Shown here one piece after another: positions 1-64,000 of a DNA stretch of 64,000 nt (its first letter is position 1; the number at the start of each line of letters is the position of its first letter). Both the position numbers and the translations under genes were made by a program. The DNA is from Truepera radiovictrix DSM 17093 (GTDB lineage: Bacteria; Deinococcota; Deinococci; Deinococcales; Trueperaceae), in NCBI RefSeq assembly GCF_000092425.1, contig NC_014221.1:2857001-2921000 (forward strand), written 5' to 3'. Under the pieces are notes generated by a model that worked only from the letters and a program-made list of their open reading frames with translations, searched no databases and was not told the DNA's origin.

Positions 1-1
1 A

Positions 2-814
2 CGCCTCGAGCGCGACCTGCGCGGCGCGCTCGGGCGGGGGGAGCTGCACCTCTGCTACCAACCGATGTTTCACCTGGGGAGCGGTCAGCTGCTTAAAGCC
101 GAGGCGCTGCTGCGCTGGCGCCACCCGACGCGCGGTTGGATCTCGCCCGCCGAGTTCGTCCCGCTGGCTGAAGCCAACGGCTTTATCCTCACCCTCGGGG
201 AGTGGGTGTTGCAGGCGGCGATGGCGCAGGCGCGAGCGTGGCAGGGCGGCCAGTGGCCGGTGCGGCTCAGCATCAACGTCTCCCCTCTCCAGTTCGCCCA
301 ACCCAACTTTAAAGAGACGGTCTTGGCCGCCCTTCGTGACGCCCAGTTCGCACCGCAGCTGCTCGAGCTCGAGCTCACCGAGTCGATCGTCATGCGCAAC
401 CCCGAGATCGTGCGGCGCAACCTCCAGGAGCTGCGCAACGAGGGGATCACCGTCGCCATCGACGACTTCGGGACCGGTTACTCGTCGCTGTCGTACCTGC
501 GCGACTTCGACATCAACACCATCAAGATCGACCGCTCGTTTGTCCGCGACCTGAGCACCCCGCGCCACGCGCCGCAGTACGCCCTGGCGCTCGTCGAGGC
601 CATCGTCAAGCTCGCCGGCAGCCTCGACGTCGAGCTCGTCGCCGAGGGCATCGAGAGCCGCGAGCAGTTCGAGCTGGTCCGCTCGCTAGGGTGCGACGTC
701 GGGCAGGGCTACTTTTTCGCCCGCCCCTTGAGCGCCAGCGAGTTTGCGCGCCTGCTCGGGCGCGAGCCGCGTCAGCCCGTCACCTTCGAGCGGGTGCGCG
801 AAGTGCTGAGCTAG
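2..814 (+). CDS. EAL-domain cyclic-di-GMP phosphodiesterase, C-terminal part
   Basis: The reading frame is already open at the window edge, so the N-terminus (in this family often sensor and GGDEF domains) is missing. What remains is a nearly complete EAL domain: an EALLRW signature, ELTES, IDDFGTGYSSL, IKIDRSF, VAEGIE and a C-terminal GQGYFFARPL. The metal-binding glutamates and the DDFG aspartates are present, which in this family marks an active enzyme hydrolysing c-di-GMP to pGpG in the cytoplasm. The next gene is convergent, so no operon partner is visible on this side. The EAL assignment is very secure; the domains upstream are unknown. Confidence 0.95.
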   Translation, partial: RLERDLRGALGRGELHLCYQPMFHLGSGQLLKAEALLRWRHPTRGWISPAEFVPLAEANGFILTLGEWVLQAAMAQARAWQGGQWPVRLSINVSPLQFAQPNFKETVLAALRDAQFAPQLLELELTESIVMRNPEIVRRNLQELRNEGITVAIDDFGTGYSSLSYLRDFDINTIKIDRSFVRDLSTPRHAPQYALALVEAIVKLAGSLDVELVAEGIESREQFELVRSLGCDVGQGYFFARPLSASEFARLLGREPRQPVTFERVREVLS

Positions 815-990
815 GCTCTGGGTGACGTCGTGTCCCGACGCCCGCAGGTCAAGGGCCCTGTCGCGTGTAGCTCGTGGCCCGTGGAGGACGCGTCACCCGC
901 GGTGGCTGAACCCCCAAGAGCGCGCGGGTGACACCCACGCGACCCCCCGGCAGGCGTTGGCGCCGCAGCCAGCACCCTCGCCCGACCCCA

Positions 991-1046
991 AAAACAAAAA
1001 AACGTCAGGTCCCCTGGTAACGGTGAAGGAGAACGCGGGGACCTGA
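991..1046 (-). terminator. Rho-independent terminator reading leftward
   Basis: A perfect 10-bp inverted repeat, TCAGGTCCCC at 1005-1014 and GGGGACCTGA at 1037-1046, has a 22-nt loop. Read on the minus strand it is followed by a T-rich tract (the complement of A-rich 990-1003). It lies about 220 nt past the stop of the TPR gene and is the only terminator-like element before the convergent EAL gene. The long loop makes it less than ideal. Confidence 0.5.
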
Positions 1047-1052
1047 GCTGGC

Positions 1053-1097
1053 TGAAAGCTTTCTAGAGAGTGCGGGGGGAACGTGAAAGCCTTCTAG
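1053..1097. repeat. Pair of near-palindromic direct repeats, 31 bp apart
   Basis: TGAAAGCTTTCTAG at 1053-1066 and TGAAAGCCTTCTAG at 1084-1097 differ by one base. The first contains the perfect palindrome GAAAGCTTTC. The 31-bp spacing is close to three helical turns, as expected for a pair of protein-binding sites on one DNA face. The rest of the 815-1262 gap between the convergent EAL and TPR genes holds no convincing gene. Confidence 0.4.
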
Positions 1098-1262
1098 CGG
1101 CACGATAACTGCAGCGCGCTTACAGAACTCTTACACGGCGCTCTTGCAACGACCGCAACGGCTCCCCCCTCAGATGCGCAAGTGCGAGGGGAGCGCGGAT
1201 GAGCGAACGCACAACCGACACGACAGGGCGGTTGCAAGCAGCCTAGTGGCCTTGGGTCAGCG

Positions 1263-1958
1263 TCAAAAGCGCGACGCGAGAAGCTCGCGGGCGCGCGCCT
1301 GTTCGGCCCTATCCGCGGCGGTCGGGGCGGGCAGCTCGAGGGCCAACTCGAGCTGTCGCCGCGCCGCTTCGGGGTCGCCGAGCGCCAGGAGCGTCTCGCC
1401 GTACTCGAGGTGATGGAGCACGGTGGGGTTTATCGCAATGGCGCGCTCAAAAAGGGGCCGGACCTGCTCCGTGCGGCCGCCGAACACCCACGGGACGTTT
1501 GTGTGCCACAGTGCGAGCGCGTGCAGGGCGCCGTCGTGGTCCGGGTCGAGCTCGAGCGTCCGGTCGAGCTCGCGCTTAATCAGCGTCGCTAAGTTGAGCG
1601 ACTCCAACACGCCGCGGTACTGCGCCAGGCGCCCCCACGCGCGCGCGAGCGCGAAGTGGGCTTCGGGGTCGTCGGGGGCGAGCTCGGTCGCGCGCCGCGC
1701 GTGCGCTACCGCCTCCTCGTAGAGGGCGACCGCCGCCTCCCCTGCCGTCTCGCGCGCCTGATAGGTGCGGGCGCGCGCGGCGTGGTAGAGGGCCGCCGCG
1801 TCCTCGGGGTCGGCTTCGGCGGCGGCGAGGTAGGCCGCGGCCGCCGCCGCGTAGTCGCCTGCGGCGAACAGACGGTCGCCGTCGGCGCTCTGGGCGTGCG
1901 CGCTCACGGCGAGAGCGAACAGCAACAAGCTCAACCAGCGGTATCGCGAACGTCTCAT
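1263..1958 (-). CDS. Exported tetratricopeptide-repeat protein
   Basis: 231 residues. The N-terminus is a clear signal peptide (two Arg, a Leu/Ala-rich core ending SAHAQ/SA). The rest is made of degenerate TPR helices rich in Ala, such as GDYAAAAAAYLAAAEADPEDAAALY, followed by a segment with ELDPDHDGALHALALWH and a final TPR-like repeat. A good ribosome-binding site (AAGGAGGCTCG) directly precedes the ATG at 1958. TPR arrays bind peptides or scaffold complexes; here the protein would act in the periplasm. No enzymatic motif is visible. It is transcribed alone, diverging from nothing recognisable and ending toward the terminator at 991-1046. Confidence 0.75.
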   Translation of the reverse strand: MRRSRYRWLSLLLFALAVSAHAQSADGDRLFAAGDYAAAAAAYLAAAEADPEDAAALYHAARARTYQARETAGEAAVALYEEAVAHARRATELAPDDPEAHFALARAWGRLAQYRGVLESLNLATLIKRELDRTLELDPDHDGALHALALWHTNVPWVFGGRTEQVRPLFERAIAINPTVLHHLEYGETLLALGDPEAARRQLELALELPAPTAADRAEQARARELLASRF

Positions 1959-2046
1959 CGAGCCTCCTTGGGTGCAACCAGCATGTCACATCCCGGGGGC
2001 GCGTGCGAGCGTCTGGCGCGCGCCAAAGTAGTCCGTACCCGTAGCG

Positions 2047-2940
2047 CTAGGCGGCGAGCAGCGCGGCGAGCTTGGGGAGCGCCTCACCGAGGGGCGCCTC
2101 GAGCTTGAGGGCCGCAGCATCGTCGCCCCGCGTCGGGCCGCGGTTGAGGATGTACACCGGCCGCCCCGTCTGCACCGCGCGCACCACGAAGCGGTAGCCC
2201 GAAAAGACGGTTAACGACGACCCGACGACGAGCAGCGCCTCGGCGCGCTCTAGCATCGCGTACGCCCGCGCCACCCGCGGCGCCGGGACGTTCTCCCCGA
2301 AAAAGACCACGTCGGGTTTGAGCACCCCGCCGCAGTGCGTACAGGCGGGCACCCGCACGCAAGCCCAGAGCGCCTCGGGGATCTCGGCGTCGCCATCGGG
2401 GGCACTCGCGGACGCAGCGCGAGCGGCCAGCGCTAGCTCTGGGTTGAGTGCGAGCAGGCGCGTCTGCAGCTGCCGCCGCGACGACACCCTGCGGCACGTG
2501 AGACAGCGCACCGCCGCGAGGCTGCCGTGGAGCTCGAGCACCCGCCGGCTCCCCGCCGCTTGGTGCAGACCGTCGACGTTCTGCGTGATCACGCCCATGA
2601 CGCCGCGCGCCTCGAGGCGCGCGAGGGCGCGGTGCGCCGCGTTGGGCTGCGCCGCGGCGACGCGCGGCCACCCGACCGCCGAACGCGCCCAGTAGCGCTG
2701 CCGCGCCCCTTCGGAGGCCACGAACTGCTGATACCGCATCGGATGGCGCGGTTTCGCCAAACGCTCGGGGCTGCGGTAGTCGGGGATGCCCGAGTCGGTG
2801 CTGATCCCCGCGCCGCTTAAGACGAGCGTCCGCCGCCCGGCGAGCTGCGCGGCGAGCTCCGGGAGCGCGGCGGTAAGAGCGGGGCCACCGAGGGACGCTG
2901 CGGGACGCGCCGCAGACGCGGAAAGGGCGTTGCGGGACAT
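2047..2940 (-). CDS. Sir2-family NAD-dependent protein deacylase
   Basis: 297 residues with the full sirtuin motif order: GAGISTDSGIPDYR (NAD binding) near residue 43, TQNVDGLH, the catalytic-histidine motif ELHGSL, two zinc-binding CxxC pairs (CLTC and CTHC) with a long insert between them, KPDVVFFGENVP, and VVGSSL near the C-terminus. Sirtuins use NAD to remove acyl groups from lysine, yielding nicotinamide and O-acyl-ADP-ribose. The insert between the zinc pairs is longer than in small bacterial CobB proteins. The ATG at 2940 follows a TAGAGT -10 box by 5 nt, so the mRNA is probably leaderless. Substrate specificity cannot be read from the sequence. Confidence 0.93.
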   Translation of the reverse strand: MSRNALSASAARPAASLGGPALTAALPELAAQLAGRRTLVLSGAGISTDSGIPDYRSPERLAKPRHPMRYQQFVASEGARQRYWARSAVGWPRVAAAQPNAAHRALARLEARGVMGVITQNVDGLHQAAGSRRVLELHGSLAAVRCLTCRRVSSRRQLQTRLLALNPELALAARAASASAPDGDAEIPEALWACVRVPACTHCGGVLKPDVVFFGENVPAPRVARAYAMLERAEALLVVGSSLTVFSGYRFVVRAVQTGRPVYILNRGPTRGDDAAALKLEAPLGEALPKLAALLAA

Positions 2941-2997
2941 GCTCTACTCTAGAATGGCGCCGCGCGGCGGGCAAGGCGGCGTTATACCCGGGCGCTA

Positions 2998-3025
2998 GGT
3001 TGTAGGTGCTGGGTTGTAGGCGCTC
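2998..3025. repeat. Two 14-bp tandem units
   Basis: GGTTGTAGGTGCTG and GGTTGTAGGCGCTC lie head to tail. The surrounding gap (2941-3272) between the divergent sirtuin and ligase genes also carries several GCACC/GGCACC words (about 3040-3105) and otherwise shows no gene. Confidence 0.4.
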
Positions 3026-3272
3026 GCGGCAGCGCCAGCCGCACCCAAACCGCCGCACCCGCGACCGCACCTATAGCGGCACCTCACAACGGCACCTAGC
3101 GACTGCAGATTGCTCTTGAGCGCAGAGCGAGGTGTACCGTTACCCCCAACGCGCGAGCTCGACACCCCAACCCAAGCGGGCGCTCCTCGCCCCCTTCGCC
3201 CCGCTTCATCCCCCACACCGGCTGCTAGAATCGGCTAATATCAGCAAACTTAGCCAGCGATTGGAGCGCACC

Positions 3273-4409
3273 GTGGCCGTCAAACGCCCTTCGTTAACCG
3301 TCGGCATCGAAGAGGAATACCAGATCATCGATCCCGAGACGCGCGAGCTCAAAAGCTACATCACCCAGTTTATGCAGGGTGACCACAGCGTGCTGCGCTA
3401 CCTAGACCTCAAACCGGAGCTCCACCAGAGCACCGTCGAGGTCGGCACCAAAGCCTGCGCCACCATCCAGGAGGTGCGCGGCGAACTGATCGGTCTGCGC
3501 TGCCAAGTCGCCGACTTCGCCAGAAAGCAGGGGGCGTGCATCGCGGCGGCCGGTACCCACCCCTTTTCGACCTGGCAGACCCAGGAGATCACCCCCGACG
3601 CCCGCTACCACGGCATCGTCGAGGACATGCAGGACCTCGCGCGGCAGATGCTGATCTTCGGAATGCACGTCCACGTCGCCATCGAGGACCCCGAGCTGGT
3701 GATCGACACGATGAACACGCTGCGCTACTTTATGCCGCACGTCCTCGCGCTCTCGACCTCGTCGCCGCTATGGGAGGGGCGCGACACGGGGCTTAAAAGC
3801 TACCGCAGCGCGCTCTTTAAACGCTTTCCGCGCACCGGGCTGCCCGTCGAGTTCGGCTCATACGGCGAATACCAGAACTTTATCGACGTACTTGTGAGCA
3901 CCCGCTGCGTCGCCGACGCCTCGAAGATCTACTGGGACCTGCGCCCGCACCACAAGTACCCGACTCTGGAGTTTCGCATCTGCGACCTCTGCACGAACGT
4001 CGACGACGCCCTCTGCTGCGCCGCCATCTTTCAGGCGCTCGTGCTCAAGCACTACATGATGCGCGTCGACAACATCTCGTTCCGACGCTACCCCTTGGCC
4101 ATGATCGAGGAGAACAAGTGGCGCGCCGTGCGCTACGGTCTCGGTGGCAAGCTGATCGACTTCGGTCGCCAAGAGGAGCTGCCGATGGACCTGCTTTTAG
4201 GCGAGCTGCTCGAGTTCGTCGACGACGCGCTCGACGAGCTCGGCAGCCGCAAAGAGGCCGAGCACGCCTACACCATCTTAAAGCGCGGCAGCAGCGCCGA
4301 CCGGCAGCTAGAGGTTTTCGGGCGCACGCAAGACCCCAAAGCAGTCGTCGACTGGCTTGTACAGGAGACCACCGCGAGCTGCACCGTACAACCCGAAGGG
4401 GCGGCGTAG
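3273..4409 (+). CDS. Carboxylate-amine ligase, GCS2 family (YbdK-like)
   Basis: 378 residues from the GTG at 3273, chosen because TTGGAG lies just upstream and the protein then starts VAVKRPSLTVGIEEEYQI, the usual beginning of the family; an upstream ATG at 3132 would add 47 unconserved residues. The IEEEYQI motif, MHVHVAI, the STSSPLWEGRDTGLKSYR segment and PTLEFRICDL are glutamate-cysteine ligase type 2 hallmarks. The family joins a carboxylate (typically glutamate) to an amine such as cysteine using ATP, in the cytoplasm. Whether it makes gamma-glutamylcysteine here or another amide is open; no glutathione synthetase is nearby. Confidence 0.88.
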   Translation: MAVKRPSLTVGIEEEYQIIDPETRELKSYITQFMQGDHSVLRYLDLKPELHQSTVEVGTKACATIQEVRGELIGLRCQVADFARKQGACIAAAGTHPFSTWQTQEITPDARYHGIVEDMQDLARQMLIFGMHVHVAIEDPELVIDTMNTLRYFMPHVLALSTSSPLWEGRDTGLKSYRSALFKRFPRTGLPVEFGSYGEYQNFIDVLVSTRCVADASKIYWDLRPHHKYPTLEFRICDLCTNVDDALCCAAIFQALVLKHYMMRVDNISFRRYPLAMIEENKWRAVRYGLGGKLIDFGRQEELPMDLLLGELLEFVDDALDELGSRKEAEHAYTILKRGSSADRQLEVFGRTQDPKAVVDWLVQETTASCTVQPEGAA

Positions 4410-4468
4410 CGGCGAGGAGCGTGCGCTCCCTACCAGAAGCCCCGCACCGCTCGTCGTACACTAAGGGA

Positions 4469-5374
4469 GTGACGACGGGCGGTGCGGGGGCGGAGCCTTT
4501 TTCCGGGCGGGGTGCAGCTAACCCCACGAGCCTCGAGCCCACCCCCCACACCCTGCGGGTCGACGGCTTGCGCGTCCACTACCTGCGCGGCGGGCGCGGG
4601 ACGCCGCTCGTCTTGCTCCACGGTTTTAACGTCGGCAGCAGCCGCCTCACCTACGGCCCGAGCTTGGCGCCCTTAGCTGAGCGCTTCGACGTCATCGCCC
4701 CCGACCTCCCCGGCTACGGCCTCAGCGACGCCCCCGACCCCTTTTACACCACCGAGGACTACGTGCGGTTTTTGACGCGCTTTTTGGACGCCCTCTGCGT
4801 CAGGCGCGCCCACCTCGTCGGCTTCTCCAAGGGGGGCGGTATCGCTCTGGGGGCGGCGCTCGAGCACCCGGAGCGGTTTTACAAGCTCATCTTGGTCAGC
4901 GCCTACGCGCTGAACCGCACCCCACAGCTGCCGCTTCTGCCCTACCTGGCGCTGCGCTCGCCCTGGCTCAGCCAGATTTTTTGGCGCACCCTGCGCCGCT
5001 ACCGGCGCCTGCTGCCTTGGTACCTCAAAAACGTCATCTTCGGCGACGCCCAAAAGGTCACCGAGCAGCTTTTGGAGGAGGTCCGCGAACCCTTGAGCCA
5101 CGAGGGGAGCGAGGCGGCCTTTATGGCCTGGTTGCGCGGTGAAATGGGCCTTTTGCGCTTTCGCACCGACTACCGCGCGCAGCTTGGCGACCTGCAGGTG
5201 CCGACGCTGTTGCTCCACGGTACGCGCGACCTCGTCGTGCCCGTTTGGGGGGCGCGGCGCGCGGCGCGCAGAATACCCAACGCCCGCCTTCGGCTCGTCC
5301 CGCGCTGCGGGCACTGGCTGCCGCGCGAGGCGCCGGAGGCGCTCATCGAAGCCGCCACGACGTTTTTTGGCTAA
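4469..5374 (+). CDS. Alpha/beta-fold hydrolase
   Basis: 301 residues from a GTG that follows a TACACT -10 box by 6 nt (probable leaderless start). The frame stays open upstream into the preceding ligase gene, but that stretch looks like a shadow and was excluded. Catalytic features are HGFNVG (oxyanion-hole HG), the nucleophile elbow GFSKGG, an acid at HGTRDLVVP and the histidine in CGHWLP. The organisation matches the serine hydrolases of the epoxide-hydrolase/lipase-like branch. Substrate unknown. A signal peptide is absent, so the enzyme is cytoplasmic. Confidence 0.87.
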   Translation: MTTGGAGAEPFSGRGAANPTSLEPTPHTLRVDGLRVHYLRGGRGTPLVLLHGFNVGSSRLTYGPSLAPLAERFDVIAPDLPGYGLSDAPDPFYTTEDYVRFLTRFLDALCVRRAHLVGFSKGGGIALGAALEHPERFYKLILVSAYALNRTPQLPLLPYLALRSPWLSQIFWRTLRRYRRLLPWYLKNVIFGDAQKVTEQLLEEVREPLSHEGSEAAFMAWLRGEMGLLRFRTDYRAQLGDLQVPTLLLHGTRDLVVPVWGARRAARRIPNARLRLVPRCGHWLPREAPEALIEAATTFFG

Positions 5375-5441
5375 GTGTCGCTGAAGCTGCCCGCCGAGCC
5401 GCGGCCACGAACCGAACTCCCTATCCCGCGTATAGTGGGTT

Positions 5442-5912
5442 ATGGTCCAAACGTCCATCTGGTCTTTGCAGCGGCAGCTGTCGCGCAACCTGCTCGCCTG
5501 GAGCGCGCTGAGCGTGGGCGCGGGGGGCTTACTCCTCGCGGGCACCCCCTTCTGGCGCGGGGTGGGTTTGCAAGGGGTCGTCTGGGGGGGGATCGACGCC
5601 GGCATCGCCGCTTTCGGGTTGCGCGCCATGCGGCGTCGGCAGCGGGCGCTAGAACGCCCCGACGATCCGCAGGTCACCCGCGAGGAGGCGCGCAACCTCC
5701 ACAAGCTGCTGCGCGTGAACGCCGGACTCGACGTGCTCTACGTCGCCGGCGGGGCGGCGCTCGCGCTGACCGCCGGCACGACCGACGCCTTTGCGCGCGG
5801 CAACGGCGTCGGCGTCGTCGTGCAGGGGGCTTTTCTGCTCGCTTTCGACCTCGTCTACGCGCAGCGAACGGGCCGCTACCTCCAGGAGCGCCGTCAGAGC
5901 GCCCAAGCTTGA
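5442..5912 (+). CDS. Small four-helix membrane protein of unknown function
   Basis: 156 residues. Four hydrophobic stretches are visible (about residues 18-35, 40-58, 97-115 and 120-138) with a charged cytoplasmic-type loop containing RRRQRALERPDDPQVTREEARN between the second and third. The layout recalls DUF6992-type proteins, but that is only a tentative comparison. The ATG follows TATAGT by 5 nt, a leaderless promoter arrangement. No operon partner; the next gene is convergent. Confidence 0.7.
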   Translation: MVQTSIWSLQRQLSRNLLAWSALSVGAGGLLLAGTPFWRGVGLQGVVWGGIDAGIAAFGLRAMRRRQRALERPDDPQVTREEARNLHKLLRVNAGLDVLYVAGGAALALTAGTTDAFARGNGVGVVVQGAFLLAFDLVYAQRTGRYLQERRQSAQA

Positions 5913-5966
5913 GTTGGGCGTTGCCGCAGCGACCGTACCGCTTGTGAGCGGCTTATAGCACGCGGT

Positions 5967-6551
5967 TTATAGCACGAGGTCGCACGCTTCGGGCGGCATC
6001 CAGTGGGCGTCGCGGCCCTCCCACTTGATGTTGCAGCCGATCGGGTTGGTCACGGGCACGCGGACGGGGCGGCCCGCCAAGAGGTCCTCGAGGGCGTTCT
6101 CGAGGTCACTTACGGTCACGCGGCCTGCGTCTTTGGGGTTGTCCACCCCACGCCCCGTGTAGACGAGCTTGCGCTCGCGGTCGAAGACGAAAAAGTGCGG
6201 GGTCCGGAGGGCGCCGTAGGCGTAGGCGACCTCCTGCGTCTCGTCGCGCAGGTAGACCCAGGGGAAGCGGTGCTCGCTCATCCGCGCGACCATGTGCTCG
6301 AAGGAGTCTTCGGGCTTCGTGGTGGCACTGTTCGCGTTGATGCCGACGAAGGCGACCCCTTTGGGCATGAACCTCTCGGCCGTCTTACGCGTCAGCTCGT
6401 CCGAACCGAGGACATAGGGGCAGTGGTTGCAGGTGAAAAAGACGACGAGGGCTTCTGCGCCCTCAAAGCTCGCCAGGCTGTAGGTCTGGCCGTCGGTGGC
6501 CGGAAGCGAAAAGTCTTTGGCTGCTTCGCCAAGCTGTAGGGTAAAGCTCAT
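5967..6551 (-). CDS. Thioredoxin-fold redoxin (AhpC/TSA-like)
   Basis: 194 residues. The start [24 protein letters not shown] is the typical peroxiredoxin/redoxin entry, followed by [14 protein letters not shown] with a CxxC pair (CNHC) and the redoxin-type segment [32 protein letters not shown] including the cis-Pro. Such proteins reduce peroxides or disulfides in the cytoplasm; there is no signal peptide. AAAGGAGACGCGG before the ATG is a strong ribosome-binding site. The C-terminus contains [16 protein letters not shown], a segment common in this subfamily. Exact substrate unknown. Confidence 0.88.
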
Positions 6552-6614
6552 CCGCGTCTCCTTTCGCCGAGCGTGTAAAGACGTGCGGGTCTAGGCTACC
6601 GCGACCCGCGGAGG

Positions 6615-6912
6615 TCACGTGTAGGCAAGGCAGCGCTGCGGGTCGTGGCGGCCGTCAAAGTCGGGGAGCGCGTTGGCCTCGGCGTGAGCGAGCGCGTGAG
6701 CCCAGCGTGCCCCTGAGCGGGACGTCGCGCCGCGGCGCCCATCGGCAGCGCCCCGCACAGGGGCTCTCCCAAGTGAGCGCTACTGGCCGCGGCCAGGGTT
6801 TTTAAGAGCGCCACCCCGACACCATCATGCCCACGAGCATCGCCTTGGCTACGCAGCCGTCACCCCAGACGGGTCTCGCGCGCACGCCGAAGACGGCCGC
6901 GACCAACGTCAT
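6615..6912 (-). pseudogene. Possible frameshifted remnant of a short gene
   Basis: The ATG at 6912 has a GAGGGG site upstream and opens MTLVAAVFGVRARPVWGD, continuing KAMLVGMMVSG before a TAA near 6802. The next frame then reads VALLKTLAAASSAHLGEPL, and a third frame ends ARWAHALAHAEANALPDFD then GRHDPQRCLAYT with TGA at 6615. Third-codon GC and the amino-acid mix look coding throughout, suggesting one roughly 100-residue gene broken by two shifts. No homology is recognised, and chance open frames in GC-rich DNA remain a real alternative. It fills the gap between the redoxin and SDR genes. Confidence 0.25.
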
Positions 6913-6974
6913 GCGACCCCTCAAAAGCGCTTTGGGTCGTTGTTTCAGCGCGCCACAAGGGCCACACTAGGAGC

Positions 6975-8474
6975 ATGCAACAGCTCGTGCTCGTCACGGG
7001 GGCAACGGGGTATATCGGTGGACGCCTCGTCCCGAGGCTTTTGGAGGCGGGGCTGCCGGTGCGCTGCCTCGTGCGCGACCGGGCGCGCCTTGCGGGCAAA
7101 CCGTGGTTTGCGCAGGTCGAGGTCGCCGAAGCCGACGTGCTGCGGGGCGAGGGGCTAAAGGCGGCCTTGAGGGGCGTCCACACGGCGTACTACCTGATTC
7201 ACTCGATGGGCGCCTCTGAAAAGGGGTTTGAAGACCGCGACCTAAGAGCGGCCCGCAACTTCGCTGCGGCGGCGCGCGAGGCCGGCGTGCAGCACATCGT
7301 CTACCTGGGCGGGCTGGGCGCCGCGCACAAGGGGATGTCCAAACACCTGCGTTCGCGCCAGGAGACGGGCGCCGCCCTCGCCGCCGCCGGGGTGCCCGTC
7401 ACCGAGTTTCGCGCGGCGATCATCGTCGGCTCGGGGAGCCTCTCGTTCGAGATGATCCGCTACCTCACCGAGCGCCTGCCCCTCATGGTCACCCCCAAGT
7501 GGGTCGACACGCGCGTCCAACCCATCGCCATCCGCGACGTGCTGGCCTTTTTGCAGGGCGCTTTGGAGAGGCCCCCGCAGGGGCACCACGTCGTCGAGAT
7601 CGGCGGCCCGGACATCCTGAGCTACCGCGACATGATGCTCACCTACGCGCGGGTGCGCGGGCTTAAACGCACGATGATCCCGACCCCCGTGCTCAGCCCG
7701 CGGCTCTCGTCGTACTGGATCAACCTGATTACCCCCATCCCGGCGTCGATCGCCCGCCCCCTGGTCGAGGGGCTCACGAGCGAGGTGATCGTCGACGACC
7801 CCGAACCCGCCAGAGCCTACGGCGTCCACCCCATCTCCTACGAGACCGCCGTCAAGCTCGCCCTCGACCGCACCCAACAGGGGGCGGTTGAAACGCTCTG
7901 GAGCGGCGCGCTGGCCGCCGTGCCGCGCGGCACCCCCGAACCCACCAAGCTGAGGCCGCGCGACACCGAGGGGATGCTCCTCGACCGGCGCGTCGAGCGC
8001 TTCCGGGTAGCTCGTGAGGACGTTTTTAGCGCCGTTTTGCGGATCGGCGGTGAGGAGGGCTGGGGGACGTTCGATTGGCTCTGGCAGCTGCGCGGCCTCC
8101 TCGACCGGCTCTGGGGCGGGGTGGGGATGCGGCGCGGACGGCGCGACCCCGTGAACTTGCAACCCGGCGACGCGCTCGACTTCTGGCGCGTCGAGAGCGT
8201 CGCGCCCAACGACCACCTGCAGCTGCGCGCCGAGATGAAGCTGCCGGGGCGGGCGTGGCTCCGCTTCGACCTGCGCGACACCGAAGACGGCGGGACCGAG
8301 GTGCAGCAGACCGCATTTTTTGAACCCAAGGGGCTCTTGGGGTTTCTCTACTGGTGGGCCGTCTACCCCTTGCACCTGTTCGTCTTCCCGTCGATGCTCC
8401 GCGCCATCGGGCGGCGCGCCGAGCAGCTCAGCCAGCAGCGCGCGGTGGCGCCGGACCCGTCACCGAGCCCCTAA
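6975..8474 (+). CDS. SDR-type NAD(P)-binding protein with DUF2867 domain
   Basis: 499 residues. The first half is an atypical short-chain dehydrogenase/reductase with TGATGYIGGRL for dinucleotide binding, then YYLIHSMG, IVYLGGLG and a FRAAIIVGSGS strand. The second half (from about residue 330, GGEEGWGTFDWLWQLRGLLDRLWGG) is the DUF2867 domain, a START/polyketide-cyclase-like lipid-binding fold ending in a hydrophobic segment (GFLYWWAVYPLHLFVFPSM). This two-part architecture is a known but uncharacterised family. The ATG follows AGGAGC. It converges on the polyprenyl synthase gene with a 4-bp overlap. Confidence 0.88.
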   Translation: MQQLVLVTGATGYIGGRLVPRLLEAGLPVRCLVRDRARLAGKPWFAQVEVAEADVLRGEGLKAALRGVHTAYYLIHSMGASEKGFEDRDLRAARNFAAAAREAGVQHIVYLGGLGAAHKGMSKHLRSRQETGAALAAAGVPVTEFRAAIIVGSGSLSFEMIRYLTERLPLMVTPKWVDTRVQPIAIRDVLAFLQGALERPPQGHHVVEIGGPDILSYRDMMLTYARVRGLKRTMIPTPVLSPRLSSYWINLITPIPASIARPLVEGLTSEVIVDDPEPARAYGVHPISYETAVKLALDRTQQGAVETLWSGALAAVPRGTPEPTKLRPRDTEGMLLDRRVERFRVAREDVFSAVLRIGGEEGWGTFDWLWQLRGLLDRLWGGVGMRRGRRDPVNLQPGDALDFWRVESVAPNDHLQLRAEMKLPGRAWLRFDLRDTEDGGTEVQQTAFFEPKGLLGFLYWWAVYPLHLFVFPSMLRAIGRRAEQLSQQRAVAPDPSPSP

Positions 8475-9418
8475 CGCACCCGCTCGAGCTCCCGCTCGGC
8501 GAGCGAGACGAGCGCCCGCTTGGCCGGGCCCTCCTCAAAAGGCTCCAGGGCCCGCATCGCCGCCTGTGCCTCGAGCGCGATCTGCGCCGCCGCCCGCGCC
8601 TCGGCGCCGTGCGCGCGCACGAGCTCGAGCATCCGCTCGACATCACCCGGTTCGCTGGCGTGCCGCCGCAAGATGGTCCGCGCCTCCTCGACGCCCGCCT
8701 CTAGAAGCGTCAGCACCGCAAAGGTCGCCTTGCCCTCGCGCAGGTCGCCGCCTATGGGTTTGCCGAGCGTCTCGGGGTCGCTCATGAGGTCGAGTAGGTC
8801 GTCGCGCATCTGAAAGGCGCGGCCGTAGTGGAGCCCGAAGGCGCGCAGGGCGCGCCGCGCCCCCGGCGCGGCGCCCGCCAGGAGCGCCACCCCTTCGGTC
8901 GCGGCGGCGAGCAGCACCGCGGTCTTGCCCTCGATGATGGTGTTGTAGTGCTCGAGCGAGTAGGTCTCTAAAGACGCCATCTGAAACTGCAGCACCTCCC
9001 CCTCGCAGATGCGCGCGGCGGTCTCGGACATGAGCCGCGTAAAGCTCGGCGCGTCCGCCTCGGCGAGGATGCCGAGCACCCGCGCGAGCATAAAGTCGCC
9101 CGACATCACGCTCACCACGTTGCCGTAGCGCCGAAACGCCGCGACGACGCCGCGCCGCGTGCTGGCGTCGTCGATGAGGTCGTCGTGCAGGAGCGAAGCC
9201 GAGTGCAGCAGCTCGACGGCGAGCGCGACCCGCATCGCCGCCTCGCGCTCCGCGCCCAAAAGCCGCCCCGTCAAAAAAGCGAGGCTCGGCCGCAGCCGCT
9301 TGCCCCCCGCGTGCACGAGGTCCTCGCCGATGGCGCCGATAAACTCGACGGGTGAGTAGAGCTCCTCGGTCAGGCGCGCTTCGAAGTCGCTGAGGTCCTG
9401 CTGGATAAGGTCGAACAC
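8471..9418 (-). CDS. Polyprenyl diphosphate synthase
   Basis: 315 residues with GGKRLRP, the first aspartate-rich motif in LLHDDLIDDA, GDFMLARV, the helix EGEVLQFQ, the KTAVLL motif, and the second aspartate-rich motif in FQMRDDLLD followed by GKPIGGDL. These bind the allylic substrate and Mg2+ for head-to-tail condensation of isopentenyl diphosphate; the product would feed quinone side chains or carotenoids. The residues before the first motif resemble long-chain (heptaprenyl/octaprenyl) enzymes, which would suit menaquinone, but chain length cannot be fixed by eye. Start is a GTG placed 7 nt after TATACT, a probable leaderless start. Confidence 0.93.
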   Translation of the reverse strand: MFDLIQQDLSDFEARLTEELYSPVEFIGAIGEDLVHAGGKRLRPSLAFLTGRLLGAEREAAMRVALAVELLHSASLLHDDLIDDASTRRGVVAAFRRYGNVVSVMSGDFMLARVLGILAEADAPSFTRLMSETAARICEGEVLQFQMASLETYSLEHYNTIIEGKTAVLLAAATEGVALLAGAAPGARRALRAFGLHYGRAFQMRDDLLDLMSDPETLGKPIGGDLREGKATFAVLTLLEAGVEEARTILRRHASEPGDVERMLELVRAHGAEARAAAQIALEAQAAMRALEPFEEGPAKRALVSLAERELERVR

Positions 9419-9425
9419 ACTAGGC

Positions 9426-9431
9426 AGTATA
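9426..9431 (-). promoter_or_regulatory. -10 box TATACT of a leaderless promoter
   Basis: TATACT on the minus strand ends 7 nt before the GTG of the polyprenyl synthase, so transcription should begin at the start codon. No Shine-Dalgarno sequence is present. Confidence 0.6.
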
Positions 9432-9514
9432 CGGGGCAGTACACGGGTCCGCTCGCACCGCCCGAACGCGGCCCGCCCCCTTGAGGCGGCCCCCTCGAAG
9501 CGCGCCGCGAGCAG

Positions 9515-11134
9515 CTAGCGGCGCGCTTCGATGCGGACGAGCACCCGGCCGGTGGCGCGGTTGCCGGCGGTGTCCTCGATGGTGTAGGTAAACGCGTCCG
9601 TGGTGAGGAGCTCGGGCGGCGGCGTGTAGCGGACGAACCCCCCGTCCACGACCTCCGCCACGCCACCCGCTACCGGCTCGCTCACCCCTACGAGGGTCAG
9701 CTCCCCCGCGCTCGAGGCGTCGTTCGCGAGGACGTTGATCACCACCGGTTCGCCGGGCAGCGTCACCGCCGCGTCGTCACCAGCGATGATCGTCGGGCCG
9801 CTCGGCGGCGCGGGGGGGGCACCGCCGTCATCACCACCGCCGTTACCGCCCCCTCCTGCGGTCACCGTCACCGTCACGCTGGCCCGCCCGACCCCGCCGC
9901 GGCCGTCTTCGACGGTGACGGTCGCCGTGTAGCTGCCGGGGGCCGTATAGGTGTGCGTCTGCACCCGCTGTTCGCGGGTCGTCGCGGGCAAAACCGTGCC
10001 GTCGCCAAAATCCCAGCGGAAGGTGAGGGGGTCACCGTCGTAGTCCTTGGCGTTGGCCGTAAAGGTCACCGTGAGGGGCGCTTCACCGGCGGTGGGCTCG
10101 GCGGCGAGCGCGACTTCGGGGCGGCGGTTGTCGGGGTCCTCGGGGGGGGTGGTCGGGGGTGCGGGCGGGTCCGTGGGCGGGTCGGTAGGATCCGTCGGGG
10201 GCGTGGGCGGGTCGGTGGGGTCGGTCGGCGGTGCGGGGGGGTCGGTGGGGTCCGTGGGAGGTGCGGGGGGGTCGGTGGGGTCGGTCGGGGGCGCGGGCGG
10301 CGCGGTGGGGGGGTCGGTCGGCGCACCGTCGCTCGGACGCTCCGCGACCCTGAAGGTGTACGAGGTCGCGTTGGGAACCCCCACCCCGTTGACCGCCTCG
10401 AGCCGCACCGTGTAGGAGCCCGCGGGCAGCTCGAGCGCTGCGGAGAACGACGCGGGGGAGGCGGGGTCGAGCGCCTGCTCCTGGCCGTTTACAAAGACCG
10501 CGAAGCTCGCGATCCCGCTTTCCGGGTCGTTCGCGCTCGCGCTCAACTGCACCGGGCCGGTCGCACTGGCGCCGTGGCCGGAGACCGAAAAGTCGAAGTC
10601 GGGGCGGCTGCCGTCGGCTTGCACCTCGAGGACAGCCGTCTGACGCTGCTGCCCCGCGGCGTTACGCACGACCGCCTGGAGCTGCGAGGTGACAAGACCG
10701 CTCGCCGCGCCCGGCAGCGGTACGCTGGGGCGCCCGCTCTCCGGCGCTGGAAAGACAAAGGGGTTGCCGAAGGCGCGCGGGTCCGTACCGCGCACAAAGC
10801 GCCCCATCGACGCGCCGTTGACGAAGAGCTCGACGCTCTCGACGCGCTCGCTGTCTGAAGCGGTGACGAACACGGCGACGGGGTAGCTCGTCGTCTGCTG
10901 GGTGACGGGGTCGTACTGCGTGTCGGCGGGGACGAGGAGCGGCCCGTTGCGCGGGGCGCGCGCGTCGACGAGCACCTGCGGCAGCGGTTCGGCGTTCGGG
11001 TTACCGATCTGCGCGATGGCGACCGCAGGCTCCTCAGCGGGGCCCGAGCCAGCGGTCGGTTGTGGGCTGAGGGAGCTGCAGGCGCTCAGCGCGCAGACAA
11101 GGAGGAGCGCGCAGCGAAAGGGGGGGCGCATCAC
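9515..11134 (-). CDS. Lipoprotein with Ig-like and PKD domains and a Pro/Thr/Asp linker
   Basis: 539 residues. The N-terminus has a lipobox (CALSAC), so the mature protein should be lipid-anchored on the cell surface. Two Ig-like regions follow (ASDSERVESVELFVNG; ASANDPESGIASFAVFVNG), then a repetitive linker of PPAPPTDPTD units (roughly residues 275-335), a PKD domain with the typical YDGDPLTFRWDFGDG and YTAPGSYTATVTVEDGRG, and a C-terminal cadherin-like repeat (VVINVLANDAS...DAFTYTIEDTAGNRATG). No enzyme domain is visible. The start (GTG 11134 or ATG 11131) overlaps the stop of the upstream lipoprotein gene, so the two form an operon. Likely surface adhesion or envelope structure. Confidence 0.85.
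   Translation of the reverse strand: MMRPPFRCALLLVCALSACSSLSPQPTAGSGPAEEPAVAIAQIGNPNAEPLPQVLVDARAPRNGPLLVPADTQYDPVTQQTTSYPVAVFVTASDSERVESVELFVNGASMGRFVRGTDPRAFGNPFVFPAPESGRPSVPLPGAASGLVTSQLQAVVRNAAGQQRQTAVLEVQADGSRPDFDFSVSGHGASATGPVQLSASANDPESGIASFAVFVNGQEQALDPASPASFSAALELPAGSYTVRLEAVNGVGVPNATSYTFRVAERPSDGAPTDPPTAPPAPPTDPTDPPAPPTDPTDPPAPPTDPTDPPTPPTDPTDPPTDPPAPPTTPPEDPDNRRPEVALAAEPTAGEAPLTVTFTANAKDYDGDPLTFRWDFGDGTVLPATTREQRVQTHTYTAPGSYTATVTVEDGRGGVGRASVTVTVTAGGGGNGGGDDGGAPPAPPSGPTIIAGDDAAVTLPGEPVVINVLANDASSAGELTLVGVSEPVAGGVAEVVDGGFVRYTPPPELLTTDAFTYTIEDTAGNRATGRVLVRIEARR
10143..10319. repeat. In-gene tandem repeat encoding PPAPPTDPTD units
   Basis: About 30-bp units, degenerate at the edges, sit inside the PKD lipoprotein gene and keep its frame. 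They encode the extended linker between the Ig-like and PKD domains. Such a tract could change length by slippage. Confidence 0.7.
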
Positions 11135-11757
11135 GGCCCCTGACCCACGATGATCGCGACCTGATAGGGCCCGCTGCGAAACGGCCGCTGCAGGTCGTCG
11201 GTCCCGTAGAAGTAGAGGTTGGCGTAGGCGCCGACGGCGCCGCCGACACCCACGAGGCGGTAGAGCTCCCGAGCGACGTCTTCGGGGACGAGCGTCGTCG
11301 TCGGTAGGTTTTCCGCCTGCCCCAAGGGGGGCCTTACGGGGCCGCGCCGGAAGGCTGCGCCGGGGGAGTTGACCGTGCAGCCGTCGAAGGTCTCGTCCTC
11401 TAGGAGCTGGTCGCAGGAGAGCCCCGGGGGCACGTAGAGGTTGAGGCTCCCGCGGCTCCTGAGAACAGCGTCGCCGGGGAAAGCCGGGTTACCGCTCGCT
11501 TCATAGAAGAAGATCTCGTACCCCTCGATGGTCGCACCGACCGCCCCCGCTTTGCTCGCAAACCGCAGCACGTGGGCGCTCGGCGCGTACGTAGCCCTAC
11601 CCTCGGGGCCGAGCGCCACGTTCAGGGTGATGGGTTGAGGATCTAGCTGCACGTCAAACGCGTAGGGCGCCATGCGCAGCGTGTGGCTGCACGCCACGAG
11701 GCCCATGAGTAGCGCCCCGCTCGCGATCCGCATAGCAGCTCTAGGCATGAGAGTCAT
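11131..11757 (-). CDS. Putative lipoprotein of unknown function
   Basis: 208 residues from the ATG at 11757, chosen for the AGGAGG site 5 nt upstream. The N-terminus is a signal peptide with lipobox (LMGLVAC). The body begins with RMAPYAFDVQLDPQPITLNV and is rich in beta-strand residues, with two cysteines (LSCDQLL, FDGCTV) that could form a disulfide outside the cell. No family is recognised. It shares an operon with the PKD lipoprotein (overlapping stop and start), suggesting that both work at the same surface site. Confidence 0.7.
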   Translation of the reverse strand: MTLMPRAAMRIASGALLMGLVACSHTLRMAPYAFDVQLDPQPITLNVALGPEGRATYAPSAHVLRFASKAGAVGATIEGYEIFFYEASGNPAFPGDAVLRSRGSLNLYVPPGLSCDQLLEDETFDGCTVNSPGAAFRRGPVRPPLGQAENLPTTTLVPEDVARELYRLVGVGGAVGAYANLYFYGTDDLQRPFRSGPYQVAIIVGQGP

Positions 11758-12011
11758 CTGCGCCTCCTGGCCGATTCGGCACACACCCCAAGCTTAGGGG
11801 CCCCGGAGGTGCGCCTTTGGTGAAAACTCCACAGCCAGCGCCGCACATGTAAAGGAGTTCACACCGTAGGTCTTCCCAGGTTTTTGGGGGCGACGTCTTC
11901 CGGTGCCTGAAGGGTAGCCGCAGCTACGCGAAGAGGCGTTAAGCGTGGCGGCGTTGAGGGCCAACTGACCTGCAGATGCCCCCCTAGCGCTTGACGCATG
12001 GCGGCGAGCGC

Positions 12012-12042
12012 AAAAGAGAGGGCTCGAGGTCGCCTCGAGCCC
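12012..12042 (-). terminator. Terminator after the DUF1338 gene
   Basis: GGGCTCGAGG (12020-12029) and CCTCGAGCCC (12033-12042) form a 10-bp stem with a 3-nt loop. On the minus strand the stem is followed by TCTCTTTTG. It begins 29 nt past the DUF1338 stop codon. The rest of 11758-12070 shows no gene. Confidence 0.75.
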
Positions 12043-12070
12043 GTTGCTAGGTTTGGGCTGCAGGTTCGGG

Positions 12071-12979
12071 CTATCCGCGCCGCCCCGTCTGCGCGGCGTA
12101 GGTGCTCTCAAAGATCTTGTCGGCGTTGCCCGCCTCGAAGCCCTCGCGGCGCTGCTCGCGCGTCAGCTCCGTCTGCCCCGCGAACTCGGGGAGCGGACGC
12201 CTTTCGGCGAACTCGACGTACGACCCCGCGATCTTATGCCGCTCGCCCCCCGCGAACTCGGCTTCGATCATCTCGGCGACCGTCGAGCTCTGGATGAGGA
12301 GGCCGTCGGGGCTCCTTTTCGCCTTGCCACCCGCGGCGTTGAGGGTAAAACCCCGAGCCTCCAAAAAGGCGTTGAACTGCTCTACCGTGTTGTACCCCTC
12401 GGGCAGGTTGTGCACCGAAATGGTGAAGTGGTTGAGGTAGTAGCGGTTGTAGATCACCCACGCCGCGTACTCGCTCTCCTCGGCGAGGCGTCTGTAGTCG
12501 GCGTAGCTCGGCAGCCGCCAGAGCGGGTGGTGCAAAAAGGCGTCGACCGCCCCCGCGTCGTCGAGGTCAAGGGCGTCCACCGGGTCGCGCGTCACCTCGT
12601 CCGTGTAGGCGTGGATGATGCGCTGCGCCTCCGGGCTCAGCTCGCCGACCCGCAGCTCGCTGATAAAGACGCGCGGAAAGCGCGGTTCGGGCGGGCTGTA
12701 CCAGTAGGCGTCGAGCTTTTTCGCCGGAAAGTCGTAGGCGTCGCGGCGCCGGTAGCCGTAGTGCAAAAAGACCTTTTCGAGCGACGCGATACCCAGGTGC
12801 GGCACGCCCATCGTGCGAAAGGCGATGTGGTCGTTTTCGATCTCCTCGGGCGTGCGGATGATGCCCTCGGCGGTCATCGCCTGCAGGATCGCCTCGACGT
12901 CGGGGACGCGCGCCTTGTAGCGGCGCATGAGGCCGTCTAGCACGCCCTGCAACGTTTCCAGTTTGGATGCAACGCTCAT
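12071..12979 (-). CDS. DUF1338 family, HglS-like 2-oxoadipate dioxygenase/decarboxylase
   Basis: 302 residues from the ATG at 12979, preceded by AAGGAGGAG; an upstream start would add 13 residues. DUF1338 is a vicinal-oxygen-chelate fold. The best-known member, HglS, converts 2-oxoadipate to D-2-hydroxyglutarate in D-lysine catabolism using Fe(II). The probable metal ligands are visible: His51 (NDHIAFR, with Arg55 four residues on, as in HglS), His184 (YLNHFTI) and Glu257 (GSYVEFAER). The protein is shorter than HglS of Pseudomonas. No lysine-degradation neighbours are present, so the physiological substrate is inferred only from family. Confidence 0.82.
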   Translation of the reverse strand: MSVASKLETLQGVLDGLMRRYKARVPDVEAILQAMTAEGIIRTPEEIENDHIAFRTMGVPHLGIASLEKVFLHYGYRRRDAYDFPAKKLDAYWYSPPEPRFPRVFISELRVGELSPEAQRIIHAYTDEVTRDPVDALDLDDAGAVDAFLHHPLWRLPSYADYRRLAEESEYAAWVIYNRYYLNHFTISVHNLPEGYNTVEQFNAFLEARGFTLNAAGGKAKRSPDGLLIQSSTVAEMIEAEFAGGERHKIAGSYVEFAERRPLPEFAGQTELTREQRREGFEAGNADKIFESTYAAQTGRRG

Positions 12980-13121
12980 CGGCTCCTCCTTAGGCTTTAA
13001 AGCCTTTGGCGCCACCATACACCCAAAGCGAAAGCGCGTCTAGCGTTTTACGGCAGAACCGTAGGCCACAAAAGCGCTTTGCTTATGGACCGAAAAAGCA
13101 GGGTGAGGGTAACGGCTGGCC

Positions 13122-13778
13122 TCAGGGCTCGAGAAACCCCGCCGCCTCTCCCCACGCCCCCTCGAAGACGAGCTCGCGCAGCGGTTTGCGTCGCCGCGGC
13201 GCGCGCTCCCGCTCCTGCAGCTCCGCGGGGAGCGCGGCGGGGTCGCCGAGGTAGCCGAGCGCCAAGACGGTCACGGGCCTAAAGGTCTCGGGGATACCGA
13301 AGGCCGCCCTCGCCTCGTCGGGGCGAAAACCGGCCATCTGGTGCACAAAAAGGCCCAGTGCGGTCGCCTGAACGGTCAAGTTGGCGACCGCCAGACCGAC
13401 GTCGTGCAGCGCGTAGGCGTGCTCGGCCGCGGGTTTGTCGCCCTTGGCCGGCAGCAGGGTGTCGGCGAGCGTCAGGATGAGCACCGGCACCCGCTCGGTC
13501 CAGCTCTGGTTGCCCCGCGCGAGGCAGGCGCGCAGCGCGTCAAAGGCGTCCGTCTTGCGCCGCGTCACCAGAAAGCGCCAGGGTTGCAGGTTCGACGACG
13601 ACGGCGCCCAACGGGCGGCCTCGAGCACGCTGGCGAGCTTTTCCGGTTCAACCGGCGTCTCGGCAAAAGCGCGCGGGCTCCAGCGCCGCGCCAGGAGGTC
13701 GGTGAGGGGGTAGTCGCTCGGGGCGCGCCGGTCACGGTCGGGACGCTCGGCGTCCTGGGGGGGGATAGCGGTACGCAT
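13122..13778 (-). CDS. Nitroreductase-family FMN enzyme
   Basis: 218 residues. The FMN-binding start RRWSPRAFAETPVEPEKL, ARWAPSSSNLQPWRF and the later ALHDVGLAVANLTVQATALGLFVHQMAGF are standard for NAD(P)H-dependent nitroreductases. The family reduces nitro compounds, quinones and related electrophiles in the cytoplasm. Start is an ATG 6 nt after GATAAT, a likely leaderless promoter. Only about 20 bp separates it from the upstream SDR gene on the same strand, so part of its transcription may come from there. Physiological substrate unknown. Confidence 0.9.
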   Translation of the reverse strand: MRTAIPPQDAERPDRDRRAPSDYPLTDLLARRWSPRAFAETPVEPEKLASVLEAARWAPSSSNLQPWRFLVTRRKTDAFDALRACLARGNQSWTERVPVLILTLADTLLPAKGDKPAAEHAYALHDVGLAVANLTVQATALGLFVHQMAGFRPDEARAAFGIPETFRPVTVLALGYLGDPAALPAELQERERAPRRRKPLRELVFEGAWGEAAGFLEP

Positions 13779-13796
13779 CCCGCTATTATCGGGCGC

Positions 13797-14741
13797 CTAA
13801 CGCGCCGCGCCTGCAGCCTGGCTCACGCGGCGCAGCGCCGCCGCCTCCTCGTCACCGAGGCCGACCAACGCCTCGCTCAGGCGCCAAAAGCGCGCCTGCA
13901 GCTCCGGGTCGCGCGAACGCCACGACGAGCTCGCGGGCCGGCAGTCGGCGAAGTAGCGCCCCGAGATCCCCGCGACCTCGGGCGACGCCGCGAGGTAGAT
14001 CACGGTCTTCGCCCCCTCCTCCGGCGACTTAAATAGGGGCCGCGCGAGCTTGAGCAAAAGCGCCCCGACGCCACGGTTGCCGCTCCCGAAGCCGGTCGCG
14101 ACGCCGCCGGGGTGGAGCGCGTTGACGCTCACAGCGGTGCCGGCGAGGCGGCGCGCGAGCTCGTACGAAAAGAGCAGGTTGCCGAGCTTCGACTGGCTGT
14201 AGGCTTTCCAACCGTTGTAGCCGCGCCGCAGCATGGGGTCGTCCCAGTGCACGCGCCCGAGGCGCTCCGCTTGCGACGAGACGGTGACGACGCGCGCCGC
14301 GGGGCTCGCCAGCAGCGGTTCTAGAAGCAGGTGGGTCAGCAAAAACACGGAGAGGTGGTTGAGCGCGAGGGTGCGCTCGAGCCCCTCGGCGGTCGTCTGG
14401 CGCTCCGAGAAAAAGGCGCCCGCGTTGTTGACGAGCACGTCGAGCCGCGGCGCGCGCGCGCGCAACGCGCGCGCCACGCGGCGCACCTCGGCGAGGCTGG
14501 AGAGGTCGGCGGGGAAAAAGTGCACCTCGGCGCCCGTCTGGCGTAGCTGCGCCGCCAGCGCCTCCCCCTCGCCGCTCGGCCGCGAGACCGTCAACACGGT
14601 GGCGCCCGCGCGGGCGAGCGCGCGGGCCGTCTCGCGGCCTATGCCCGAGCTCGCCCCGGTCACGAGCACCGTGCGCCCACGGAGGTCGGCAGGGGCGGTG
14701 ATCCGGGCCGCTGCGGATGGTGCCGTCTCTGAAGTCTGCAT
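13797..14741 (-). CDS. Short-chain dehydrogenase/reductase
   Basis: 314 residues from the ATG at 14741, which follows TATAGT by 7 nt; a GTG three codons upstream overlaps that -10 box and was rejected. Classical SDR features: TGASSGIGRETARAL, NNAGAFF, the active-site YSQSKLGN (Tyr-x3-Lys) and LHPGGVATG. The pattern is nearest to retinol-dehydrogenase/protochlorophyllide-reductase-like SDRs, which take a bulky hydrophobic substrate. Transcribed in the same direction as the nitroreductase, about 20 bp upstream of it. Confidence 0.9.
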   Translation of the reverse strand: MQTSETAPSAAARITAPADLRGRTVLVTGASSGIGRETARALARAGATVLTVSRPSGEGEALAAQLRQTGAEVHFFPADLSSLAEVRRVARALRARAPRLDVLVNNAGAFFSERQTTAEGLERTLALNHLSVFLLTHLLLEPLLASPAARVVTVSSQAERLGRVHWDDPMLRRGYNGWKAYSQSKLGNLLFSYELARRLAGTAVSVNALHPGGVATGFGSGNRGVGALLLKLARPLFKSPEEGAKTVIYLAASPEVAGISGRYFADCRPASSSWRSRDPELQARFWRLSEALVGLGDEEAAALRRVSQAAGAAR

Positions 14742-14902
14742 ATAGGGCACTATACGGACGCGCGCCCCCTAAGAGCGTGGGGAGGGGCCCCTTTCGGCGC
14801 CCACCCCGCGCTCGAGGCCGGCCCCCATGGGCCATGGGTCTTATCGCCACACATGTCCGCCGAATCTACGGTGTCGTGAGGCTCGGCGACCTACACTTGG
14901 GC

Positions 14903-15139
14903 ATGGCCGACGCGCAAAGTTACACCTCCGAAGAGCTCCTAGCGATGTGGCAATCCTTTCAGCTCAACCAGCAGCCCATGTGCCCCGCCTGCGGCGAGGC
15001 GGTCGAGCTCGAGCTCTCCGGCGACCCCGCCGAGAGCGGCGCCGACACCGCCGAATTCAGGGCGCACTGCACCGGCTGCGGCCGCGAGGGCCGCGACAAG
15101 CCGGGGGAGCACGGCGACGTCCAGGCGTGGCTCGACTAG
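14903..15139 (+). CDS. Small zinc-ribbon-like protein
   Basis: 78 residues. The ATG at 14903 follows TACACT by 5 nt and gives MADAQSYTSEELLAMWQSF; earlier starts add unconserved residues. Two cysteine pairs, CPACG and CTGCG, about 37 residues apart, form a probable zinc ribbon. The sequence is acidic and ends QAWLD. No function is known; zinc ribbons of this size often contact nucleic acid or partner proteins. Confidence 0.7.
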   Translation: MADAQSYTSEELLAMWQSFQLNQQPMCPACGEAVELELSGDPAESGADTAEFRAHCTGCGREGRDKPGEHGDVQAWLD

Positions 15140-15427
15140 TCGGGCGCGGGCGGCGCCTCACCCGAAGCGTGGGGGGGCGGCTGCGCGGGACCGCAGCGCA
15201 GCCGTTGTGACCCCAGCGCCCTGGCGGTGACCTCAGCCGAGCCCCCTAGTCTTGCCCGCAGCGCGCTCTTGGCGCGCTTTTTTTGTGGCGTGACCGCCTT
15301 GCGGCGCTCTAAACCGTGCGGTGCGCACCGGCCAAAAGGAACGCCACCGAACGGCTGCGCCCCCTCGCCACCCGCCCCGTCGCCGCCGTCTGCTATACTC
15401 ACACGAGTCTCATCCAGAGGAGGACGG

Positions 15428-16846
15428 GTGCCTCGACCCCTGCCGACACGACCCCCCTTCAGGGCGGCTTTGCAGCTGCGCTCGGTCGCCTCGCTGCTCA
15501 TCGGCGCGTGCGTCGTGGGGTGCGCGGACGGGCGCGGCGACGTGACCGCTTCGCCGCTCTGGATCGGCGTCGAGGGCGCGCAGTGGGTCGCGTTGCAAGA
15601 CGGATCGGGGCCGTGGCGCGCGCTCGAGCTGCGCGGCGCGCTCCCCTACACCCCGCCCCCGACCGAGGCAGCACCCTTTGAGGTCGCGGCGCGCGCCGCC
15701 CCACCCACCACCCGAACCGACGCCTCCAGCTTCGCCTTGCAGGTCACGGTCGCCGATCCCCAAGGGCGTTACGGCGTCGCGAGCGTCTGCGTAGACGCTT
15801 CGGGCAGCGTCGTCGTCCGCGTGCAGCACGCCACCCTCGCCGAGGGCGCGCACGTCACCTCGGGCTGCACCCCACCCCCTACCGGTGAGGTCGCAACGGT
15901 CGCCGGAAAGGTCATCGGGCTCGCGGAGGGGGCTTACAGCAGCGTCTACCTGGGGGGACGCGCCACCCTCGTCGAGGGTGCAGCGCCGGAGCAGCGCTTG
16001 GTGGTGCCCCCTCACGGCGACGCCGCGCTCGACCTCGTCGCGGCCCGCTACCGAGGCGACGCGCTCGTCCCCGAGCGGTTGGTCTACGAACCCAACGTCG
16101 CTCTGGCACCCGAAAGCGGCCTCGAGGTCGATTTCACCGGCCCGTCATCTTTTGCGCCACACCCCAACCGCTTTACGGTCGGCGGCGCTGCCGTCGGGGA
16201 GGTCGTCGCCGGGAGCGTCGACCTCGTCAGCCCCGGCGGCACCCGGGCGCGTTTGGGGGAGGTCAGCGGCGAAGGGGCGCTCGTCTACGCCCAGCCGACC
16301 GCCGACCGCGTGCCGGGGAGCGTGCTGCACGCCGTGGTGCAGGGCTTTGCGTACGACGACGCCGCGCAGGCGGGCGCGAGCCGCGGGCTCGCGGTGGCGT
16401 TCCCCCCGCCCGAAGCGCCCCGCGCGCCGCAGCACCCGCCCAAGCTCACGCTCCCCGCAGCGCTCGGCCCGGTGCAGCTCACCCTCCGAGGCGCGCCCGA
16501 TACCCTACGCCCGCTCGCCTCGTGGTCCGCACACGCGCGTAGCGGCCGCTACGCGCAGGTCTACTCGCAGATCCGGGGTGGGCGCACCCTGTCGTACGCC
16601 CTGCACCAGAGCCACCGCTGGACCGAGCTGCGGCGCGCGCGCTCGAGCGTGCGTGGGGGCGAGCGCACCCTGCGCGCAGCGCTCCCCGACTTCAGCGACC
16701 TCCCGGGTTGGGACCCGAGCTGGGCGCTCAGCGCGGACACCGAGCTCTTTTGGAGCGTGGTCTTCGAGAGCGCACCCTTCCCCATCGGTGGCGTTGGGGG
16801 CACGGCGCGCGCGTTCGCGAGCCGCTCGGGGGTGGTGCGGCCGTAG
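15428..16846 (+). CDS. Large putative lipoprotein, unknown function
   Basis: 472 residues from a GTG preceded by GAGGAGG; a TATACT box about 30 nt upstream (around 15395) is a plausible promoter with a short leader. A signal peptide with lipobox (GACVVGC) predicts surface anchoring. The mature part is beta-rich, with TSSFALQVTVADPQGRYG, EGAYSSVYLGG and repeated strands, and ends with a domain containing SGRYAQVYSQIRGG and FWSVVFESAPFPIGG. No family recognised. The nearby mnmC gene is convergent. Confidence 0.72.
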   Translation: MPRPLPTRPPFRAALQLRSVASLLIGACVVGCADGRGDVTASPLWIGVEGAQWVALQDGSGPWRALELRGALPYTPPPTEAAPFEVAARAAPPTTRTDASSFALQVTVADPQGRYGVASVCVDASGSVVVRVQHATLAEGAHVTSGCTPPPTGEVATVAGKVIGLAEGAYSSVYLGGRATLVEGAAPEQRLVVPPHGDAALDLVAARYRGDALVPERLVYEPNVALAPESGLEVDFTGPSSFAPHPNRFTVGGAAVGEVVAGSVDLVSPGGTRARLGEVSGEGALVYAQPTADRVPGSVLHAVVQGFAYDDAAQAGASRGLAVAFPPPEAPRAPQHPPKLTLPAALGPVQLTLRGAPDTLRPLASWSAHARSGRYAQVYSQIRGGRTLSYALHQSHRWTELRRARSSVRGGERTLRAALPDFSDLPGWDPSWALSADTELFWSVVFESAPFPIGGVGGTARAFASRSGVVRP

Positions 16847-16853
16847 CAAAGCC

Positions 16854-17927
16854 TCAGGGATGACCGCGGCCACCCGCGCGCGCGCCCCCCACGAGCGCCT
16901 CCGCGAGCGGCGCGGCGAGCGCGGCGGCGGCCAGGAAGCCGCGCCCAGCGAGCGCGCCGACGAACACCACGTTGGGGGCGAGCTCGAGCACCCGCGGCCG
17001 GTTGTCCTCCGCCTTGGCGCGCACCCCGGACCACACCGCGCACTGCGGCGCCCCCAAAAGCGCAGGTACGAACCACCCCCCCGCGCGCTGCAGCCGCGCG
17101 GGCGCCGACGAGTCCTCACGGTCGGCCGCGCGGTGGTTGCCCCCCAGGTGCATCACCCCCGCCTCACCCCCCGCCGCGACCGGCACCCCGTAGACGGCCC
17201 CCGCGAGCGGGTAGCTGGGGAGCGCCCCCAGCGCGAAGGTCACGACCTCCCCCGCGACGTGCGTCAGCTCGGGGGGTGCAGCCGCCCCCGCCGGTAGGGG
17301 CGGGAGCGCGTGCGCACCGACGCAGAGGGCGACGGCGTCGGCGACCAAAGGCCCCGCCGCGGTGCGCAGCGTGTAGGGGCCGCCGCGCTGCGGCGCCTCG
17401 ACCGCCAGCACCTCGCACGCCGTGCGCAGCGCCGCGCCGCGCGCCGCCGCCGCCGCGCGCAGCGCCGCGAGGTAGCGCGAGGGCAGCACGAAACCGCCCT
17501 CGCGCGCCACGAAACCGCCGAAAGGGGTGTGAAACCCGCCCCGCGCCACCCGCCCTGGCACCGCGTCCGGCCCGAACCAGCGCACCCCCGGCCGCTGCGC
17601 CCAGAGCCGCGCCTGCTTGGGGCTCGAGGCGATGCGGAGCACCCCGCTGCGCACGGCGCCGGTGCGGTAGCCCGCGGCCTCGAGCTCCGCGACGAGCGCC
17701 CAGGTCGCCCGCAGCGCCGCGAGGTCGGCGCCTGTGGCCCGCGCGCTGCGCCCCCGGTACGGGTTCAGCAGCGCCGCGGGCACCGCCGACGCCCCTCCGG
17801 AGCCCGCGGGGGCGCGCTCGAGCAGCGTCACCCGCGCGCCGCGCCGCGCGAGGGCGTAGGCGAGCGTCGAACCCATCACCCCGCCCCCGACCACGGCGAC
17901 GTGCGGTGAGTCTTGCGGCGGGTTCAT
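16854..17927 (-). CDS. mnmC: MnmC-type FAD-dependent cmnm5U34 tRNA oxidoreductase
   Basis: 357 residues, a D-amino-acid-oxidase-like FAD protein: VAVVGGGVMGSTLAYALARR, LLERAPAGSGGASAVPAALLNPYRG, a mid-part VADAVALCVGAHAL, and GVRAKAEDNRP with AGRGFL at the end. ASAVPAALLNPY resembles the C-terminal oxidoreductase domain of E. coli MnmC, which removes the carboxymethyl group from cmnm5(s2)U34 to give nm5(s2)U34. Here that half is a separate gene whose ATG overlaps the stop of the methyltransferase gene (ATGA). A generic glycine-oxidase-like role is the alternative, but the partner gene makes the MnmC assignment likely. Confidence 0.8.
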   Translation of the reverse strand: MNPPQDSPHVAVVGGGVMGSTLAYALARRGARVTLLERAPAGSGGASAVPAALLNPYRGRSARATGADLAALRATWALVAELEAAGYRTGAVRSGVLRIASSPKQARLWAQRPGVRWFGPDAVPGRVARGGFHTPFGGFVAREGGFVLPSRYLAALRAAAAARGAALRTACEVLAVEAPQRGGPYTLRTAAGPLVADAVALCVGAHALPPLPAGAAAPPELTHVAGEVVTFALGALPSYPLAGAVYGVPVAAGGEAGVMHLGGNHRAADREDSSAPARLQRAGGWFVPALLGAPQCAVWSGVRAKAEDNRPRVLELAPNVVFVGALAGRGFLAAAALAAPLAEALVGGARAGGRGHP

Positions 17928-18649
17928 CGGGGAGCGTGGACGGGTTTATAGGCCAGCAGCACCTCGCGCTTACCCCCTTGGGGGCCGGGGCGCTTGTGCG
18001 GCACCAGCCCGAGTGCGGCGAGGCGCCGCCGCACCTCGCCCTGGACGCAGTAGCTCGTCAGCGTCCCCCCGGGGACGAGCGCCGCGGCGAGGCACGCCAA
18101 AAACGCGGGGGTCCAGAGTTCGGGGTTGACCTCCGGGCTAAACGCGTCTTGGTAGACCGCGTGGTGCGCGCAGGCGAGCCCGCGAACCCGCTCGGCGGCG
18201 TCCCCGAGGCGGAGCTCGAGCGTCACCTCTGCACCCGAGCGCGCAAAGGAGAAGGGCTGCGCTTCGGAAGCCGGCCCCGAGCGCCACGCGAGAAACGCCT
18301 CGACGAGCCCCTCCTCGCCGAGGAGCGCGCCGTAACCGAGGGCGGCGAGTTCGGCCGCCGTGAGCAGGTCGCGCTCGAGCGCCACGTAGTGCAGCCGCGC
18401 CCCGGGGGTGCGCAGGGCCGCGCGCGCCGTCACGAAGAAGTTGAGCCCCGTCCCGAAACCGACCTCGAGCACCCGCGCGCGCCCCGCCGCGAGCCGCGCG
18501 GCGACCCCCGAGGGCTTCAGAAACACCTCGAGCGCTTCGGTGAGCGCCCCGTGGCGCGAACCGTAGGCTTGCGCGTAGCGGGCGCTGTAGAGCGTCAGGC
18601 TGCCGTCGCGCGTCCTTTGCACGTGGGGCTGGGGGGTAGGCGCCGTCAC
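17924..18649 (-). CDS. mnmD: MnmD, tRNA nm5(s2)U34 methyltransferase
   Basis: 241 residues from a GTG at 18649, which follows TACGAT by 6 nt; a longer frame upstream lacks family similarity. It matches the N-terminal domain of MnmC: RTRDGSLTLYSARYAQAYGSRHGALTEA, a SAM-binding EVGFGTGLNFFVTA, and YQDAFSPEVNPELWTP followed by GTLTSYCVQGEVRRRL. It methylates nm5U34 to mnm5U34 in tRNA wobble positions. It overlaps the downstream oxidoreductase gene by 4 bp, so the two halves of the E. coli fusion are translationally coupled here. Confidence 0.9.
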   Translation of the reverse strand: MTAPTPQPHVQRTRDGSLTLYSARYAQAYGSRHGALTEALEVFLKPSGVAARLAAGRARVLEVGFGTGLNFFVTARAALRTPGARLHYVALERDLLTAAELAALGYGALLGEEGLVEAFLAWRSGPASEAQPFSFARSGAEVTLELRLGDAAERVRGLACAHHAVYQDAFSPEVNPELWTPAFLACLAAALVPGGTLTSYCVQGEVRRRLAALGLVPHKRPGPQGGKREVLLAYKPVHAPR

Positions 18650-18711
18650 CCCCCCATCGTACCGCAGCCCCTCCCTCACCCCCGCCACGGAGCGCGGTAT
18701 AAGCTGTAGGC

Positions 18712-19527
18712 ATGATGGACGTGCTTGAACGGGCGCGGGCGACGGTGACCGCGTTTCTCTCCGCAACCGGCGCGGCCTTGGGGGCCGCTCTGGCGCGCCT
18801 CGGGCCGCTCGAGTGGGGCGCGCTCGCCGCCGCGCTGCTGCTCTTTGTCCTCGTCGCGCTCCTTGTGCGCGCCCGCCGCAGCGACCCCAACCAAGGACGT
18901 CCGGAGGTGCTCATCTCCCTGGGCGCCATCACCGCCTCCGAAGGGTTCGACGCGGAAGGGGGGGTGATGCTGCCCAAACGCTACCGGCTCAAGATGACGG
19001 TCAGCAACCTCAACACCTACCCGATGCAGGCGCTCGAGCTCGCCCTCAAAACCCCCGAGATGGCGCTGCCCATTACCGTCGAGCTCGCCGCCATCATCCC
19101 CCCCGAGGGGTCGGTCGTGATCGACGAGCCGCTCCCCGAGATCACGGGCGACGAGGGCAAGCTCAACCTCTACCTCTACGCCGCCAACCGCTCGGGGCGC
19201 ACCTACCGGTTGCAGACCGCGTTTGCGCTCGAGCCGTGGAACGAGCGCTACAAGATCTCCCCGCTCGGTCAGAGCGTCGCCGTCACCCGCCAGCTCGCCA
19301 GCATGGGGGTCAGCCGCGTCCAGGAGCGGGCGTGGCGCGAGCGCGAGGAGCGGCGCGCCCCTAGCGAGAGCGGCGCGTGGCGCGCGCCCGTGCGCCGCGC
19401 ACCACACGCCAGGCGCCGCGAGCGCGCCGAACCCGAGCGCGGCGTAGGGGTCTATGACGCGCCCGAAGAGCCCTTACGCGAGGAGGCCGTGCGGGGCGAG
19501 CGCCTCAGCTTCCCGGACGAGTTCTAG
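18712..19527 (+). CDS. Single-pass membrane protein of unknown function
   Basis: 271 residues. One transmembrane helix near the N-terminus (EWGALAAALLLFVLVALLVRARR) is followed by a beta-rich domain (EVLISLGAITASEGF; RYRLKMTVSNLNTYPMQALELALKTPEM; LPEITGDEGKLNLYLYAANRSGRTY) and a long charged, Arg/Glu-rich disordered tail. The layout suggests an envelope protein with its body outside or inside the membrane; topology cannot be settled by eye. Start is an ATG 6 nt after TAAGCT. The stop overlaps the convergent MazG gene by 4 bp. No family recognised. Confidence 0.7.
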   Translation: MMDVLERARATVTAFLSATGAALGAALARLGPLEWGALAAALLLFVLVALLVRARRSDPNQGRPEVLISLGAITASEGFDAEGGVMLPKRYRLKMTVSNLNTYPMQALELALKTPEMALPITVELAAIIPPEGSVVIDEPLPEITGDEGKLNLYLYAANRSGRTYRLQTAFALEPWNERYKISPLGQSVAVTRQLASMGVSRVQERAWREREERRAPSESGAWRAPVRRAPHARRRERAEPERGVGVYDAPEEPLREEAVRGERLSFPDEF

Positions 19528-19901
19528 CGCCCGTCCCCCTCGCCGCCGAGCGTCCCGCGCGCTTGCCGCGAGGCGAGCTTGGCGAGGTTGGCCTCCGCGA
19601 CCTCCCCGAGCGTCAGCCCGAGCTCCGTACAGATCTGGGTCAGGTACCAGAGCACGTCGCCGAGCTCACCCTTAAGCGCCTCGCGCTCCGCCTCGCCGAT
19701 CACCCCGCCCTTGTCGCGAAAGATCTTCTTGATCTTGCCGGCGACCTCCCCCGCCTCGTTGGCGAGCCCCAAGGTCGGGTAGACGATGGGGTGGTCCGTT
19801 TGGATCACGCTCCAGGTGTCGCGTGAGAGGCGTTGGTAGCGCGCTAGGTCGAGAGACGGGTCGCGGGCTGGGTCGCGTGATGGGTCGCGCGTGTCGTCCA
19901 T
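19524..19901 (-). CDS. MazG-like nucleotide pyrophosphohydrolase
   Basis: 125 residues from the ATG at 19901, 6 nt after TATAAA. After a repetitive N-terminal tail (DPSRDPARDPSLDLA) comes the MazG-type helical core: NEAGEVAGKIKKIFRD, then GELGDVLWYLTQI. The EAGE and GD acidic residues bind Mg2+ in this family, which hydrolyses NTPs or dNTPs to monophosphates and may sanitise the nucleotide pool. The repetitive tail is unlike the rest of the family and is probably disordered. Confidence 0.88.
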   Translation of the reverse strand: MDDTRDPSRDPARDPSLDLARYQRLSRDTWSVIQTDHPIVYPTLGLANEAGEVAGKIKKIFRDKGGVIGEAEREALKGELGDVLWYLTQICTELGLTLGEVAEANLAKLASRQARGTLGGEGDGR

Positions 19902-20038
19902 ACCGCCTTTATAACGCGCCCACGGGGTCGTCGGGGCGCCCAGCCGGTCGCTGGCCACGCCGTGATGGTAGCGTGAAACGGGTTGTGTAAGACGGATCGC
20001 GTGAGACAGCGGCGCAAGACGCCCCCGAGGAGGCCGAC

Positions 20039-21142
20039 ATGAAACTCGAACGCATCGAGCTGCGCGAGCTCGAGGTGAGCTTAAAGTTCCGCTTTGAGAC
20101 GAGCTTCGGCGTCGAGCAGCGCCTGCGCAAGGTGCTCGTCACGGTGTTTAGCGAAGGGCTCGAGGGTTACGGCGAGGCCACCGCGGGCTCCTTTCCCGGC
20201 TACTCGTACGAAACCACCCGGACGGTGTGGGACACCCTTTGCGAGCACGTCGTACCGCGCGTGCTCGGCCACGACGTGCAGACCCCCGCGCAGCTGCTGG
20301 CTTGGCTCGCCCCCATCCGCGGCCACAACATGGCAATAGGCGCTCTCGAGACCGCCTTCTGGGACCTTCAGGCTAAAGCCGCCGGGGTGCCCTTGTGGGT
20401 GCTTTTGGGGGGCGTCCGCACGGCGCACCCGGTCGGGGCGTCGCTGGGGATCCAGGAGAGCATCGCCAAAACGGTCGAGGTCGCCCTCGCCCACGCCGAA
20501 GCGGGGTACAAGCGCCTCAAGTTCAAGATCAAACCGGGGTGGGACGTCGCGCCCCTGCGCGCCGTGCGCGAGGCGCTCCCCGAGATGCCGCTGACGGTCG
20601 ACGCCAACAGCGCCTACCGGCTCACGGACGCGCGCGTCTTCGGGCAGCTCGACGACCTCGGGCTCGACTACATCGAGCAGCCCTTGGCGCACGACGACCT
20701 CGTCGACCACGCGCAGCTCCAGCGCCTCCTCGCCACCCCCCTCTGCCTCGACGAGTCCGTCCACTCCCCCGAGGACGCGCGCAAGGGTCTGCAGCTCGGG
20801 GCGGGGCGCGTGATCAACATCAAAGTGGGGCGCGTGCGCGGGCACCTCCTGGCGCGGCGGGTGCACGACGTCGCCCTCGCGTTCGGCGCGTCCGTGTGGT
20901 GCGGGGGGATGTTGGAGCTCGGCGTCGGGCGCGCGCACAACCTGCACCTCAGCGCCCTCGAGGGCTTTTCGCTCCCCGGCGACACCGCGAGCGCCTCGCG
21001 CTACTGGGACGAGGACATCGTCGAACCCACCTTGGACGCCGTCAGCGGCGTGCAGCGGATCCCCGAGGGCGCCGGCATCGGCGTCAGCTTAAAACGTGAC
21101 CTCATCGAGAAGCTGACGCTGCGCCGCGAGACCTTCGCCTAG
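20039..21142 (+). CDS. menC: o-Succinylbenzoate synthase / N-acylamino acid racemase family enolase
   Basis: 367 residues, an enolase-superfamily protein. The catalytic KxK is in LKFKIKPGWD; metal ligands follow in VDANSAY, DYIEQPL and LCLDESV, and the second catalytic lysine is in INIKVGR. The N-terminal LKFRFETSFG loop sets the OSBS/NAAAR subgroup. It forms o-succinylbenzoate from SHCHC in menaquinone synthesis; members often also racemise N-acylamino acids. A GAGGAGG site precedes the ATG. No other men gene is adjacent, so the racemase role cannot be excluded. Confidence 0.9.
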   Translation: MKLERIELRELEVSLKFRFETSFGVEQRLRKVLVTVFSEGLEGYGEATAGSFPGYSYETTRTVWDTLCEHVVPRVLGHDVQTPAQLLAWLAPIRGHNMAIGALETAFWDLQAKAAGVPLWVLLGGVRTAHPVGASLGIQESIAKTVEVALAHAEAGYKRLKFKIKPGWDVAPLRAVREALPEMPLTVDANSAYRLTDARVFGQLDDLGLDYIEQPLAHDDLVDHAQLQRLLATPLCLDESVHSPEDARKGLQLGAGRVINIKVGRVRGHLLARRVHDVALAFGASVWCGGMLELGVGRAHNLHLSALEGFSLPGDTASASRYWDEDIVEPTLDAVSGVQRIPEGAGIGVSLKRDLIEKLTLRRETFA

Positions 21143-21153
21143 CAGCCCCTCGA

Positions 21154-21195
21154 CTTCTGGCTACTGCCTTCTGTCTACTCCCTTCTACCCCCAAG
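21154..21195. repeat. 14-bp pyrimidine-rich tandem repeat
   Basis: CTTCTGGCTACTGC, CTTCTGTCTACTCC and a partial CTTCTACCC copy lie in tandem between menC and the secreted hydrolase gene. The last copy runs into the ribosome-binding site of the hydrolase. Confidence 0.55.
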
Positions 21196-21202
21196 GAGCC
21201 CC

Positions 21203-22564
21203 ATGCCCACCCTACGCGCCCTACACCCGCTCTGCGTTAGCGTCTCCCTTATGGCCTTCTCCGTTGCGCTCACCCAGACCGACGCCACCGCCCAGACCGC
21301 CGCCGCCAGCTTCGTCTTCGGCGACCCTCTGCCGGACGCGCCGGAACTCGCGGCGCGCGGCCCCTACGGGGTCGGGGTGCGCACCCTGGCGCTCGTCAAC
21401 CCGGACCAGCTCGAGGTGCTCGCCGTCACCCCCCAGGACCCCGAACCGCGCTACGACCGCCCGCTCACCGTCGAGCTCTTCTACCCCGGCGACGCCCCCG
21501 CGGGCGCGCTGACGACCTACGAGGACGTCTTCGGTCACAGCGCCGACCCCGAGCGGCCCAACCGCCCCCTGACCTTCCTCGGGCGCGCCGAGCGGGACGC
21601 CGAACCCGACGCCAGCGGCGCGCCCTACCCCCTCGTCATCTTGTCGCACGGCTACCCGGGCTCGAGGCTGATGATGACCTACCTCGCCGAGAACCTCGCC
21701 TCCAAGGGGTACGTGGTCGCCGCCGTGGCCCACACCGATTCGACCTTCGACGATGTGGGCGCGTTTGCCAGCACGCTCTTAAACCGCCCCCTGGACCAGC
21801 TTTTCGTGCTCGACGAGCTCGCCCGGCGCGGCGCGGGCGAGGGCTTTTTAGGCGGTCTCGTCGACGCCGAGAGGGTCGCGCTCATCGGCTACTCGATGGG
21901 CGGTTACGGCGCACTTAACGCCGCCGGCGCGGGCTTTAGCGAGGCGGCGGTCGCCGCCCCCTTCGTCCCCAACCGGGCGCTCGCGCTGCGGCAGACGGGC
22001 GCCTTCGAACCGGACCCGCGGATCAAGGCGGTCGTGGCCTTCGCCCCCTGGGGGGGGCCCGCCGCCCTCGAGGCCGTCGGCGTCTCCGGGCTGTCGTTCT
22101 GGGACGAGGCGGGGCTCGCCGGGCTGCGCGTCCCCACGCTCTTCGTAGCGGGCGACCAGGACGACGTGTCGGGGTTCGAGGGGGGCGTCAAGGCGCTCTT
22201 CGAGGGGGCTGTAAACGCCGAGCGCTACCTGCTCGTCTACCAGAACGCGCGGCACAACGTCGCGCCGAACCCGCCGCCTCTTGGCGCCCCCTTTACCGAG
22301 TACGCGCGCTACGCCGAGTTCGCCTGGGACGCGCGGCGCATCAACAACATCAACCAGCACTTCGTGACGGCGTTTTTGGCCAAGGTGCTCAAGGGGGAGC
22401 CGACGGGGCGCTACTTGGAGCTCGTCGAGCGCTCCAACGAAGGCGTTTGGGCGCAGCGCGAGGACGGCTCCTTCGCGCCCGAGCACTCCTACTGGGCGGG
22501 GTTTGAAAACCGGACGGCGGTCGGGCTCGAGTTCTACCACCGGCCCGCTCGCGGGCGCGAGTAG
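21203..22564 (+). CDS. Secreted alpha/beta hydrolase (dienelactone-hydrolase/PAF-acetylhydrolase-like)
   Basis: 453 residues with an N-terminal signal peptide (up to about ATAQT). Catalytic elements: [22 protein letters not shown] (oxyanion region), the nucleophile elbow GYSMGG, an acid in FVAGDQDDV and a histidine in NARHNV. The length and wide insertions are typical of periplasmic PAF-acetylhydrolase-like or chlorophyllase-like esterases. AAGGAG lies 7 nt before the ATG. No partner genes point to the substrate. Confidence 0.85.
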
Positions 22565-22668
22565 CGCTTTAGGGAGCCGCGTACCGTCACGGGGTGACCG
22601 ACGCACCTAGCTTGAACCCAGCGCACGGTGTCAGTCTGGGGGGAGGCCCGCACCCCGCGCGTCGGGTG

Positions 22669-22727
22669 TTGCCAAGGGGTGAAGAATTGCTACAATACCC
22701 TAAGGACGCTCGGCTTGGCAGCCGAGC
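22669..22727 (+). promoter_or_regulatory. Sigma-70-type promoter with hairpin leader
   Basis: TTGCCA (22669-22674), a 16-bp spacer and TACAAT (22691-22696) form a good housekeeping promoter. The leader then carries an 8-bp hairpin, GCTCGGCT at 22708-22715 and AGCCGAGC at 22720-22727 with a 4-nt loop, about 40 nt before the lipoprotein start. Unlike most genes here this transcript has a real 5' untranslated region. Confidence 0.65.
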
Positions 22728-22767
22728 ACCGACGCCGTGTAGCGGTTGCCTGGTTGAAGGGGAGATG

Positions 22768-23226
22768 ATGCGTCGTTTCAACACCCATAGATGGTTGCTC
22801 GGAGGGCTTTTGGGGCTCCTCGTCGGGTGTGGTGAGCTTAGCTACACGGGTACGATCAGCGGCACGGTGACGGCGCCGGCCGGCGGGGACGTCGCCGGCA
22901 CCAGGGTCATCGCCTGCTACCGCAACGAACGCGACTGCGAAACGTTCGAGACGCTCGTGACGCAGTCGGGGCCGTCGGCGAGCTACCGCATCAGCGGTCT
23001 GCCCCGCGGTTCTTTCGGCGTCTACGCCCTTAAAGACGTCGACAACGACGGGCGCGCCGACGGCGACGGCGACTTTTACGGGGTCTACGCCCCCGACCCG
23101 CGCTTCGTCACCCAGGTCACCCCGCCCGCCGAAGGTGTCGACATCACCATGTACGTCCTGAGCGGCGTCACGCAGCCCCCCTTAGAGGCGCCACCCGCCG
23201 TACGCGAGTCCGTCAGCGCGCCCTAG
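22768..23226 (+). CDS. Small lipoprotein with carboxypeptidase-like regulatory fold and Ca-loop
   Basis: 152 residues from the second of two adjacent ATGs, which suits the AAGGGGAG site better. Lipobox LLVGC predicts an anchored surface protein. The body (TGTISGTVTAPAGGDVAGTRVIAC, SYRISGLPRGSFGVYALKDVD) looks like a carboxypeptidase-regulatory-type Ig fold, and DVDNDGRADGDGDFYG resembles an EF-hand-like calcium loop. Two cysteines (IAC, RDC) could pair. Function unknown. The stop overlaps the convergent flavin reductase gene by 4 bp. Confidence 0.75.
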   Translation: MRRFNTHRWLLGGLLGLLVGCGELSYTGTISGTVTAPAGGDVAGTRVIACYRNERDCETFETLVTQSGPSASYRISGLPRGSFGVYALKDVDNDGRADGDGDFYGVYAPDPRFVTQVTPPAEGVDITMYVLSGVTQPPLEAPPAVRESVSAP

Positions 23227-23840
23227 ACCTCCGGGCGCGCAAGCCGAAACACGCGCCCGAGCGTCGCGTACGCGTCTCGGCCCAAGCGGGCGACGGGGCG
23301 GTACGCCGCCGCGTCTATCAGGCCGTCCTCGGCGAGCAACCCCTCACGCACATAGATCACCAGCACCTCACCGAGTACAAGCGTCGACGCCCCACCGGCA
23401 AGCTCGAAAAGCTGCGTGACGCGGCACTCCAAAGCGACGGGGGCCGCCGCGACGCGAGGCGCTCGGACCCGCAGCGAGGCCGCCGCGCGCAGCCCCGCCT
23501 CATCAAACTCGCTGACCTCGTGCGCCCACGCCCCGGAGGTGTGGTTCATGGCCTCGGCCAACGGCTCGTCGACGAGGTTGACGACGAACTCGCCCGTCTC
23601 CTGAGCGTTTTTGAGCGAGTCCTTGGGGGACCCGTCGCGTTTGCGACCGGCGGAGAAGAGGACCGTGAGGGGCTCGCTCGCCACCGCGTTAAAGAACGAA
23701 TAGGGGGCGACGTTAGGCACCCCACCCTTGGAGACGGTGCTGACCCACGCGATGGGCCGGGGGATGACGGCGCTCGTGAGCAGCTTGTAGGCCCTTTGGG
23801 CGCCCAACGCGGCGACGTCAACGTGTGTGGGCGGTGTCAT
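23223..23840 (-). CDS. Flavin reductase-like FMN-binding protein
   Basis: 205 residues with the split-barrel flavin reductase start YKLLTSAVIPRPIAWVSTVS, NVAPYSFFNAVASEPLTVLFS and DSLKNAQETGEFVVNLVDE. The family (DIM6/NTAB type) reduces free FMN with NAD(P)H or carries bound flavin. It is the third gene of a compact minus-strand set after an extradiol-type dioxygenase and a carboxylesterase, overlapping the latter by 23 bp. That context suggests a redox step in aromatic or quinone detoxification. Confidence 0.88.
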   Translation of the reverse strand: MTPPTHVDVAALGAQRAYKLLTSAVIPRPIAWVSTVSKGGVPNVAPYSFFNAVASEPLTVLFSAGRKRDGSPKDSLKNAQETGEFVVNLVDEPLAEAMNHTSGAWAHEVSEFDEAGLRAAASLRVRAPRVAAAPVALECRVTQLFELAGGASTLVLGEVLVIYVREGLLAEDGLIDAAAYRPVARLGRDAYATLGRVFRLARPEV

Positions 23841-24480
23841 CGGCCTCCGACAGCCCGGTGAGAAGCTGCCGCACGGCGTCCAGTTCGTCTTGGTTGACGG
23901 TGTGCCCCAGCCCCGGATAGATGCGCTTCGTGACGTCGCCCCCGAGGCGCGCCATCACCTCCGCCGACGCGTGGACCCTTGCTGCGGGGATGTGCGCGTC
24001 CACGTCGCTGCACCCCAGGAAGACCGGCGTGCCAAGGAGCGACCCCGAGAGGTCCCGCGGCGTCCCCTCGGGGCCGATAAGACCGCCCGAGAGCGCCACG
24101 ACCCCGCCGTAGCGCGCGGCGTTGCGAGCGGCGTACTCGAGCGCCAAACACGCCCCCTGCGAAAAGCCCAAAAGCACCGTCTTCTCCCTCGGCACCCCCG
24201 CCTCCCCGAGGACCGCGAGCGCCTCCCCGACCGCCCGCAGCGCGGCGCTCAAGTGGGGCTCGTTCTGCTCCAAGGGCGCCAGAAACGAGTACGGGTACCA
24301 GCTCCCCCCCGCCGCCTGGGGCGCCGCGAAGGCGACCCCGGGGACGTTAAGAGCGTCGGCCAGGCTTAAGATCCCCGCCGCCGAGTCGCCACGCCCGTGC
24401 AGGGCGAGCACGGCGACCCTGGCGCGCTCCAGGGGGGCGCCGCGGCGGGTGAGCTGGCGGCCGTCGTGGAGCGTCGCCAC
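23818..24480 (-). CDS. Carboxylesterase/phospholipase, MhqD-like
   Basis: 220 residues starting at a GTG that overlaps the stop of the upstream gene by one base. An alpha/beta-fold serine hydrolase: ALHGRGDSAAGI, GGSWYPYSFLAPLEQNEPHL, nucleophile GFSQGACLALEYA, acid in GCSDVDAHIP, histidine in GLGHTVN. The arrangement with a ring-cleaving dioxygenase gene mirrors Bacillus subtilis mhqED, where the hydrolase supports resistance to 2-methylhydroquinone and catechol. By analogy it hydrolyses a product of the dioxygenase; this is inference. Confidence 0.85.
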   Translation of the reverse strand: MATLHDGRQLTRRGAPLERARVAVLALHGRGDSAAGILSLADALNVPGVAFAAPQAAGGSWYPYSFLAPLEQNEPHLSAALRAVGEALAVLGEAGVPREKTVLLGFSQGACLALEYAARNAARYGGVVALSGGLIGPEGTPRDLSGSLLGTPVFLGCSDVDAHIPAARVHASAEVMARLGGDVTKRIYPGLGHTVNQDELDAVRQLLTGLSEADDTAHTR

Positions 24481-25565
24481 TACCCCACCACCTGCGGGTC
24501 CCAGAGGGGCGCCTCGAGGGGTTGCAGGTAGGGCTCGAGCCGCCCCCGCTCCGCTTCTAACCAGGGCGGCAGCATGAGCCCGGTGCCCAGCGCGTGCTCG
24601 TCCTCGTCGACCGTAAAGCCGGGACCGGCGGTCGCGAGCTCGACGATGTGCCCGTCGGGGTCTTGGGTGTAGATGCTCTTAAAGTACACCCGGTCCATCA
24701 CCGGCGACACCCGGTACCCCGCCGCCAGGAGGCGCTCGCGAAAGACCCCTTGCGTCTCGTCGTCGGGTACCGCGAGCGCGTAGTGGTGCGTCTGGCCGGC
24801 GCCCATGCGGGCGCGCGGCTCCCGTCTGGGGTCGCGCTCGAAGTAGGTCACCAGCGTCCCCGGTCGGCCACCGCTGACGCCCCAGTACAGGTGCGCGGAC
24901 TCCGGGTCGTCGAAGTTGGCGGTGCGCTTGACGAGCTCCAACCCTAGCAGCTCGCCTAAAAAAGCGTGCGTCCGCCCGATGTCGCTGGCGATGGCGGTGA
25001 TGTGGTGCATACCGAACCTGAGCGCCATGTCGGGGGTCCGCTCCGGCACCTCCTCGGGGTAGGTGTCGGCTGTGACGCGCGCGCGGTCGCGGTTGGTGGT
25101 GAGCATCTCAGAGGGCGGTGCGCGGTAGCTCTGGCCCAAGGCGTCCGCCGGTTCGTCGATCGTCCACCCCGGGCCCTGCGTCGCGAGCTCGATAGTGGCG
25201 CCGTCGGGGTCCTCGAAGTAGAGCGACTCGAAGTAGTGCCGGTCCAAGGGGCCTTTGACCGCGACCCCACGGTCCGTTAGGTAGCGCTTCCACTTGCGCA
25301 GCACGCTGCCGTCGGGGACTTGCAGGGCGAAGTGGTGGGTGCCCCCGATGCCCGGCGCGCCCCGCGGCGCCCCCGCCCACTCGAAAAAGGTCACCACGCT
25401 CCCCGGTGTACCGCGCGCGTCGCCGAAGTAGAGGTGATACGAGGTCGGGTCGTCGAAGTTGACGGTCTTTTTGACCAGCCGCAGACCCAGCACGCGGGTG
25501 TAAAAGGCCACCGTCCGGGCGGCGTCGCTGCAGCCCAGCGTGATGTGGTGAAGTCCTGTGACCAT
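24480..25565 (-). CDS. Ring-cleaving dioxygenase, MhqO/MhqE-like (two VOC domains)
   Basis: 361 residues from the ATG at 25565 (AAGGGAGAG upstream; the frame continues further but without similarity). Two tandem vicinal-oxygen-chelate modules start with LHHITLGCSDAARTVAFYTRVLGLRLVKKTVNFDDP split as usual, and MHHITAIASDIGRTHAFLGELLGLEL. Metal ligands are His in HHIT, His in GGTHHFAL and Glu in ATIELAT. The family cleaves hydroquinones or catechol-type adducts. First gene of the three-gene cluster; no MhqR-type regulator is beside it. Confidence 0.87.
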   Translation of the reverse strand: MVTGLHHITLGCSDAARTVAFYTRVLGLRLVKKTVNFDDPTSYHLYFGDARGTPGSVVTFFEWAGAPRGAPGIGGTHHFALQVPDGSVLRKWKRYLTDRGVAVKGPLDRHYFESLYFEDPDGATIELATQGPGWTIDEPADALGQSYRAPPSEMLTTNRDRARVTADTYPEEVPERTPDMALRFGMHHITAIASDIGRTHAFLGELLGLELVKRTANFDDPESAHLYWGVSGGRPGTLVTYFERDPRREPRARMGAGQTHHYALAVPDDETQGVFRERLLAAGYRVSPVMDRVYFKSIYTQDPDGHIVELATAGPGFTVDEDEHALGTGLMLPPWLEAERGRLEPYLQPLEAPLWDPQVVG

Positions 25566-25680
25566 ACGCTCTCCCTTGGCGCAGACGCCCCTAACCACAT
25601 CATAGGGGGGTTTTGAGGCCGAGAGAGAACCGGAGCGCCCAATCACGAAGCGCGCGACGTCACGAGCACATGGCCCTTGC

Positions 25681-25686
25681 TAGACT
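25681..25686 (+). promoter_or_regulatory. -10 box TAGACT of leaderless trmFO promoter
   Basis: TAGACT ends 6 nt before the trmFO ATG, so the mRNA should start at or next to the start codon. The 25566-25692 gap is shared with the divergent dioxygenase operon. Confidence 0.55.
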
Positions 25687-25692
25687 CGTTTT

Positions 25693-27021
25693 ATGACGAC
25701 ACCGACCCTTACGGTCATCGGCGCGGGCATGGCCGGTTCGGACGCGGCCTTTGCGGCGGCCAAGCTAGGCGTCAAGGTGGCACTTTATGAAATGCGCCCC
25801 GCCAAGATGACCCCCGCGCACCGCACGGGCAGCTTTGCCGAACTGGTCTGCTCGAACTCGTTTGGCGGCGAGGGCGAGGCGAACGCCAAAGGGCTCCTGC
25901 AGCGCGAGATGCTCGCCGCCGGTGGGCTTGTGATGACGAGCGCGCACGCGACTCGGGTGCCCGCCGGGGGCGCGCTCGCGGTCGACCGCGAGGCGTTTAG
26001 CGCGCGGGTGACCGAGGCCCTGTGCGAGCACCCGAACATCACCGTGCACACCGAGGAGCTGACCGAGCTTCCAGACGGCGTGGTCGTCGTCGCTTCGGGG
26101 CCCCTGACCTCGGACGCGCTCGCCGAGAGCTTGCGCAAGAGCGTCGGCGAGGACTTTCTGGGCTTTTACGACGCCGCCGCCCCCGTGATCGACATAGACT
26201 CCATCGACATGGGGATCGCCTACCGCAAAGGGCGCTACGACCAAGCCGCCGACTACCTCAACCTGCCCTTTACCAAAGAGCAGTACGACGCTTGGTATGA
26301 CGCCCTTACCCGGGCGCGACAGCACACCCCGCACGACTGGGAGAAGCTCGAGTTCTTCGAGGGCTGCATGCCCATCGAGGAGCTCGCGCGGCGCGGCCCC
26401 GACACCCCCCGCTTCGGGCCCCTCAAACCGGTCGGTCTGGAGCACCCCGAGACGGGGGAGCGCCCCTACGCCGTGGCGCAGCTCCGGCAGGAGGACGCGC
26501 GCGGTCAGATGTGGAGCCTTGTAGGGTTTCAGACCGGCCTCAAGTGGGGCGACCAGAAGGAGGTCGTGCGGCTTATCCCGGGGTTGCAGAACGCCGAGGT
26601 GGTGCGCTACGGCGTGATGCACCGCAACACCTACCTCAACGCCCCCAGGCTCCTGACGCCGCACCTGAACCTGCGCGCGCACCCGCGGCTCTTCGTCGCG
26701 GGGGTCTTGGCGGGCACCGAGGGGTACCTCGAGTCCTCGGCCACGGGCTGGCTCGCCGGGACAAACGCGGCGCGGCAGCTCCTGGGCCTAGCGCCCGTGC
26801 TGCCGCCGGAGACCAGCATGCTGGGCGGGTTGGTCCGCTACCTCGCGAGCGCGAACCCGGACAACTTTCAACCGATGAACGCCAACTGGAGCCTCGTGCC
26901 CGCCCTGCCCAAGGTGCGGGGCGAGGGGAAAAAAGAGCGGCGCGCCAGGGCCTTTCGGCGGGGGCTGGAGGCCTTCGAGGGGTGGCTTCAGGAGGTGACC
27001 ACCCCACCCGTGCTAAGCTAG
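25693..27021 (+). CDS. trmFO: TrmFO, folate-dependent tRNA (uracil-54-C5)-methyltransferase
   Basis: 442 residues with the FAD-binding start TVIGAGMAGSDAAFAAAKLGVKVALYEMRP, ELVCSNSFGG (conserved Cys), FFEGCMPIEELARRG (the catalytic-region Cys) and MNANWSLVPALP. It uses methylenetetrahydrofolate and FADH2 to make ribothymidine at position 54 of the T loop; the folate-dependent enzyme replaces SAM-dependent TrmA in many Gram-positive bacteria and Deinococcota. Length and motifs are standard. The gene after it begins 4 nt past the stop. Confidence 0.96.
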   Translation: MTTPTLTVIGAGMAGSDAAFAAAKLGVKVALYEMRPAKMTPAHRTGSFAELVCSNSFGGEGEANAKGLLQREMLAAGGLVMTSAHATRVPAGGALAVDREAFSARVTEALCEHPNITVHTEELTELPDGVVVVASGPLTSDALAESLRKSVGEDFLGFYDAAAPVIDIDSIDMGIAYRKGRYDQAADYLNLPFTKEQYDAWYDALTRARQHTPHDWEKLEFFEGCMPIEELARRGPDTPRFGPLKPVGLEHPETGERPYAVAQLRQEDARGQMWSLVGFQTGLKWGDQKEVVRLIPGLQNAEVVRYGVMHRNTYLNAPRLLTPHLNLRAHPRLFVAGVLAGTEGYLESSATGWLAGTNAARQLLGLAPVLPPETSMLGGLVRYLASANPDNFQPMNANWSLVPALPKVRGEGKKERRARAFRRGLEAFEGWLQEVTTPPVLS

Positions 27022-27025
27022 GGGT

Positions 27026-27525
27026 GTGGCAAAAGTCGTGCTCGAGGTTCCCGGTGCGCTCGCTGCAGAGGCGCGCCAACGGGGCTTACTTACCCCCGAA
27101 GCGCTTCGAAAGTGGCTCGCAGACATGCTCCGACAGCGCCGCATCGAGGACTTTTTTGCCGCCGCCAACCCGAGCGCACCATCCTCGAGCTGGCGCGCGC
27201 CTCGCGTCTGCACCTCTGCACGAGCCCGCCACTACTTGCCGAACTGCAAGGGGTCTTGGCGCGAGAGAAGTTCAGACCCTACCCGCTGAGCGCGAAAACC
27301 AACGCCTACGATGTAACGCTAGGCTACGCAGCGCTCGCCACGGTCTTTCAAACCCCCACAATCGCTCCTGTTGTCGCAGCCGACCCCGACGACGCCGTCC
27401 TCGCCTGTACAGAGGCTTCAAAAAGCGCTTACATCGCGTCAGGGGATCGTCATCTTTTGGCGCTAGGCCGCTATGACGGGGTGCCTATCGTCAACGCTCG
27501 AGCGTTTGTCGAAGCTGAACTTTAA
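27026..27525 (+). pseudogene. Fused remnant of an antitoxin and PIN-domain toxin pair
   Basis: A GTG at 27026 opens MAKVVLEVPGALAAEARQRG, then LTPEALRKWLADMLRQRRIEDFF, a small helical antitoxin-like protein. Near 27160-27180 the reading switches frame into RTILELARASRLHLCTSPPL followed by LAELQGVLAREKFRPYP and DPDDAVLACTEASKSAYIASGDRHLL, the body of a VapC-type PIN RNase. The PIN N-terminus with its first catalytic Asp (the usual VLDTNVLVSA-like strand) is absent. The simplest reading is a deletion that removed the antitoxin end and toxin start. The remaining PIN acids are present but an active enzyme is unlikely. Confidence 0.7.
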
Positions 27526-27611
27526 GTTGCCGAGGGGTCACGTATCGCCACACCGCTTTAGCGGCTTGGGTGCTCCCAACGCAGCACCTGCCCTAAAATG
27601 AGGAGGCGCTC

Positions 27612-27634
27612 GTGTCAAACTGACGCTATGACAC
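27612..27634. promoter_or_regulatory. Inverted repeat upstream of the epimerase gene
   Basis: GTGTCA (27612-27617) and TGACAC (27629-27634) are separated by 11 bp, just after a TAAAAT box at 27594-27599 and before the GAGGGG ribosome-binding site. The position fits an operator near the transcription start. Confidence 0.35.
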
Positions 27635-27652
27635 CGAGGATGAGGGGTTGAC

Positions 27653-28615
27653 GTGAAGATCTTCGTAACCGGAGCCGCTGGGTTTATCGGCAGCCACCTC
27701 GCCGAAGCGCTCGCCAAGCGGGGCGACACCGTCATCGGCGTGGACAACTTTAACGACTACTACGACCCGGGGCGCAAACGGCGCAACGCGGCCGCCGTCA
27801 CGGCGCACCCCGGGGTGACGCTTCTCGAGGCTGACATCCGCGACCGCGAGCGGATGTTCGCGCTCTTTGAAGAGCACGCCTTCGACGCGGTCGCGCACAT
27901 CGCGGCGATGGCCGGCGTGCGCAACTCGGTCGCCAACCCGGCGCTCTATATGGACGTCAACCTGGTCGCGACGCAAGGGCTCATGGACGCGGCGCGCACC
28001 TTCGGGGTGCAGAACTTCGTCTTCGCCTCGACCTCGTCGATCTACGGCGACACCCCCGACATCCCCTTCCGCGAGTCCGACCCCTGCGTGCGGCCGCCGC
28101 AACCTTATGCCGCCGCGAAGCGCGCCGCCGAGCTCTTGGGCTACACCTATCACCAGCTCTACGGCCTGCCCTTTACCGCCACGCGCTTTTTCACCGTCTA
28201 CGGGCCGCGGGGCCGCCCCGACATGATGCCGGGGCTGTTGGCCGAGAGCCTCTTTTACGGCCGCACCATCCCGCTCTATGAGGGCGACATGCGCCGCGAC
28301 TGGACCTATGTGGACGACATCGTCGCGGGCGTGGTGCTGGCTCTCGACAAGCCGCTCGGTTACGAGATCCTAAATCTGGGCCGGGGGGCGCCGCAACCCT
28401 TGGCCGCGTTTATCCGCGAGATGGAGCGAGTCGCCGGCAGACGCGCGAAGCTCGAGCCTAAGCCCAAGCTCCCCGCCGACGTGTACGTCACCTACGCCGA
28501 CATCTCCAAGGCGCGTAAGCTCCTGGGGTTCGAGCCCAAGGTCTCCATCCCCGAGGGGGTCGAGCGGTTCTGGAGGTGGTTCGAGGCGGAGCAGCGCGAC
28601 CTCGTGGGCGCGTAG
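27653..28615 (+). CDS. NAD-dependent epimerase, UDP-glucuronate 4-epimerase-like
   Basis: 320 residues from a GTG after GAGGGG. Extended SDR features: VTGAAGFIGSHLAEALAKRG, DNFNDYYDPGRKRRN (characteristic of UDP-glucuronate 4-epimerases of the CapI/GAE type), STSSIYGD, active-site PYAAAKRAAE, TRFFTVYGPRGRPDM and RDWTYVDDIV. The enzyme would interconvert UDP-GlcA and UDP-GalA in the cytoplasm for cell-surface polysaccharide. No glycosyltransferase cluster surrounds it; its neighbours are two decayed genes. Confidence 0.88.
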   Translation: MKIFVTGAAGFIGSHLAEALAKRGDTVIGVDNFNDYYDPGRKRRNAAAVTAHPGVTLLEADIRDRERMFALFEEHAFDAVAHIAAMAGVRNSVANPALYMDVNLVATQGLMDAARTFGVQNFVFASTSSIYGDTPDIPFRESDPCVRPPQPYAAAKRAAELLGYTYHQLYGLPFTATRFFTVYGPRGRPDMMPGLLAESLFYGRTIPLYEGDMRRDWTYVDDIVAGVVLALDKPLGYEILNLGRGAPQPLAAFIREMERVAGRRAKLEPKPKLPADVYVTYADISKARKLLGFEPKVSIPEGVERFWRWFEAEQRDLVGA

Positions 28616-28616
28616 G

Positions 28617-29069
28617 GTGCCGACCTCCTCGTACATCCAGGGGGTGCGTGACAAGATCGGGCACGGCCTACCGCTCAACCCCGGCGTGGCGGCGCTTATC
28701 CGCGACGAGACGGGGTGCGTTCTTCTGCAAAAGCGGAGCGACGACGGCTCCTAGGAGGTGCCCGCAGGGGGTATCGACCGGGGGAAACGCCCACCCAAGC
28801 TGCCTTTCGGGAGGTGTTCGAGGAGACGGGCTTGCTGACCGTACCTACGCCCGTCGTCGCGGTGCTCGGCAGCCAAGCCAGAACTTACCCAGACGTCATC
28901 GAACCGACCACCATCCTCTTCGAGAGCACCGTGGTCGGTGGAACGCTTGAGTCCCACGACGGGTAGGTGCTAGCTTTTCGTCACGTGCCGCCAAACGAGA
29001 TGCCAGAGAGCCGCTTTTTTCTTTGCCGAGGACTTTACCGGCGTCTACTTCGGTTGGGATGAACGCTGA
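28617..29069 (+). pseudogene. Nudix hydrolase gene with stops and frameshifts
   Basis: Starting at a GTG 1 nt past the epimerase stop, the frame reads SYIQGVRDKIGHGLPLNPG and LIRDETGCVLLQKRSDDGS, then an in-frame TAG (28753 region) where the family has Trp before EVPAGG. A G-run near 28780 shifts frame into ETPTQAAFREVFEETGLL, a good Nudix box. A second TAG follows SHDG, and a further shift near 29020 gives the tail RFFFAEDFTGVYFGWDER. At least two stops and two shifts mean the gene is dead. Confidence 0.85.
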
Positions 29070-29083
29070 CGTGAAACGCTCGT

Positions 29084-29353
29084 CTAAGGGAAATAACGGT
29101 AGATGTCCTTGCGATGTAAAACGCGTCTAAAAACAACCGTCTCCCCTTCTAGTGTCAGACCCAGACGGTACTCGCCGAGTTTGATCCGGTAAGCGTCACG
29201 ATACCCCGTGAGCTTTTTAAGGTTGGCTACCTCACCTAGGGTCCTGGCCTGTGGCACCGTCTCAAAAGCGAGGGTATGGATGCGGGAATAGGCATCCGTA
29301 CCCTCGAGCTTTTTTAGGTCCTTGATAAAACTTCTCGCGTAGGCCGTCCTCAT
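29084..29353 (-). CDS. RelE/ParE-superfamily toxin
   Basis: 89 residues: MRTAYARSFIKDLKKLEG, a middle TLGEVANLKKLTGYRDAYRIKLGEYRLGL and the C-terminal strand VVFRRVLHRKDIYRYFP, the typical RelE-type fold with basic residues on the last strands. Such toxins cleave mRNA on the ribosome; ParE relatives instead poison gyrase. The ATG overlaps the stop of the upstream antitoxin (ATGA), the classic antitoxin-first operon. The gene is intact. Confidence 0.85.
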   Translation of the reverse strand: MRTAYARSFIKDLKKLEGTDAYSRIHTLAFETVPQARTLGEVANLKKLTGYRDAYRIKLGEYRLGLTLEGETVVFRRVLHRKDIYRYFP

Positions 29354-29547
29354 TCATCCTCGAGCGCCAGACGTGCTTGCTCAGGCCCGAGCAGGTCATC
29401 CCCTGCGGTTTCCCGGAGGGCACGTACAAGCCCTTCGTCCTCCAACGCTTCTAACAGCTTTTCATACTGCTCGATAGGCAAGAGGACATGCGTCTTGTGG
29501 CCCCGAGCGTCGTAGACAAACGCGGCAACTTCATTAAGGTCAAGCAT
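29350..29547 (-). CDS. Antitoxin of the RelE-type pair
   Basis: 65 residues: MLDLNEVAAFVYDARGHKTH, then VLLPIEQYEKLLEALEDEG and an acidic tail PEQARLALEDE. The Phd/YefM-like strand and helix plus acidic tail fit an antitoxin that binds the toxin and its own promoter. The ATG lies 6 nt after TAAACT, a leaderless start. Translational coupling to the toxin gene (4-bp overlap). Confidence 0.78.
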   Translation of the reverse strand: MLDLNEVAAFVYDARGHKTHVLLPIEQYEKLLEALEDEGLVRALRETAGDDLLGPEQARLALEDE

Positions 29548-29595
29548 GCTTTGAGTTTAACCGTGCTAGGGAGCGTGCACGCTGACCCCACCGCG

Positions 29596-30657
29596 CTACC
29601 GCACCGCCCCCGGGTCCTGCCCCTGCTGCACCACCCGCGTCCAGGCCTCGAGCCAGGCGTCTAGGTTGGCCGCCACCTCGTCGAAGGCGATTTCGGCCAC
29701 GTGCTCGGGTTCGGGCAGACCGCCGTGCTCTCTAAACACCTCCGGCACCTCGGCGTCCTCGCTCACGGGGTAGACGAACATGTTTAGGGGGATGTCCTCT
29801 TGCACCTCGCGCGAGAGCAGCCAGTCGATAAAGGTTCGCGCCGCCTCGACGTTGTCGCTCCCCGCCAAGATCCCCGCCGCTTCGATCTGTTCAAACACGC
29901 ACCCCTCGCAGAAGAGGTTGGCGGTCGGCGCGGCGTCCAGCGCCTCCTCGGCAAAGACCACCTCGGCCGCGGGTGACGAGGCGTACGAGAGCACGATCGG
30001 CCGGTCGCCGCCGTAGCGGGTGAACGCGGTGTAGTAGGCGTCCGTCCACCCGTCGGTGACCTGCAGGCCGTTGTCGCGCAAGGCCGCCCAGTACGCCAGC
30101 CAACCGTCGCCGAACTTGGCGATAGTGGTGAGCATAAAGGCGAGCCCGGGGGAGCTGCTCGCGGGGTTTTGCACCACGGTGAGGTCTCTGTAGGCGGGCT
30201 CGGTGAGCGCCTCGAGGCTCGTGGGCGGCTCGAGCCCCTCGGCTTCAAACCACGCCACGTCGTAGTTGAAGTTGACGTAACCGACGTCGACGGGCGTCAC
30301 CAGCTCGGAGAAGCGGTAGCGCTCGGGGACGCGCGCTAGCTGCGGGCTCGTGTACGGCTCGAAAAGGTCCGCTTGCGCCGCGCGCGCAATCAGGCTGTTG
30401 TCCACACCGAAGAGGACGTCGGCGAGCGGGTTCGCGCGGGTCAGGATGGCGCGGTTGACGGTCTCCCCCGCGTCGCCCCCCTGGATAAAGGTGACCTCAA
30501 TACCGGTCTCCTCGGTAAAAGCCGCCACGAGCTCCTCGGAGAGGCTAAACGAGCTGTGGGTCAGCACCTCGAGGGTCTGCGCGGCGGCCGGAACGAACGC
30601 GCCCCCCAACGCCGCGCCGCCCAACGCCAGAAGCCACACATGAAGAGCTTGAAACAT
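29596..30657 (-). CDS. thiB: Thiamine ABC transporter substrate-binding protein
   Basis: 353 residues with a signal peptide (ending VPAAAQ). The mature start TLEVLTHSSFSLSEELVAAFTEETGIEVTF, DVLFGVDNSLI, TPVDVGYVNFNYD and LSYASSPAAEV are ThiB hallmarks. The protein captures thiamine (or its phosphates) in the periplasm for an ABC importer. A TPP riboswitch precedes the gene on the same strand, confirming the role. Neither the permease (thiP) nor ATPase (thiQ) gene follows: the next genes downstream are the toxin-antitoxin pair. Start ATG lies after GGAAAGGA. Confidence 0.94.
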   Translation of the reverse strand: MFQALHVWLLALGGAALGGAFVPAAAQTLEVLTHSSFSLSEELVAAFTEETGIEVTFIQGGDAGETVNRAILTRANPLADVLFGVDNSLIARAAQADLFEPYTSPQLARVPERYRFSELVTPVDVGYVNFNYDVAWFEAEGLEPPTSLEALTEPAYRDLTVVQNPASSSPGLAFMLTTIAKFGDGWLAYWAALRDNGLQVTDGWTDAYYTAFTRYGGDRPIVLSYASSPAAEVVFAEEALDAAPTANLFCEGCVFEQIEAAGILAGSDNVEAARTFIDWLLSREVQEDIPLNMFVYPVSEDAEVPEVFREHGGLPEPEHVAEIAFDEVAANLDAWLEAWTRVVQQGQDPGAVR

Positions 30658-30725
30658 AAAAAATCCTTTCCGTCACCAGAAAGGAGGGCGCAGGACCCGC
30701 GCGCAGGCTGCGGCGTCCCCGACGT

Positions 30726-30812
30726 CACGCTCCCTCCGCCGGTCTTAACCGGATCAGGTTCGTAAGGGTATGGTCTCAGCCGCCGTGGCCTTCTTCGGCA
30801 GCACCCCTGGTG
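30726..30812 (-). promoter_or_regulatory. TPP riboswitch (thi box)
   Basis: On the minus strand the region reads CACCAGGGGTGCTG, a variable stem, GCTGAGACCATACCC, TTACGAACCTGATCCGG, TTAAGACCGGCGGAGGGAGCGTG split as shown, which is the conserved thi-box layout: GGGGTGC, GCUGAGA, ACCC, GAACCUGAUC and a closing GGAGGGA. About 68 nt follow before the thiB ATG, enough for an expression platform, including a CCTCC element that could mask the ribosome-binding site. Binding of thiamine pyrophosphate should shut off thiB. Confidence 0.95.
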
Positions 30813-30870
30813 ACAAGACGACGCTACCCCGCCGCTTCGGGGGTGTCAAGCGGCGAGGCGACGAGGCGCG

Positions 30871-33546
30871 TTAGAAATTAAACCCCAAGCGGAAGCCGAA
30901 CACCCCCGTGGGGTGCGTCGGCGAAAAGCCGTAGTCGAGGCGCAGCGGGGGGATGGCAAGGCCGCCGCCGAAGCCGATGTTGATCTGCAACCCCACGCCG
31001 GCGCTCGGCAGCAGCGCGGCGTCGACGCTCGAGGCGTACCCGAGGTCGACGAACGCGAGCCCCACGACCGTCTGCGTCACGGCGGTCGCGAGCCCGAAGT
31101 CGTAGCGGTACTCGGCGGTCGCCGTGGCGTAGGTCTGCGCCGGGTTGATGTCCTCGCGGCGGTAGCCGCGGATCAGGGTCGCTTCGTTGTTGGTGTCGCC
31201 GACGATAAACAGCCGGCTCTCGGGGTAGTCGGCGCCGAACTGGTGGCCGACGTTGGCGCGAAACGCGAAGACGTGGTTGCGGTCGCTAAAGGGGGTGAGG
31301 TAGGTGCGGCCGCCGAGCTCGAGCTGCTGGTAGGTGTAGCCCTGCTGGACGCCGGCGACGCTAAAGTCGTTGCCGAAGCCTACCCCGCCGCCGACGGTGA
31401 CCCGGTAGCCCTCGCGGGCAAACTCGGGGTTGTCGCGGGTGTCGTAGGCGAGGGTCGAACCGATAAAGCTCGAGAAGCCCGACTGCGGGACGAAAGCCCG
31501 CGCCTGCGCGACGGGTAGCGCGCAGGTGTCGGTGATCGCCCCCGGCGCGCAGACCTCAGCGGGAGGCTCGAGCGCGTAGTCGCTGCGGGTAAAACGCGCG
31601 GTGAGACCCGCCGAGAGGTTGGGGATCACCGGCCGCCCGACGCCGAAGCGGAAACCGCTGTCACGCTGGGTGTACTCGCCGATCAGCACGCGCTCCTCGT
31701 CGGGGCACTCGCCGCCACCCAAACAGACGCGGCGCCCCCCCTCGAAGGTGAGCGGTTGGTTCGAGACCACCTCGCTAAAGACCTCGCCGCTCAGCTCGGT
31801 CGCAACCTCCTGGAAGTCCAGGAAGTCGAGGTAGAGCCACGGGATGGTGTAGGCGAGGCTGCCCCCGACCAAAAAGCCGATGTCCGAGGTTCGCGCGCTG
31901 ATCGAGGCGCTCGCGCGGTGCGCCTCGCCGAAGAGGTTGGTGTCGCTCACCGACAGGTCGGTGCCAAACGCGATGCCCCCTTCCGTGGTGAGCTCCGCCG
32001 ACGGGCGCAGGGTGCGCGAGGGCAGTTCGCGCGCGGCGAAGCGGAGCACCTGCTCGCTCGGGTCCTCCGTCGGGATCAACCCGACCTGCGTGGGCTGCAC
32101 GATCTGCAGCCGGCTGATCTGCAGCACGGCGCGCTGCACCGCGTTCTGGTTGTAGACGCTGCCGACTGGGGGCAAGTAGCGGGTGATAACCGCGGGGTTG
32201 GTGCGCGGCGCGTCGGCAAGGAGGTCAACCTCGTACCCCGCGATCCGCACCTCCCGCAACCGCTGCACGTAGGTACCGTCTAGAAAGTTAAAGTTCGGTT
32301 CGGGGACGAGCAGGTACCCGGCGGCGGCGTAGCGTTCGCTGAGGCGCGCGAAGTCCTCTTGCGCCAGCGCCGAGGTAAAGGTGTCGCCGACGCCGAGCGC
32401 CAACACCTCGAGGAGCTCCTCGTCGGTCAGGGCGGTGTTCCCCTCGATACGCACCGCGGTGATCGGGCCGGCCGTACCGGGCGGCTCCGAGGTAAAGACC
32501 ACCCGCACCCCCCCCTCCGGCGTCGTCTGGGTCTCCAAGCGGATGTCGCGGTCGCCCCCCTCGGCGAGGCGGCGTACGTCGGCGAGGAGCGCGTCGTAGT
32601 TGAAGAGGTCGCCGGGTTGCAGCGACAGCTCCGCGGGGTCGACCCCGATAGCGGTGGTGTCGAGGCTGAGGATAGAGAGCTCGACGAGCTGCACGCGCAG
32701 CGTCCCGCCGACGAGCTCGCTGCGCTGCGCGTCGACCCCGCTGCCGCGAAACCCGCGCGCTTCGTAGGCGTCTGCGACGCGCCCAACCGCCGCGGTGTAG
32801 GCCTGCAAATTGAAGGCGTCGGCGCCCACGAGCGGCCGGAAGAGGTCGCGCAGCTCGCTCTCGCCCAGCACCGTCGCGCCCGCAAAGGTGAGGGTGTCCA
32901 GGGGTGGCGATTCGTCGACGGTGTAGATGAGGCGCAGCGCCTCGGCCTCGGCGAAGTCGACGCTCGCCGGGGGCGCTTCTGCCTCCTCGTCCTCGTCGGT
33001 GGGGGGCGCCTCGCCGGGCGTCATCGGGAGCACCGACAGCGTCACCGGGATCGTCCCCGGAAAACCGACCGCCTGCTGGTAGATCGCCTGCAGGGTCCCG
33101 ACGGCCTCCTGCGCGCGGGCGCTGTTAAAGGGGCTGCCGACTTCGATCAGGTTTTCCTGCTGCAGCGCCGCCAAGACCGCCTCGGTGCTAAGCTGCGAGC
33201 CGCGCAGCTCGACCGCCCCGATGGGCGGGTTTTCGCGCACCCGCACGACCATCACGGGGCCAGCCGCGGACGCCTCGAGGCTGACGCTCACCTCCGAAAA
33301 GGTGCCCAGGTTGTAGACGCGGTTGCGCTCGGCCTCGAGGTTGATGCTCTCGACGGGGGTACCGGGGCGCGCCACGAGCCGCACCCGTACCAGGCTCTCC
33401 GTGGTGGGGCTGCTGACCCCTTCGATGCGGACCTCGGCGAGATCGCCGGCGATCTCGGCGGTTTGCGGCGCAGCGGGGGCGCTCTGGCCCCACGCCGCGG
33501 GGAGCAGAAGGCACGTCAAGAGGAGAAGGTGAAAAGCCCTAGGCAT
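30871..33546 (-). CDS. bamA: BamA-type outer-membrane protein assembly factor (Omp85)
   Basis: 891 residues: signal peptide (to about AAWGQS), several POTRA domains (e.g. SLVRVRLVARPGTPVESINLEAERNRVYNLGTFSEV in parts, and GNTALTDEELLEVLALGVGDTF), and a C-terminal Omp85 barrel ending FGFRLGFNF with the terminal aromatic insertion signal. The barrel includes VRGYR-like LIRGYRREDINP. It inserts beta-barrel proteins into the outer membrane and shows that the cell is diderm. An acidic segment (PPTDEDEEAEAPP) interrupts the first POTRA region. Start ATG follows TAAACT by 7 nt. Confidence 0.9.
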   Translation of the reverse strand: MPRAFHLLLLTCLLLPAAWGQSAPAAPQTAEIAGDLAEVRIEGVSSPTTESLVRVRLVARPGTPVESINLEAERNRVYNLGTFSEVSVSLEASAAGPVMVVRVRENPPIGAVELRGSQLSTEAVLAALQQENLIEVGSPFNSARAQEAVGTLQAIYQQAVGFPGTIPVTLSVLPMTPGEAPPTDEDEEAEAPPASVDFAEAEALRLIYTVDESPPLDTLTFAGATVLGESELRDLFRPLVGADAFNLQAYTAAVGRVADAYEARGFRGSGVDAQRSELVGGTLRVQLVELSILSLDTTAIGVDPAELSLQPGDLFNYDALLADVRRLAEGGDRDIRLETQTTPEGGVRVVFTSEPPGTAGPITAVRIEGNTALTDEELLEVLALGVGDTFTSALAQEDFARLSERYAAAGYLLVPEPNFNFLDGTYVQRLREVRIAGYEVDLLADAPRTNPAVITRYLPPVGSVYNQNAVQRAVLQISRLQIVQPTQVGLIPTEDPSEQVLRFAARELPSRTLRPSAELTTEGGIAFGTDLSVSDTNLFGEAHRASASISARTSDIGFLVGGSLAYTIPWLYLDFLDFQEVATELSGEVFSEVVSNQPLTFEGGRRVCLGGGECPDEERVLIGEYTQRDSGFRFGVGRPVIPNLSAGLTARFTRSDYALEPPAEVCAPGAITDTCALPVAQARAFVPQSGFSSFIGSTLAYDTRDNPEFAREGYRVTVGGGVGFGNDFSVAGVQQGYTYQQLELGGRTYLTPFSDRNHVFAFRANVGHQFGADYPESRLFIVGDTNNEATLIRGYRREDINPAQTYATATAEYRYDFGLATAVTQTVVGLAFVDLGYASSVDAALLPSAGVGLQINIGFGGGLAIPPLRLDYGFSPTHPTGVFGFRLGFNF

Positions 33547-33553
33547 GGCGCCC

Positions 33554-33559
33554 AGTTTA
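33554..33559 (-). promoter_or_regulatory. -10 box TAAACT of leaderless bamA promoter
   Basis: TAAACT on the minus strand ends 7 nt before the bamA ATG. No ribosome-binding site lies between. Confidence 0.55.
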
Positions 33560-33690
33560 ACCTTGCAGGGGGTGAGAACTCCCCGGAGCGCGTGAACATC
33601 CGGTCACCTCGAGGACGCCGCGGCGGATGAGGCGCGCGCGCCCTCCCCTAGCGCTGCCCGAGCGCTCAGCCGACCGGCCCGCCACATTGC

Positions 33691-33696
33691 TATGAT
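33691..33696 (+). promoter_or_regulatory. -10 box TATGAT of leaderless pnp promoter
   Basis: TATGAT ends 7 nt before the ATG at 33704 and itself contains two further ATGs, which would place start codons inside the promoter. This decides for the 33704 start. Confidence 0.6.
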
Positions 33697-33703
33697 GCAC
33701 CCC

Positions 33704-34540
33704 ATGCCCCTTTCAGAAGCCCCTCCCCTACAAAGGACGCTGCACGACGCGGTAGACGCCGTGCGCGCCCACACCGACTTCGCCCCCGAGATCGCCCTGA
33801 TCCTCGGGTCGGGCCTCGGGCCGCTCGCCGACGAGATCGCCGCGCAAGCCACCCTCCCCTACCGCGAGATCCCCGGCTTCGCACCGAGCACCGCCCCCGG
33901 CCACGCCGGAGAACTCATCCTCGGAACGCTCGCGGGCCGCGACGTCGTCGCCATGAAGGGGCGGCTGCACGTCTACGAGGGGATCACGGCGGCCCAAGCG
34001 GCCTTCCCGGTACGCCTCATGCACGCCCTCGGCGCCCGCAGCCTCGTGGTCAGCAACGCCTGCGGCGGCCTCAACCCCCACTTCCGCGCGGGCGAGATCA
34101 TGCTGCAGCTCGACTTCATCAACTTTACGGGTACAAACGCCCTTATCGGCCCCAACGACGAGGCGCTCGGCCCCCGCTTCCCCGTCGCCTTCGACGCCTA
34201 CGACCCCGAATACCTCGAGACCGCCCGCGCGGTCGCGCGCCGCGAAGATATCCGCCTGTGCGAGGGGGTCTATCTGGCGATCAGCGGCCCGAGCTACGCC
34301 AGCCGCGCCGAGCTGCGCATGTTCCGCGGCTTCGGCGCCGACGCCATCGGGATGTCGACCGTCCACGAGGTGCTCGTCGCGCGCCATCAAGGGCTGCGCG
34401 TGTTGGGGCTCTCGGTGGTGACCGACATGGCGCTCCCCGACGGGGAACGCCACGCCGACGAGGGGGACGTGCTCGAGACCGCCGCGCGGACCGGCCCCAC
34501 CTTTCGGCGCTTGGTCAAGGCGCTCTTACCGCACCTTTAG
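33704..34540 (+). CDS. Purine nucleoside phosphorylase
   Basis: 278 residues. Motifs of the trimeric PNP/MTAP family: ALILGSGLGPLAD, PGHAGELILG, KGRLHVYEG, VVSNACGGLNP and the substrate loop DAIGMSTVHEV. It splits purine (deoxy)nucleosides with phosphate to base and sugar-1-phosphate for salvage. First gene of an apparent operon with yggS 16 nt after and divIVA overlapping that. Specificity (guanosine/inosine versus methylthioadenosine) is best fitted by PNP because of the length and the MSTVHE loop. Confidence 0.93.
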   Translation: MPLSEAPPLQRTLHDAVDAVRAHTDFAPEIALILGSGLGPLADEIAAQATLPYREIPGFAPSTAPGHAGELILGTLAGRDVVAMKGRLHVYEGITAAQAAFPVRLMHALGARSLVVSNACGGLNPHFRAGEIMLQLDFINFTGTNALIGPNDEALGPRFPVAFDAYDPEYLETARAVARREDIRLCEGVYLAISGPSYASRAELRMFRGFGADAIGMSTVHEVLVARHQGLRVLGLSVVTDMALPDGERHADEGDVLETAARTGPTFRRLVKALLPHL

Positions 34541-34555
34541 CTGCCGCTTACCCGC

Positions 34556-35269
34556 ATGAGTGCGCTAGACGCCGTCAAGACGCGCCTCGAGCGCGCCTGC
34601 GCGCGCGCAGGGCGCGACCCCCGGGCCGTGACGCTGGTCGCCGTCACCAAAGGGCGCAGCGCCGAGGAGGTCGAGGCGCAGCTTTTGGGGCGCGGCCACC
34701 TCACGCTGGGCGAGAGCCGCGTCCAGGAGTGGCGCAGCAAAGCCGCGCGGCTTGCCGAGCGGGGCTGGGCGCCCGAATGGCACTTTATCGGCAACCTGCA
34801 GACGAACAAGGTCAAGTACTGCGCGCCCTTTTACGCGCTGCACTCGCTCAACTCGAGGCGTCTTGCCGAGGCGCTCGAGGCTTTCGGCGCGAGGCGCGCG
34901 CACCGCTTTCGGGTCTTTGTCGAGGTCAACGTCGCGGGCGAGGCGAGCAAGCAGGGCGTACCCCTGGCCGAAGCCGAGGCGCTCGTGCGCTACGCGCAAG
35001 GGTTGCCGCACCTCGAGGTCTTGGGGCTCATGACCATCGCCCCCTATAGCCACGACCCGGAGGCGGTGAGACCGGTGTTCCGGGCGCTCCGCGAGCTGCG
35101 TGATAGACTCGCGCTAGAGGCGCTCTCGATGGGGATGAGCGGCGACTTCGAGGTCGCCATCGAGGAGGGGGCGACGCACGTGCGCGTAGGTTCGGCGCTG
35201 TTTACGCCCGACACCGCGACCCTTCCGGAGCCCCCCGCCGGACCGCGTGACAGGAAAGGGACCGCGTGA
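34556..35269 (+). CDS. YggS/PROSC-type PLP homeostasis protein
   Basis: 237 residues: VTLVAVTKGRSAEEV with the PLP-binding Lys, LGESRVQEWRSKAARL, EWHFIGNLQTNKVKY, FVEVNVAGEASKQGV and LSMGMSGDFEVAIEEGATHVRVGSALF split as usual. The family binds pyridoxal phosphate as a free-standing TIM barrel and maintains PLP and amino-acid balance. Gene order yggS then divIVA is common in Gram-positive bacteria and here is tied in by a 4-bp GTGA overlap. Start ATG at 34556 is the only good candidate. Confidence 0.93.
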   Translation: MSALDAVKTRLERACARAGRDPRAVTLVAVTKGRSAEEVEAQLLGRGHLTLGESRVQEWRSKAARLAERGWAPEWHFIGNLQTNKVKYCAPFYALHSLNSRRLAEALEAFGARRAHRFRVFVEVNVAGEASKQGVPLAEAEALVRYAQGLPHLEVLGLMTIAPYSHDPEAVRPVFRALRELRDRLALEALSMGMSGDFEVAIEEGATHVRVGSALFTPDTATLPEPPAGPRDRKGTA

Positions 35270-35742
35270 AACTCAGCCCACTCGACATCCAGCACCAGGA
35301 GTTTGCAACCGCCCTCAACGGTTTTAACAAGGCGCAGGTGCGCGACTTTCTGGAGCAGGCCGCCGAGGCTCTAGAGGCGCTCGCCCGCGAAAACCAGGCG
35401 CTCAAAGACGAACTCGTCAAACGCGACGCGTTAATTAGCGAGCTGCGCGCCGGCGAGAGCGAGCTGCGCCGCGCGGTCGTCTCGGCCGAACGCCTCGGCA
35501 GCGAGATGAAAGAGCGGGCACAGCGCGAAGCCGAGCTGATCATCCAAGAGGCCAAGGCCGAGCGCGCCGCCCTGCTGCGCGAAGCCGAAGCCGAGCTGCG
35601 CGAGCTTAAAGCCGAGTTCGCCCGCACCGAACGCGAGCACCGGCTCTTTAGCGAGCAGTTTCGCGGCATGCTGCGCGCTTATGAGCGCAGCTTAGACAGC
35701 GTGAGCCGTACGCCGGGGGTGCCGGTCATCCGCGACGAGTAG
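35266..35742 (+). CDS. DivIVA-domain coiled-coil protein
   Basis: 158 residues from a GTG overlapping the yggS stop. The N-terminal LSPLDIQHQEFATALNGFNKAQVRDFL is the DivIVA membrane-curvature-binding motif. The rest is one long coiled coil (AEALEALARENQALKDEL and on through ELRELKAEFARTEREH) with a short non-helical tail. DivIVA proteins mark cell poles and septa and direct division or wall growth. The protein would be cytoplasmic and membrane-associated. Confidence 0.9.
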   Translation: MKLSPLDIQHQEFATALNGFNKAQVRDFLEQAAEALEALARENQALKDELVKRDALISELRAGESELRRAVVSAERLGSEMKERAQREAELIIQEAKAERAALLREAEAELRELKAEFARTEREHRLFSEQFRGMLRAYERSLDSVSRTPGVPVIRDE

Positions 35743-35760
35743 CCTAGGCGTTCACCAGAG

Positions 35761-35786
35761 CGGGGACGGCGCGACGGCCGTCCCCG
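35761..35786. terminator. Hairpin between convergent divIVA and crp genes
   Basis: CGGGGACGGC (35761-35770) and GCCGTCCCCG (35777-35786) make a perfect 10-bp stem with a 6-nt loop. There is no T-run on either side, so it may act through structure alone or with Rho. Its symmetric position suggests a bidirectional role. Confidence 0.55.
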
Positions 35787-35812
35787 AACGGTTGCGAGCA
35801 CGGGTATCGCTG

Positions 35813-36454
35813 CTAGAAGCCCTCGGCGATCTCCTCGAGGGTGTCCGTGTCGAGCAAGACGATCGAGCGGTAGCCCGACTCGATGAGCCCCTCGCTGCGC
35901 AGCTCGGTGATGATCTTCGAGACGCTTTCACGCGTGCTCGCGGTGCCCTCGGCGATGAGCTCGTGCGTCGCCGAGACGACGATGCGTCCCTCGTCGTTGC
36001 GGGTCGCGAGCGGCGTCTCCGAGAGGCTCATGAGGTAGCGCGCGACGCGCTGGCGCAGGTCACCCGTCTGGAGGTGATACTCGTAGTCCATGAGGCGCTG
36101 CATCTGGCGCGACAGCGACTGCGTGATGGTCATGAGGTCGCTGTGGTTGATCAGCTGCGGGTCGATCGCTTCGACCTGCGCGTTGGTGAGCGCTTCGGCC
36201 ATCTCCTCACGGCGGGCGTCCATAAAGGCTTCTTCGCCGAAGAAGTCACCGGGCATCACGTGGCGCACGGTCAGGATGCGCCCCTCGGGGGTCATCCGGG
36301 TAATGCGGATCAGGCCGTCGCGGACGCGAAACACCGACTGAGCGGGGTCACCGTTGTGATAAAGCGTCTGCTTCCGTTGAAAGCGCAGCATCTGGCTGGG
36401 CGCCTCGATAGGGACGTCGGTTTGTTTGGCAGCGTCGTTCATCGTGCTATTCAT
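35813..36454 (-). CDS. Crp/Fnr-family transcriptional regulator
   Basis: 213 residues. The cyclic-nucleotide-binding-type barrel includes KQTLYHNGDPAQSVFRVRDGLIRI, GDFFGEEAF and a long dimer helix, then a helix-turn-helix TASTRESVSKIITELRSEGLI. GEEA lacks the full cAMP-binding signature, so the ligand, if any, is uncertain; some Thermus relatives (SdrP type) work without one. AGGAGGCATC-type spacing (GGGAGGCATC) before the ATG. The upstream gap to the photoreceptor gene is about 190 bp on the same strand. Confidence 0.9.
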   Translation of the reverse strand: MNSTMNDAAKQTDVPIEAPSQMLRFQRKQTLYHNGDPAQSVFRVRDGLIRITRMTPEGRILTVRHVMPGDFFGEEAFMDARREEMAEALTNAQVEAIDPQLINHSDLMTITQSLSRQMQRLMDYEYHLQTGDLRQRVARYLMSLSETPLATRNDEGRIVVSATHELIAEGTASTRESVSKIITELRSEGLIESGYRSIVLLDTDTLEEIAEGF

Positions 36455-36639
36455 GATGCCTCCCGTAACGTGTGAGGGCTTGAAGCGGACCGTATCGGCA
36501 GATGGTGTCAGCGTGTCTAGCGCGGCGTCTATGCGCGTCGTACGTTGTTGAGGTCGTTAAACCGTCACACCCTCGTGCCCCCTTTCGCTGCCACCCCGGC
36601 ACGGAAAGTAGCGGGGGCAACGCGCAGCGTAGCGAGCGC

Positions 36640-37530
36640 TCACGCGCGCATCACCCCCTTTTCAAGGACGAGGTCGTTAAAGCGTTCGACCGCCAAAGCC
36701 CCCTCTTCGGCGAGGAAGGTGCCGCCCAAGCTCTGCGCGAGCTCCGGCTGGCGGTTGAAAAAGCCGCCGCCGAAAGCGAGCACGGGGGCGATCCCTTGAA
36801 GGTAGCGGCGCCCCGCTTGCAGCTGCCGAAAGGCCTCGGGGGAGGAGGCCGAGATCATGACGCCTACGGGAGCGAGCTCGTCGGCCATCTCGCGCAGCTC
36901 TTTAAGCGGCGTGTTGGCCCCGACGTAGAGGACGCGGTAACCCGCGCGGCGCAAAAGCACCGCGAGGCAGAGCGCGCCGAGTTCGTGCTGCTCCGACGGG
37001 GCGCAGGCAATGATGACCATGGGCGCCCGTTTGGGGTTGCCCATCACGCTTAGCAGCGCCCGCAGACGCCCGTGGAGGTACGCGCTCGCGAAGTGCTCGG
37101 TCGTCGTCGACACCGCGCCGCGGTGCCACAGGGTCCCGATCTCGACCATCGTCTTGCGCACGAGCTCGAGCACCGTCTCAACCGGGTGCAGCGCGTGCGC
37201 TTCGCCGAGCAGCCTTTCGGCGGCGGCTTCGTCGAGCTGGACAAGCGCCCCGACGAGCCCCGCTTGCAGTTCGCTGAGCGTGCTCGGCCGCGCGGGGGCG
37301 GGCTCGAGCTGGCGCACGAGCTCGGCGGCGCGCGAAGCGGGCACCCCCTCGGCGATAAAGCGCTTCATCGCCTCGATAAGGCGCACGTCCTCGTCGCAGT
37401 AGAGCCGGTACCCCGAAGTCGAGCGTTCGGGTTTAGGGAAGCCGTAGCGCCGCTCCCACTGGCGCAGCGTGCTGCCCGACACCTTCGTACGTTCCTCGAC
37501 TTCGTTGACGGTGTAACGACCCCTACTCAC
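36640..37530 (-). CDS. carH: CarH-type B12-dependent photoreceptor repressor (MerR family)
   Basis: 296 residues from a GTG with GAGAGG upstream. N-terminal MerR DNA-binding domain: RYTVNEVEERTKVSGSTLRQ then WERRYGFPKP and STSGYRLY. Next is a four-helix domain with LWHRGAVSTTTEHFAS and a Rossmann B12 domain with SEQHELGALCLAVLL, GYRVLYVGANTP and a GGGFF turn. Trp135, His136, Glu145 and the lower-ligand His182 match the residues of Thermus CarH that cap and bind adenosylcobalamin. CarH tetramers repress in the dark and fall apart in light. Operator-like TGTACA sites lie in its promoter. No carotenoid gene is in the window. Confidence 0.9.
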   Translation of the reverse strand: MSRGRYTVNEVEERTKVSGSTLRQWERRYGFPKPERSTSGYRLYCDEDVRLIEAMKRFIAEGVPASRAAELVRQLEPAPARPSTLSELQAGLVGALVQLDEAAAERLLGEAHALHPVETVLELVRKTMVEIGTLWHRGAVSTTTEHFASAYLHGRLRALLSVMGNPKRAPMVIIACAPSEQHELGALCLAVLLRRAGYRVLYVGANTPLKELREMADELAPVGVMISASSPEAFRQLQAGRRYLQGIAPVLAFGGGFFNRQPELAQSLGGTFLAEEGALAVERFNDLVLEKGVMRA

Positions 37531-37596
37531 ACGCACCTCTCTCGCGATGGCCTCTCCACAGCGAGGTCTGTACAACCTCTGAACAAGCGTAGGGCA

Positions 37597-37624
37597 AGTA
37601 TAGCACCACCTTGTACAATGTCAA
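37597..37624 (-). promoter_or_regulatory. carH promoter with TGTACA site between -35 and -10
   Basis: On the minus strand TTGACA (37619-37624), a 16-bp spacer and TATACT (37597-37602) make a near-consensus promoter. The spacer contains TGTACA (37612-37617). Another TGTACA lies just downstream in the leader (37569-37574) and TGTACC upstream (37635-37640, plus-strand reading). A repressor bound there would block RNA polymerase, which implies autoregulation. Confidence 0.75.
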
Positions 37625-37740
37625 TACTGACAAATGTACCTAAGGGGTGGACTCAGGGACGCAAAAATGACCTTTTTGCTCGACTAACCTTGCACGTGAG
37701 CTGTGGAAGCTTTGTCCATAAGAATTGTGAGCTGCGTAGG

Positions 37741-37788
37741 ATTGTACCCGAGCTTGTACAAGGTTGTGTACGAGGTTGTGTACTGTCG
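37741..37788. repeat. Four 12-bp TGTAC direct repeats (operator-like)
   Basis: The units ATTGTACCCGAG, CTTGTACAAGGT, TGTGTACGAGGT and TGTGTACTGTCG follow each other with no gap; TGTAC begins at 37743, 37755, 37767 and 37779, an exact 12-bp period. This resembles the direct-repeat operators bound by CarH tetramers and shares the core with the sites in the carH promoter 130 bp away. The nearest downstream gene is rnhA. Confidence 0.75.
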
Positions 37789-37843
37789 CGCAGCGCCTAG
37801 CGTAGCGGGCCCCCCTCCGCGGCGCCGCCACGGTGCGGCGCGG

Positions 37844-37849
37844 TAGACT
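37844..37849 (+). promoter_or_regulatory. -10 box TAGACT of leaderless rnhA promoter
   Basis: TAGACT ends 7 nt before the rnhA ATG. The TGTAC array ends about 55 bp upstream of this box. Confidence 0.55.
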
Positions 37850-37856
37850 CGTGCCG

Positions 37857-38339
37857 ATGACGCTGACCGATTTCCCCCACCACCCCCCTGCGAAGGCGCC
37901 GCGCAAAGCGGTGCTCATCTACACCGACGGCTCGTGCGACACCGCCTCGCGGCGGGGCGGCTGGAGCTATCTGCTCGTCTACGGCGAGCACCGCAAGACC
38001 GCCTCGGGGTCTGCGAGCGACACGACAAACAACCGTATGGAGCTGACCGCCGCGGTCGAAGCGCTCTCGGCGCTGACCGAACCCTGCGCCGTGACCCTGG
38101 TGACCGACTCGCAGTACCTCAAAAAGGCCTTTAGCGAGGGGTGGCTGCGCAGCTGGCAGCGCAACGGCTGGCGCACGGCGGGAAAGCAGCCGGTCAAAAA
38201 TCGCGACCTCTGGGAGCGGCTGCTGGAACTCACCGCGCGCCACCAACTCACCTGGCGCTGGACCAGGGGGCACGCGGGAGACCCCGAAAACGAGCTCGTC
38301 GACCGCCTAGCGCTCCAAGCGCGGCAGCGCGGCCGCTAA
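37857..38339 (+). CDS. rnhA: Ribonuclease HI
   Basis: 160 residues. The catalytic acids are in order: Asp in IYTDGSC, Glu in NRMELTAAVEAL, Asp in LVTDSQYLKKAF and Asp near the end in ENELVDRLA, with the His-containing RGHAGDPENE loop. It removes RNA from RNA-DNA hybrids, including primers and R-loops. The basic-handle region WQRNGWRTAGKQPVKNRDLW is present. Start at 37857 fits the TAGACT -10 box; an in-frame ATG at 37833 lies upstream of that box. The stop overlaps the convergent peptidase gene by 4 bp. Confidence 0.95.
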   Translation: MTLTDFPHHPPAKAPRKAVLIYTDGSCDTASRRGGWSYLLVYGEHRKTASGSASDTTNNRMELTAAVEALSALTEPCAVTLVTDSQYLKKAFSEGWLRSWQRNGWRTAGKQPVKNRDLWERLLELTARHQLTWRWTRGHAGDPENELVDRLALQARQRGR

Positions 38340-39430
38340 AGGGCGCTCAGGCGCTCCAACAGTCGCGCCAACACCCCGTACCCCACGCTTAAAGAGGCGG
38401 GCTCGAGCCACTCGGAGAGGCGGTGCGCGTCGCCGCCGCGGTAGACCCCGAAGGCGATAGCCGGGACGCCCGCCGCCATCGCCGCGTTCGCGTCGGTGCT
38501 GCTCGCCGCGAGGCGCACGTTCACCCCGGCCTCGCGCAGCGCCGCCTGCGCTTCACGCACGAGCGCGGCGTTGGGCACGCTCGCGGTCGGGCGGTCGCCG
38601 ACGCACCGGACCGCGAGCTCGACGCCATGCTTGCGCGCCACCCGCGCGAGCCGCTTGCGCGCGCCCTGCTCGAGCCGCGCGAGCGTCGCGGCGTCGGTGC
38701 TGCGCAGGTCGAGGTTAAACCCCGCGCGTTGGGCGATCGCGTTGACGCTCGAGCCCCCCCAGACCTGACCGACGTTGTACGAGCTGCGCGGCAGCTCCGG
38801 CACGGGGAGCTTGCCGAGGCTAAAGACGGCCTCACCGAGGGCGTGCGTCGCGCTCGGCGCCGGGAAGTCGCCCCACGAGTGGCCGCCGCGCGCCGAGAAG
38901 GTGATCTCGAAGCGTTTGGAGCCGACCGAGGCGTGGATAAGCGCCCCGAGGTGGCCGTCGAGCGCCACCATGAGGTCGAAGTCGTGGGCGCGCTCCGCCA
39001 TAAGGTGCCGGATGCCGCGCAGGTCGCCTAGCCCCTCCTCGCCGACGGTAGCAGCGACCGTGAGGCGCGGCCGCAACGGGTGCGCGTCCCTGCGCTGCAG
39101 GTAGAAGAGCAGCACCGCCAAGCTCGCGCTGTTGTCGCCGATCCCCGGCGCGAGGAGCCTCGCGCCTTCGGCGCGAACCCGCACGTCGGTGCCGGCGGGG
39201 AACACGGTGTCGAGGTGCGCGGCGATCAACAGCCGCGGCCCGCTACCGCCGGGGACCTCGGCCGTGACGTTGCCGACCGCGTCGGTGCGGGGCGTTAGAC
39301 CCGCGCGCTCGAGCAGCTGCGCGACGAGCGCGCCGCGCGCAGCCTCCTCAAAGGTCGGCGCCGGCACCTCGCAGATGCGCGTCAAGAGGGCGACGAGCTC
39401 GCGCTCGTGCCCCGCTGCGCGCGCGCTCAC
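38336..39430 (-). CDS. M20-family metallopeptidase
   Basis: 364 residues from a GTG at 39430 that overlaps the preceding stop (GTGA). Metal ligands: His in IAAHLDTVFP, Asp in GIGDNSASL, Glu pair in VGEEGLGDL, Asp in VALDGHLGA, and the dimerisation-domain GGHSWGDFPAPSATHAL. M20 enzymes cleave dipeptides or tripeptides, or deacylate amino acids, using two zinc ions. The closest pattern is tripeptidase T-like. It follows the small Cys-rich gene and the response-regulator gene in one minus-strand unit. Confidence 0.9.
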   Translation of the reverse strand: MSARAAGHERELVALLTRICEVPAPTFEEAARGALVAQLLERAGLTPRTDAVGNVTAEVPGGSGPRLLIAAHLDTVFPAGTDVRVRAEGARLLAPGIGDNSASLAVLLFYLQRRDAHPLRPRLTVAATVGEEGLGDLRGIRHLMAERAHDFDLMVALDGHLGALIHASVGSKRFEITFSARGGHSWGDFPAPSATHALGEAVFSLGKLPVPELPRSSYNVGQVWGGSSVNAIAQRAGFNLDLRSTDAATLARLEQGARKRLARVARKHGVELAVRCVGDRPTASVPNAALVREAQAALREAGVNVRLAASSTDANAAMAAGVPAIAFGVYRGGDAHRLSEWLEPASLSVGYGVLARLLERLSAL

Positions 39431-39661
39431 GGCTCGAGCTGCGCGCGCAGCGCCCCGAGCGCAGCGAACGGGTGCGGCGCCCCCTGGGGGAGCCAGCGGC
39501 AGAAACTGGGTCCCCCGTCGGGGGTGAGGCGGTGCGGGCAGGCCGGGCACTCGGGGTACGCGAGCTCGGTGTAGGCCAGCTCAGGGAGCCCCGCGGGCCC
39601 CTCGCAGGTGCGCCCGCAACCCGCCCTAAAACGCGCGCTGCGCAAGGGCGCGCGGCCGGCG

Positions 39662-39672
<11 letters not shown>
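39427..39672 (-). CDS. Small Cys-rich protein of unknown function
   Basis: 81 residues. Cysteines are in GCGRTCEG and ECPACPHRL plus SFCRW, which could form a zinc site. The ATG at 39672 lies inside the end of the response-regulator gene (11-bp overlap), and its stop overlaps the start of the peptidase gene by 4 bp; this tight packing supports a real gene. No family is recognised. Confidence 0.6.
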
Positions 39673-40327
<655 letters not shown>

Positions 40328-40501
40328 CCCCTCATGGTAACGCACCCCGGCGCCCCCGACCTACCCAGCACCTACAAAGCCCTACCGCCAAAGCGCCTCG
40401 CGAGCTCAGCGTGACCCCCGCCACTAGCGGTCTGGCGCTGCGCCGGGCGCCTTAAACGCGGGTGGCCCCAAAGGGGTACCCTAAAGGCAACCGGAGGCCC
40501 C

Positions 40502-41806
40502 GTGACACCACCCGCCGACACCCCCACCGCCACGGTTCCAGAACGCCCCGCGTTTCACGTCATGATTAAACCGGGCGGGGCGATCTGTAACCTCGACTGC
40601 GCGTACTGCTACTTTTTAAGCAAAGAGCTCCTCTACCCCGGCAGCCGCTTCCGTATGGCCTACGAGCTGCTCGAGACCTACACGGCGCAGTACATCGCGG
40701 CGCAGCGCGTCCCCGAGGTGACCTTTGCCTGGCAGGGGGGGGAGCCGACGCTGTTGGGGCTCGAGTTCTACCGCCACGCCTTCGCCTTGCAGCGACGCTA
40801 CCGCCGCCCGGGGATGCGCATCCACAACACCTTTCAGACCAACGGCGTGCTCTTAGACGACGCCTGGTGCGCGTTTCTCAAAGAGCACGAGGTCTTGGTC
40901 GGGCTCTCGCTCGACGGGCCCGAGAGGCTGCACGACGCCTACCGCGTCAACAAGGGCGGTAAGGGCACCTTTCAGGAGGTCATGCGCGGTCTCGGCTACC
41001 TTAAAAAGCACGGCGTCGCCTTTAACGTCCTCACCACCGTCCACGCCGCCAACGCCCCCTACCCGGAGGAGGTGTACGCGTTTTTGCGCGACGAGGTCGG
41101 GGCGCAGTTTCTGCAGTTTATCCCCATCGTCGAACGCGACACCGCGAGCGGGTCCCGCGTGACCGAGCGCTCGGTCACCGCCGAGGGGTACGGGCGCTTT
41201 ATGACACGGGTCTTCGACCTCTGGGTGCGCCGCGACGTCGGGCGCGTCTTCGTGCAGCTCTTTGACGTGGCGCTCGCGGCGTGGCTCGGCCTCGAGCCCG
41301 GTCTATGCGTGTTCGCGCGCACCTGCGGGGGCGCGTTGGCCTTGGAGCATAACGGCGACCTCTACAGCTGCGACCACTTCGTCGAACCGGCCTACAAGCT
41401 CGGCAACCTGCTCGAGCTGCCCCTCGCGAGCATGGTCGGCAGCGAGCAGCAGCGCGCGTTCGGCGAGGCGAAGGCGTCTACGCTGCCGCAGTACTGCCGG
41501 CGGTGCGAGGTGCGCTTCGTCTGTAACGGCGGCTGTCCAAAAGACCGCATCCGCACCACGCCGGACGGCGAGCCGGGGCTCAACTACCTCTGCGCGGGCT
41601 ACCGCGCGTTCTTTAACCACATCGCCCCCGCGATGCGCTTTATGGCCGCGGAGCTGCGCGCGGGGCGCTCACCCGCCAACATCATGCCGCACCTCGCGCG
41701 CCAAGCGGCGCAGCCGGAGCGCCGCGCGGCGGGGGGGTCGCGCAACGCCCCCTGCCCCTGCGGCAGCGGCCGCAAGACGAAGCGCTGCTGCGGGGCGCGC
41801 CGCTAG
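40502..41806 (+). CDS. Anaerobic sulfatase-maturating radical SAM enzyme with SEC-C tail
   Basis: 434 residues from a GTG after GGAGG. The radical SAM motif is CNLDCAYCYF near residue 30, followed by FAWQGGEPTLLG, NTFQTNGVLLDD and LSLDGPERLHDAYR. A SPASM region with CDHF, CRRCEVRFVCNGGCPKD binds extra Fe-S clusters. These enzymes oxidise a Cys or Ser of sulfatases to formylglycine. The C-terminus carries RNAPCPCGSGRKTKRCCG, a SEC-C zinc motif, after an Ala/Arg linker. No sulfatase gene is in the window. Confidence 0.9.
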   Translation: MTPPADTPTATVPERPAFHVMIKPGGAICNLDCAYCYFLSKELLYPGSRFRMAYELLETYTAQYIAAQRVPEVTFAWQGGEPTLLGLEFYRHAFALQRRYRRPGMRIHNTFQTNGVLLDDAWCAFLKEHEVLVGLSLDGPERLHDAYRVNKGGKGTFQEVMRGLGYLKKHGVAFNVLTTVHAANAPYPEEVYAFLRDEVGAQFLQFIPIVERDTASGSRVTERSVTAEGYGRFMTRVFDLWVRRDVGRVFVQLFDVALAAWLGLEPGLCVFARTCGGALALEHNGDLYSCDHFVEPAYKLGNLLELPLASMVGSEQQRAFGEAKASTLPQYCRRCEVRFVCNGGCPKDRIRTTPDGEPGLNYLCAGYRAFFNHIAPAMRFMAAELRAGRSPANIMPHLARQAAQPERRAAGGSRNAPCPCGSGRKTKRCCGARR

Positions 41807-41827
41807 CGTCCGCTCGGCGCAAAGGAC

Positions 41828-41856
41828 GTGACAACGCCGGCGGAGTAGGGTATACT
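41828..41856 (+). promoter_or_regulatory. Promoter of tRNA-Ser
   Basis: GTGACA (41828-41833), a 17-bp spacer and TATACT (41851-41856) lie 16 bp before the tRNA 5' end. Confidence 0.65.
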
Positions 41857-41872
41857 AACGCTCGCCGCTTGG

Positions 41873-41963
<91 letters not shown>

Positions 41964-41973
41964 ACTCTAAGGG

Positions 41974-42002
41974 ACGCTCAGCTGCTGGCTGGGCGTTTTT
42001 TT
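41974..42002 (+). terminator. Rho-independent terminator after tRNA-Ser
   Basis: ACGCTCAGC (41974-41982) and GCTGGGCGT (41988-41996) pair (one G-T wobble) around a 5-nt loop, followed by a run of seven T. A textbook terminator 11 nt past the tRNA. Confidence 0.9.
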
Positions 42003-42177
42003 CGGCACCACGAGCTTGCGCCGGTCACGTCATGACAGACCTCGACGGGTATCATCTCACAAGGCGCGCGTCGCCACGTTACCCGTTTTGGCGACGTAGC
42101 GCCGCCCTCGGGGGTTTGCCGCTGACACCCAGGTGCGCAACCCCGGCGGCTGACAACCGAGCACACGAAGGAGATAC

Positions 42178-42651
42178 ATGCAACACCCCAAAGGCACGCT
42201 GATCGAGCGCTGCAAACAGCTGAGACTCGGCGCCCCGAGCTTTAACACCCGCAACCTCGGCCCCGACCACGAACCGCGCTTCGAGAGCGAGGTCCTTATC
42301 CAGGGGGAGGTCTACGGTCGCGGCGAAGCGGGGACGAAGCGCGACGCCGAACGCCGCGCGAGCGAGGAGGCGCTCGAGGCGCTCGAGGCGCTCGCCGCGC
42401 GTACCGGCGCTGCAGCCTCGCACCGCGCCCAGGACCAGGGCGGCGCCGGCGACGAACCGTTCACCGGTCCCTGGCCGATCTTCCCGGAGGTGCTCGCAGC
42501 CAGCCTCACCGTCGCCGGCAGCCGCGTCAACCCGACCCTCATGGGAGAGACCGCCATCCTCGAAGTCCAGGCGCTCGCCCTGCAGCTCTACAAGGGCACG
42601 CTCGAGGCGTTGGGCGAGGTGATGGAGATTGAAGAGGAGGTGGGTCGCTAA
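42178..42651 (+). CDS. Stand-alone double-stranded-RNA-binding-domain protein
   Basis: 157 residues with AAGGAGATAC before the ATG. The first 70 residues form a dsRBD: IERCKQLRLGAPSFNTRN, a strand ESEVLIQGEVYGRGEAGTKR and the helix KRDAERRASEEALEALEAL, with the usual lysine/arginine cluster facing RNA. This domain normally follows an RNase III catalytic half, which is absent. The second half (DEPFTGPWPIFPEVLAASLTVAGSRVN, then ILEVQALALQLYKGTLEALGEV) is a helical region of unknown role. It could bind structured RNA as a chaperone or decoy. The downstream convergent gene starts a new unit. Confidence 0.8.
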   Translation: MQHPKGTLIERCKQLRLGAPSFNTRNLGPDHEPRFESEVLIQGEVYGRGEAGTKRDAERRASEEALEALEALAARTGAAASHRAQDQGGAGDEPFTGPWPIFPEVLAASLTVAGSRVNPTLMGETAILEVQALALQLYKGTLEALGEVMEIEEEVGR

Positions 42652-42661
42652 TCACGGGGGG

Positions 42662-42997
42662 TCAGCCGCGTGACTCGGACGCCTGCTCCCCCGCTGCGCG
42701 CCGCCTCCCTTTGGCCCACCTTTCGATCCGCGTCAACTCGTCCGTGGCGCGCTCTTTTTTAAGGAGCGCGATCACCTTGGGGTCAGCTTTGACCTCACCG
42801 GTACCGATCCCCTCGATGATGTCGAGCATCTTGGCGCTAAACGCGCGCAGCGGGGTGCTGTAACCGGCGGCGGCCGCCTCCTCGGGGGTCGGCTCGCTGA
42901 GCGACAAGAGGTCGTCCTCGAGGGCGTTCGTGCAGCTTTCGTTGACGCGCACGAGCACGTCACCGTAGTCGGTCGTCACGAGGTAGGTCTGAGGCAT
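42662..42997 (-). CDS. Small conserved-looking protein, unknown function
   Basis: 111 residues from an ATG 5 nt after TACCCT. The start MPQTYLVTTDYGDVLVRVNE and the later LRAFSAKMLDIIEGIGTGEV are well-formed; the tail is Lys/Arg-rich. The frame extends upstream to 43093 without plausible residues. No family recognised. It is only 10 bp past the dsRBD stop on the opposite strand. Confidence 0.65.
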   Translation of the reverse strand: MPQTYLVTTDYGDVLVRVNESCTNALEDDLLSLSEPTPEEAAAAGYSTPLRAFSAKMLDIIEGIGTGEVKADPKVIALLKKERATDELTRIERWAKGRRRAAGEQASESRG

Positions 42998-43415
42998 GCT
43001 AGAGGGTATCATCAGTAAGGGCCCCCTCGGGCTCCCTACCGGACGTCGGCGGGTCGCCTCGGTACCTTCGCGCTGCGCTAGGCCACTATGCATCCGGCAG
43101 ACACCTGGCGCCCGAATGGCGCCCGAGCGCGCCGCAGCCCCGCCGGAGCGCCCCCGACAAGCCTGGGACGACGCCTCTCGGGGACCAGACTCGTCTTCGT
43201 CGGTTCGCCAACGCGTTTGGAGACCCCTTACCCCGCTAAACCACCTCGCCTAGCGCGCGCAGATAAGCGCCTAGAGACTTTTAGGTACAGACTATGGGCT
43301 ATACCTCAGCGCGACCCACGCCGGGGGTGCTACACTCGCGCGGGGTTGGGCGCACCCCCCCCCGACACCCCTCCCATCAAGATGCTCTTCCCGCTCGCGG
43401 CCACGTTGGAGGGCC
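42998..43415. other. Intergenic region between divergent genes, no gene seen
   Basis: About 420 bp between the 111-residue protein and the antiporter. It contains a CTACACT -10-like word near 43330 that could drive the antiporter with a leader of roughly 80 nt. No open frame with convincing codon use or motif was found. Confidence 0.4.
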
Positions 43416-45986
43416 ATGACTGACCTGCTCGCCCACTTCGCCACCCCCTTTACCGACCCCGTTTTGATCTTCGCCGCGGCGATGACGATCTTTCTGCTCG
43501 TGCCGCTCCTGTTCGAACGCCTCGGGATCCCGGGGATCATCGGGCTCATCCTCGCGGGGACGCTCGTCGGCCCGAACGGTTTGGGGCTCCTCGAGCGTGA
43601 CGCCACCTTTCAGCTCCTCGGTCAAGCGGGGCTGTTGTACCTCATGTTCGTCGCGGGGCTCGAGATCGACTTGGGCGGCTTTCGCCGCAACCGCAACCGG
43701 AGCCTCGGTTTCGGCGCGCTGACCTTTCTGATCCCGCAGGGTCTGGGGACGCTGATGGCGCTCTATCTGCTCGACTTTAGCCTCCCGGTCGCCATCTTGC
43801 TCGCGAGCTTGTTCGCCTCGCACACCCTGCTCGCCTACCCCGTCGCCAGCCGGCTCGGCATCTCCAAATCCGACGTGGTGACGACCGGCGTCGGCGGCAC
43901 CATCATCACGGACACCGCCGCGCTCTTGGTGCTGACCATCGTCGCCGCGTCGGCCGTCGGCGACCTCGACGCGCGCTTCTGGGCGACGCTCATCCCGTCG
44001 GTCGCGCTCTACACCTTTCTGATCCTCTGGGGGCTGCCGCGGCTCGGGCGCTGGTTTTTCCGCAACGTCAAAGCGGGCGGGGTCGCCGAGTACAGCTTCG
44101 TCCTCGCGGTCGCCTTTATCTGCTCGTTCTCAGCCGAGCTCGTACGCCTCGAGCCGATCATCGGCGCCTTTTTGGCCGGCCTCGCGCTTAACCGCCTGAT
44201 CCCCCCCGCGAGCACCCTAATGACGCGCATCGAGTTTTTCGGCAACGCCCTCTTTATCCCCTTTTTCCTCGTCTCGACGGGGATGCTGGTCGACGTCCAG
44301 GTGCTTATCGAAGACCGCAGCGCCTGGCTCGTCGCGGGGGCGATGGTCGTCACCGTGACGCTCACGAAGTTTCTCGCGGCTTGGGGGACGAAACAGATCT
44401 TCGGCTACTCGAGCGCCGAGGGGATGGTGCTCTTCGGGCTCTCGGTGCCCCAAGCGGCGGCGACGCTCGCCGCCGTCGCGGTCGGCCTCAACCTGGGGCT
44501 CTTCGACGAAGCGGTGCTCAACGGGGCCATTTTAATGATCCTCGTCACCTGCCTTATCGGCCCCTCGGTGGTCAGCCACTTCGGTCGGCAGGTCGCGGTG
44601 CAAGAGGAGAGCGCCCCCTTTACCCTCAAGGACGCGCCCAGGCGGACCCTCATCCCGCTCGCCAACCCCGCGACCGCGAGCGCCCTGCTCGACCTCGCCT
44701 TTCTGGTTCGCGACAAGAGCTCGAGCGAACCCGTCTTGCCGCTCACGGTCGTCCCCGAAGACGAAAACGCCCTCGCGCAGGTCGCCGGCGCCGAGCGTAT
44801 GCTTGCCCACGCGGTCGTGCACGCCGCCGAGGCCGACGTACCGATCACGCCGCTCACGCGCGTATCGCAAAACCGCGCCTCGGGCATCGTGCGCGCAGCG
44901 ACCGAGGCCCGCGCCACGGACATCATCATCGGGTGGAACGGCAAACGGAGCGCGCCGCGGGCGATCTTTGGCAGCGTCATCGACCAGGTTCTCGAGCAGA
45001 CCGACCAACTCGTCATGGTGAGCAAGCTCGACCACCCGGTGAGCACCCTCAAGCGCCTCGTCGTCGTGCTCCCCCCCCTGGTCGACTACAACCCGGGCTT
45101 TTACGACGCGGTGCACACCCTTAAACGCCTCGCGCAGCAGCTCTCCGGCGACCTCGAGGTGCTCGCCGTGCAGGGCGACACCGAACGCCTGAGCGCCCAC
45201 TTCGCGGGCGTCAAACCCGACGTCCGGGTCCGCTACCACGGGATCACCAGCTGGGCGGCGCTCCGCCGCACCCTACGCGAGACCCTCACCCCCGACGACC
45301 TCGTCGTGGTGATGAGCGCGCGGCCGGGGACGGTAGCCTACTCGAGCTACCTCGAGCGCCTCCCCGGCGAACTCGCCAACCTCGCCGACGCCTTCGTAGT
45401 GCTCTACCCCTCCGAGCAGGCCTACAGCAGCACCGAGGAGCCCCAAGGGGTCTTTGCGCTGTTGCACCGCGAGCACGTGCTCCTCGACCTGCAGACGCCC
45501 AGCTACGCCGAGGCCATTGAACGGCTGCTCTACACCGCGATCCCCAAAGGGGGCGTGCAGACGCAGCGGGTGCTGCGCATGCTCGTCGAGGACGACATCG
45601 GTTTCTCGAGCGAGGTGTTGCCAGGGGTGCTGATCTCGCACGCGCGTGAACGCGGCATCCGGCAGCCCACGCTGTGCCTAGGTATCAGCCGCCAGGGTCT
45701 GTCGCACTACAGCTCGTCGCACACCATCTACGTGATCGTGCTCCTGTTAAGCCCCGCCGAGCTCCCCATGCAAGCGCACCTCGCCCGCCTCTCGGAGGTG
45801 TCGCAGCAGCTCGCCCACGCGGGGCAGATCAGCCGGCTCGTCTCCTGCAAAACCCCCGAGGAGGTGCTCGCGTGGTTTGCCCAGAGCCGCTCGGGGGAGC
45901 GCGCCAGAACCTCCCGCGACGAACCCAGGGAGGTGATCGGCGCCCTCGGTGTCACGTCAGGGAGCCCCTTCGACGCCGAAGGTTGA
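43416..45986 (+). CDS. CPA2-type cation:proton antiporter with USP-like C-terminal domains
   Basis: 856 residues. About 12 transmembrane helices in the first 400 residues carry CPA2 features: RLGIPGIIGLILAGTLVGP split as usual, FVAGLEIDL, SHTLLAYPVASRLGI and GAFLAGLALNRLIPP. The rest is cytoplasmic: a universal-stress-protein-like segment (VVHAAEADVPITPL, ARATDIIIGWNGKR, FGSVIDQVLEQTDQLVMVSKLD) followed by a second one. Such proteins exchange Na+ or K+ for protons and may be gated by nucleotide bound to the USP part. GGAGGGCC precedes the ATG. Confidence 0.9.
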   Translation: MTDLLAHFATPFTDPVLIFAAAMTIFLLVPLLFERLGIPGIIGLILAGTLVGPNGLGLLERDATFQLLGQAGLLYLMFVAGLEIDLGGFRRNRNRSLGFGALTFLIPQGLGTLMALYLLDFSLPVAILLASLFASHTLLAYPVASRLGISKSDVVTTGVGGTIITDTAALLVLTIVAASAVGDLDARFWATLIPSVALYTFLILWGLPRLGRWFFRNVKAGGVAEYSFVLAVAFICSFSAELVRLEPIIGAFLAGLALNRLIPPASTLMTRIEFFGNALFIPFFLVSTGMLVDVQVLIEDRSAWLVAGAMVVTVTLTKFLAAWGTKQIFGYSSAEGMVLFGLSVPQAAATLAAVAVGLNLGLFDEAVLNGAILMILVTCLIGPSVVSHFGRQVAVQEESAPFTLKDAPRRTLIPLANPATASALLDLAFLVRDKSSSEPVLPLTVVPEDENALAQVAGAERMLAHAVVHAAEADVPITPLTRVSQNRASGIVRAATEARATDIIIGWNGKRSAPRAIFGSVIDQVLEQTDQLVMVSKLDHPVSTLKRLVVVLPPLVDYNPGFYDAVHTLKRLAQQLSGDLEVLAVQGDTERLSAHFAGVKPDVRVRYHGITSWAALRRTLRETLTPDDLVVVMSARPGTVAYSSYLERLPGELANLADAFVVLYPSEQAYSSTEEPQGVFALLHREHVLLDLQTPSYAEAIERLLYTAIPKGGVQTQRVLRMLVEDDIGFSSEVLPGVLISHARERGIRQPTLCLGISRQGLSHYSSSHTIYVIVLLLSPAELPMQAHLARLSEVSQQLAHAGQISRLVSCKTPEEVLAWFAQSRSGERARTSRDEPREVIGALGVTSGSPFDAEG

Positions 45987-46365
45987 CGCCAAGACCGGTT
46001 CTAGACACCAGCTCACGACCCCTAGACGGGCTCTGCTCGCCGAGGGGTCGTCGAGCTAGGTGCGATAAGGCCAGACGTGCCGGCGTCGCGGTGCGTCGCT
46101 GCCCCCCGGCACCCCCGACGCCCCATGAGCAGCGGCGCGAAACGCGCTGCGGGGCTAGGTGCGTGCTCGCGACCTCGTCCACGGCTTTGTGTGTTGGGCC
46201 CGCCCCGTCGCCGACGTCGTACGAACCAACCAGGGGTGTCGCTACGGATTACGGGCTCTGTCAGCGGCGTTCGTCTTGGGTTTGAGGCGCGGCGGGCTCT
46301 TAAACGCTGCCACGCGGGCGCCAGCTCCGACGCAGCGCCAGAGCGGTGCAGCGGTAGCCGCCTCG
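45987..46365. other. Intergenic region with one hairpin
   Basis: ACGACCCCT (46015-46023) and AGGGGTCGT (46043-46051) form a 9-bp stem with a 19-nt loop, 29 nt past the antiporter stop; it may end that transcript though no T-run follows. The remaining 300 bp before the convergent crp gene shows no gene. Confidence 0.4.
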
Positions 46366-47070
46366 TCAGTTACCCGACTCGTCCAGAAACTTCTGCAGCT
46401 TCGCCGTGTCGACCGTGATCGGCGAGCGGCGGCGGCGCACCGCGCCGTACTCCAAAAGGCGCGCCAGGCAGTGCGACACGGTTTCGCGGGTCGCCCCGAT
46501 CATCTTCGACAGGTCTTGTTGGGTGAGGTTGAGGTCGATCACCGTCCCACGCTCCCCCGGTTTGCCGAAGTCGTGCGCGAGCCGCAAGAGCAAGTTCGCG
46601 AGCCTTCCGGGGGCGTCGAACGCGCCCACCTCGGCAAAGCGCGTCTGCGCCTGCCAGAGGTTGGTCGACATCACCTGAATAAACTTCATGGCGATCTTGG
46701 GCTGCTGGGTCAAAAGCCGCTGAAAGTCGGCCTCGGGGAGCACGATGAGCGTGGTGTCCATGACCGCCTCGGCCTGGTTCGGGCGGCGCTCCGAAGGCAG
46801 CAGCAGAAGTTCGCCGAACGCGTCGTACTTGCCAAAGAGCGCGAGGATCATCTCTTTGCCGTTAGGGAAGTACATCGAGATCTTGACCATCCCCTCGCGG
46901 ATAAAGTAGAGGGCGTCGGCGGGGTCCTCCATCCGGTAGATCACCTCCCCCGCTTTAAAGCGTTTGTAGGGGGTGATGCGCGACAGCTGCTCGAGCTCCT
47001 CCTCGGATAAGTCCTCGAAGAGTTGAGTATTCTTCAGGTGCCAGACCAGGCTAGGATACTCTTGCATCAT
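46366..47070 (-). CDS. Crp/Fnr-family transcriptional regulator
   Basis: 234 residues. Effector barrel: NTQLFEDLSEEELEQLSRI, FKAGEVIYRMEDPADALYF, GKYDAFGELLLLPSERRPNQ; DNA-binding domain: LNLTQQDLSKMIGATRETVS then HCLARLLEYGAV. The LFGKYDAFGE region resembles the ligand-binding phosphate cassette, with the Glu kept. It is not closely alike the regulator at 35.8 kb. The ATG at 47070 lies 6 nt after TACACT. It follows the mrp operon on the same strand with about 110 bp between. Confidence 0.9.
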   Translation of the reverse strand: MMQEYPSLVWHLKNTQLFEDLSEEELEQLSRITPYKRFKAGEVIYRMEDPADALYFIREGMVKISMYFPNGKEMILALFGKYDAFGELLLLPSERRPNQAEAVMDTTLIVLPEADFQRLLTQQPKIAMKFIQVMSTNLWQAQTRFAEVGAFDAPGRLANLLLRLAHDFGKPGERGTVIDLNLTQQDLSKMIGATRETVSHCLARLLEYGAVRRRRSPITVDTAKLQKFLDESGN

Positions 47071-47180
47071 ACGAGCAGTGTACTGCAGATTTTCTTCAGA
47101 GCTTTCACATTTTTCACGTTCACCCCGAGCGGCGCGGATCCCCCCCCGAGAGTGAAGTTTCTAACCGGCCGCGCGACCTC

Positions 47181-47666
47181 CTAGGTCCCCCCGCCACCCG
47201 CGTCCTGGCGGCCCTGCGGGCGGCGCTTGGCCGCCGCCTCGCGCGCGCGCCGGCGCTCCGCTTCGAGCTCGGCCGCCTTGCGCTGCGCGCGCTCCTCGGG
47301 GGAGGCGCTCTCGACCTCGTGCGTGAGCCGGTTGTAACGCCCCTCGAGCTCGTTGAGGCGGGTCCCCTCCCAGAGCGACAGGCGCGCCGCGAAGTAGGCC
47401 GCGCGGGCGATGATGTGCGCGGCGACGGGGCCGGTCAGCAGGATGAAGAGCGCGGTGACGACCGCCCGCGCCGACACGCCGACGTCGTGGTGAAAGAGCG
47501 CGACCCCGAAGAGGATCAGCCCGGTGCCCAGGCTCCCCGCTTTCGAGGTCGCGTGTAGCCGCGTCGGCAGGTCGGGCATGCGCAGGAGCCCGATGCTGGC
47601 CACCAGCGCGAACCCCGACCCCAACAGGAGCACCGCGGCGATGAGGAGCTGCTCGAAAAGGCTCAC
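47181..47666 (-). CDS. mrpG: Mrp antiporter subunit G
   Basis: 161 residues. Three transmembrane helices with FALVASIGLLRMPDLPTRLHATSKAG, the signature of MnhG/PhaG, and LTGPVAAHIIARAAYF. The family's usual length is about 110; here an extra C-terminal coiled, highly charged tail (EERAQRKAAELEAERRRARE) is added. Starts at a GTG overlapping the mrpF stop. Last gene of the operon; the complex exports Na+ in exchange for protons. Confidence 0.92.
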   Translation of the reverse strand: MSLFEQLLIAAVLLLGSGFALVASIGLLRMPDLPTRLHATSKAGSLGTGLILFGVALFHHDVGVSARAVVTALFILLTGPVAAHIIARAAYFAARLSLWEGTRLNELEGRYNRLTHEVESASPEERAQRKAAELEAERRRAREAAAKRRPQGRQDAGGGGT

Positions 47667-47947
47667 TGCCCACCCCCTCTTTCGGCGTAACGGGCGAACG
47701 CCACCGTGCTGACAAAAGCGATGAGCGCGAGCGCGGCGGCGGCGTCGATAAAGGCCACCTGGCCCGACCAGACGGTGTAGAGCGCGATGAACGAGACCGT
47801 CAGGACGTTGACCAGCTCGAGCGCGGCGACCCGGTCGGGCAGCGTCGGGCCGCGGATCACCCGTACGAACGAGAGCGTCAGCGACACGAGCAGCGCGGCG
47901 AAGGCCAAAAGCACCACCACCACGAGAAAGGGTGAGAGCGGGGTCAC
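47663..47947 (-). CDS. mrpF: Mrp antiporter subunit F
   Basis: 94 residues, three transmembrane helices, with VRVIRGPTLPDRVAALELVN, the diagnostic MnhF segment containing the conserved RGP and D. Starts GTG overlapping mrpE by 4 bp and its stop overlaps mrpG by 4 bp. Standard length. Confidence 0.93.
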   Translation of the reverse strand: MTPLSPFLVVVVLLAFAALLVSLTLSFVRVIRGPTLPDRVAALELVNVLTVSFIALYTVWSGQVAFIDAAAALALIAFVSTVAFARYAERGGGQ

Positions 47948-48422
47948 CGCGTCACCTCCAACACGCGCCGCTCGAGGCCGCTCTTAATCTCGCGGCGCAC
48001 CGCGTCGGGGTCGTCGCCCCCGTACATGCTGTGGATGTAGAGCACCCGTTTGTCATCCGACACGTCCAGGGTCAAGGTCCCCGGGGTCAGCGAGATAACG
48101 TTCGCCAGGAGCGTCACCGAAAAGTCGCCCTCGACGTCTAGGGGGACGGCGACGATGGCCGGGCTGATGTTTTGGCGCAGCTTGGGCCGCAGCACATCGG
48201 CGGCGACGCGAAAGCTCGAGCGGAAGAGCTCGCCGAGGAAAAAGAGCGCGAAGTAGACAGCGTACCAGAGCCGCGCCATGTACCCCGACCCGCCGAAGAG
48301 CGGCTGCGCGAAACCGACGACCAAGTAACCGATCAAAAACCCGACCACGAGTGACGCCGGCGAGAAGTTCGAGTTGATCGCCATCCACAAAATCGCCAAG
48401 AGCACGTTCAGAACGAAAAAGT

Positions 48423-48426
<4 letters not shown>
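47944..48426 (-). CDS. mrpE: Mrp antiporter subunit E
   Basis: 160 residues: two N-terminal transmembrane helices ([29 protein letters not shown]) then a cytoplasmic domain with [25 protein letters not shown], the MnhE signature. Needed for assembly of the Mrp complex. Overlaps its neighbours by 4 bp each. Confidence 0.93.
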
Positions 48427-49963
<1,537 letters not shown>

Positions 49964-49967
<4 letters not shown>

Positions 49968-50377
49968 AGCGCCTCCCGCACGCCCGTCGGCGCCTCGGCG
50001 AGCGGCTCCGGCTCCGCGCCGGTCGGTTCGGGTGGCTCCGCGACCCGGATGGCGTCGGGGTCGACGGTCGCGAGCTCCTCGAAGTTGCGCAGCACCAGCA
50101 CCGCCGAAAACGCGAGGAGCCCGAAGCCGATCACGATGGCGGTCAGGATAAGCGCTTGGGGGAGCGCGTTCGCTACCCCCGGCGGCGGCACCGTCTCACC
50201 CGCTGGAATCAGCGGCGGCTGACCGCGGGTAAGGCGCCCAACGGTAAAGATCAGCAGGTTGACCGCGTTCGTCATCAGGCCCAGGCCGAAGATAAAGCGC
50301 AAGGTGTTGCGGCTCAGCATGAGGTAGACCGCCGACGCGAAGATGCCCCCCGCGACGACCGCGAACAGCGCCTCCAC
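49964..50377 (-). CDS. mrpC: Mrp antiporter subunit C
   Basis: 137 residues from a GTG at 50377 that overlaps the mrpB stop by one base; the frame runs on upstream as a shadow of mrpB. NuoK-like: three helices with [30 protein letters not shown] and [21 protein letters not shown]-like [13 protein letters not shown]. The C-terminal tail is Glu/Pro-rich and presumably disordered. Confidence 0.93.
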
Positions 50378-50790
50378 TAGGCCTCCTCCAGCGAAAACAC
50401 CGCTGCCAGGGTGCCGCCGATCACCACGAAGTACACGCCCAAGTCGAACACCGTCGGGGTACCCACCTTGAGCAGGTAGTTGGCGCTCAGGCGCCACTCG
50501 AGCCAGTACCCCGTCAAAAAGGGCGCGCCCGGAAAGGCTGCCAACAGGCCGCTCCCGACAGCGAGCACGAGCCCCAGACCGAGCAGCGTGCGCGGGTCGA
50601 AGCGCAGCGCCTGCTTCGCCGCCTCGATACCGTACGCGAGGGTGTAGAGGCCGAAGCCCGCGACCGCCATGAGCCCCCCCACGAAACCGCCCCCCGGTTC
50701 GTTGTGACCGCGCAGGAGCAAAAAGACCGAAAAGAGGAACATGAGCGTGACGAGAAGTCGCCCCACGACCTGCAGGATAAGCGAGTTCAC
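50377..50790 (-). CDS. mrpB: Mrp antiporter subunit B
   Basis: 137 residues, four transmembrane helices, with [15 protein letters not shown], the hallmark of MnhB, and [16 protein letters not shown]. Begins with a GTG 64 bp after mrpA stop. Standard length. Confidence 0.94.
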
Positions 50791-50854
50791 CGTCCCCCCT
50801 CCCTCACCGCGCCTCCTGCGGCGAGCAGCACGTGCACCTTCATCCCAAGCCCCC

Positions 50855-53182
50855 TCACTTTCGCTGCTCCCTATTGGGCGCCGAGGCGCGCAGTTTGAGG
50901 AGCGTCAGCACGCCCACCCCCGCGAGCGCCAGCACGGTGATCTCGCCGAGGGTGTCGAGCGCGCGAAAGTCGACCAAGATGACGTTGACGATGTTGCGCC
51001 CCTCGGCCTCTTTGTAGCTGTTAGCCTCGTAAAAGGCGGGTACCGCGCGGTCTAGCGGCAAACTCGTCACCGACCAGACGAGCGCCGTGATGAGCAGCCC
51101 GGCGAGCACGGAGACGCTGACGTCGCGCACCACGGGCCGCTTCGAGTCGTGCATCTCGTCGTCGCGCAACAGCTGCGGCAGGTGAATGATGATAAGCGTC
51201 AGGATGATGACCGAGAGCGTCTCGACGAAAAGCTGCGTCAGGGCGAGGTCGGGCGCCGAGAAGAGGACGAAAAGGAGCGCCAAGCTGTACCCGGCGATGC
51301 CGAGCGCCGCGACCGCCGCGAGCCGCGAGCGGGCGAGCACCACGAACACCGACCCCAACAGGCAGAGGATGGCGAGCACCCACTCGTAAAACGACGCGTA
51401 CGACGTCACCGCCCCGACCTCCGGAAAGCCGAAGCCGCCCTTGACGAGCATCGTCACACCCGTTAGGAGCAGCGTCGAGGCGATGATCAAAAAGAGGTAG
51501 CGGCGCAGCGAACCGTTCTGCAGCGTCCGCGTCTGCCACGCGGCCACCGCATTAAGGTGCTCTAGTAGCCCCTCGTAGATGCGGCGGGGCTCCTCGCCCA
51601 TGAGGTCGTCAAACGAGGCGAGCGCGGCGCGCAGCCGCGGCCAGTAGCGGTAGAGCACCACGCCCCCCGCGATGGTGACGACGCTCAGCATCAAAGGCAG
51701 GTTAAAGCCGTGCCAGAGCGCCAGCTCAAAAGAGAGGGGCTCGCCGTAGACGCTGCTGGCCGCCCGCACCAGCACGACCGACCCCACGAGCGCGGGCAGC
51801 AGCCCGAAGAGGAGGCTCGAGGCCCCCAAGGTCAGCGGTCCGAGCCAGAGGCTTACGGGCCCCTCGTGGGGCGCTTTGGGCGTCTCCTTGAGGGGGCCGA
51901 CGAAGGGTTTGAGCGCCACGATGCCCGCGACCGCGACGACCGCCATGTTGGCCGCGACCGCCGTCGCCGCCACGAGCCAGGGGAGGTTGGAAAAAGCGAG
52001 CGCCCCTTCGTAGATGATCTCTTTGCCGACGAAACCAAAAAGGGGCGGCAACCCCGCCATCGAGAGCGCCGCGACCGCCGCGCCGGTAAACGTCAGCGGC
52101 ATCCGCCGCGCGAGCCCCGAGAGCTGCAGGACGTCGCGGGTCCCCGTCTCGTGGTCGAGAGCGCCCGCTACCATAAAGAGGGCCGCCTTGTAGAGCGCGT
52201 GCACGGTCAGAAAGACCACCATGGCCTCGATCGCCAGGTAAGAGCCGAGGCCAAGGAGCATCGTCAAGGTGCCGAGCGCCATCATCGTGGTGTAGGCGAG
52301 CAGCCGTTTGAGGTCGGTGTGCGTGAGCGCGAGAAGGGCGCCCAGCAGCATCGTGGCGGCGCCGACCCCGCCGACCAACCACTCCCACGCCTGCGTCCCC
52401 CCCATCGCCGGGTGGAGCCGCGCCAGGAGGTAGACCCCCGCTTTGACCATCGTCGCCGAGTGCAAAAAGGCCGAGACCGGGGTGGGCGCCTCCATGGCGC
52501 CGGGGAGCCAGAAGTGAAAGGGAAACTGCGCGGACTTGGTAAAAGCGCCCGCGAGCACCAACGTGAGCGCCCCGAGGTAGAGCGGGTGCTGCGTGAGGTT
52601 GAGCCCAATCAGCTCGCTTAACTCGAACGAACCGCCGATGAGCGCCACCAGCACGAGCCCCGCTAGCATCGCGAGCCCCCCCAGACCGGTGACGAGGAGC
52701 GCCTGCAGGGCCGCCTTGCGCGAGCGCTCGCTCTCGTGCGTAAAGCCGATGAGCAGGTAGGACGAGAAGCTCGTCAGCTCCCAGAAGATAAACAGGGTGA
52801 CGACGTTCGAGGCCAGCACCACCCCGAGCATCGATCCCATGAAAAAGAGCAGGTAGAGATAGAAGCGGCCGAGCTGCGGGTGCCCTTTGAGGTACCCTCC
52901 AGCATAAATCACGATCAGGGTGCCGATCCCCGAAATCAGCAGCGCAAAAAGCAGGCTGAGCCCGTCGAGGTAGAAGGTCAGGTTGACCGCCAACCCCGGC
53001 ACCCACGGCAGCACCTGGAGAAGCGCCCCCCGCTCCGCCAAAGCTGGCAGCTGCGCCACGAAAAAGGCGAAGACCGCGGCGGGCAGAAGCGCCAAAAGCC
53101 ACCCCACGCGCGCCTGCACGAGGCGGTGCAGCGGGGGGGCGAGCGCTGCGAGCACAAAACACGACATTACGGCAACGACCAT
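50855..53182 (-). CDS. mrpA: Mrp antiporter subunit A
   Basis: 775 residues and about 20 transmembrane helices, NuoL-like: [52 protein letters not shown] split over two helices, and [20 protein letters not shown]. The C-terminal part contains the MbhD/MrpA region [21 protein letters not shown]. It carries the main ion pathway of the Na+/H+ antiporter. Begins the mrpABCDEFG operon, with GAAGGAGACGCAG before the ATG. The order and completeness of seven genes are canonical. Confidence 0.95.
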
Positions 53183-53367
53183 CTGCGTCTCCTTCTCACC
53201 GATCCCCTCCGGGCGGAGCGCTCACGCTAGCGTGAGCCGGCACACCCCGGCGGAAGGGCTTAGAAAGCCTGGCCGACGCGTCGCGGGCCGCTCCCCTGCC
53301 AAACCGAACGCGCCCCGAACGCACCAAGGGGTAGCCTAACACGCGCCCCAAGCACCCCGCGCGCCCG

Positions 53368-54399
53368 TCAGGGCGACGCCGGCAGTTCGCCGAAGGTTTC
53401 CAAACGGGCGATCGCGCGCTCGTAACCCGCTGCAGTCCCCGCGGCGGCCGTCGGCAACCGGTAGGGCCCGACGAACACCGTCGGCGTCGCGCTGAGCCCT
53501 AGGGTCTGGGTCGCGAGCGCGTACGCCTCGCGGACGGTTTCGGTGTAGTGCCCCTCAGTGAGGCACGCCGCGACGCCCTCCGCCGACAAACCGACCTCGC
53601 GGGCGAGCCGCACGAAGTAGGGCGCGGGGTCGCCGAGGTCGCGCCACGCCCCCTGCCGCTCCAAAAGGGCGTCGTGAAAGGTCCAAAACGCCTCCGGGTC
53701 GCCCGCGTTGGCGTCGGTCACGCATTCGGCCGCCTCGGCGGCGGGGGCGGCGTTGGCGTGGATGCTTAGGAGCGGCAGGTGGTGGAACTCGAAGCGCACG
53801 TCGCCGCGCGCGAGCAGGGTCGCTTTGAGCTCGGGTAGCACCTCGAGCCCGTAGCGCGCGCAGAAGGGGCACTGCAAGTCGGAAAACGCGCGGACGACGA
53901 CCGCCGCGTCCGCAGGGCCCAGGGTGTGGCGCACCGCCGGAAAGCGGTCTTCGGGCACCGCGGCGAGCTCGAGCTCAAAGCGCACGTGTGGCGCCCCCCC
54001 GACGCGTACGGGGTCGGGGGTGACCGTGAGGCGCAGCGCGAACTCCTCGACGTTGAGGCCGACCTCCCCCTGACCGGTGAGCTCCTCGGTGCGCGCCGCC
54101 AAAAACTCGGCGAGCGGCGCCGCGATCCCCTCGCCGTAGCCCGTCGCCGCCCCCACGAGCTGCGCGAGGTCGCGCCGACCCACCTCGTCCAAGACCCCCC
54201 GACCCGACACGCGGTAGAGCGCCCCCCCTCTGGGGGTGAGTTCTAGCGTCAGCCCCCCCAAGGCGTAGCGCTCCCCCGCTTCGCGCAGCTCGAGCCGCTC
54301 GACGAGCGCCTCCGGCGGCTCACCGATCTGCGCCGCGGCCACCGACAGCACGGCCCCCAGCAGCACCCCTAGGAGCGCCCCCCCGAAGGGCGCCCTCAC
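53368..54399 (-). CDS. DsbA-family thioredoxin-fold exported protein
   Basis: 343 residues from a GTG overlapping the carboxypeptidase stop (GTGA). Signal peptide: RAPFGGALLGVLLGAVLSVAAAQ. After a roughly 150-residue unassigned N-terminal domain comes the thiol oxidoreductase: VVRAFSDLQCPFCARYGLEV with active-site CPFC, HHLPLLSIHANAAPAAEAAEC, and the cis-Pro in SATPTVFVGPYRLP. It would form or rearrange disulfides in the periplasm. The frame runs on from the broken carboxypeptidase gene upstream, but the join is a frameshift artefact, not a fusion. Confidence 0.88.
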   Translation of the reverse strand: MRAPFGGALLGVLLGAVLSVAAAQIGEPPEALVERLELREAGERYALGGLTLELTPRGGALYRVSGRGVLDEVGRRDLAQLVGAATGYGEGIAAPLAEFLAARTEELTGQGEVGLNVEEFALRLTVTPDPVRVGGAPHVRFELELAAVPEDRFPAVRHTLGPADAAVVVRAFSDLQCPFCARYGLEVLPELKATLLARGDVRFEFHHLPLLSIHANAAPAAEAAECVTDANAGDPEAFWTFHDALLERQGAWRDLGDPAPYFVRLAREVGLSAEGVAACLTEGHYTETVREAYALATQTLGLSATPTVFVGPYRLPTAAAGTAAGYERAIARLETFGELPASP

Positions 54400-55968
54400 G
54401 CACCCAACCCGTAGAGCGCGCGGAACTTGCGGTTGAGGTAACCCACATAGGGCGCTGCGCTGAGCTCCGAGCCGGTCGCGCGCCGCAGGAGTTCGGCGGG
54501 TTCGAAGCGCGAGCCGTGTTGATGCACCTGTTCGCGCAACCACCCGAGGAGCGTGCCGAAGCGCCCGGCTTCGATCTCCGCCTCGAGCTCCGGGTGCGCC
54601 GCCTTGGCGGCCTCGTAGAGCTGCACGCTCATGAGGTTGCCGAGCGTGTAGGTCGGAAAGTAGCCGATCATCCCCAGTGTCTTGCAAACAGCCCACGGCG
54701 TCGTCGGGCGGCACCACCCCCAGGTACGCCTCGTAACGGGCGTTCCACGCTTCGGGGAGCTCGCGCACCGTCAGCGACCCCTCGAGCAGCGCGAGCTCGA
54801 GCTCAAAGCGCACCATCACGTGGAGGTTGTAGGTCACCTCGTCGGCCTCGACCCGGATCAAGCTCGGCTCGACCCGGTTGACAGCGGCGTAAAAGTCCTC
54901 CAAAGCGACCCCGGCGAGGGCTTCGGGAAAGATCTCCTGCAGCTTCGGGTAGGCCCAGCGCCAGAAGGGGAGGCTGCGCCCCACCAGGTTCTCCCAGAGG
55001 CGCGACTGCGACTCGTGCACCCCCAAGCTCACCGCGTGCTCCAGAGGCGAGCGCGCGTAGCGCGCCGCGATCCCCTGCTCGTACATCGCGTGCCCCGCCT
55101 CGTGGATCGTACCGAAAAGCGCGGGGTTCAAAAACGTCGGTTCGTAACGCGTGGTGATGCGCACGTCCCCCTGACCGATGCGCGTGGCAAAGGGGTGCAC
55201 GGTGCGGTCGAGGCGCCCCCCCTCGAAGTCGTAACCGAGCGCGCGCACCACAAACCGGCCAAACGCCTCCTGGTCGGCCTCCGCAAAGGGGCGCCGCACG
55301 GGGGCGTCGGAGAGTACGCGGCCGCTCGCGGCGATCTCCCGCAACAGCGTCACGGTCGCGTCGCGCAGCTCGGCGAACACCCGCTTGAGCGTCTCGACGT
55401 CGCTCCCCGGCTCGTAAAGGTCGTGGAGCGCGTTGTAGGGGTGGCCTTCAAAGCCCAAAAAGTCGGCGTAGCGGCGGCTTAGCTCCAAGGTCTTCTCGAG
55501 GTGCGGGGCAAAGCGCGCGAAGTCGGCCTCGGCGCGCGCCTCCGTCCAAGCCGCTAGCGCCGCACTGCGCGCGCGGCTCACCTCCGCCACAAAGTCGCTC
55601 GGCACCTTCTGGGCGCGCTCGACGTCGCGCCGCGCCTCGCGCACAAACGCGCCCACCTCGCTCTCCGGATCGACCCCCTCGAGCGCCCTAAGCAGCTCCT
55701 TAAGCCTCGGGTCCGTCAGGCGCTCGTGGATCACCTGCCCGAGCGTCGCGAGCTGCTGCCCGCGCGTCGCGGCCGCTTTCGGCGGCAAGTTGACGCTCTC
55801 GTCCCACGAGAGGAGCGACTGCGCTTGCGACAGGTCGCTGATCACCCCGAAGGCCTCGCGAAGCGCCGCAAAAGCCGCCTCCTGCTCGCCGTTCAGGTCG
55901 CCCTGGAAGGTCACGCCCACCTCCGGCGCGCCCTGTTGCTCTGCTTGATCGAAAGTTTGAGAAGCCAT
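54396..55968 (-). pseudogene. M32 carboxypeptidase (Taq type), frameshifted
   Basis: From the ATG at 55968 (5 nt after TAAGCT) the frame encodes most of a carboxypeptidase Taq: LSWDESVNLPPKAAATRGQQLATLGQ in parts, the zinc motif FGTIHEAGHAMYEQG, HESQSRLWENLVGRS and VTYNLHVMVRFELE. After GCLQDT (about 54680) the expected HW of the family motif QDxHW is missing and the frame changes; the rest, MIGYFPTYTLGNLMSVQLYE and on to LNRKFRALYGLGA, is in another frame. The total, 1573 nt, is one more than a multiple of three. A deletion of about 5 nt explains this. A recent mutation or sequencing error are equally possible; otherwise the gene looks healthy. Confidence 0.85.
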
Positions 55969-56162
55969 AACCCAGCTTAACGCACCGTTTAACGTTCCGT
56001 TTATGTCGCTTGCGCTCTTGCTTCCGCGGCGGGGCGAGCAACGGCGTCGTGAACGCGCGGATTCACGGGCCTGCGCAGCCAAGCGTCGCGCAGGCCGCTT
56101 TTGGCGCCTCACAGTTCGTTTCACGCCGGGTTCTAAGGTGGTCGCGTGCTATCTTACGGACT

Positions 56163-58028
56163 ATGAATCTCGACATGAGCGAGGCCGCCCGCGACTTTTT
56201 GCACCGCGAGCGTCTGGTCATCGCCGATCTCATCGCACTGCTCGGGCGCCTCGACGCGCACAAAGAGGACCTCCAGGAGCTGCGCACCGCGCTCGAAGAC
56301 CTCGAGGGCCTCTTTATGCTCGTCGTGTGCGGCGAGTACAACGCCGGCAAGTCAACCTTTCTAAACGCCCTTTTGGGCCACAAGGTGATGCTCGAGGGGG
56401 TCACGCCGACAACCGACCGCATCACCATCGTGACCTACGGCGACAGGGCGCGCGACACCGAAGAGGGCGACTTTATCCTCCGCCGCGAGTTTCCCGCCCC
56501 CATCTTGCAGGAGCTCGCGCTCGTCGATACGCCGGGGACGAACGCGGTCATCCAGAAGCACCAGGAGCTCACCGAGCGCTTCGTCCCCCGCGCCGACCTG
56601 GTGCTCTTCGTGACGTCCGCCGACCGCCCCTTCACGGAGTCCGAGCGCCGCTTTTTGGAGCTTATCCGCTCGTGGGGGAAAAAGGTCGTGGTGGTGGTCA
56701 ACAAGTTCGACATCTTAGAACCCGACGAGCGCGAGAAGGTGCTCGAGTTCGTCCGCGACCACGCGCGCGAGGCGCTCCACGAGAGCATCGAGGTCGCGCC
56801 GCAGGTCTTCGGCGTCGCCGCCAAGAGCGCCTTTCGGGCGCGCCAAGCGGGGGACGAAGCGGCGCTCGCGGCGAGCGGTCTCCCCGCGCTCGAAGACTTT
56901 ATCGAACGCACCCTCTCGGCAGGGGCCCGCGTCCAACTCAAGCTCGCCTCACCCCTGGGGGTCGCGCACCGCATCGCCGCGCGCTACGCGCGCACCACCC
57001 AAGAGCGCCTCGCGCTCCTCGCCGACGACCGCCGCACCCTGCAGGAGGTCGACCGGCAGCTCGAGCAGTTTAAGCGCGACATGTACCGCGGTTTCGAGAG
57101 CTACCTCACGCAGGTCAAAACGGTGCTTATCGAGGTCGAGCGGCGTGGCGACGTCTTTTTCGACGACACCGTCCGCTTGCGGCGCATTCTGCAGCTCATG
57201 GACAACGAGCGCATCCGCGAGGCCTTTGAAGCGCGCGTCATCCGCGGCGCCGACAAGGAGATCGACGGGGTGGTCGCCGAGATGGTCGACTGGTTTATCT
57301 CGAGCAACCTGCAGGTCTGGGAAGACATGATGAACTTCGTCACCACCCGCCGCCAAGCGGGCGAGGAGCGGCTGATCGGCGAGGTCGGGGGCCGCTTCCA
57401 GTACGACCGCGACGCGCTGATCCGCGGGCTCTCGGCGAGCGCCGAGGAGGTGCTCTCGTCGTACAACCAAGACCTCGAGGCGCGCCGCTTGGCCAACGCC
57501 CTGCAGGCTTCGGCGGTGCAGACGGGACTCATCCAGGTCGGTGGCATCGGGCTCGGGGCCGCCGCCGTCGCCTTTTTGTCAGGCGCCGCCCTCGACGCCA
57601 CCGGTATCGTTGCCGGGATCACCATGGCGGGGCTCGGCTTCCTCGTGCTCCCCAACCGCCGCCGCGTCGCCAAGCGCAACTTGCACGAGCAGATGCAGCG
57701 GCTCCGCGACGGCCTCGCCGAAAGCCTCACCGCGCAGTTTGAAGCGGAGCTGCGCCGCGCGACCGATAAGCTCTCCGCGGCGATCAGCCCCTACACCCGC
57801 TTTGTCCGCAGCGAGTCCGACCGTTTGGAGGAGCTCCAGGGTGACCTCGAGCGCGCCGAGCGCGAGCTCAAAGCCTTGCGCCGCGAGGTCGAGACGCTCG
57901 ACCTCAGCGCACCCAGCACACGCGGTAAGCGGCCGCCGCGGGCCCAGGAGACGCCCGCACTGGAAACTCCAAGCACCTCCGGCGCGCAACCGAGCGAGCG
58001 GGAGCGCGCGCGCAAAAGGAACGCGTAG
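56163..58028 (+). CDS. Bacterial dynamin-like GTPase
   Basis: 621 residues from the ATG at 56163, 7 nt after TATCTT; the frame runs further up without similarity. GTPase motifs: G1 GEYNAGKSTFLNALLG, G2 Thr in GVTPTTDRITI, G3 VDTPGTNAV, G4 VNKFDIL. A helical stalk follows, then a hydrophobic paired segment (VGGIGLGAAAVAFLSGAALD, GIVAGITMAGLGFLVLPNRR) suited to membrane insertion, and a coiled-coil end (RLEELQGDLERAERELKAL). Such proteins remodel or fuse membranes and respond to envelope stress. Divergent from the carboxypeptidase gene. Confidence 0.92.
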   Translation: MNLDMSEAARDFLHRERLVIADLIALLGRLDAHKEDLQELRTALEDLEGLFMLVVCGEYNAGKSTFLNALLGHKVMLEGVTPTTDRITIVTYGDRARDTEEGDFILRREFPAPILQELALVDTPGTNAVIQKHQELTERFVPRADLVLFVTSADRPFTESERRFLELIRSWGKKVVVVVNKFDILEPDEREKVLEFVRDHAREALHESIEVAPQVFGVAAKSAFRARQAGDEAALAASGLPALEDFIERTLSAGARVQLKLASPLGVAHRIAARYARTTQERLALLADDRRTLQEVDRQLEQFKRDMYRGFESYLTQVKTVLIEVERRGDVFFDDTVRLRRILQLMDNERIREAFEARVIRGADKEIDGVVAEMVDWFISSNLQVWEDMMNFVTTRRQAGEERLIGEVGGRFQYDRDALIRGLSASAEEVLSSYNQDLEARRLANALQASAVQTGLIQVGGIGLGAAAVAFLSGAALDATGIVAGITMAGLGFLVLPNRRRVAKRNLHEQMQRLRDGLAESLTAQFEAELRRATDKLSAAISPYTRFVRSESDRLEELQGDLERAERELKALRREVETLDLSAPSTRGKRPPRAQETPALETPSTSGAQPSERERARKRNA

Positions 58029-58296
58029 CGCGCGCCAGAGCGCCGCAAGCCTCCCCCCATCTCGGTCACCTCACGCGCGTTGCCTCTACGCAGATCTCAC
58101 GCAGCTCCGACCAACGAGGGAGCCCCCGACGTTCATCTAGCACGCCTTAGAGGTAACGTCTCACTACCCTTGCAACGCGGGCGACCCGCCCTTGGGTGCC
58201 GTGGCCACCGCGAAACTTCGGGCGCGAGCGCGCCGCAACGCTGCTCCACGAGCCCGCAGCCCTTTCTAGCTAACCCTTGAGCTGGGGTGAGCGAGC

Positions 58297-58323
58297 CAAA
58301 AAAAGCGCGGCCAAAGCCGCGCT
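58297..58323 (-). terminator. Terminator of the first Ig-domain lipoprotein gene
   Basis: AGCGCGGC (58304-58311), loop CAAA, GCCGCGCT (58316-58323); on the minus strand followed by a run of seven T. It lies 20 nt past the stop. The rest of 58029-58296 shows no gene. Confidence 0.9.
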
Positions 58324-58343
58324 CTTTCCCTGTTAGGGCGGGG

Positions 58344-59165
58344 TTACTCGATGATGACGTAGCCGCGGATCGGCTCGTTCGAGGTGTTGCCGCCCGCGTC
58401 GGTCACCTGCGTGCGGAAGACGTAGGCGAACTCGTTGCCCGAGCCGGGGAGCTGGTCGATGTTGACGACGTCACTCGCGACGTTGATCTGATAGACGCAC
58501 GTCACGCTGGTCGAAGCGCCCGACAGGTCGCAGTTGTCGCCCGTGGGCTCGCCGGCAAGCGTAAAGCCGCCGACGGGTTCGGTCGTGCTGAGCGTGCCCC
58601 TTAGACCTTCAGGGGAGCTATTTACGAGGTTGATGACGATGCCGGTGATCGGTTGGCTGCCGGTGTACTCGACTTGCGCGTAGAAGCTGCCCCCAGCCGG
58701 CACGCGGATGATGCGCTCGTCCGACGGGTCGCTGATGTTGTCACCGAGGTCGTTCGTAAAGGGGCCCTCGGGGCTCGTGCTGACACCGAAGGTGCCCGTG
58801 GGGGGGTCACCCGGCGTGATGGGGCCACCGTTGTCGGTCACCGTCACGGTCGTCGTCGCCGTCGTGCTACCCTGGGCGTTCGTCGCCGTCAGGGTGTACT
58901 CGGTCGTCGTGGTCGGCGAGACCGAGACGCTCGAGCTCCCCGTGACGTCACCCACACCCGGCTCGATCGACAGGGTCGTGGCGCCCGAGACCTCCCACGA
59001 CAGCGTCGCCGAACCACCCGACTGGATGGTGCTGGGGGTGGCGATAAAGCTCTCGATCGTCGGGCCCGTACCCGGACCCGGCGGTTGAGGGTCGATCAGA
59101 TCACCGCACGCCGCTAAACCCGCGACGAGCACTGTGGACACGAGTCCTGCTTTAAGTAACCTCAT
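58344..59165 (-). CDS. Ig-domain lipoprotein, paralogue of the next gene
   Basis: 273 residues. Lipobox GLAAC. An Ig-like domain (TIESFIATPSTIQSGGSATL, SWEVSGATTLSIEPGVGDVT, TTTEYTLTATNAQGS) leads to a second, conserved domain: SPEGPFTNDLGDNISDPSDERI, GGFTLAGEPTGDNCDLSG, and VTCVYQINVASDVVNIDQLPGSGNEFAYVFRTQVTDAGGNTSNEPIRGYV in pieces. Two cysteines likely pair. The second domain is nearly the same in the neighbouring protein. Surface role unknown. GGAGGAG precedes the ATG. Confidence 0.8.
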   Translation of the reverse strand: MRLLKAGLVSTVLVAGLAACGDLIDPQPPGPGTGPTIESFIATPSTIQSGGSATLSWEVSGATTLSIEPGVGDVTGSSSVSVSPTTTTEYTLTATNAQGSTTATTTVTVTDNGGPITPGDPPTGTFGVSTSPEGPFTNDLGDNISDPSDERIIRVPAGGSFYAQVEYTGSQPITGIVINLVNSSPEGLRGTLSTTEPVGGFTLAGEPTGDNCDLSGASTSVTCVYQINVASDVVNIDQLPGSGNEFAYVFRTQVTDAGGNTSNEPIRGYVIIE

Positions 59166-59391
59166 GTGCTCCTCCTACAGGTAATTGACAGCCCCCCTTA
59201 GGCGCAGCCGCACCCAAGAGCAAGATACTGCCCTTACTCCCCCACCTTACTTGATTCGACATGAAAAGCCAATGAAGCGTGCACACCTTTCTCGGCGTTT
59301 TGGGTGTATGGGGCCTCCCAGGCGCTCCAGTTCCCCTGACGCCGAGCGCTCGGTTGCCCCAAAAATGCCGCTGCGCAACCGTCGCCGCGTA

Positions 59392-59417
59392 GAAAAGGGA
59401 AGGCCTTCGCCTTCCCT
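59392..59417 (-). terminator. Terminator of the second Ig-domain lipoprotein gene
   Basis: AGGGAAGGC (59396-59404), loop CTTC, GCCTTCCCT (59409-59417), followed on the minus strand by TTTTCT. It starts 20 nt past the stop, the same distance as for the sister gene. Confidence 0.85.
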
Positions 59418-59436
59418 ACAGCGGGTGCTTGTGCCC

Positions 59437-60648
59437 TTACTCGGCGAGCGCCACCGTGACGTCCGCCGTGTCGAGGACCTCGTCCGCCGCGTCGAAGAGG
59501 CTTAGCGTAAAGGTCGTCTCCTGGTCGATGCCGCTCTCGAGCGTGTAGCTGCTGCCCGTCACGATGACCTCATCCGCGCCCAGCACGTCCTGGTCGGCGG
59601 TTAGCGACAGGGTGCTGCCGCTCGGCACGTCGCCCGAGAGGCTCCACGACAGAGTGATGCTCTCCCCCGCCGGCGCAGGGTTGGGCGACGCTGTAAACGC
59701 GGTGATCAGCTCCTCGCTCGGCGGTTCTGGAGCCGGGGGCTGCGGTGGGGCGGGTGGCTCGGGCTGCTCCGGCGGTTCTGGCTGGGGCGGGGAGGGCTCC
59801 TCGGGGGGCGCCGGGGGGGTCGCCGCCCCACCGACGACCACGTAGCCGCGGATCGGCTCGTTCGAGGTGTTCCCCGCCGCGTCGGTCACCTGCGTACGGA
59901 AGACGTAAGCAAACTCATTTTCGGAGCCCGCCAGACGGTCGATGTTGACCACGTCGTCGCCGACGTCGATCTGGTAGACGCAGGTGATGCTCGTCGGGCG
60001 GTTTTGCAGGTCGCAACCCGAGTTCACCGGTCCCACGAGGGTAAAGCCCGAGACGCTCTGTCCCTGGACGAGCGTCCCCGCGATCCCCGGCGGGTTACGA
60101 TTGACGAGGTTGATCTGAATCGCGGCGATACCGCTCGGGTCGCTATAGGACACCTGAGCGAAGAACGAGTCGCCGGGTTCAAGCTGCACGACGCGCTCGT
60201 CATTCGGGCCCGTGATGTTCTCCGCGCGGTCGTTCGTAAAGGGGCCGTTGGCCGTCGGGCCGACGGCGAAGTTGCCGGTCGGCGGGGTCGTGTCCTGCCC
60301 CGGCGGCTCGGGGGCCGTGCCGTCATCGAGCGTCACCGTTGTCTGCGCGCTGCTCTCACCCGCGCTGTTGCGCGCCGTGAGCGTGTACGTCGTCGTCTGG
60401 GTCGGGTTCACGGTCGTGCTGCTGCCCGACACGGCGACGCCACCCGGGTCGAGCGTGAGGCTCGTCACGGCCCCCGAGAGCTGCCAGCTGAGCGTCACCT
60501 CTTGACCCGGCGCCGTGATGACCGCAGGGTTCGCCGTAAAGCTGCGGATTTCAGGTCGCTGGGGTGTCGGTTCCGGCCCCCCGCCAAAGAAGTCGCATCC
60601 TACGAGCAGCACCACCAACAGGGCGGCCGCCCCTCGCATCTGTCGCAT
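59437..60648 (-). CDS. Ig-domain lipoprotein, longer paralogue
   Basis: 403 residues. Lipobox LLVGC. Same plan as its neighbour: Ig-like domain (IRSFTANPAVITAPGQEVTL, SWQLSGAVTSL), then the shared domain with NGPFTNDRAENITGPNDER, ITCVYQIDVGDDVVNIDRL and TQVTDAAGNTSNEPIRGYV. It adds a Pro/Glu-rich linker (EEPSPPQPEPPEQPEPPAPP) and another Ig-like domain at the end (SFTASPNPAPAGESITLSW-like FTASPNPAPAGESITLSWSL). Surface anchored; ligand unknown. Confidence 0.8.
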   Translation of the reverse strand: MRQMRGAAALLVVLLVGCDFFGGGPEPTPQRPEIRSFTANPAVITAPGQEVTLSWQLSGAVTSLTLDPGGVAVSGSSTTVNPTQTTTYTLTARNSAGESSAQTTVTLDDGTAPEPPGQDTTPPTGNFAVGPTANGPFTNDRAENITGPNDERVVQLEPGDSFFAQVSYSDPSGIAAIQINLVNRNPPGIAGTLVQGQSVSGFTLVGPVNSGCDLQNRPTSITCVYQIDVGDDVVNIDRLAGSENEFAYVFRTQVTDAAGNTSNEPIRGYVVVGGAATPPAPPEEPSPPQPEPPEQPEPPAPPQPPAPEPPSEELITAFTASPNPAPAGESITLSWSLSGDVPSGSTLSLTADQDVLGADEVIVTGSSYTLESGIDQETTFTLSLFDAADEVLDTADVTVALAE

Positions 60649-60862
60649 CGTCGCCTCCTCTCACCGAACCTCGGTATGGCTGTGATGATACCCGCTTTGA
60701 GCGGCGCGCGCTAGCGTCTAGCCCCCGTTGTGGGGTATCCCGGACGACGGGTACAGCACGGGCCGCTGCAAAACCGTCGTTTGCGAGAGGGTGCTCACCC
60801 TAACGCCCCGCATCGATAAGCACGTAAACAGGTTGAACTGTCGGGCAGCAGCGCAAACGCGA

Positions 60863-60895
60863 GCCGAGCAGCTGCCCTCGGGGCAGCTGCTCGGC
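60863..60895. repeat. Perfect 15-bp inverted repeat with 3-nt loop
   Basis: GCCGAGCAGCTGCCC (60863-60877) and GGGCAGCTGCTCGGC (60881-60895). No T-run flanks it. It is 84 bp past the stop of the small gene at 60979 and may end that transcript. The rest of the 60649-60978 gap holds no gene. Confidence 0.6.
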
Positions 60896-60978
60896 ATCGA
60901 CGACCCAGTTGCCTCAAACCCACGTGCCGCTCGCGAGCGCACCCCGCCTAACACCCCGTACCCCTACCGGCGAAGCGG

Positions 60979-61272
60979 CTAGTCGTAGAGCTCGCCAGTA
61001 AAGGGGGCGTTGCCACGGAAAAGCTCGAGCAGCTCGCTCTCCGAAACCCCCGCCAAAAGGCCCGCTGCAGCCAGCTTGCCAAAGACCGACGAGGGCGTTT
61101 CAGCGGCGAACGCCTCGAGCCACGAGAGGGCCGCTGCATCCTCTAGCTGCCGCTCTTTCAGCGTCGCAGCGCGCCGCTTGAGCCTCTCTACAAACCCACC
61201 CCGCCTTGGAACGAGGGAGCGCCGCTCCGCCCGCTGCCCCTCGCCGATACCGGAGTTCGCATGTTTCATCAC
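60979..61272 (-). CDS. Small protein of unknown function
   Basis: 97 residues. A very strong ribosome-binding site (AGGAGGTGG) lies just upstream of GTG 61272/ATG 61269. The first half is basic (RRGGFVERLKRRAATLKERQ), the second half has a helical SSVFGKLAAAGLLAGVSESELLELF and ends FTGELYD. No family recognised. The leader-plus-core look recalls small peptide precursors, but no modifying enzyme is adjacent, so this is only a resemblance. Confidence 0.6.
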   Translation of the reverse strand: MMKHANSGIGEGQRAERRSLVPRRGGFVERLKRRAATLKERQLEDAAALSWLEAFAAETPSSVFGKLAAAGLLAGVSESELLELFRGNAPFTGELYD

Positions 61273-61444
61273 GGTTAACCACCTCCTGCGAGCAGCTTAA
61301 GGCGGCCCTCCACACCAACCGTGTGCACGCTTCACAAGCGTGCGGGGACTTTTCCGTCAGAGCGCCTATCCGCAAGGCGTGATCATCAGGCTTGCTGAGC
61401 GTTGTAAAACGCCTTACAACCTCCTCCAAACATGAGCGCAGCTC

Positions 61445-61558
61445 TCATTTTAAAAGATTAACAAGCAGCTAAAAAATCAGCACGGCTAGCCTGTAGCGAA
61501 AAAACAGCCCTCACCAATTTTCATTTTTCACTCATTTTATCTTAATTCTCTTCATTTT
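61445..61558. promoter_or_regulatory. AT-rich tract with phased TCATTTT repeats
   Basis: TCATTTT occurs at 61445, 61521, 61532 and 61552. The last three are 11 and 20 bp apart, close to whole helical turns. The tract is strikingly AT-rich for this GC-rich DNA. It lies in the 506-bp gap between the divergent small-protein and secreted-lipoprotein genes and may be an upstream activating or curved-DNA element. Confidence 0.5.
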
Positions 61559-61683
61559 CTCATACGCTACCTTCATCCTCGCTGAGCGGGTGGCCTCCCC
61601 TCAACACCTGTAACGTCCGCCCCACCGCACCTGGTTGGGGCGGGGCGCTACAGACCCTGCCGGAAGATGCTGCAGCAGGGGGC

Positions 61684-61712
61684 ACCTCTAAGCGTGGGGG
61701 GCGCTTAGAGGT
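61684..61712 (+). promoter_or_regulatory. Strong hairpin in the leader of the secreted lipoprotein gene
   Basis: ACCTCTAAGCG (61684-61694) pairs perfectly with CGCTTAGAGGT (61702-61712) around a G-rich 7-nt loop. CTGCCGGA repeats flank it (61657-61664 and 61718-61725). The start codon is 67 nt further on. The layout suggests a structured untranslated leader; it does not match a riboswitch class known to me. Confidence 0.5.
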
Positions 61713-61778
61713 CCTCTCTGCCGGAGCGGCTTATCCGGTCAGATTCCACGAAGCTGGGCAGCGGAGAGGAAGCGAGAG

Positions 61779-63539
61779 TTGGAACACAAGCCGAACCCCT
61801 CACGAGCCGTGGTGCGACGGTCGCTCCGGTCGTTTATGCCGGTCGCCGTCGCCCTCCTTTTGGCCGCCTGCAGCAGCGGCATCGAACGCCCCGAGGTCGA
61901 CCTGGAGACCACCTCGCGGCAGACGTTGCGCACCTGGATCCGCAGCGGTGCCGACGACCGCGCCGAAACCCGTTCGGGCGCCATGACCACGGGCAGCGCC
62001 CGCAACACCCTGACGTTCTCGCGCGACACGGTGGGGTTGCGTTTTACCAACGTCACCATCCCCCAGGGGGCCAGGATCACCAACGCGTTCGTGCGCTTTA
62101 TGCCCCACACCTCCGACGCGGGTAGCACCACCATCACCGTGCGGGCGCAGGATGTGAACTCGGCGCCGCAGTTTACCAACGCCAACCGCAACATCAGCTC
62201 GCGCAACCTCACCTCGGCGTCGGTGTCGTGGCAGCCCGGGGCGTGGCGTGCGGGGCAGGTGGCGGAGACAAACGACCTGTCGCGGGTGATCCAGCAGGTG
62301 GTCAACCGCAGCGGGTGGCGCAGCGGCAACGCGCTGGTGCTGGTGTTTACGGGGGACAACCGGGCGGTGCGCACGGCGCGTGCGGTCGACGGGTGGGGGA
62401 CGCGGATCGCCCCGACGCTGTACGTCACCTATGAGACGAGCGGCGGCAGCGGCGCTGGCAGCAGCAGCGGCAGCACCGCCCCTAGCAGCAACGTCAGCAG
62501 CGGCCAACAGGAGTGGCTCGAGCGCCTCGTCGCGACGATCGACAATCCAAGGTACGACAGCAGCAATGCCTGGATGGATCCGTTACGAATGGCGGACTCC
62601 GGCGACCTCAACAAGTATGGTCGCGACCTCAACCACTACCTAACGAGCCTGATCCTGGCGTACCGGACGACGGGGGACCGGCGTTTGGTGCAGCAGATCG
62701 ACACGGTGATGAACCGGATGCGGGGGACGCTGCGCGACACCACCGGCGACGGCTTCCGCAACTGGCGGTACTTGATGCGAAACCCAGACCCTGGTGGGCG
62801 ACAGCACGTGGGTCGCGACACCCATGAGATGGAGGAGATCTTAGCGCACTCAGTGGTGGCGGCGGCGGCCTACACGCTGCGGCAAGCGGGCTTTAACAGC
62901 AGCGCGAACTTCTGGACGAACTACCTGCGCAACGACTTCGAGGCCAAGTGGCGTCGGCGCAAGGGGGTGCGTTCGGGCTTTCCGTTTTTGACGCGCAACC
63001 TGATGCACCCGTACGTGCAGTGGATCCGCTACCACCACTACATGGGCAAGCTGACGGGCGACAGCGGCTACACGGCCGAGGCGCGGCGGATGGCGCGGAT
63101 CGTGGAGAACAACATGCGCAGCGTCAACACGCCGTCGGGGACGGGGTACGTGTGGGACCACCGGGTGCAGCTGTCGGGGCGAGCGAGCAACGGCTGCCAG
63201 CCGATGGTGTACGTGCGGCTGACGACGCAGGGGCTAGCGGACCTGGCGACGCAGGGGGTGTTCAGCAACACCTTTATGCAGCGCGTAGCCAACGGTATGG
63301 CCCATGTCGGCCTCAAGAGCACCGACGGGCAGCTCGCGGGCAACATCTGCGGGAGCGGGACCTACGGCGGCCTCTACCACTTCGTCAGCCGCCCCTACGT
63401 GCACCTCGCCCCCTGGGACCACTCCAACCGGCTCCGCGAGGCCGCCGAGAGAACCTACAACGCGACTGAACGCGGCCGGCTCGCAAGCCCTCGGATCTAC
63501 AACATCCCCGCGTCGATGGTGTTCATCTTGGGACGTTAA
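61779..63539 (+). CDS. Secreted lipoprotein: beta-sandwich carbohydrate-binding-like domain plus alpha-helical enzyme-like domain
   Basis: 586 residues from TTG at 61779 (GGAGAGG upstream); GTG 61809 is an alternative. Lipobox LLAAC. Residues about 45-225 form a beta-sandwich of the DNRLRE/CBM96-like kind (VGLRFTNVTIPQGARITNAF, NRSGWRSGNALVLVFTG, APTLYVTYE). A Gly/Ser linker follows. The C-terminal half has helix pairs (NHYLTSLILAYRTTGDRRLV, YVQWIRYHHYMGKLTGDSGY, RMARIVENNM) that look like an alpha/alpha toroid found in polysaccharide lyases and glycosidases. Enzyme class unknown. Confidence 0.75.
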   Translation: MEHKPNPSRAVVRRSLRSFMPVAVALLLAACSSGIERPEVDLETTSRQTLRTWIRSGADDRAETRSGAMTTGSARNTLTFSRDTVGLRFTNVTIPQGARITNAFVRFMPHTSDAGSTTITVRAQDVNSAPQFTNANRNISSRNLTSASVSWQPGAWRAGQVAETNDLSRVIQQVVNRSGWRSGNALVLVFTGDNRAVRTARAVDGWGTRIAPTLYVTYETSGGSGAGSSSGSTAPSSNVSSGQQEWLERLVATIDNPRYDSSNAWMDPLRMADSGDLNKYGRDLNHYLTSLILAYRTTGDRRLVQQIDTVMNRMRGTLRDTTGDGFRNWRYLMRNPDPGGRQHVGRDTHEMEEILAHSVVAAAAYTLRQAGFNSSANFWTNYLRNDFEAKWRRRKGVRSGFPFLTRNLMHPYVQWIRYHHYMGKLTGDSGYTAEARRMARIVENNMRSVNTPSGTGYVWDHRVQLSGRASNGCQPMVYVRLTTQGLADLATQGVFSNTFMQRVANGMAHVGLKSTDGQLAGNICGSGTYGGLYHFVSRPYVHLAPWDHSNRLREAAERTYNATERGRLASPRIYNIPASMVFILGR

Positions 63540-63605
63540 AGAACGCTGCGCCGGACCACGTCGGCACCGGCGCCGTTAGCGGCCCGAGAAAGTGGTTGCA
63601 CCGCG

Positions 63606-63627
63606 AGGGAGGGCTCGAGCCCTCCCT
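63606..63627. terminator. Bidirectional palindromic terminator
   Basis: AGGGAGGGCT and AGCCCTCCCT meet around CG, a 22-bp perfect palindrome between two convergent genes. Rightward it is followed by TCGACGTTTTCC. Confidence 0.65.
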
Positions 63628-63658
63628 TCGACGTTTTCCGACAGCGCCCCTCTCCACG

Positions 63659-64000
63659 CTAGCGCTTGACGAACACCTGCGCCTCCCACGGCCCGAGCTC
63701 GAGCGTCAGCTCCCCCGCGACGTCCGTGTCGTAGTCTTTGGTCCACTCGTGCCAGGTGCCGCTGCCAAGCCCCGGTACGCAGTACGATGCGTGATGCTGG
63801 TCCGAGAGGTTGGCGACCACGACGACCTGCGAGCCGCCCTCGTCCCAACGTTTAAAGGCGAGCACGCGCGCCTCGTCGTTTTCGTGAATGAACTCGAGGT
63901 TCTCGGTCTGCAGCGCCCCCTGCTCTTTACGCAAGGCTACCAGCCCTTGGTGATACGCAAATAGCCCCCTGTTGGCCTCGTTGGCCAGCAGCGGCCAGTC
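63659..64000 (-). CDS. GH13 alpha-glucosidase/amylase-type glycosidase, C-terminal end
   Basis: The gene enters from the right edge. The visible part begins DWPLLANEANRGLFAYHQGL, then VALRKEQGALQTENLEFIHEN, and a beta domain with ARVLAFKRWDEGGSQVVVVANL split, ending GPWEAQVFVKR. This is the typical ending of GH13 enzymes, where the catalytic barrel is followed by an antiparallel beta C domain. The catalytic residues lie outside the window, so specificity is unknown. Confidence 0.82.
   Translation of the reverse strand, partial: DWPLLANEANRGLFAYHQGLVALRKEQGALQTENLEFIHENDEARVLAFKRWDEGGSQVVVVANLSDQHHASYCVPGLGSGTWHEWTKDYDTDVAGELTLELGPWEAQVFVKR

Follow-up and report, generated by a model that had tools for sequence, protein, structure and literature searches.

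In Thermus thermophilus and Bacillus megaterium, CarH operators consist of three or four 11-bp direct repeats of the form nnnnTnnACAn, and in the published Thermus operator, which has three repeats, the -35 element lies within one of them (PMC9304148). In the Sorangiineae and Nannocystineae there are double CarH operators, each of which is reported to overlap putative promoter regions (PMC9304148). Published CarH operators are described as compact, promoter-overlapping blocks. The lac, gal and ara systems have remote auxiliary operators that work through DNA looping, and among the papers searched none was found in which CarH is combined with DNA looping. Here we consider a repeat array of Truepera radiovictrix that may be a CarH operator lying at a distance from the promoter it serves.

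In the window, by which we mean the whole 64,000-nucleotide stretch of the T. radiovictrix DSM 17093 genome that was analysed, carH occupies positions 36640..37530 of the minus strand and encodes a protein with a MerR-type DNA-binding domain and B12-binding domains (PF13411, PF02607 and PF02310, all above their cut-offs). A search of the genome with CarH gave a single significant match; the protein's score against the NCBIfam CarH equivalog is 234 bits, below the 400-bit cut-off. Upon alignment to the solved T. thermophilus protein, TtCarH, the residues matching Trp131, His132, Glu141, His142 and His177 are conserved. Roles for Trp131, His132, Glu141 and His177 of TtCarH are described in PMC10442372, and the B12 and light-switch residues are kept in T. 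radiovictrix CarH.

The carH promoter, a strong one with the sequence TTGACA-N16-TATACT (37597..37624, minus strand; 11/12 matches), is overlapped by a CarH-type operator (37569..37640, minus strand) with units GGTACA at 37640-37635, TGTACA at 37617-37612, TGTTCA at 37585-37580 and TGTACA at 37574-37569. The second of these sits within the -35/-10 spacer, and the last two form an 11-bp-spaced pair downstream of the promoter. CarH-type 11-bp pairs with a single mismatch occur in the genome at the carH promoter only. Next come two pairs with 2 mismatches, one (TTGTACTTGATTTGTACT, 11-bp-spaced, L092, G000:C1:1161703-1161720) between a gcvT-like and a gcvH-like gene and one at another locus. Matches with 3 mismatches to the CarH pattern include TTATCCACA-type boxes, which are DnaA-box-like (G000:C1:2850310-2850338 and 1579-1596) and are possibly replication-origin elements.

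Downstream of carH, on the same strand, is an ldrP-like gene for a CRP/FNR regulator (35813..36454, minus strand). Its product has the CRP/FNR fold and scores 225 bits against NCBIfam LdrP, below the 300-bit cut-off. The best solved relatives are 5i2d, which we take to be TTHB099, and 3b02 (E 5e-57). The crtB gene of T. radiovictrix (L146, G000:C1:2437232-2440996) lies apart from carH, unlike the Thermus arrangement, and no CarH-type direct-repeat pair was found near it. In T. thermophilus, light control of pigment is reported to run via LdrP (cited in PMC7662524); because there is no CarH-type pair near crtB, light control of pigment in T. radiovictrix would plausibly, by analogy, run through LdrP as well. 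On the other side of carH is rnhA, for ribonuclease HI (37857..38339, plus strand), whose -10-like TAGACT (37844..37849, plus strand) ends 7 bp before the ATG of a leaderless message; relatives have GGTAGCAT at this place.

Between carH and rnhA lies the array, a putative remote CarH operator at 37743..37784 to which no strand is assigned. The sequence-only reading had described four TGTAC units with an exact 12-bp period, and so they are: the TGTAC/GTACA units occupy 37743-37748, 37755-37760, 37767-37772 and 37779-37784, starting at 37743, 37755, 37767 and 37779. Its distances, about 55 bp to the rnhA promoter and 140 bp to the carH promoter, are also borne out, with 56 bp measured from the array end to the rnhA -10, and 118 bp (inner edge) or ~139 bp (centre) from the array to the carH -35, relative to which the units stand at -160, -148, -136 and -124. 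The pattern TGTAC-N7-TGTAC with <=1 mismatch has 7 matches in the window against 0.67 expected, a number reached in 0/100 shuffles. Exact copies occur five times in the whole genome (3,260,398 bp), three of them in the array; the remaining two are isolated pairs, and the genome holds no other run. Per genome, the chance expectation of four-unit runs is ~4e-7 for period 12 and ~7e-6 for periods 6-25. Only the 5-bp core is invariant across all four units; AGGTTG is also common to units 2 and 3, and unit 4 is the core alone. Two of the units, GGTTGTGTAC on either side of GA, look like a local 12-bp duplication, as do units 2-4. An Rfam search of the surroundings of the array at E<=1 returned a single chance microRNA match, ~1.9 kb off, and so no B12 riboswitch was found there. 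An LdrP-type palindrome was also tried and rejected, the best match in the array being imperfect (11/14) and the window as a whole having as many as 6.3 matches per kb that score >=9.5. The stretch 37800-37842, between the array and the rnhA -10, is GC-rich and partly palindromic, and similar GC-rich DNA is present at this place in several relatives (L026, L030 and L033).

How closely does the array resemble a canonical CarH operator? Like the operators of T. thermophilus and B. megaterium, it consists of tandem direct repeats with a TGTACA-type core beside the gene for a B12-binding MerR photoreceptor. Unlike them, it has a period of exactly 12 bp rather than 11, so that rotation along the helix over four units is ~154 degrees versus ~51, and the TnnACA core is complete in one of the four units only (unit 2, TGTACA), units 1, 3 and 4 being short of one end base on either strand. 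It also stands upstream of the promoter by more than 100 bp, in addition to the promoter-overlapping operator, and overlaps neither the -35 nor the -10 of a target gene, the carH -35 being 118 bp and the rnhA -10 56 bp away; its sole overlap with a promoter is with a weak promoter-like match. Because of the 12-bp period and the incomplete TnnACA cores, the array is best called CarH-operator-like; judged strictly, it does not qualify as a canonical CarH operator.

The Trueperaceae offer a comparison. Of 39 genomes of the family that were searched, 25 have a CarH, and the divergent carH/rnhA arrangement is kept at most informative loci. At Thermaceae-like loci, by contrast, the divergent neighbour of carH, as read from the sequences, is crtB, or a methyltransferase gene followed by crtB, so that rnhA as the neighbour of carH is, on the loci compared, a Trueperaceae arrangement. 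Distal sites were sought within the interval, on the upstream side of the carH -35, with a scoring scheme set by the palindrome TTGTACAA and with 10-12 bp as the allowed spacings. An identical scan of Thermus-like loci served as control, and at L143 it gave TGTACA at -11 and +11 around TTGACA at 0, in agreement with the published three-repeat layout. In most relatives with divergent carH and rnhA, the far half of the interval holds a TGNNCA direct-repeat pair spaced by 10-12 bp; of the 22 loci tested, about two thirds have a significant distal pair (p<=0.01). Fisher's combined p over the 22 loci is ~5e-21, a value that overstates the case because related genomes, here counted as independent, are not. 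Distal pairs are mostly spaced by 10-12 bp and promoter pairs mostly by 11 bp. In the scan no distal pair was detectable in L024, L042, L043, L044 or L087; it was borderline only in L027, L037 and L039, and the L040 interval is too short to hold one.

The array in its exact form is another matter. The sequence-only reading had drawn attention to its possible absence from close relatives, and the exact 12-bp array is indeed missing from L027, of the same genus, which has only weak distal sites at -133 and -115, and from L024, the closest CarH relative, which has no outstanding site in the distal half. The 12-bp period, the four copies and the exact place are thus not common to the nearest relatives, although sites of this class are common across the family.

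Which of the two divergent genes does the distal site serve? Counted from the first base of the carH -35, the distal pair of genus g4 stands at -81/-70 in 6/6 genomes and ranks top in each among 107-167 possible positions, even though between genomes the 50-bp spacer has diverged to identities of only 20-48%, one close pair (76%) excepted. In the same six genomes, the distance from the pair to the rnhA -10 is 61, 49, 78, 61, 96 and 36 bp. In genus g8 the pair stands at -84/-74 from the carH -35 in 3/3 genomes, with spacer identities of 52-68%. Because the distance to the carH -35 is fixed, that to rnhA variable (in g4) and the spacer diverged, the distal site in g4 and g8 is, by the measure of its spacing, anchored to the carH promoter. 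Across genera the distance from carH to the distal site differs, and helical phasing of the distal site against the main operator is not significant (p 0.10-0.31, eight lineages). A second site at constrained distance from the promoter is found in g4 and g8; the position in T. radiovictrix is common to no close relative. Nine rnhA upstream regions that lack a neighbouring carH have no repeat pair (p 0.13-1.0), and at the distal sites no promoter signal was found family-wide in either direction (combined p 0.31 and 0.25). Only in L041, where TATAAT lies inside the distal repeat pair and points toward rnhA (shuffle p < 0.01), is it plausible that the distal site includes a promoter for rnhA.

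On balance we think it probable that the CarH repressor uses the array as an auxiliary remote operator, and that the array is part of the regulatory region of carH-ldrP and not of rnhA. In the dark, AdoCbl-bound CarH would repress carH-ldrP at the promoter operator, as is expected from the known family and from the overlap of operator and promoter. The remote array would most likely add a second binding platform that cooperates with the promoter operator, and light, by breaking up the CarH tetramer, would release both sites. A fixed distance over a spacer that is not conserved, as in g4 and g8, is what would be required if the two sites were in physical contact. From sequence comparison we infer CarH binding at the array, interaction of the two sites, and repression as the outcome; bridging, wrapping and simple cooperative recruitment are equally compatible with the sequence and cannot be told apart. 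Of the earlier suggestion of a far operator that loops to the carH promoter, then, the assignment to carH is favored, by the fixed distance to the carH -35 and variable distance to rnhA in two genera and by the absence of such pairs at rnhA genes away from carH, and the looping is the inferred part.

The same comparison counts against light and B12 control of RNase HI, also raised in the sequence-only reading. Here the array would be an operator of rnhA, and CarH, bound between about -116 and -69 relative to the leaderless start, would modulate RNase HI with light and B12. The array is closer to the rnhA -10 than to the carH -35, its plus-strand unit TGTACAAGGTTG is directed to rnhA, the divergent carH/rnhA synteny is retained in much of the family, and in a few relatives the distal pair is near the rnhA -10 (~36 bp in L084; pair centre at 32 bp in L046). 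Yet among the genomes of one genus the pair keeps its place relative to carH but lies anywhere from 36 to 96 bp from the rnhA -10, the array is too distant upstream for simple occlusion, and rnhA elsewhere has a -10-like box and no array. We consider an rnhA operator unlikely.

Might the array instead control a second promoter of carH itself? Inside it, on the minus strand and directed toward carH, is the promoter-like TACACA-N18-TACAAT (37741..37770), a possible second, upstream carH promoter that CarH would repress as it would the main one. It is one of two promoter-like sites in 2 kb, where 0.2 are expected (shuffle p 0.05), and L027 shows TTCACA-N18-TAAGCT across its distal site. However, TACAAT is a product of the repeat unit itself, the match in T. 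radiovictrix is without family-wide support, as the combined p of 0.31 at distal sites indicates, and a base-exact distance to the first promoter would be needless if a second were served; such a promoter seems distinctly unlikely.

More doubtful again is that the array is a remnant, either the operator of a lost light-controlled gene divergent to carH, as the sequence-only reading had also offered, or a neutral 12-bp expansion of a CarH half-operator. The evidence for loss is circumstantial, namely the divergent crtB, or methyltransferase and crtB, of Thermaceae carH, and the likeness of units 2-4 to a recent 12-bp duplication, together with the lack of the array in the nearest relatives, would suit a neutral expansion. 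A relic, however, would not hold its distance from the carH promoter to the base pair while the spacer diverged, and that constancy, seen in two genera, is left unexplained. Finally, binding by another regulator such as the LdrP-like CRP/FNR protein, whose gene adjoins carH and whose T. thermophilus homologue binds TGT-N10-ACA (PMC7662524), is highly improbable, since the distal sites of the family are direct TGNNCA repeats, not TGT-N10-ACA palindromes.

Returning to CarH as the ligand of an auxiliary carH operator, a more specific proposal can be made, though only tentatively: Trueperaceae CarH tetramers may bridge two operators ~70-150 bp apart, so that the B12 photoreceptor would make, and light would break, a loop or an extended CarH-DNA complex at CarH's own promoter, with the four-unit 12-bp array as the partner site in T. 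radiovictrix. The resemblance to lac, gal and ara would lie in a main operator at the promoter and a second upstream site at constrained distance. Unlike in those systems, the proposed repressor is a light-sensitive MerR-type tetramer on direct repeats, and joint occupancy and phasing are putative here. The Trueperaceae would be like the Sorangiineae and Nannocystineae in having two CarH operators, here putative, in carotenoid/carH regions, and unlike them in that the distal site has no family-wide promoter signal and its spacing tracks the carH promoter. If there is a remote operator whose spacing is conserved to the base pair, the B12 photoreceptor would be acting at a distance, an action that could be probed in vitro by switching the light and that could be useful to optogenetic design; rnhA would become a less likely target. 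Fixed versus variable spacing also provides a comparative test of which divergent gene an operator serves.

Several other relatives have unusual arrangements. The carH promoter of L039 has four TGTACA-type units, at +7, +18, +28 and +39 (spacing 11, 10, 11), the densest CarH-type operator among the loci compared. A second, distant CarH-like match (G021:C1:711565-712386, 36% identity) occurs in one genome of the Trueperaceae, in which rnhA does not adjoin the main carH. Upstream of carH in L045 there are at least six TGTACA-type sites in two clusters, in a stretch from which rnhA is absent as far as it was examined.
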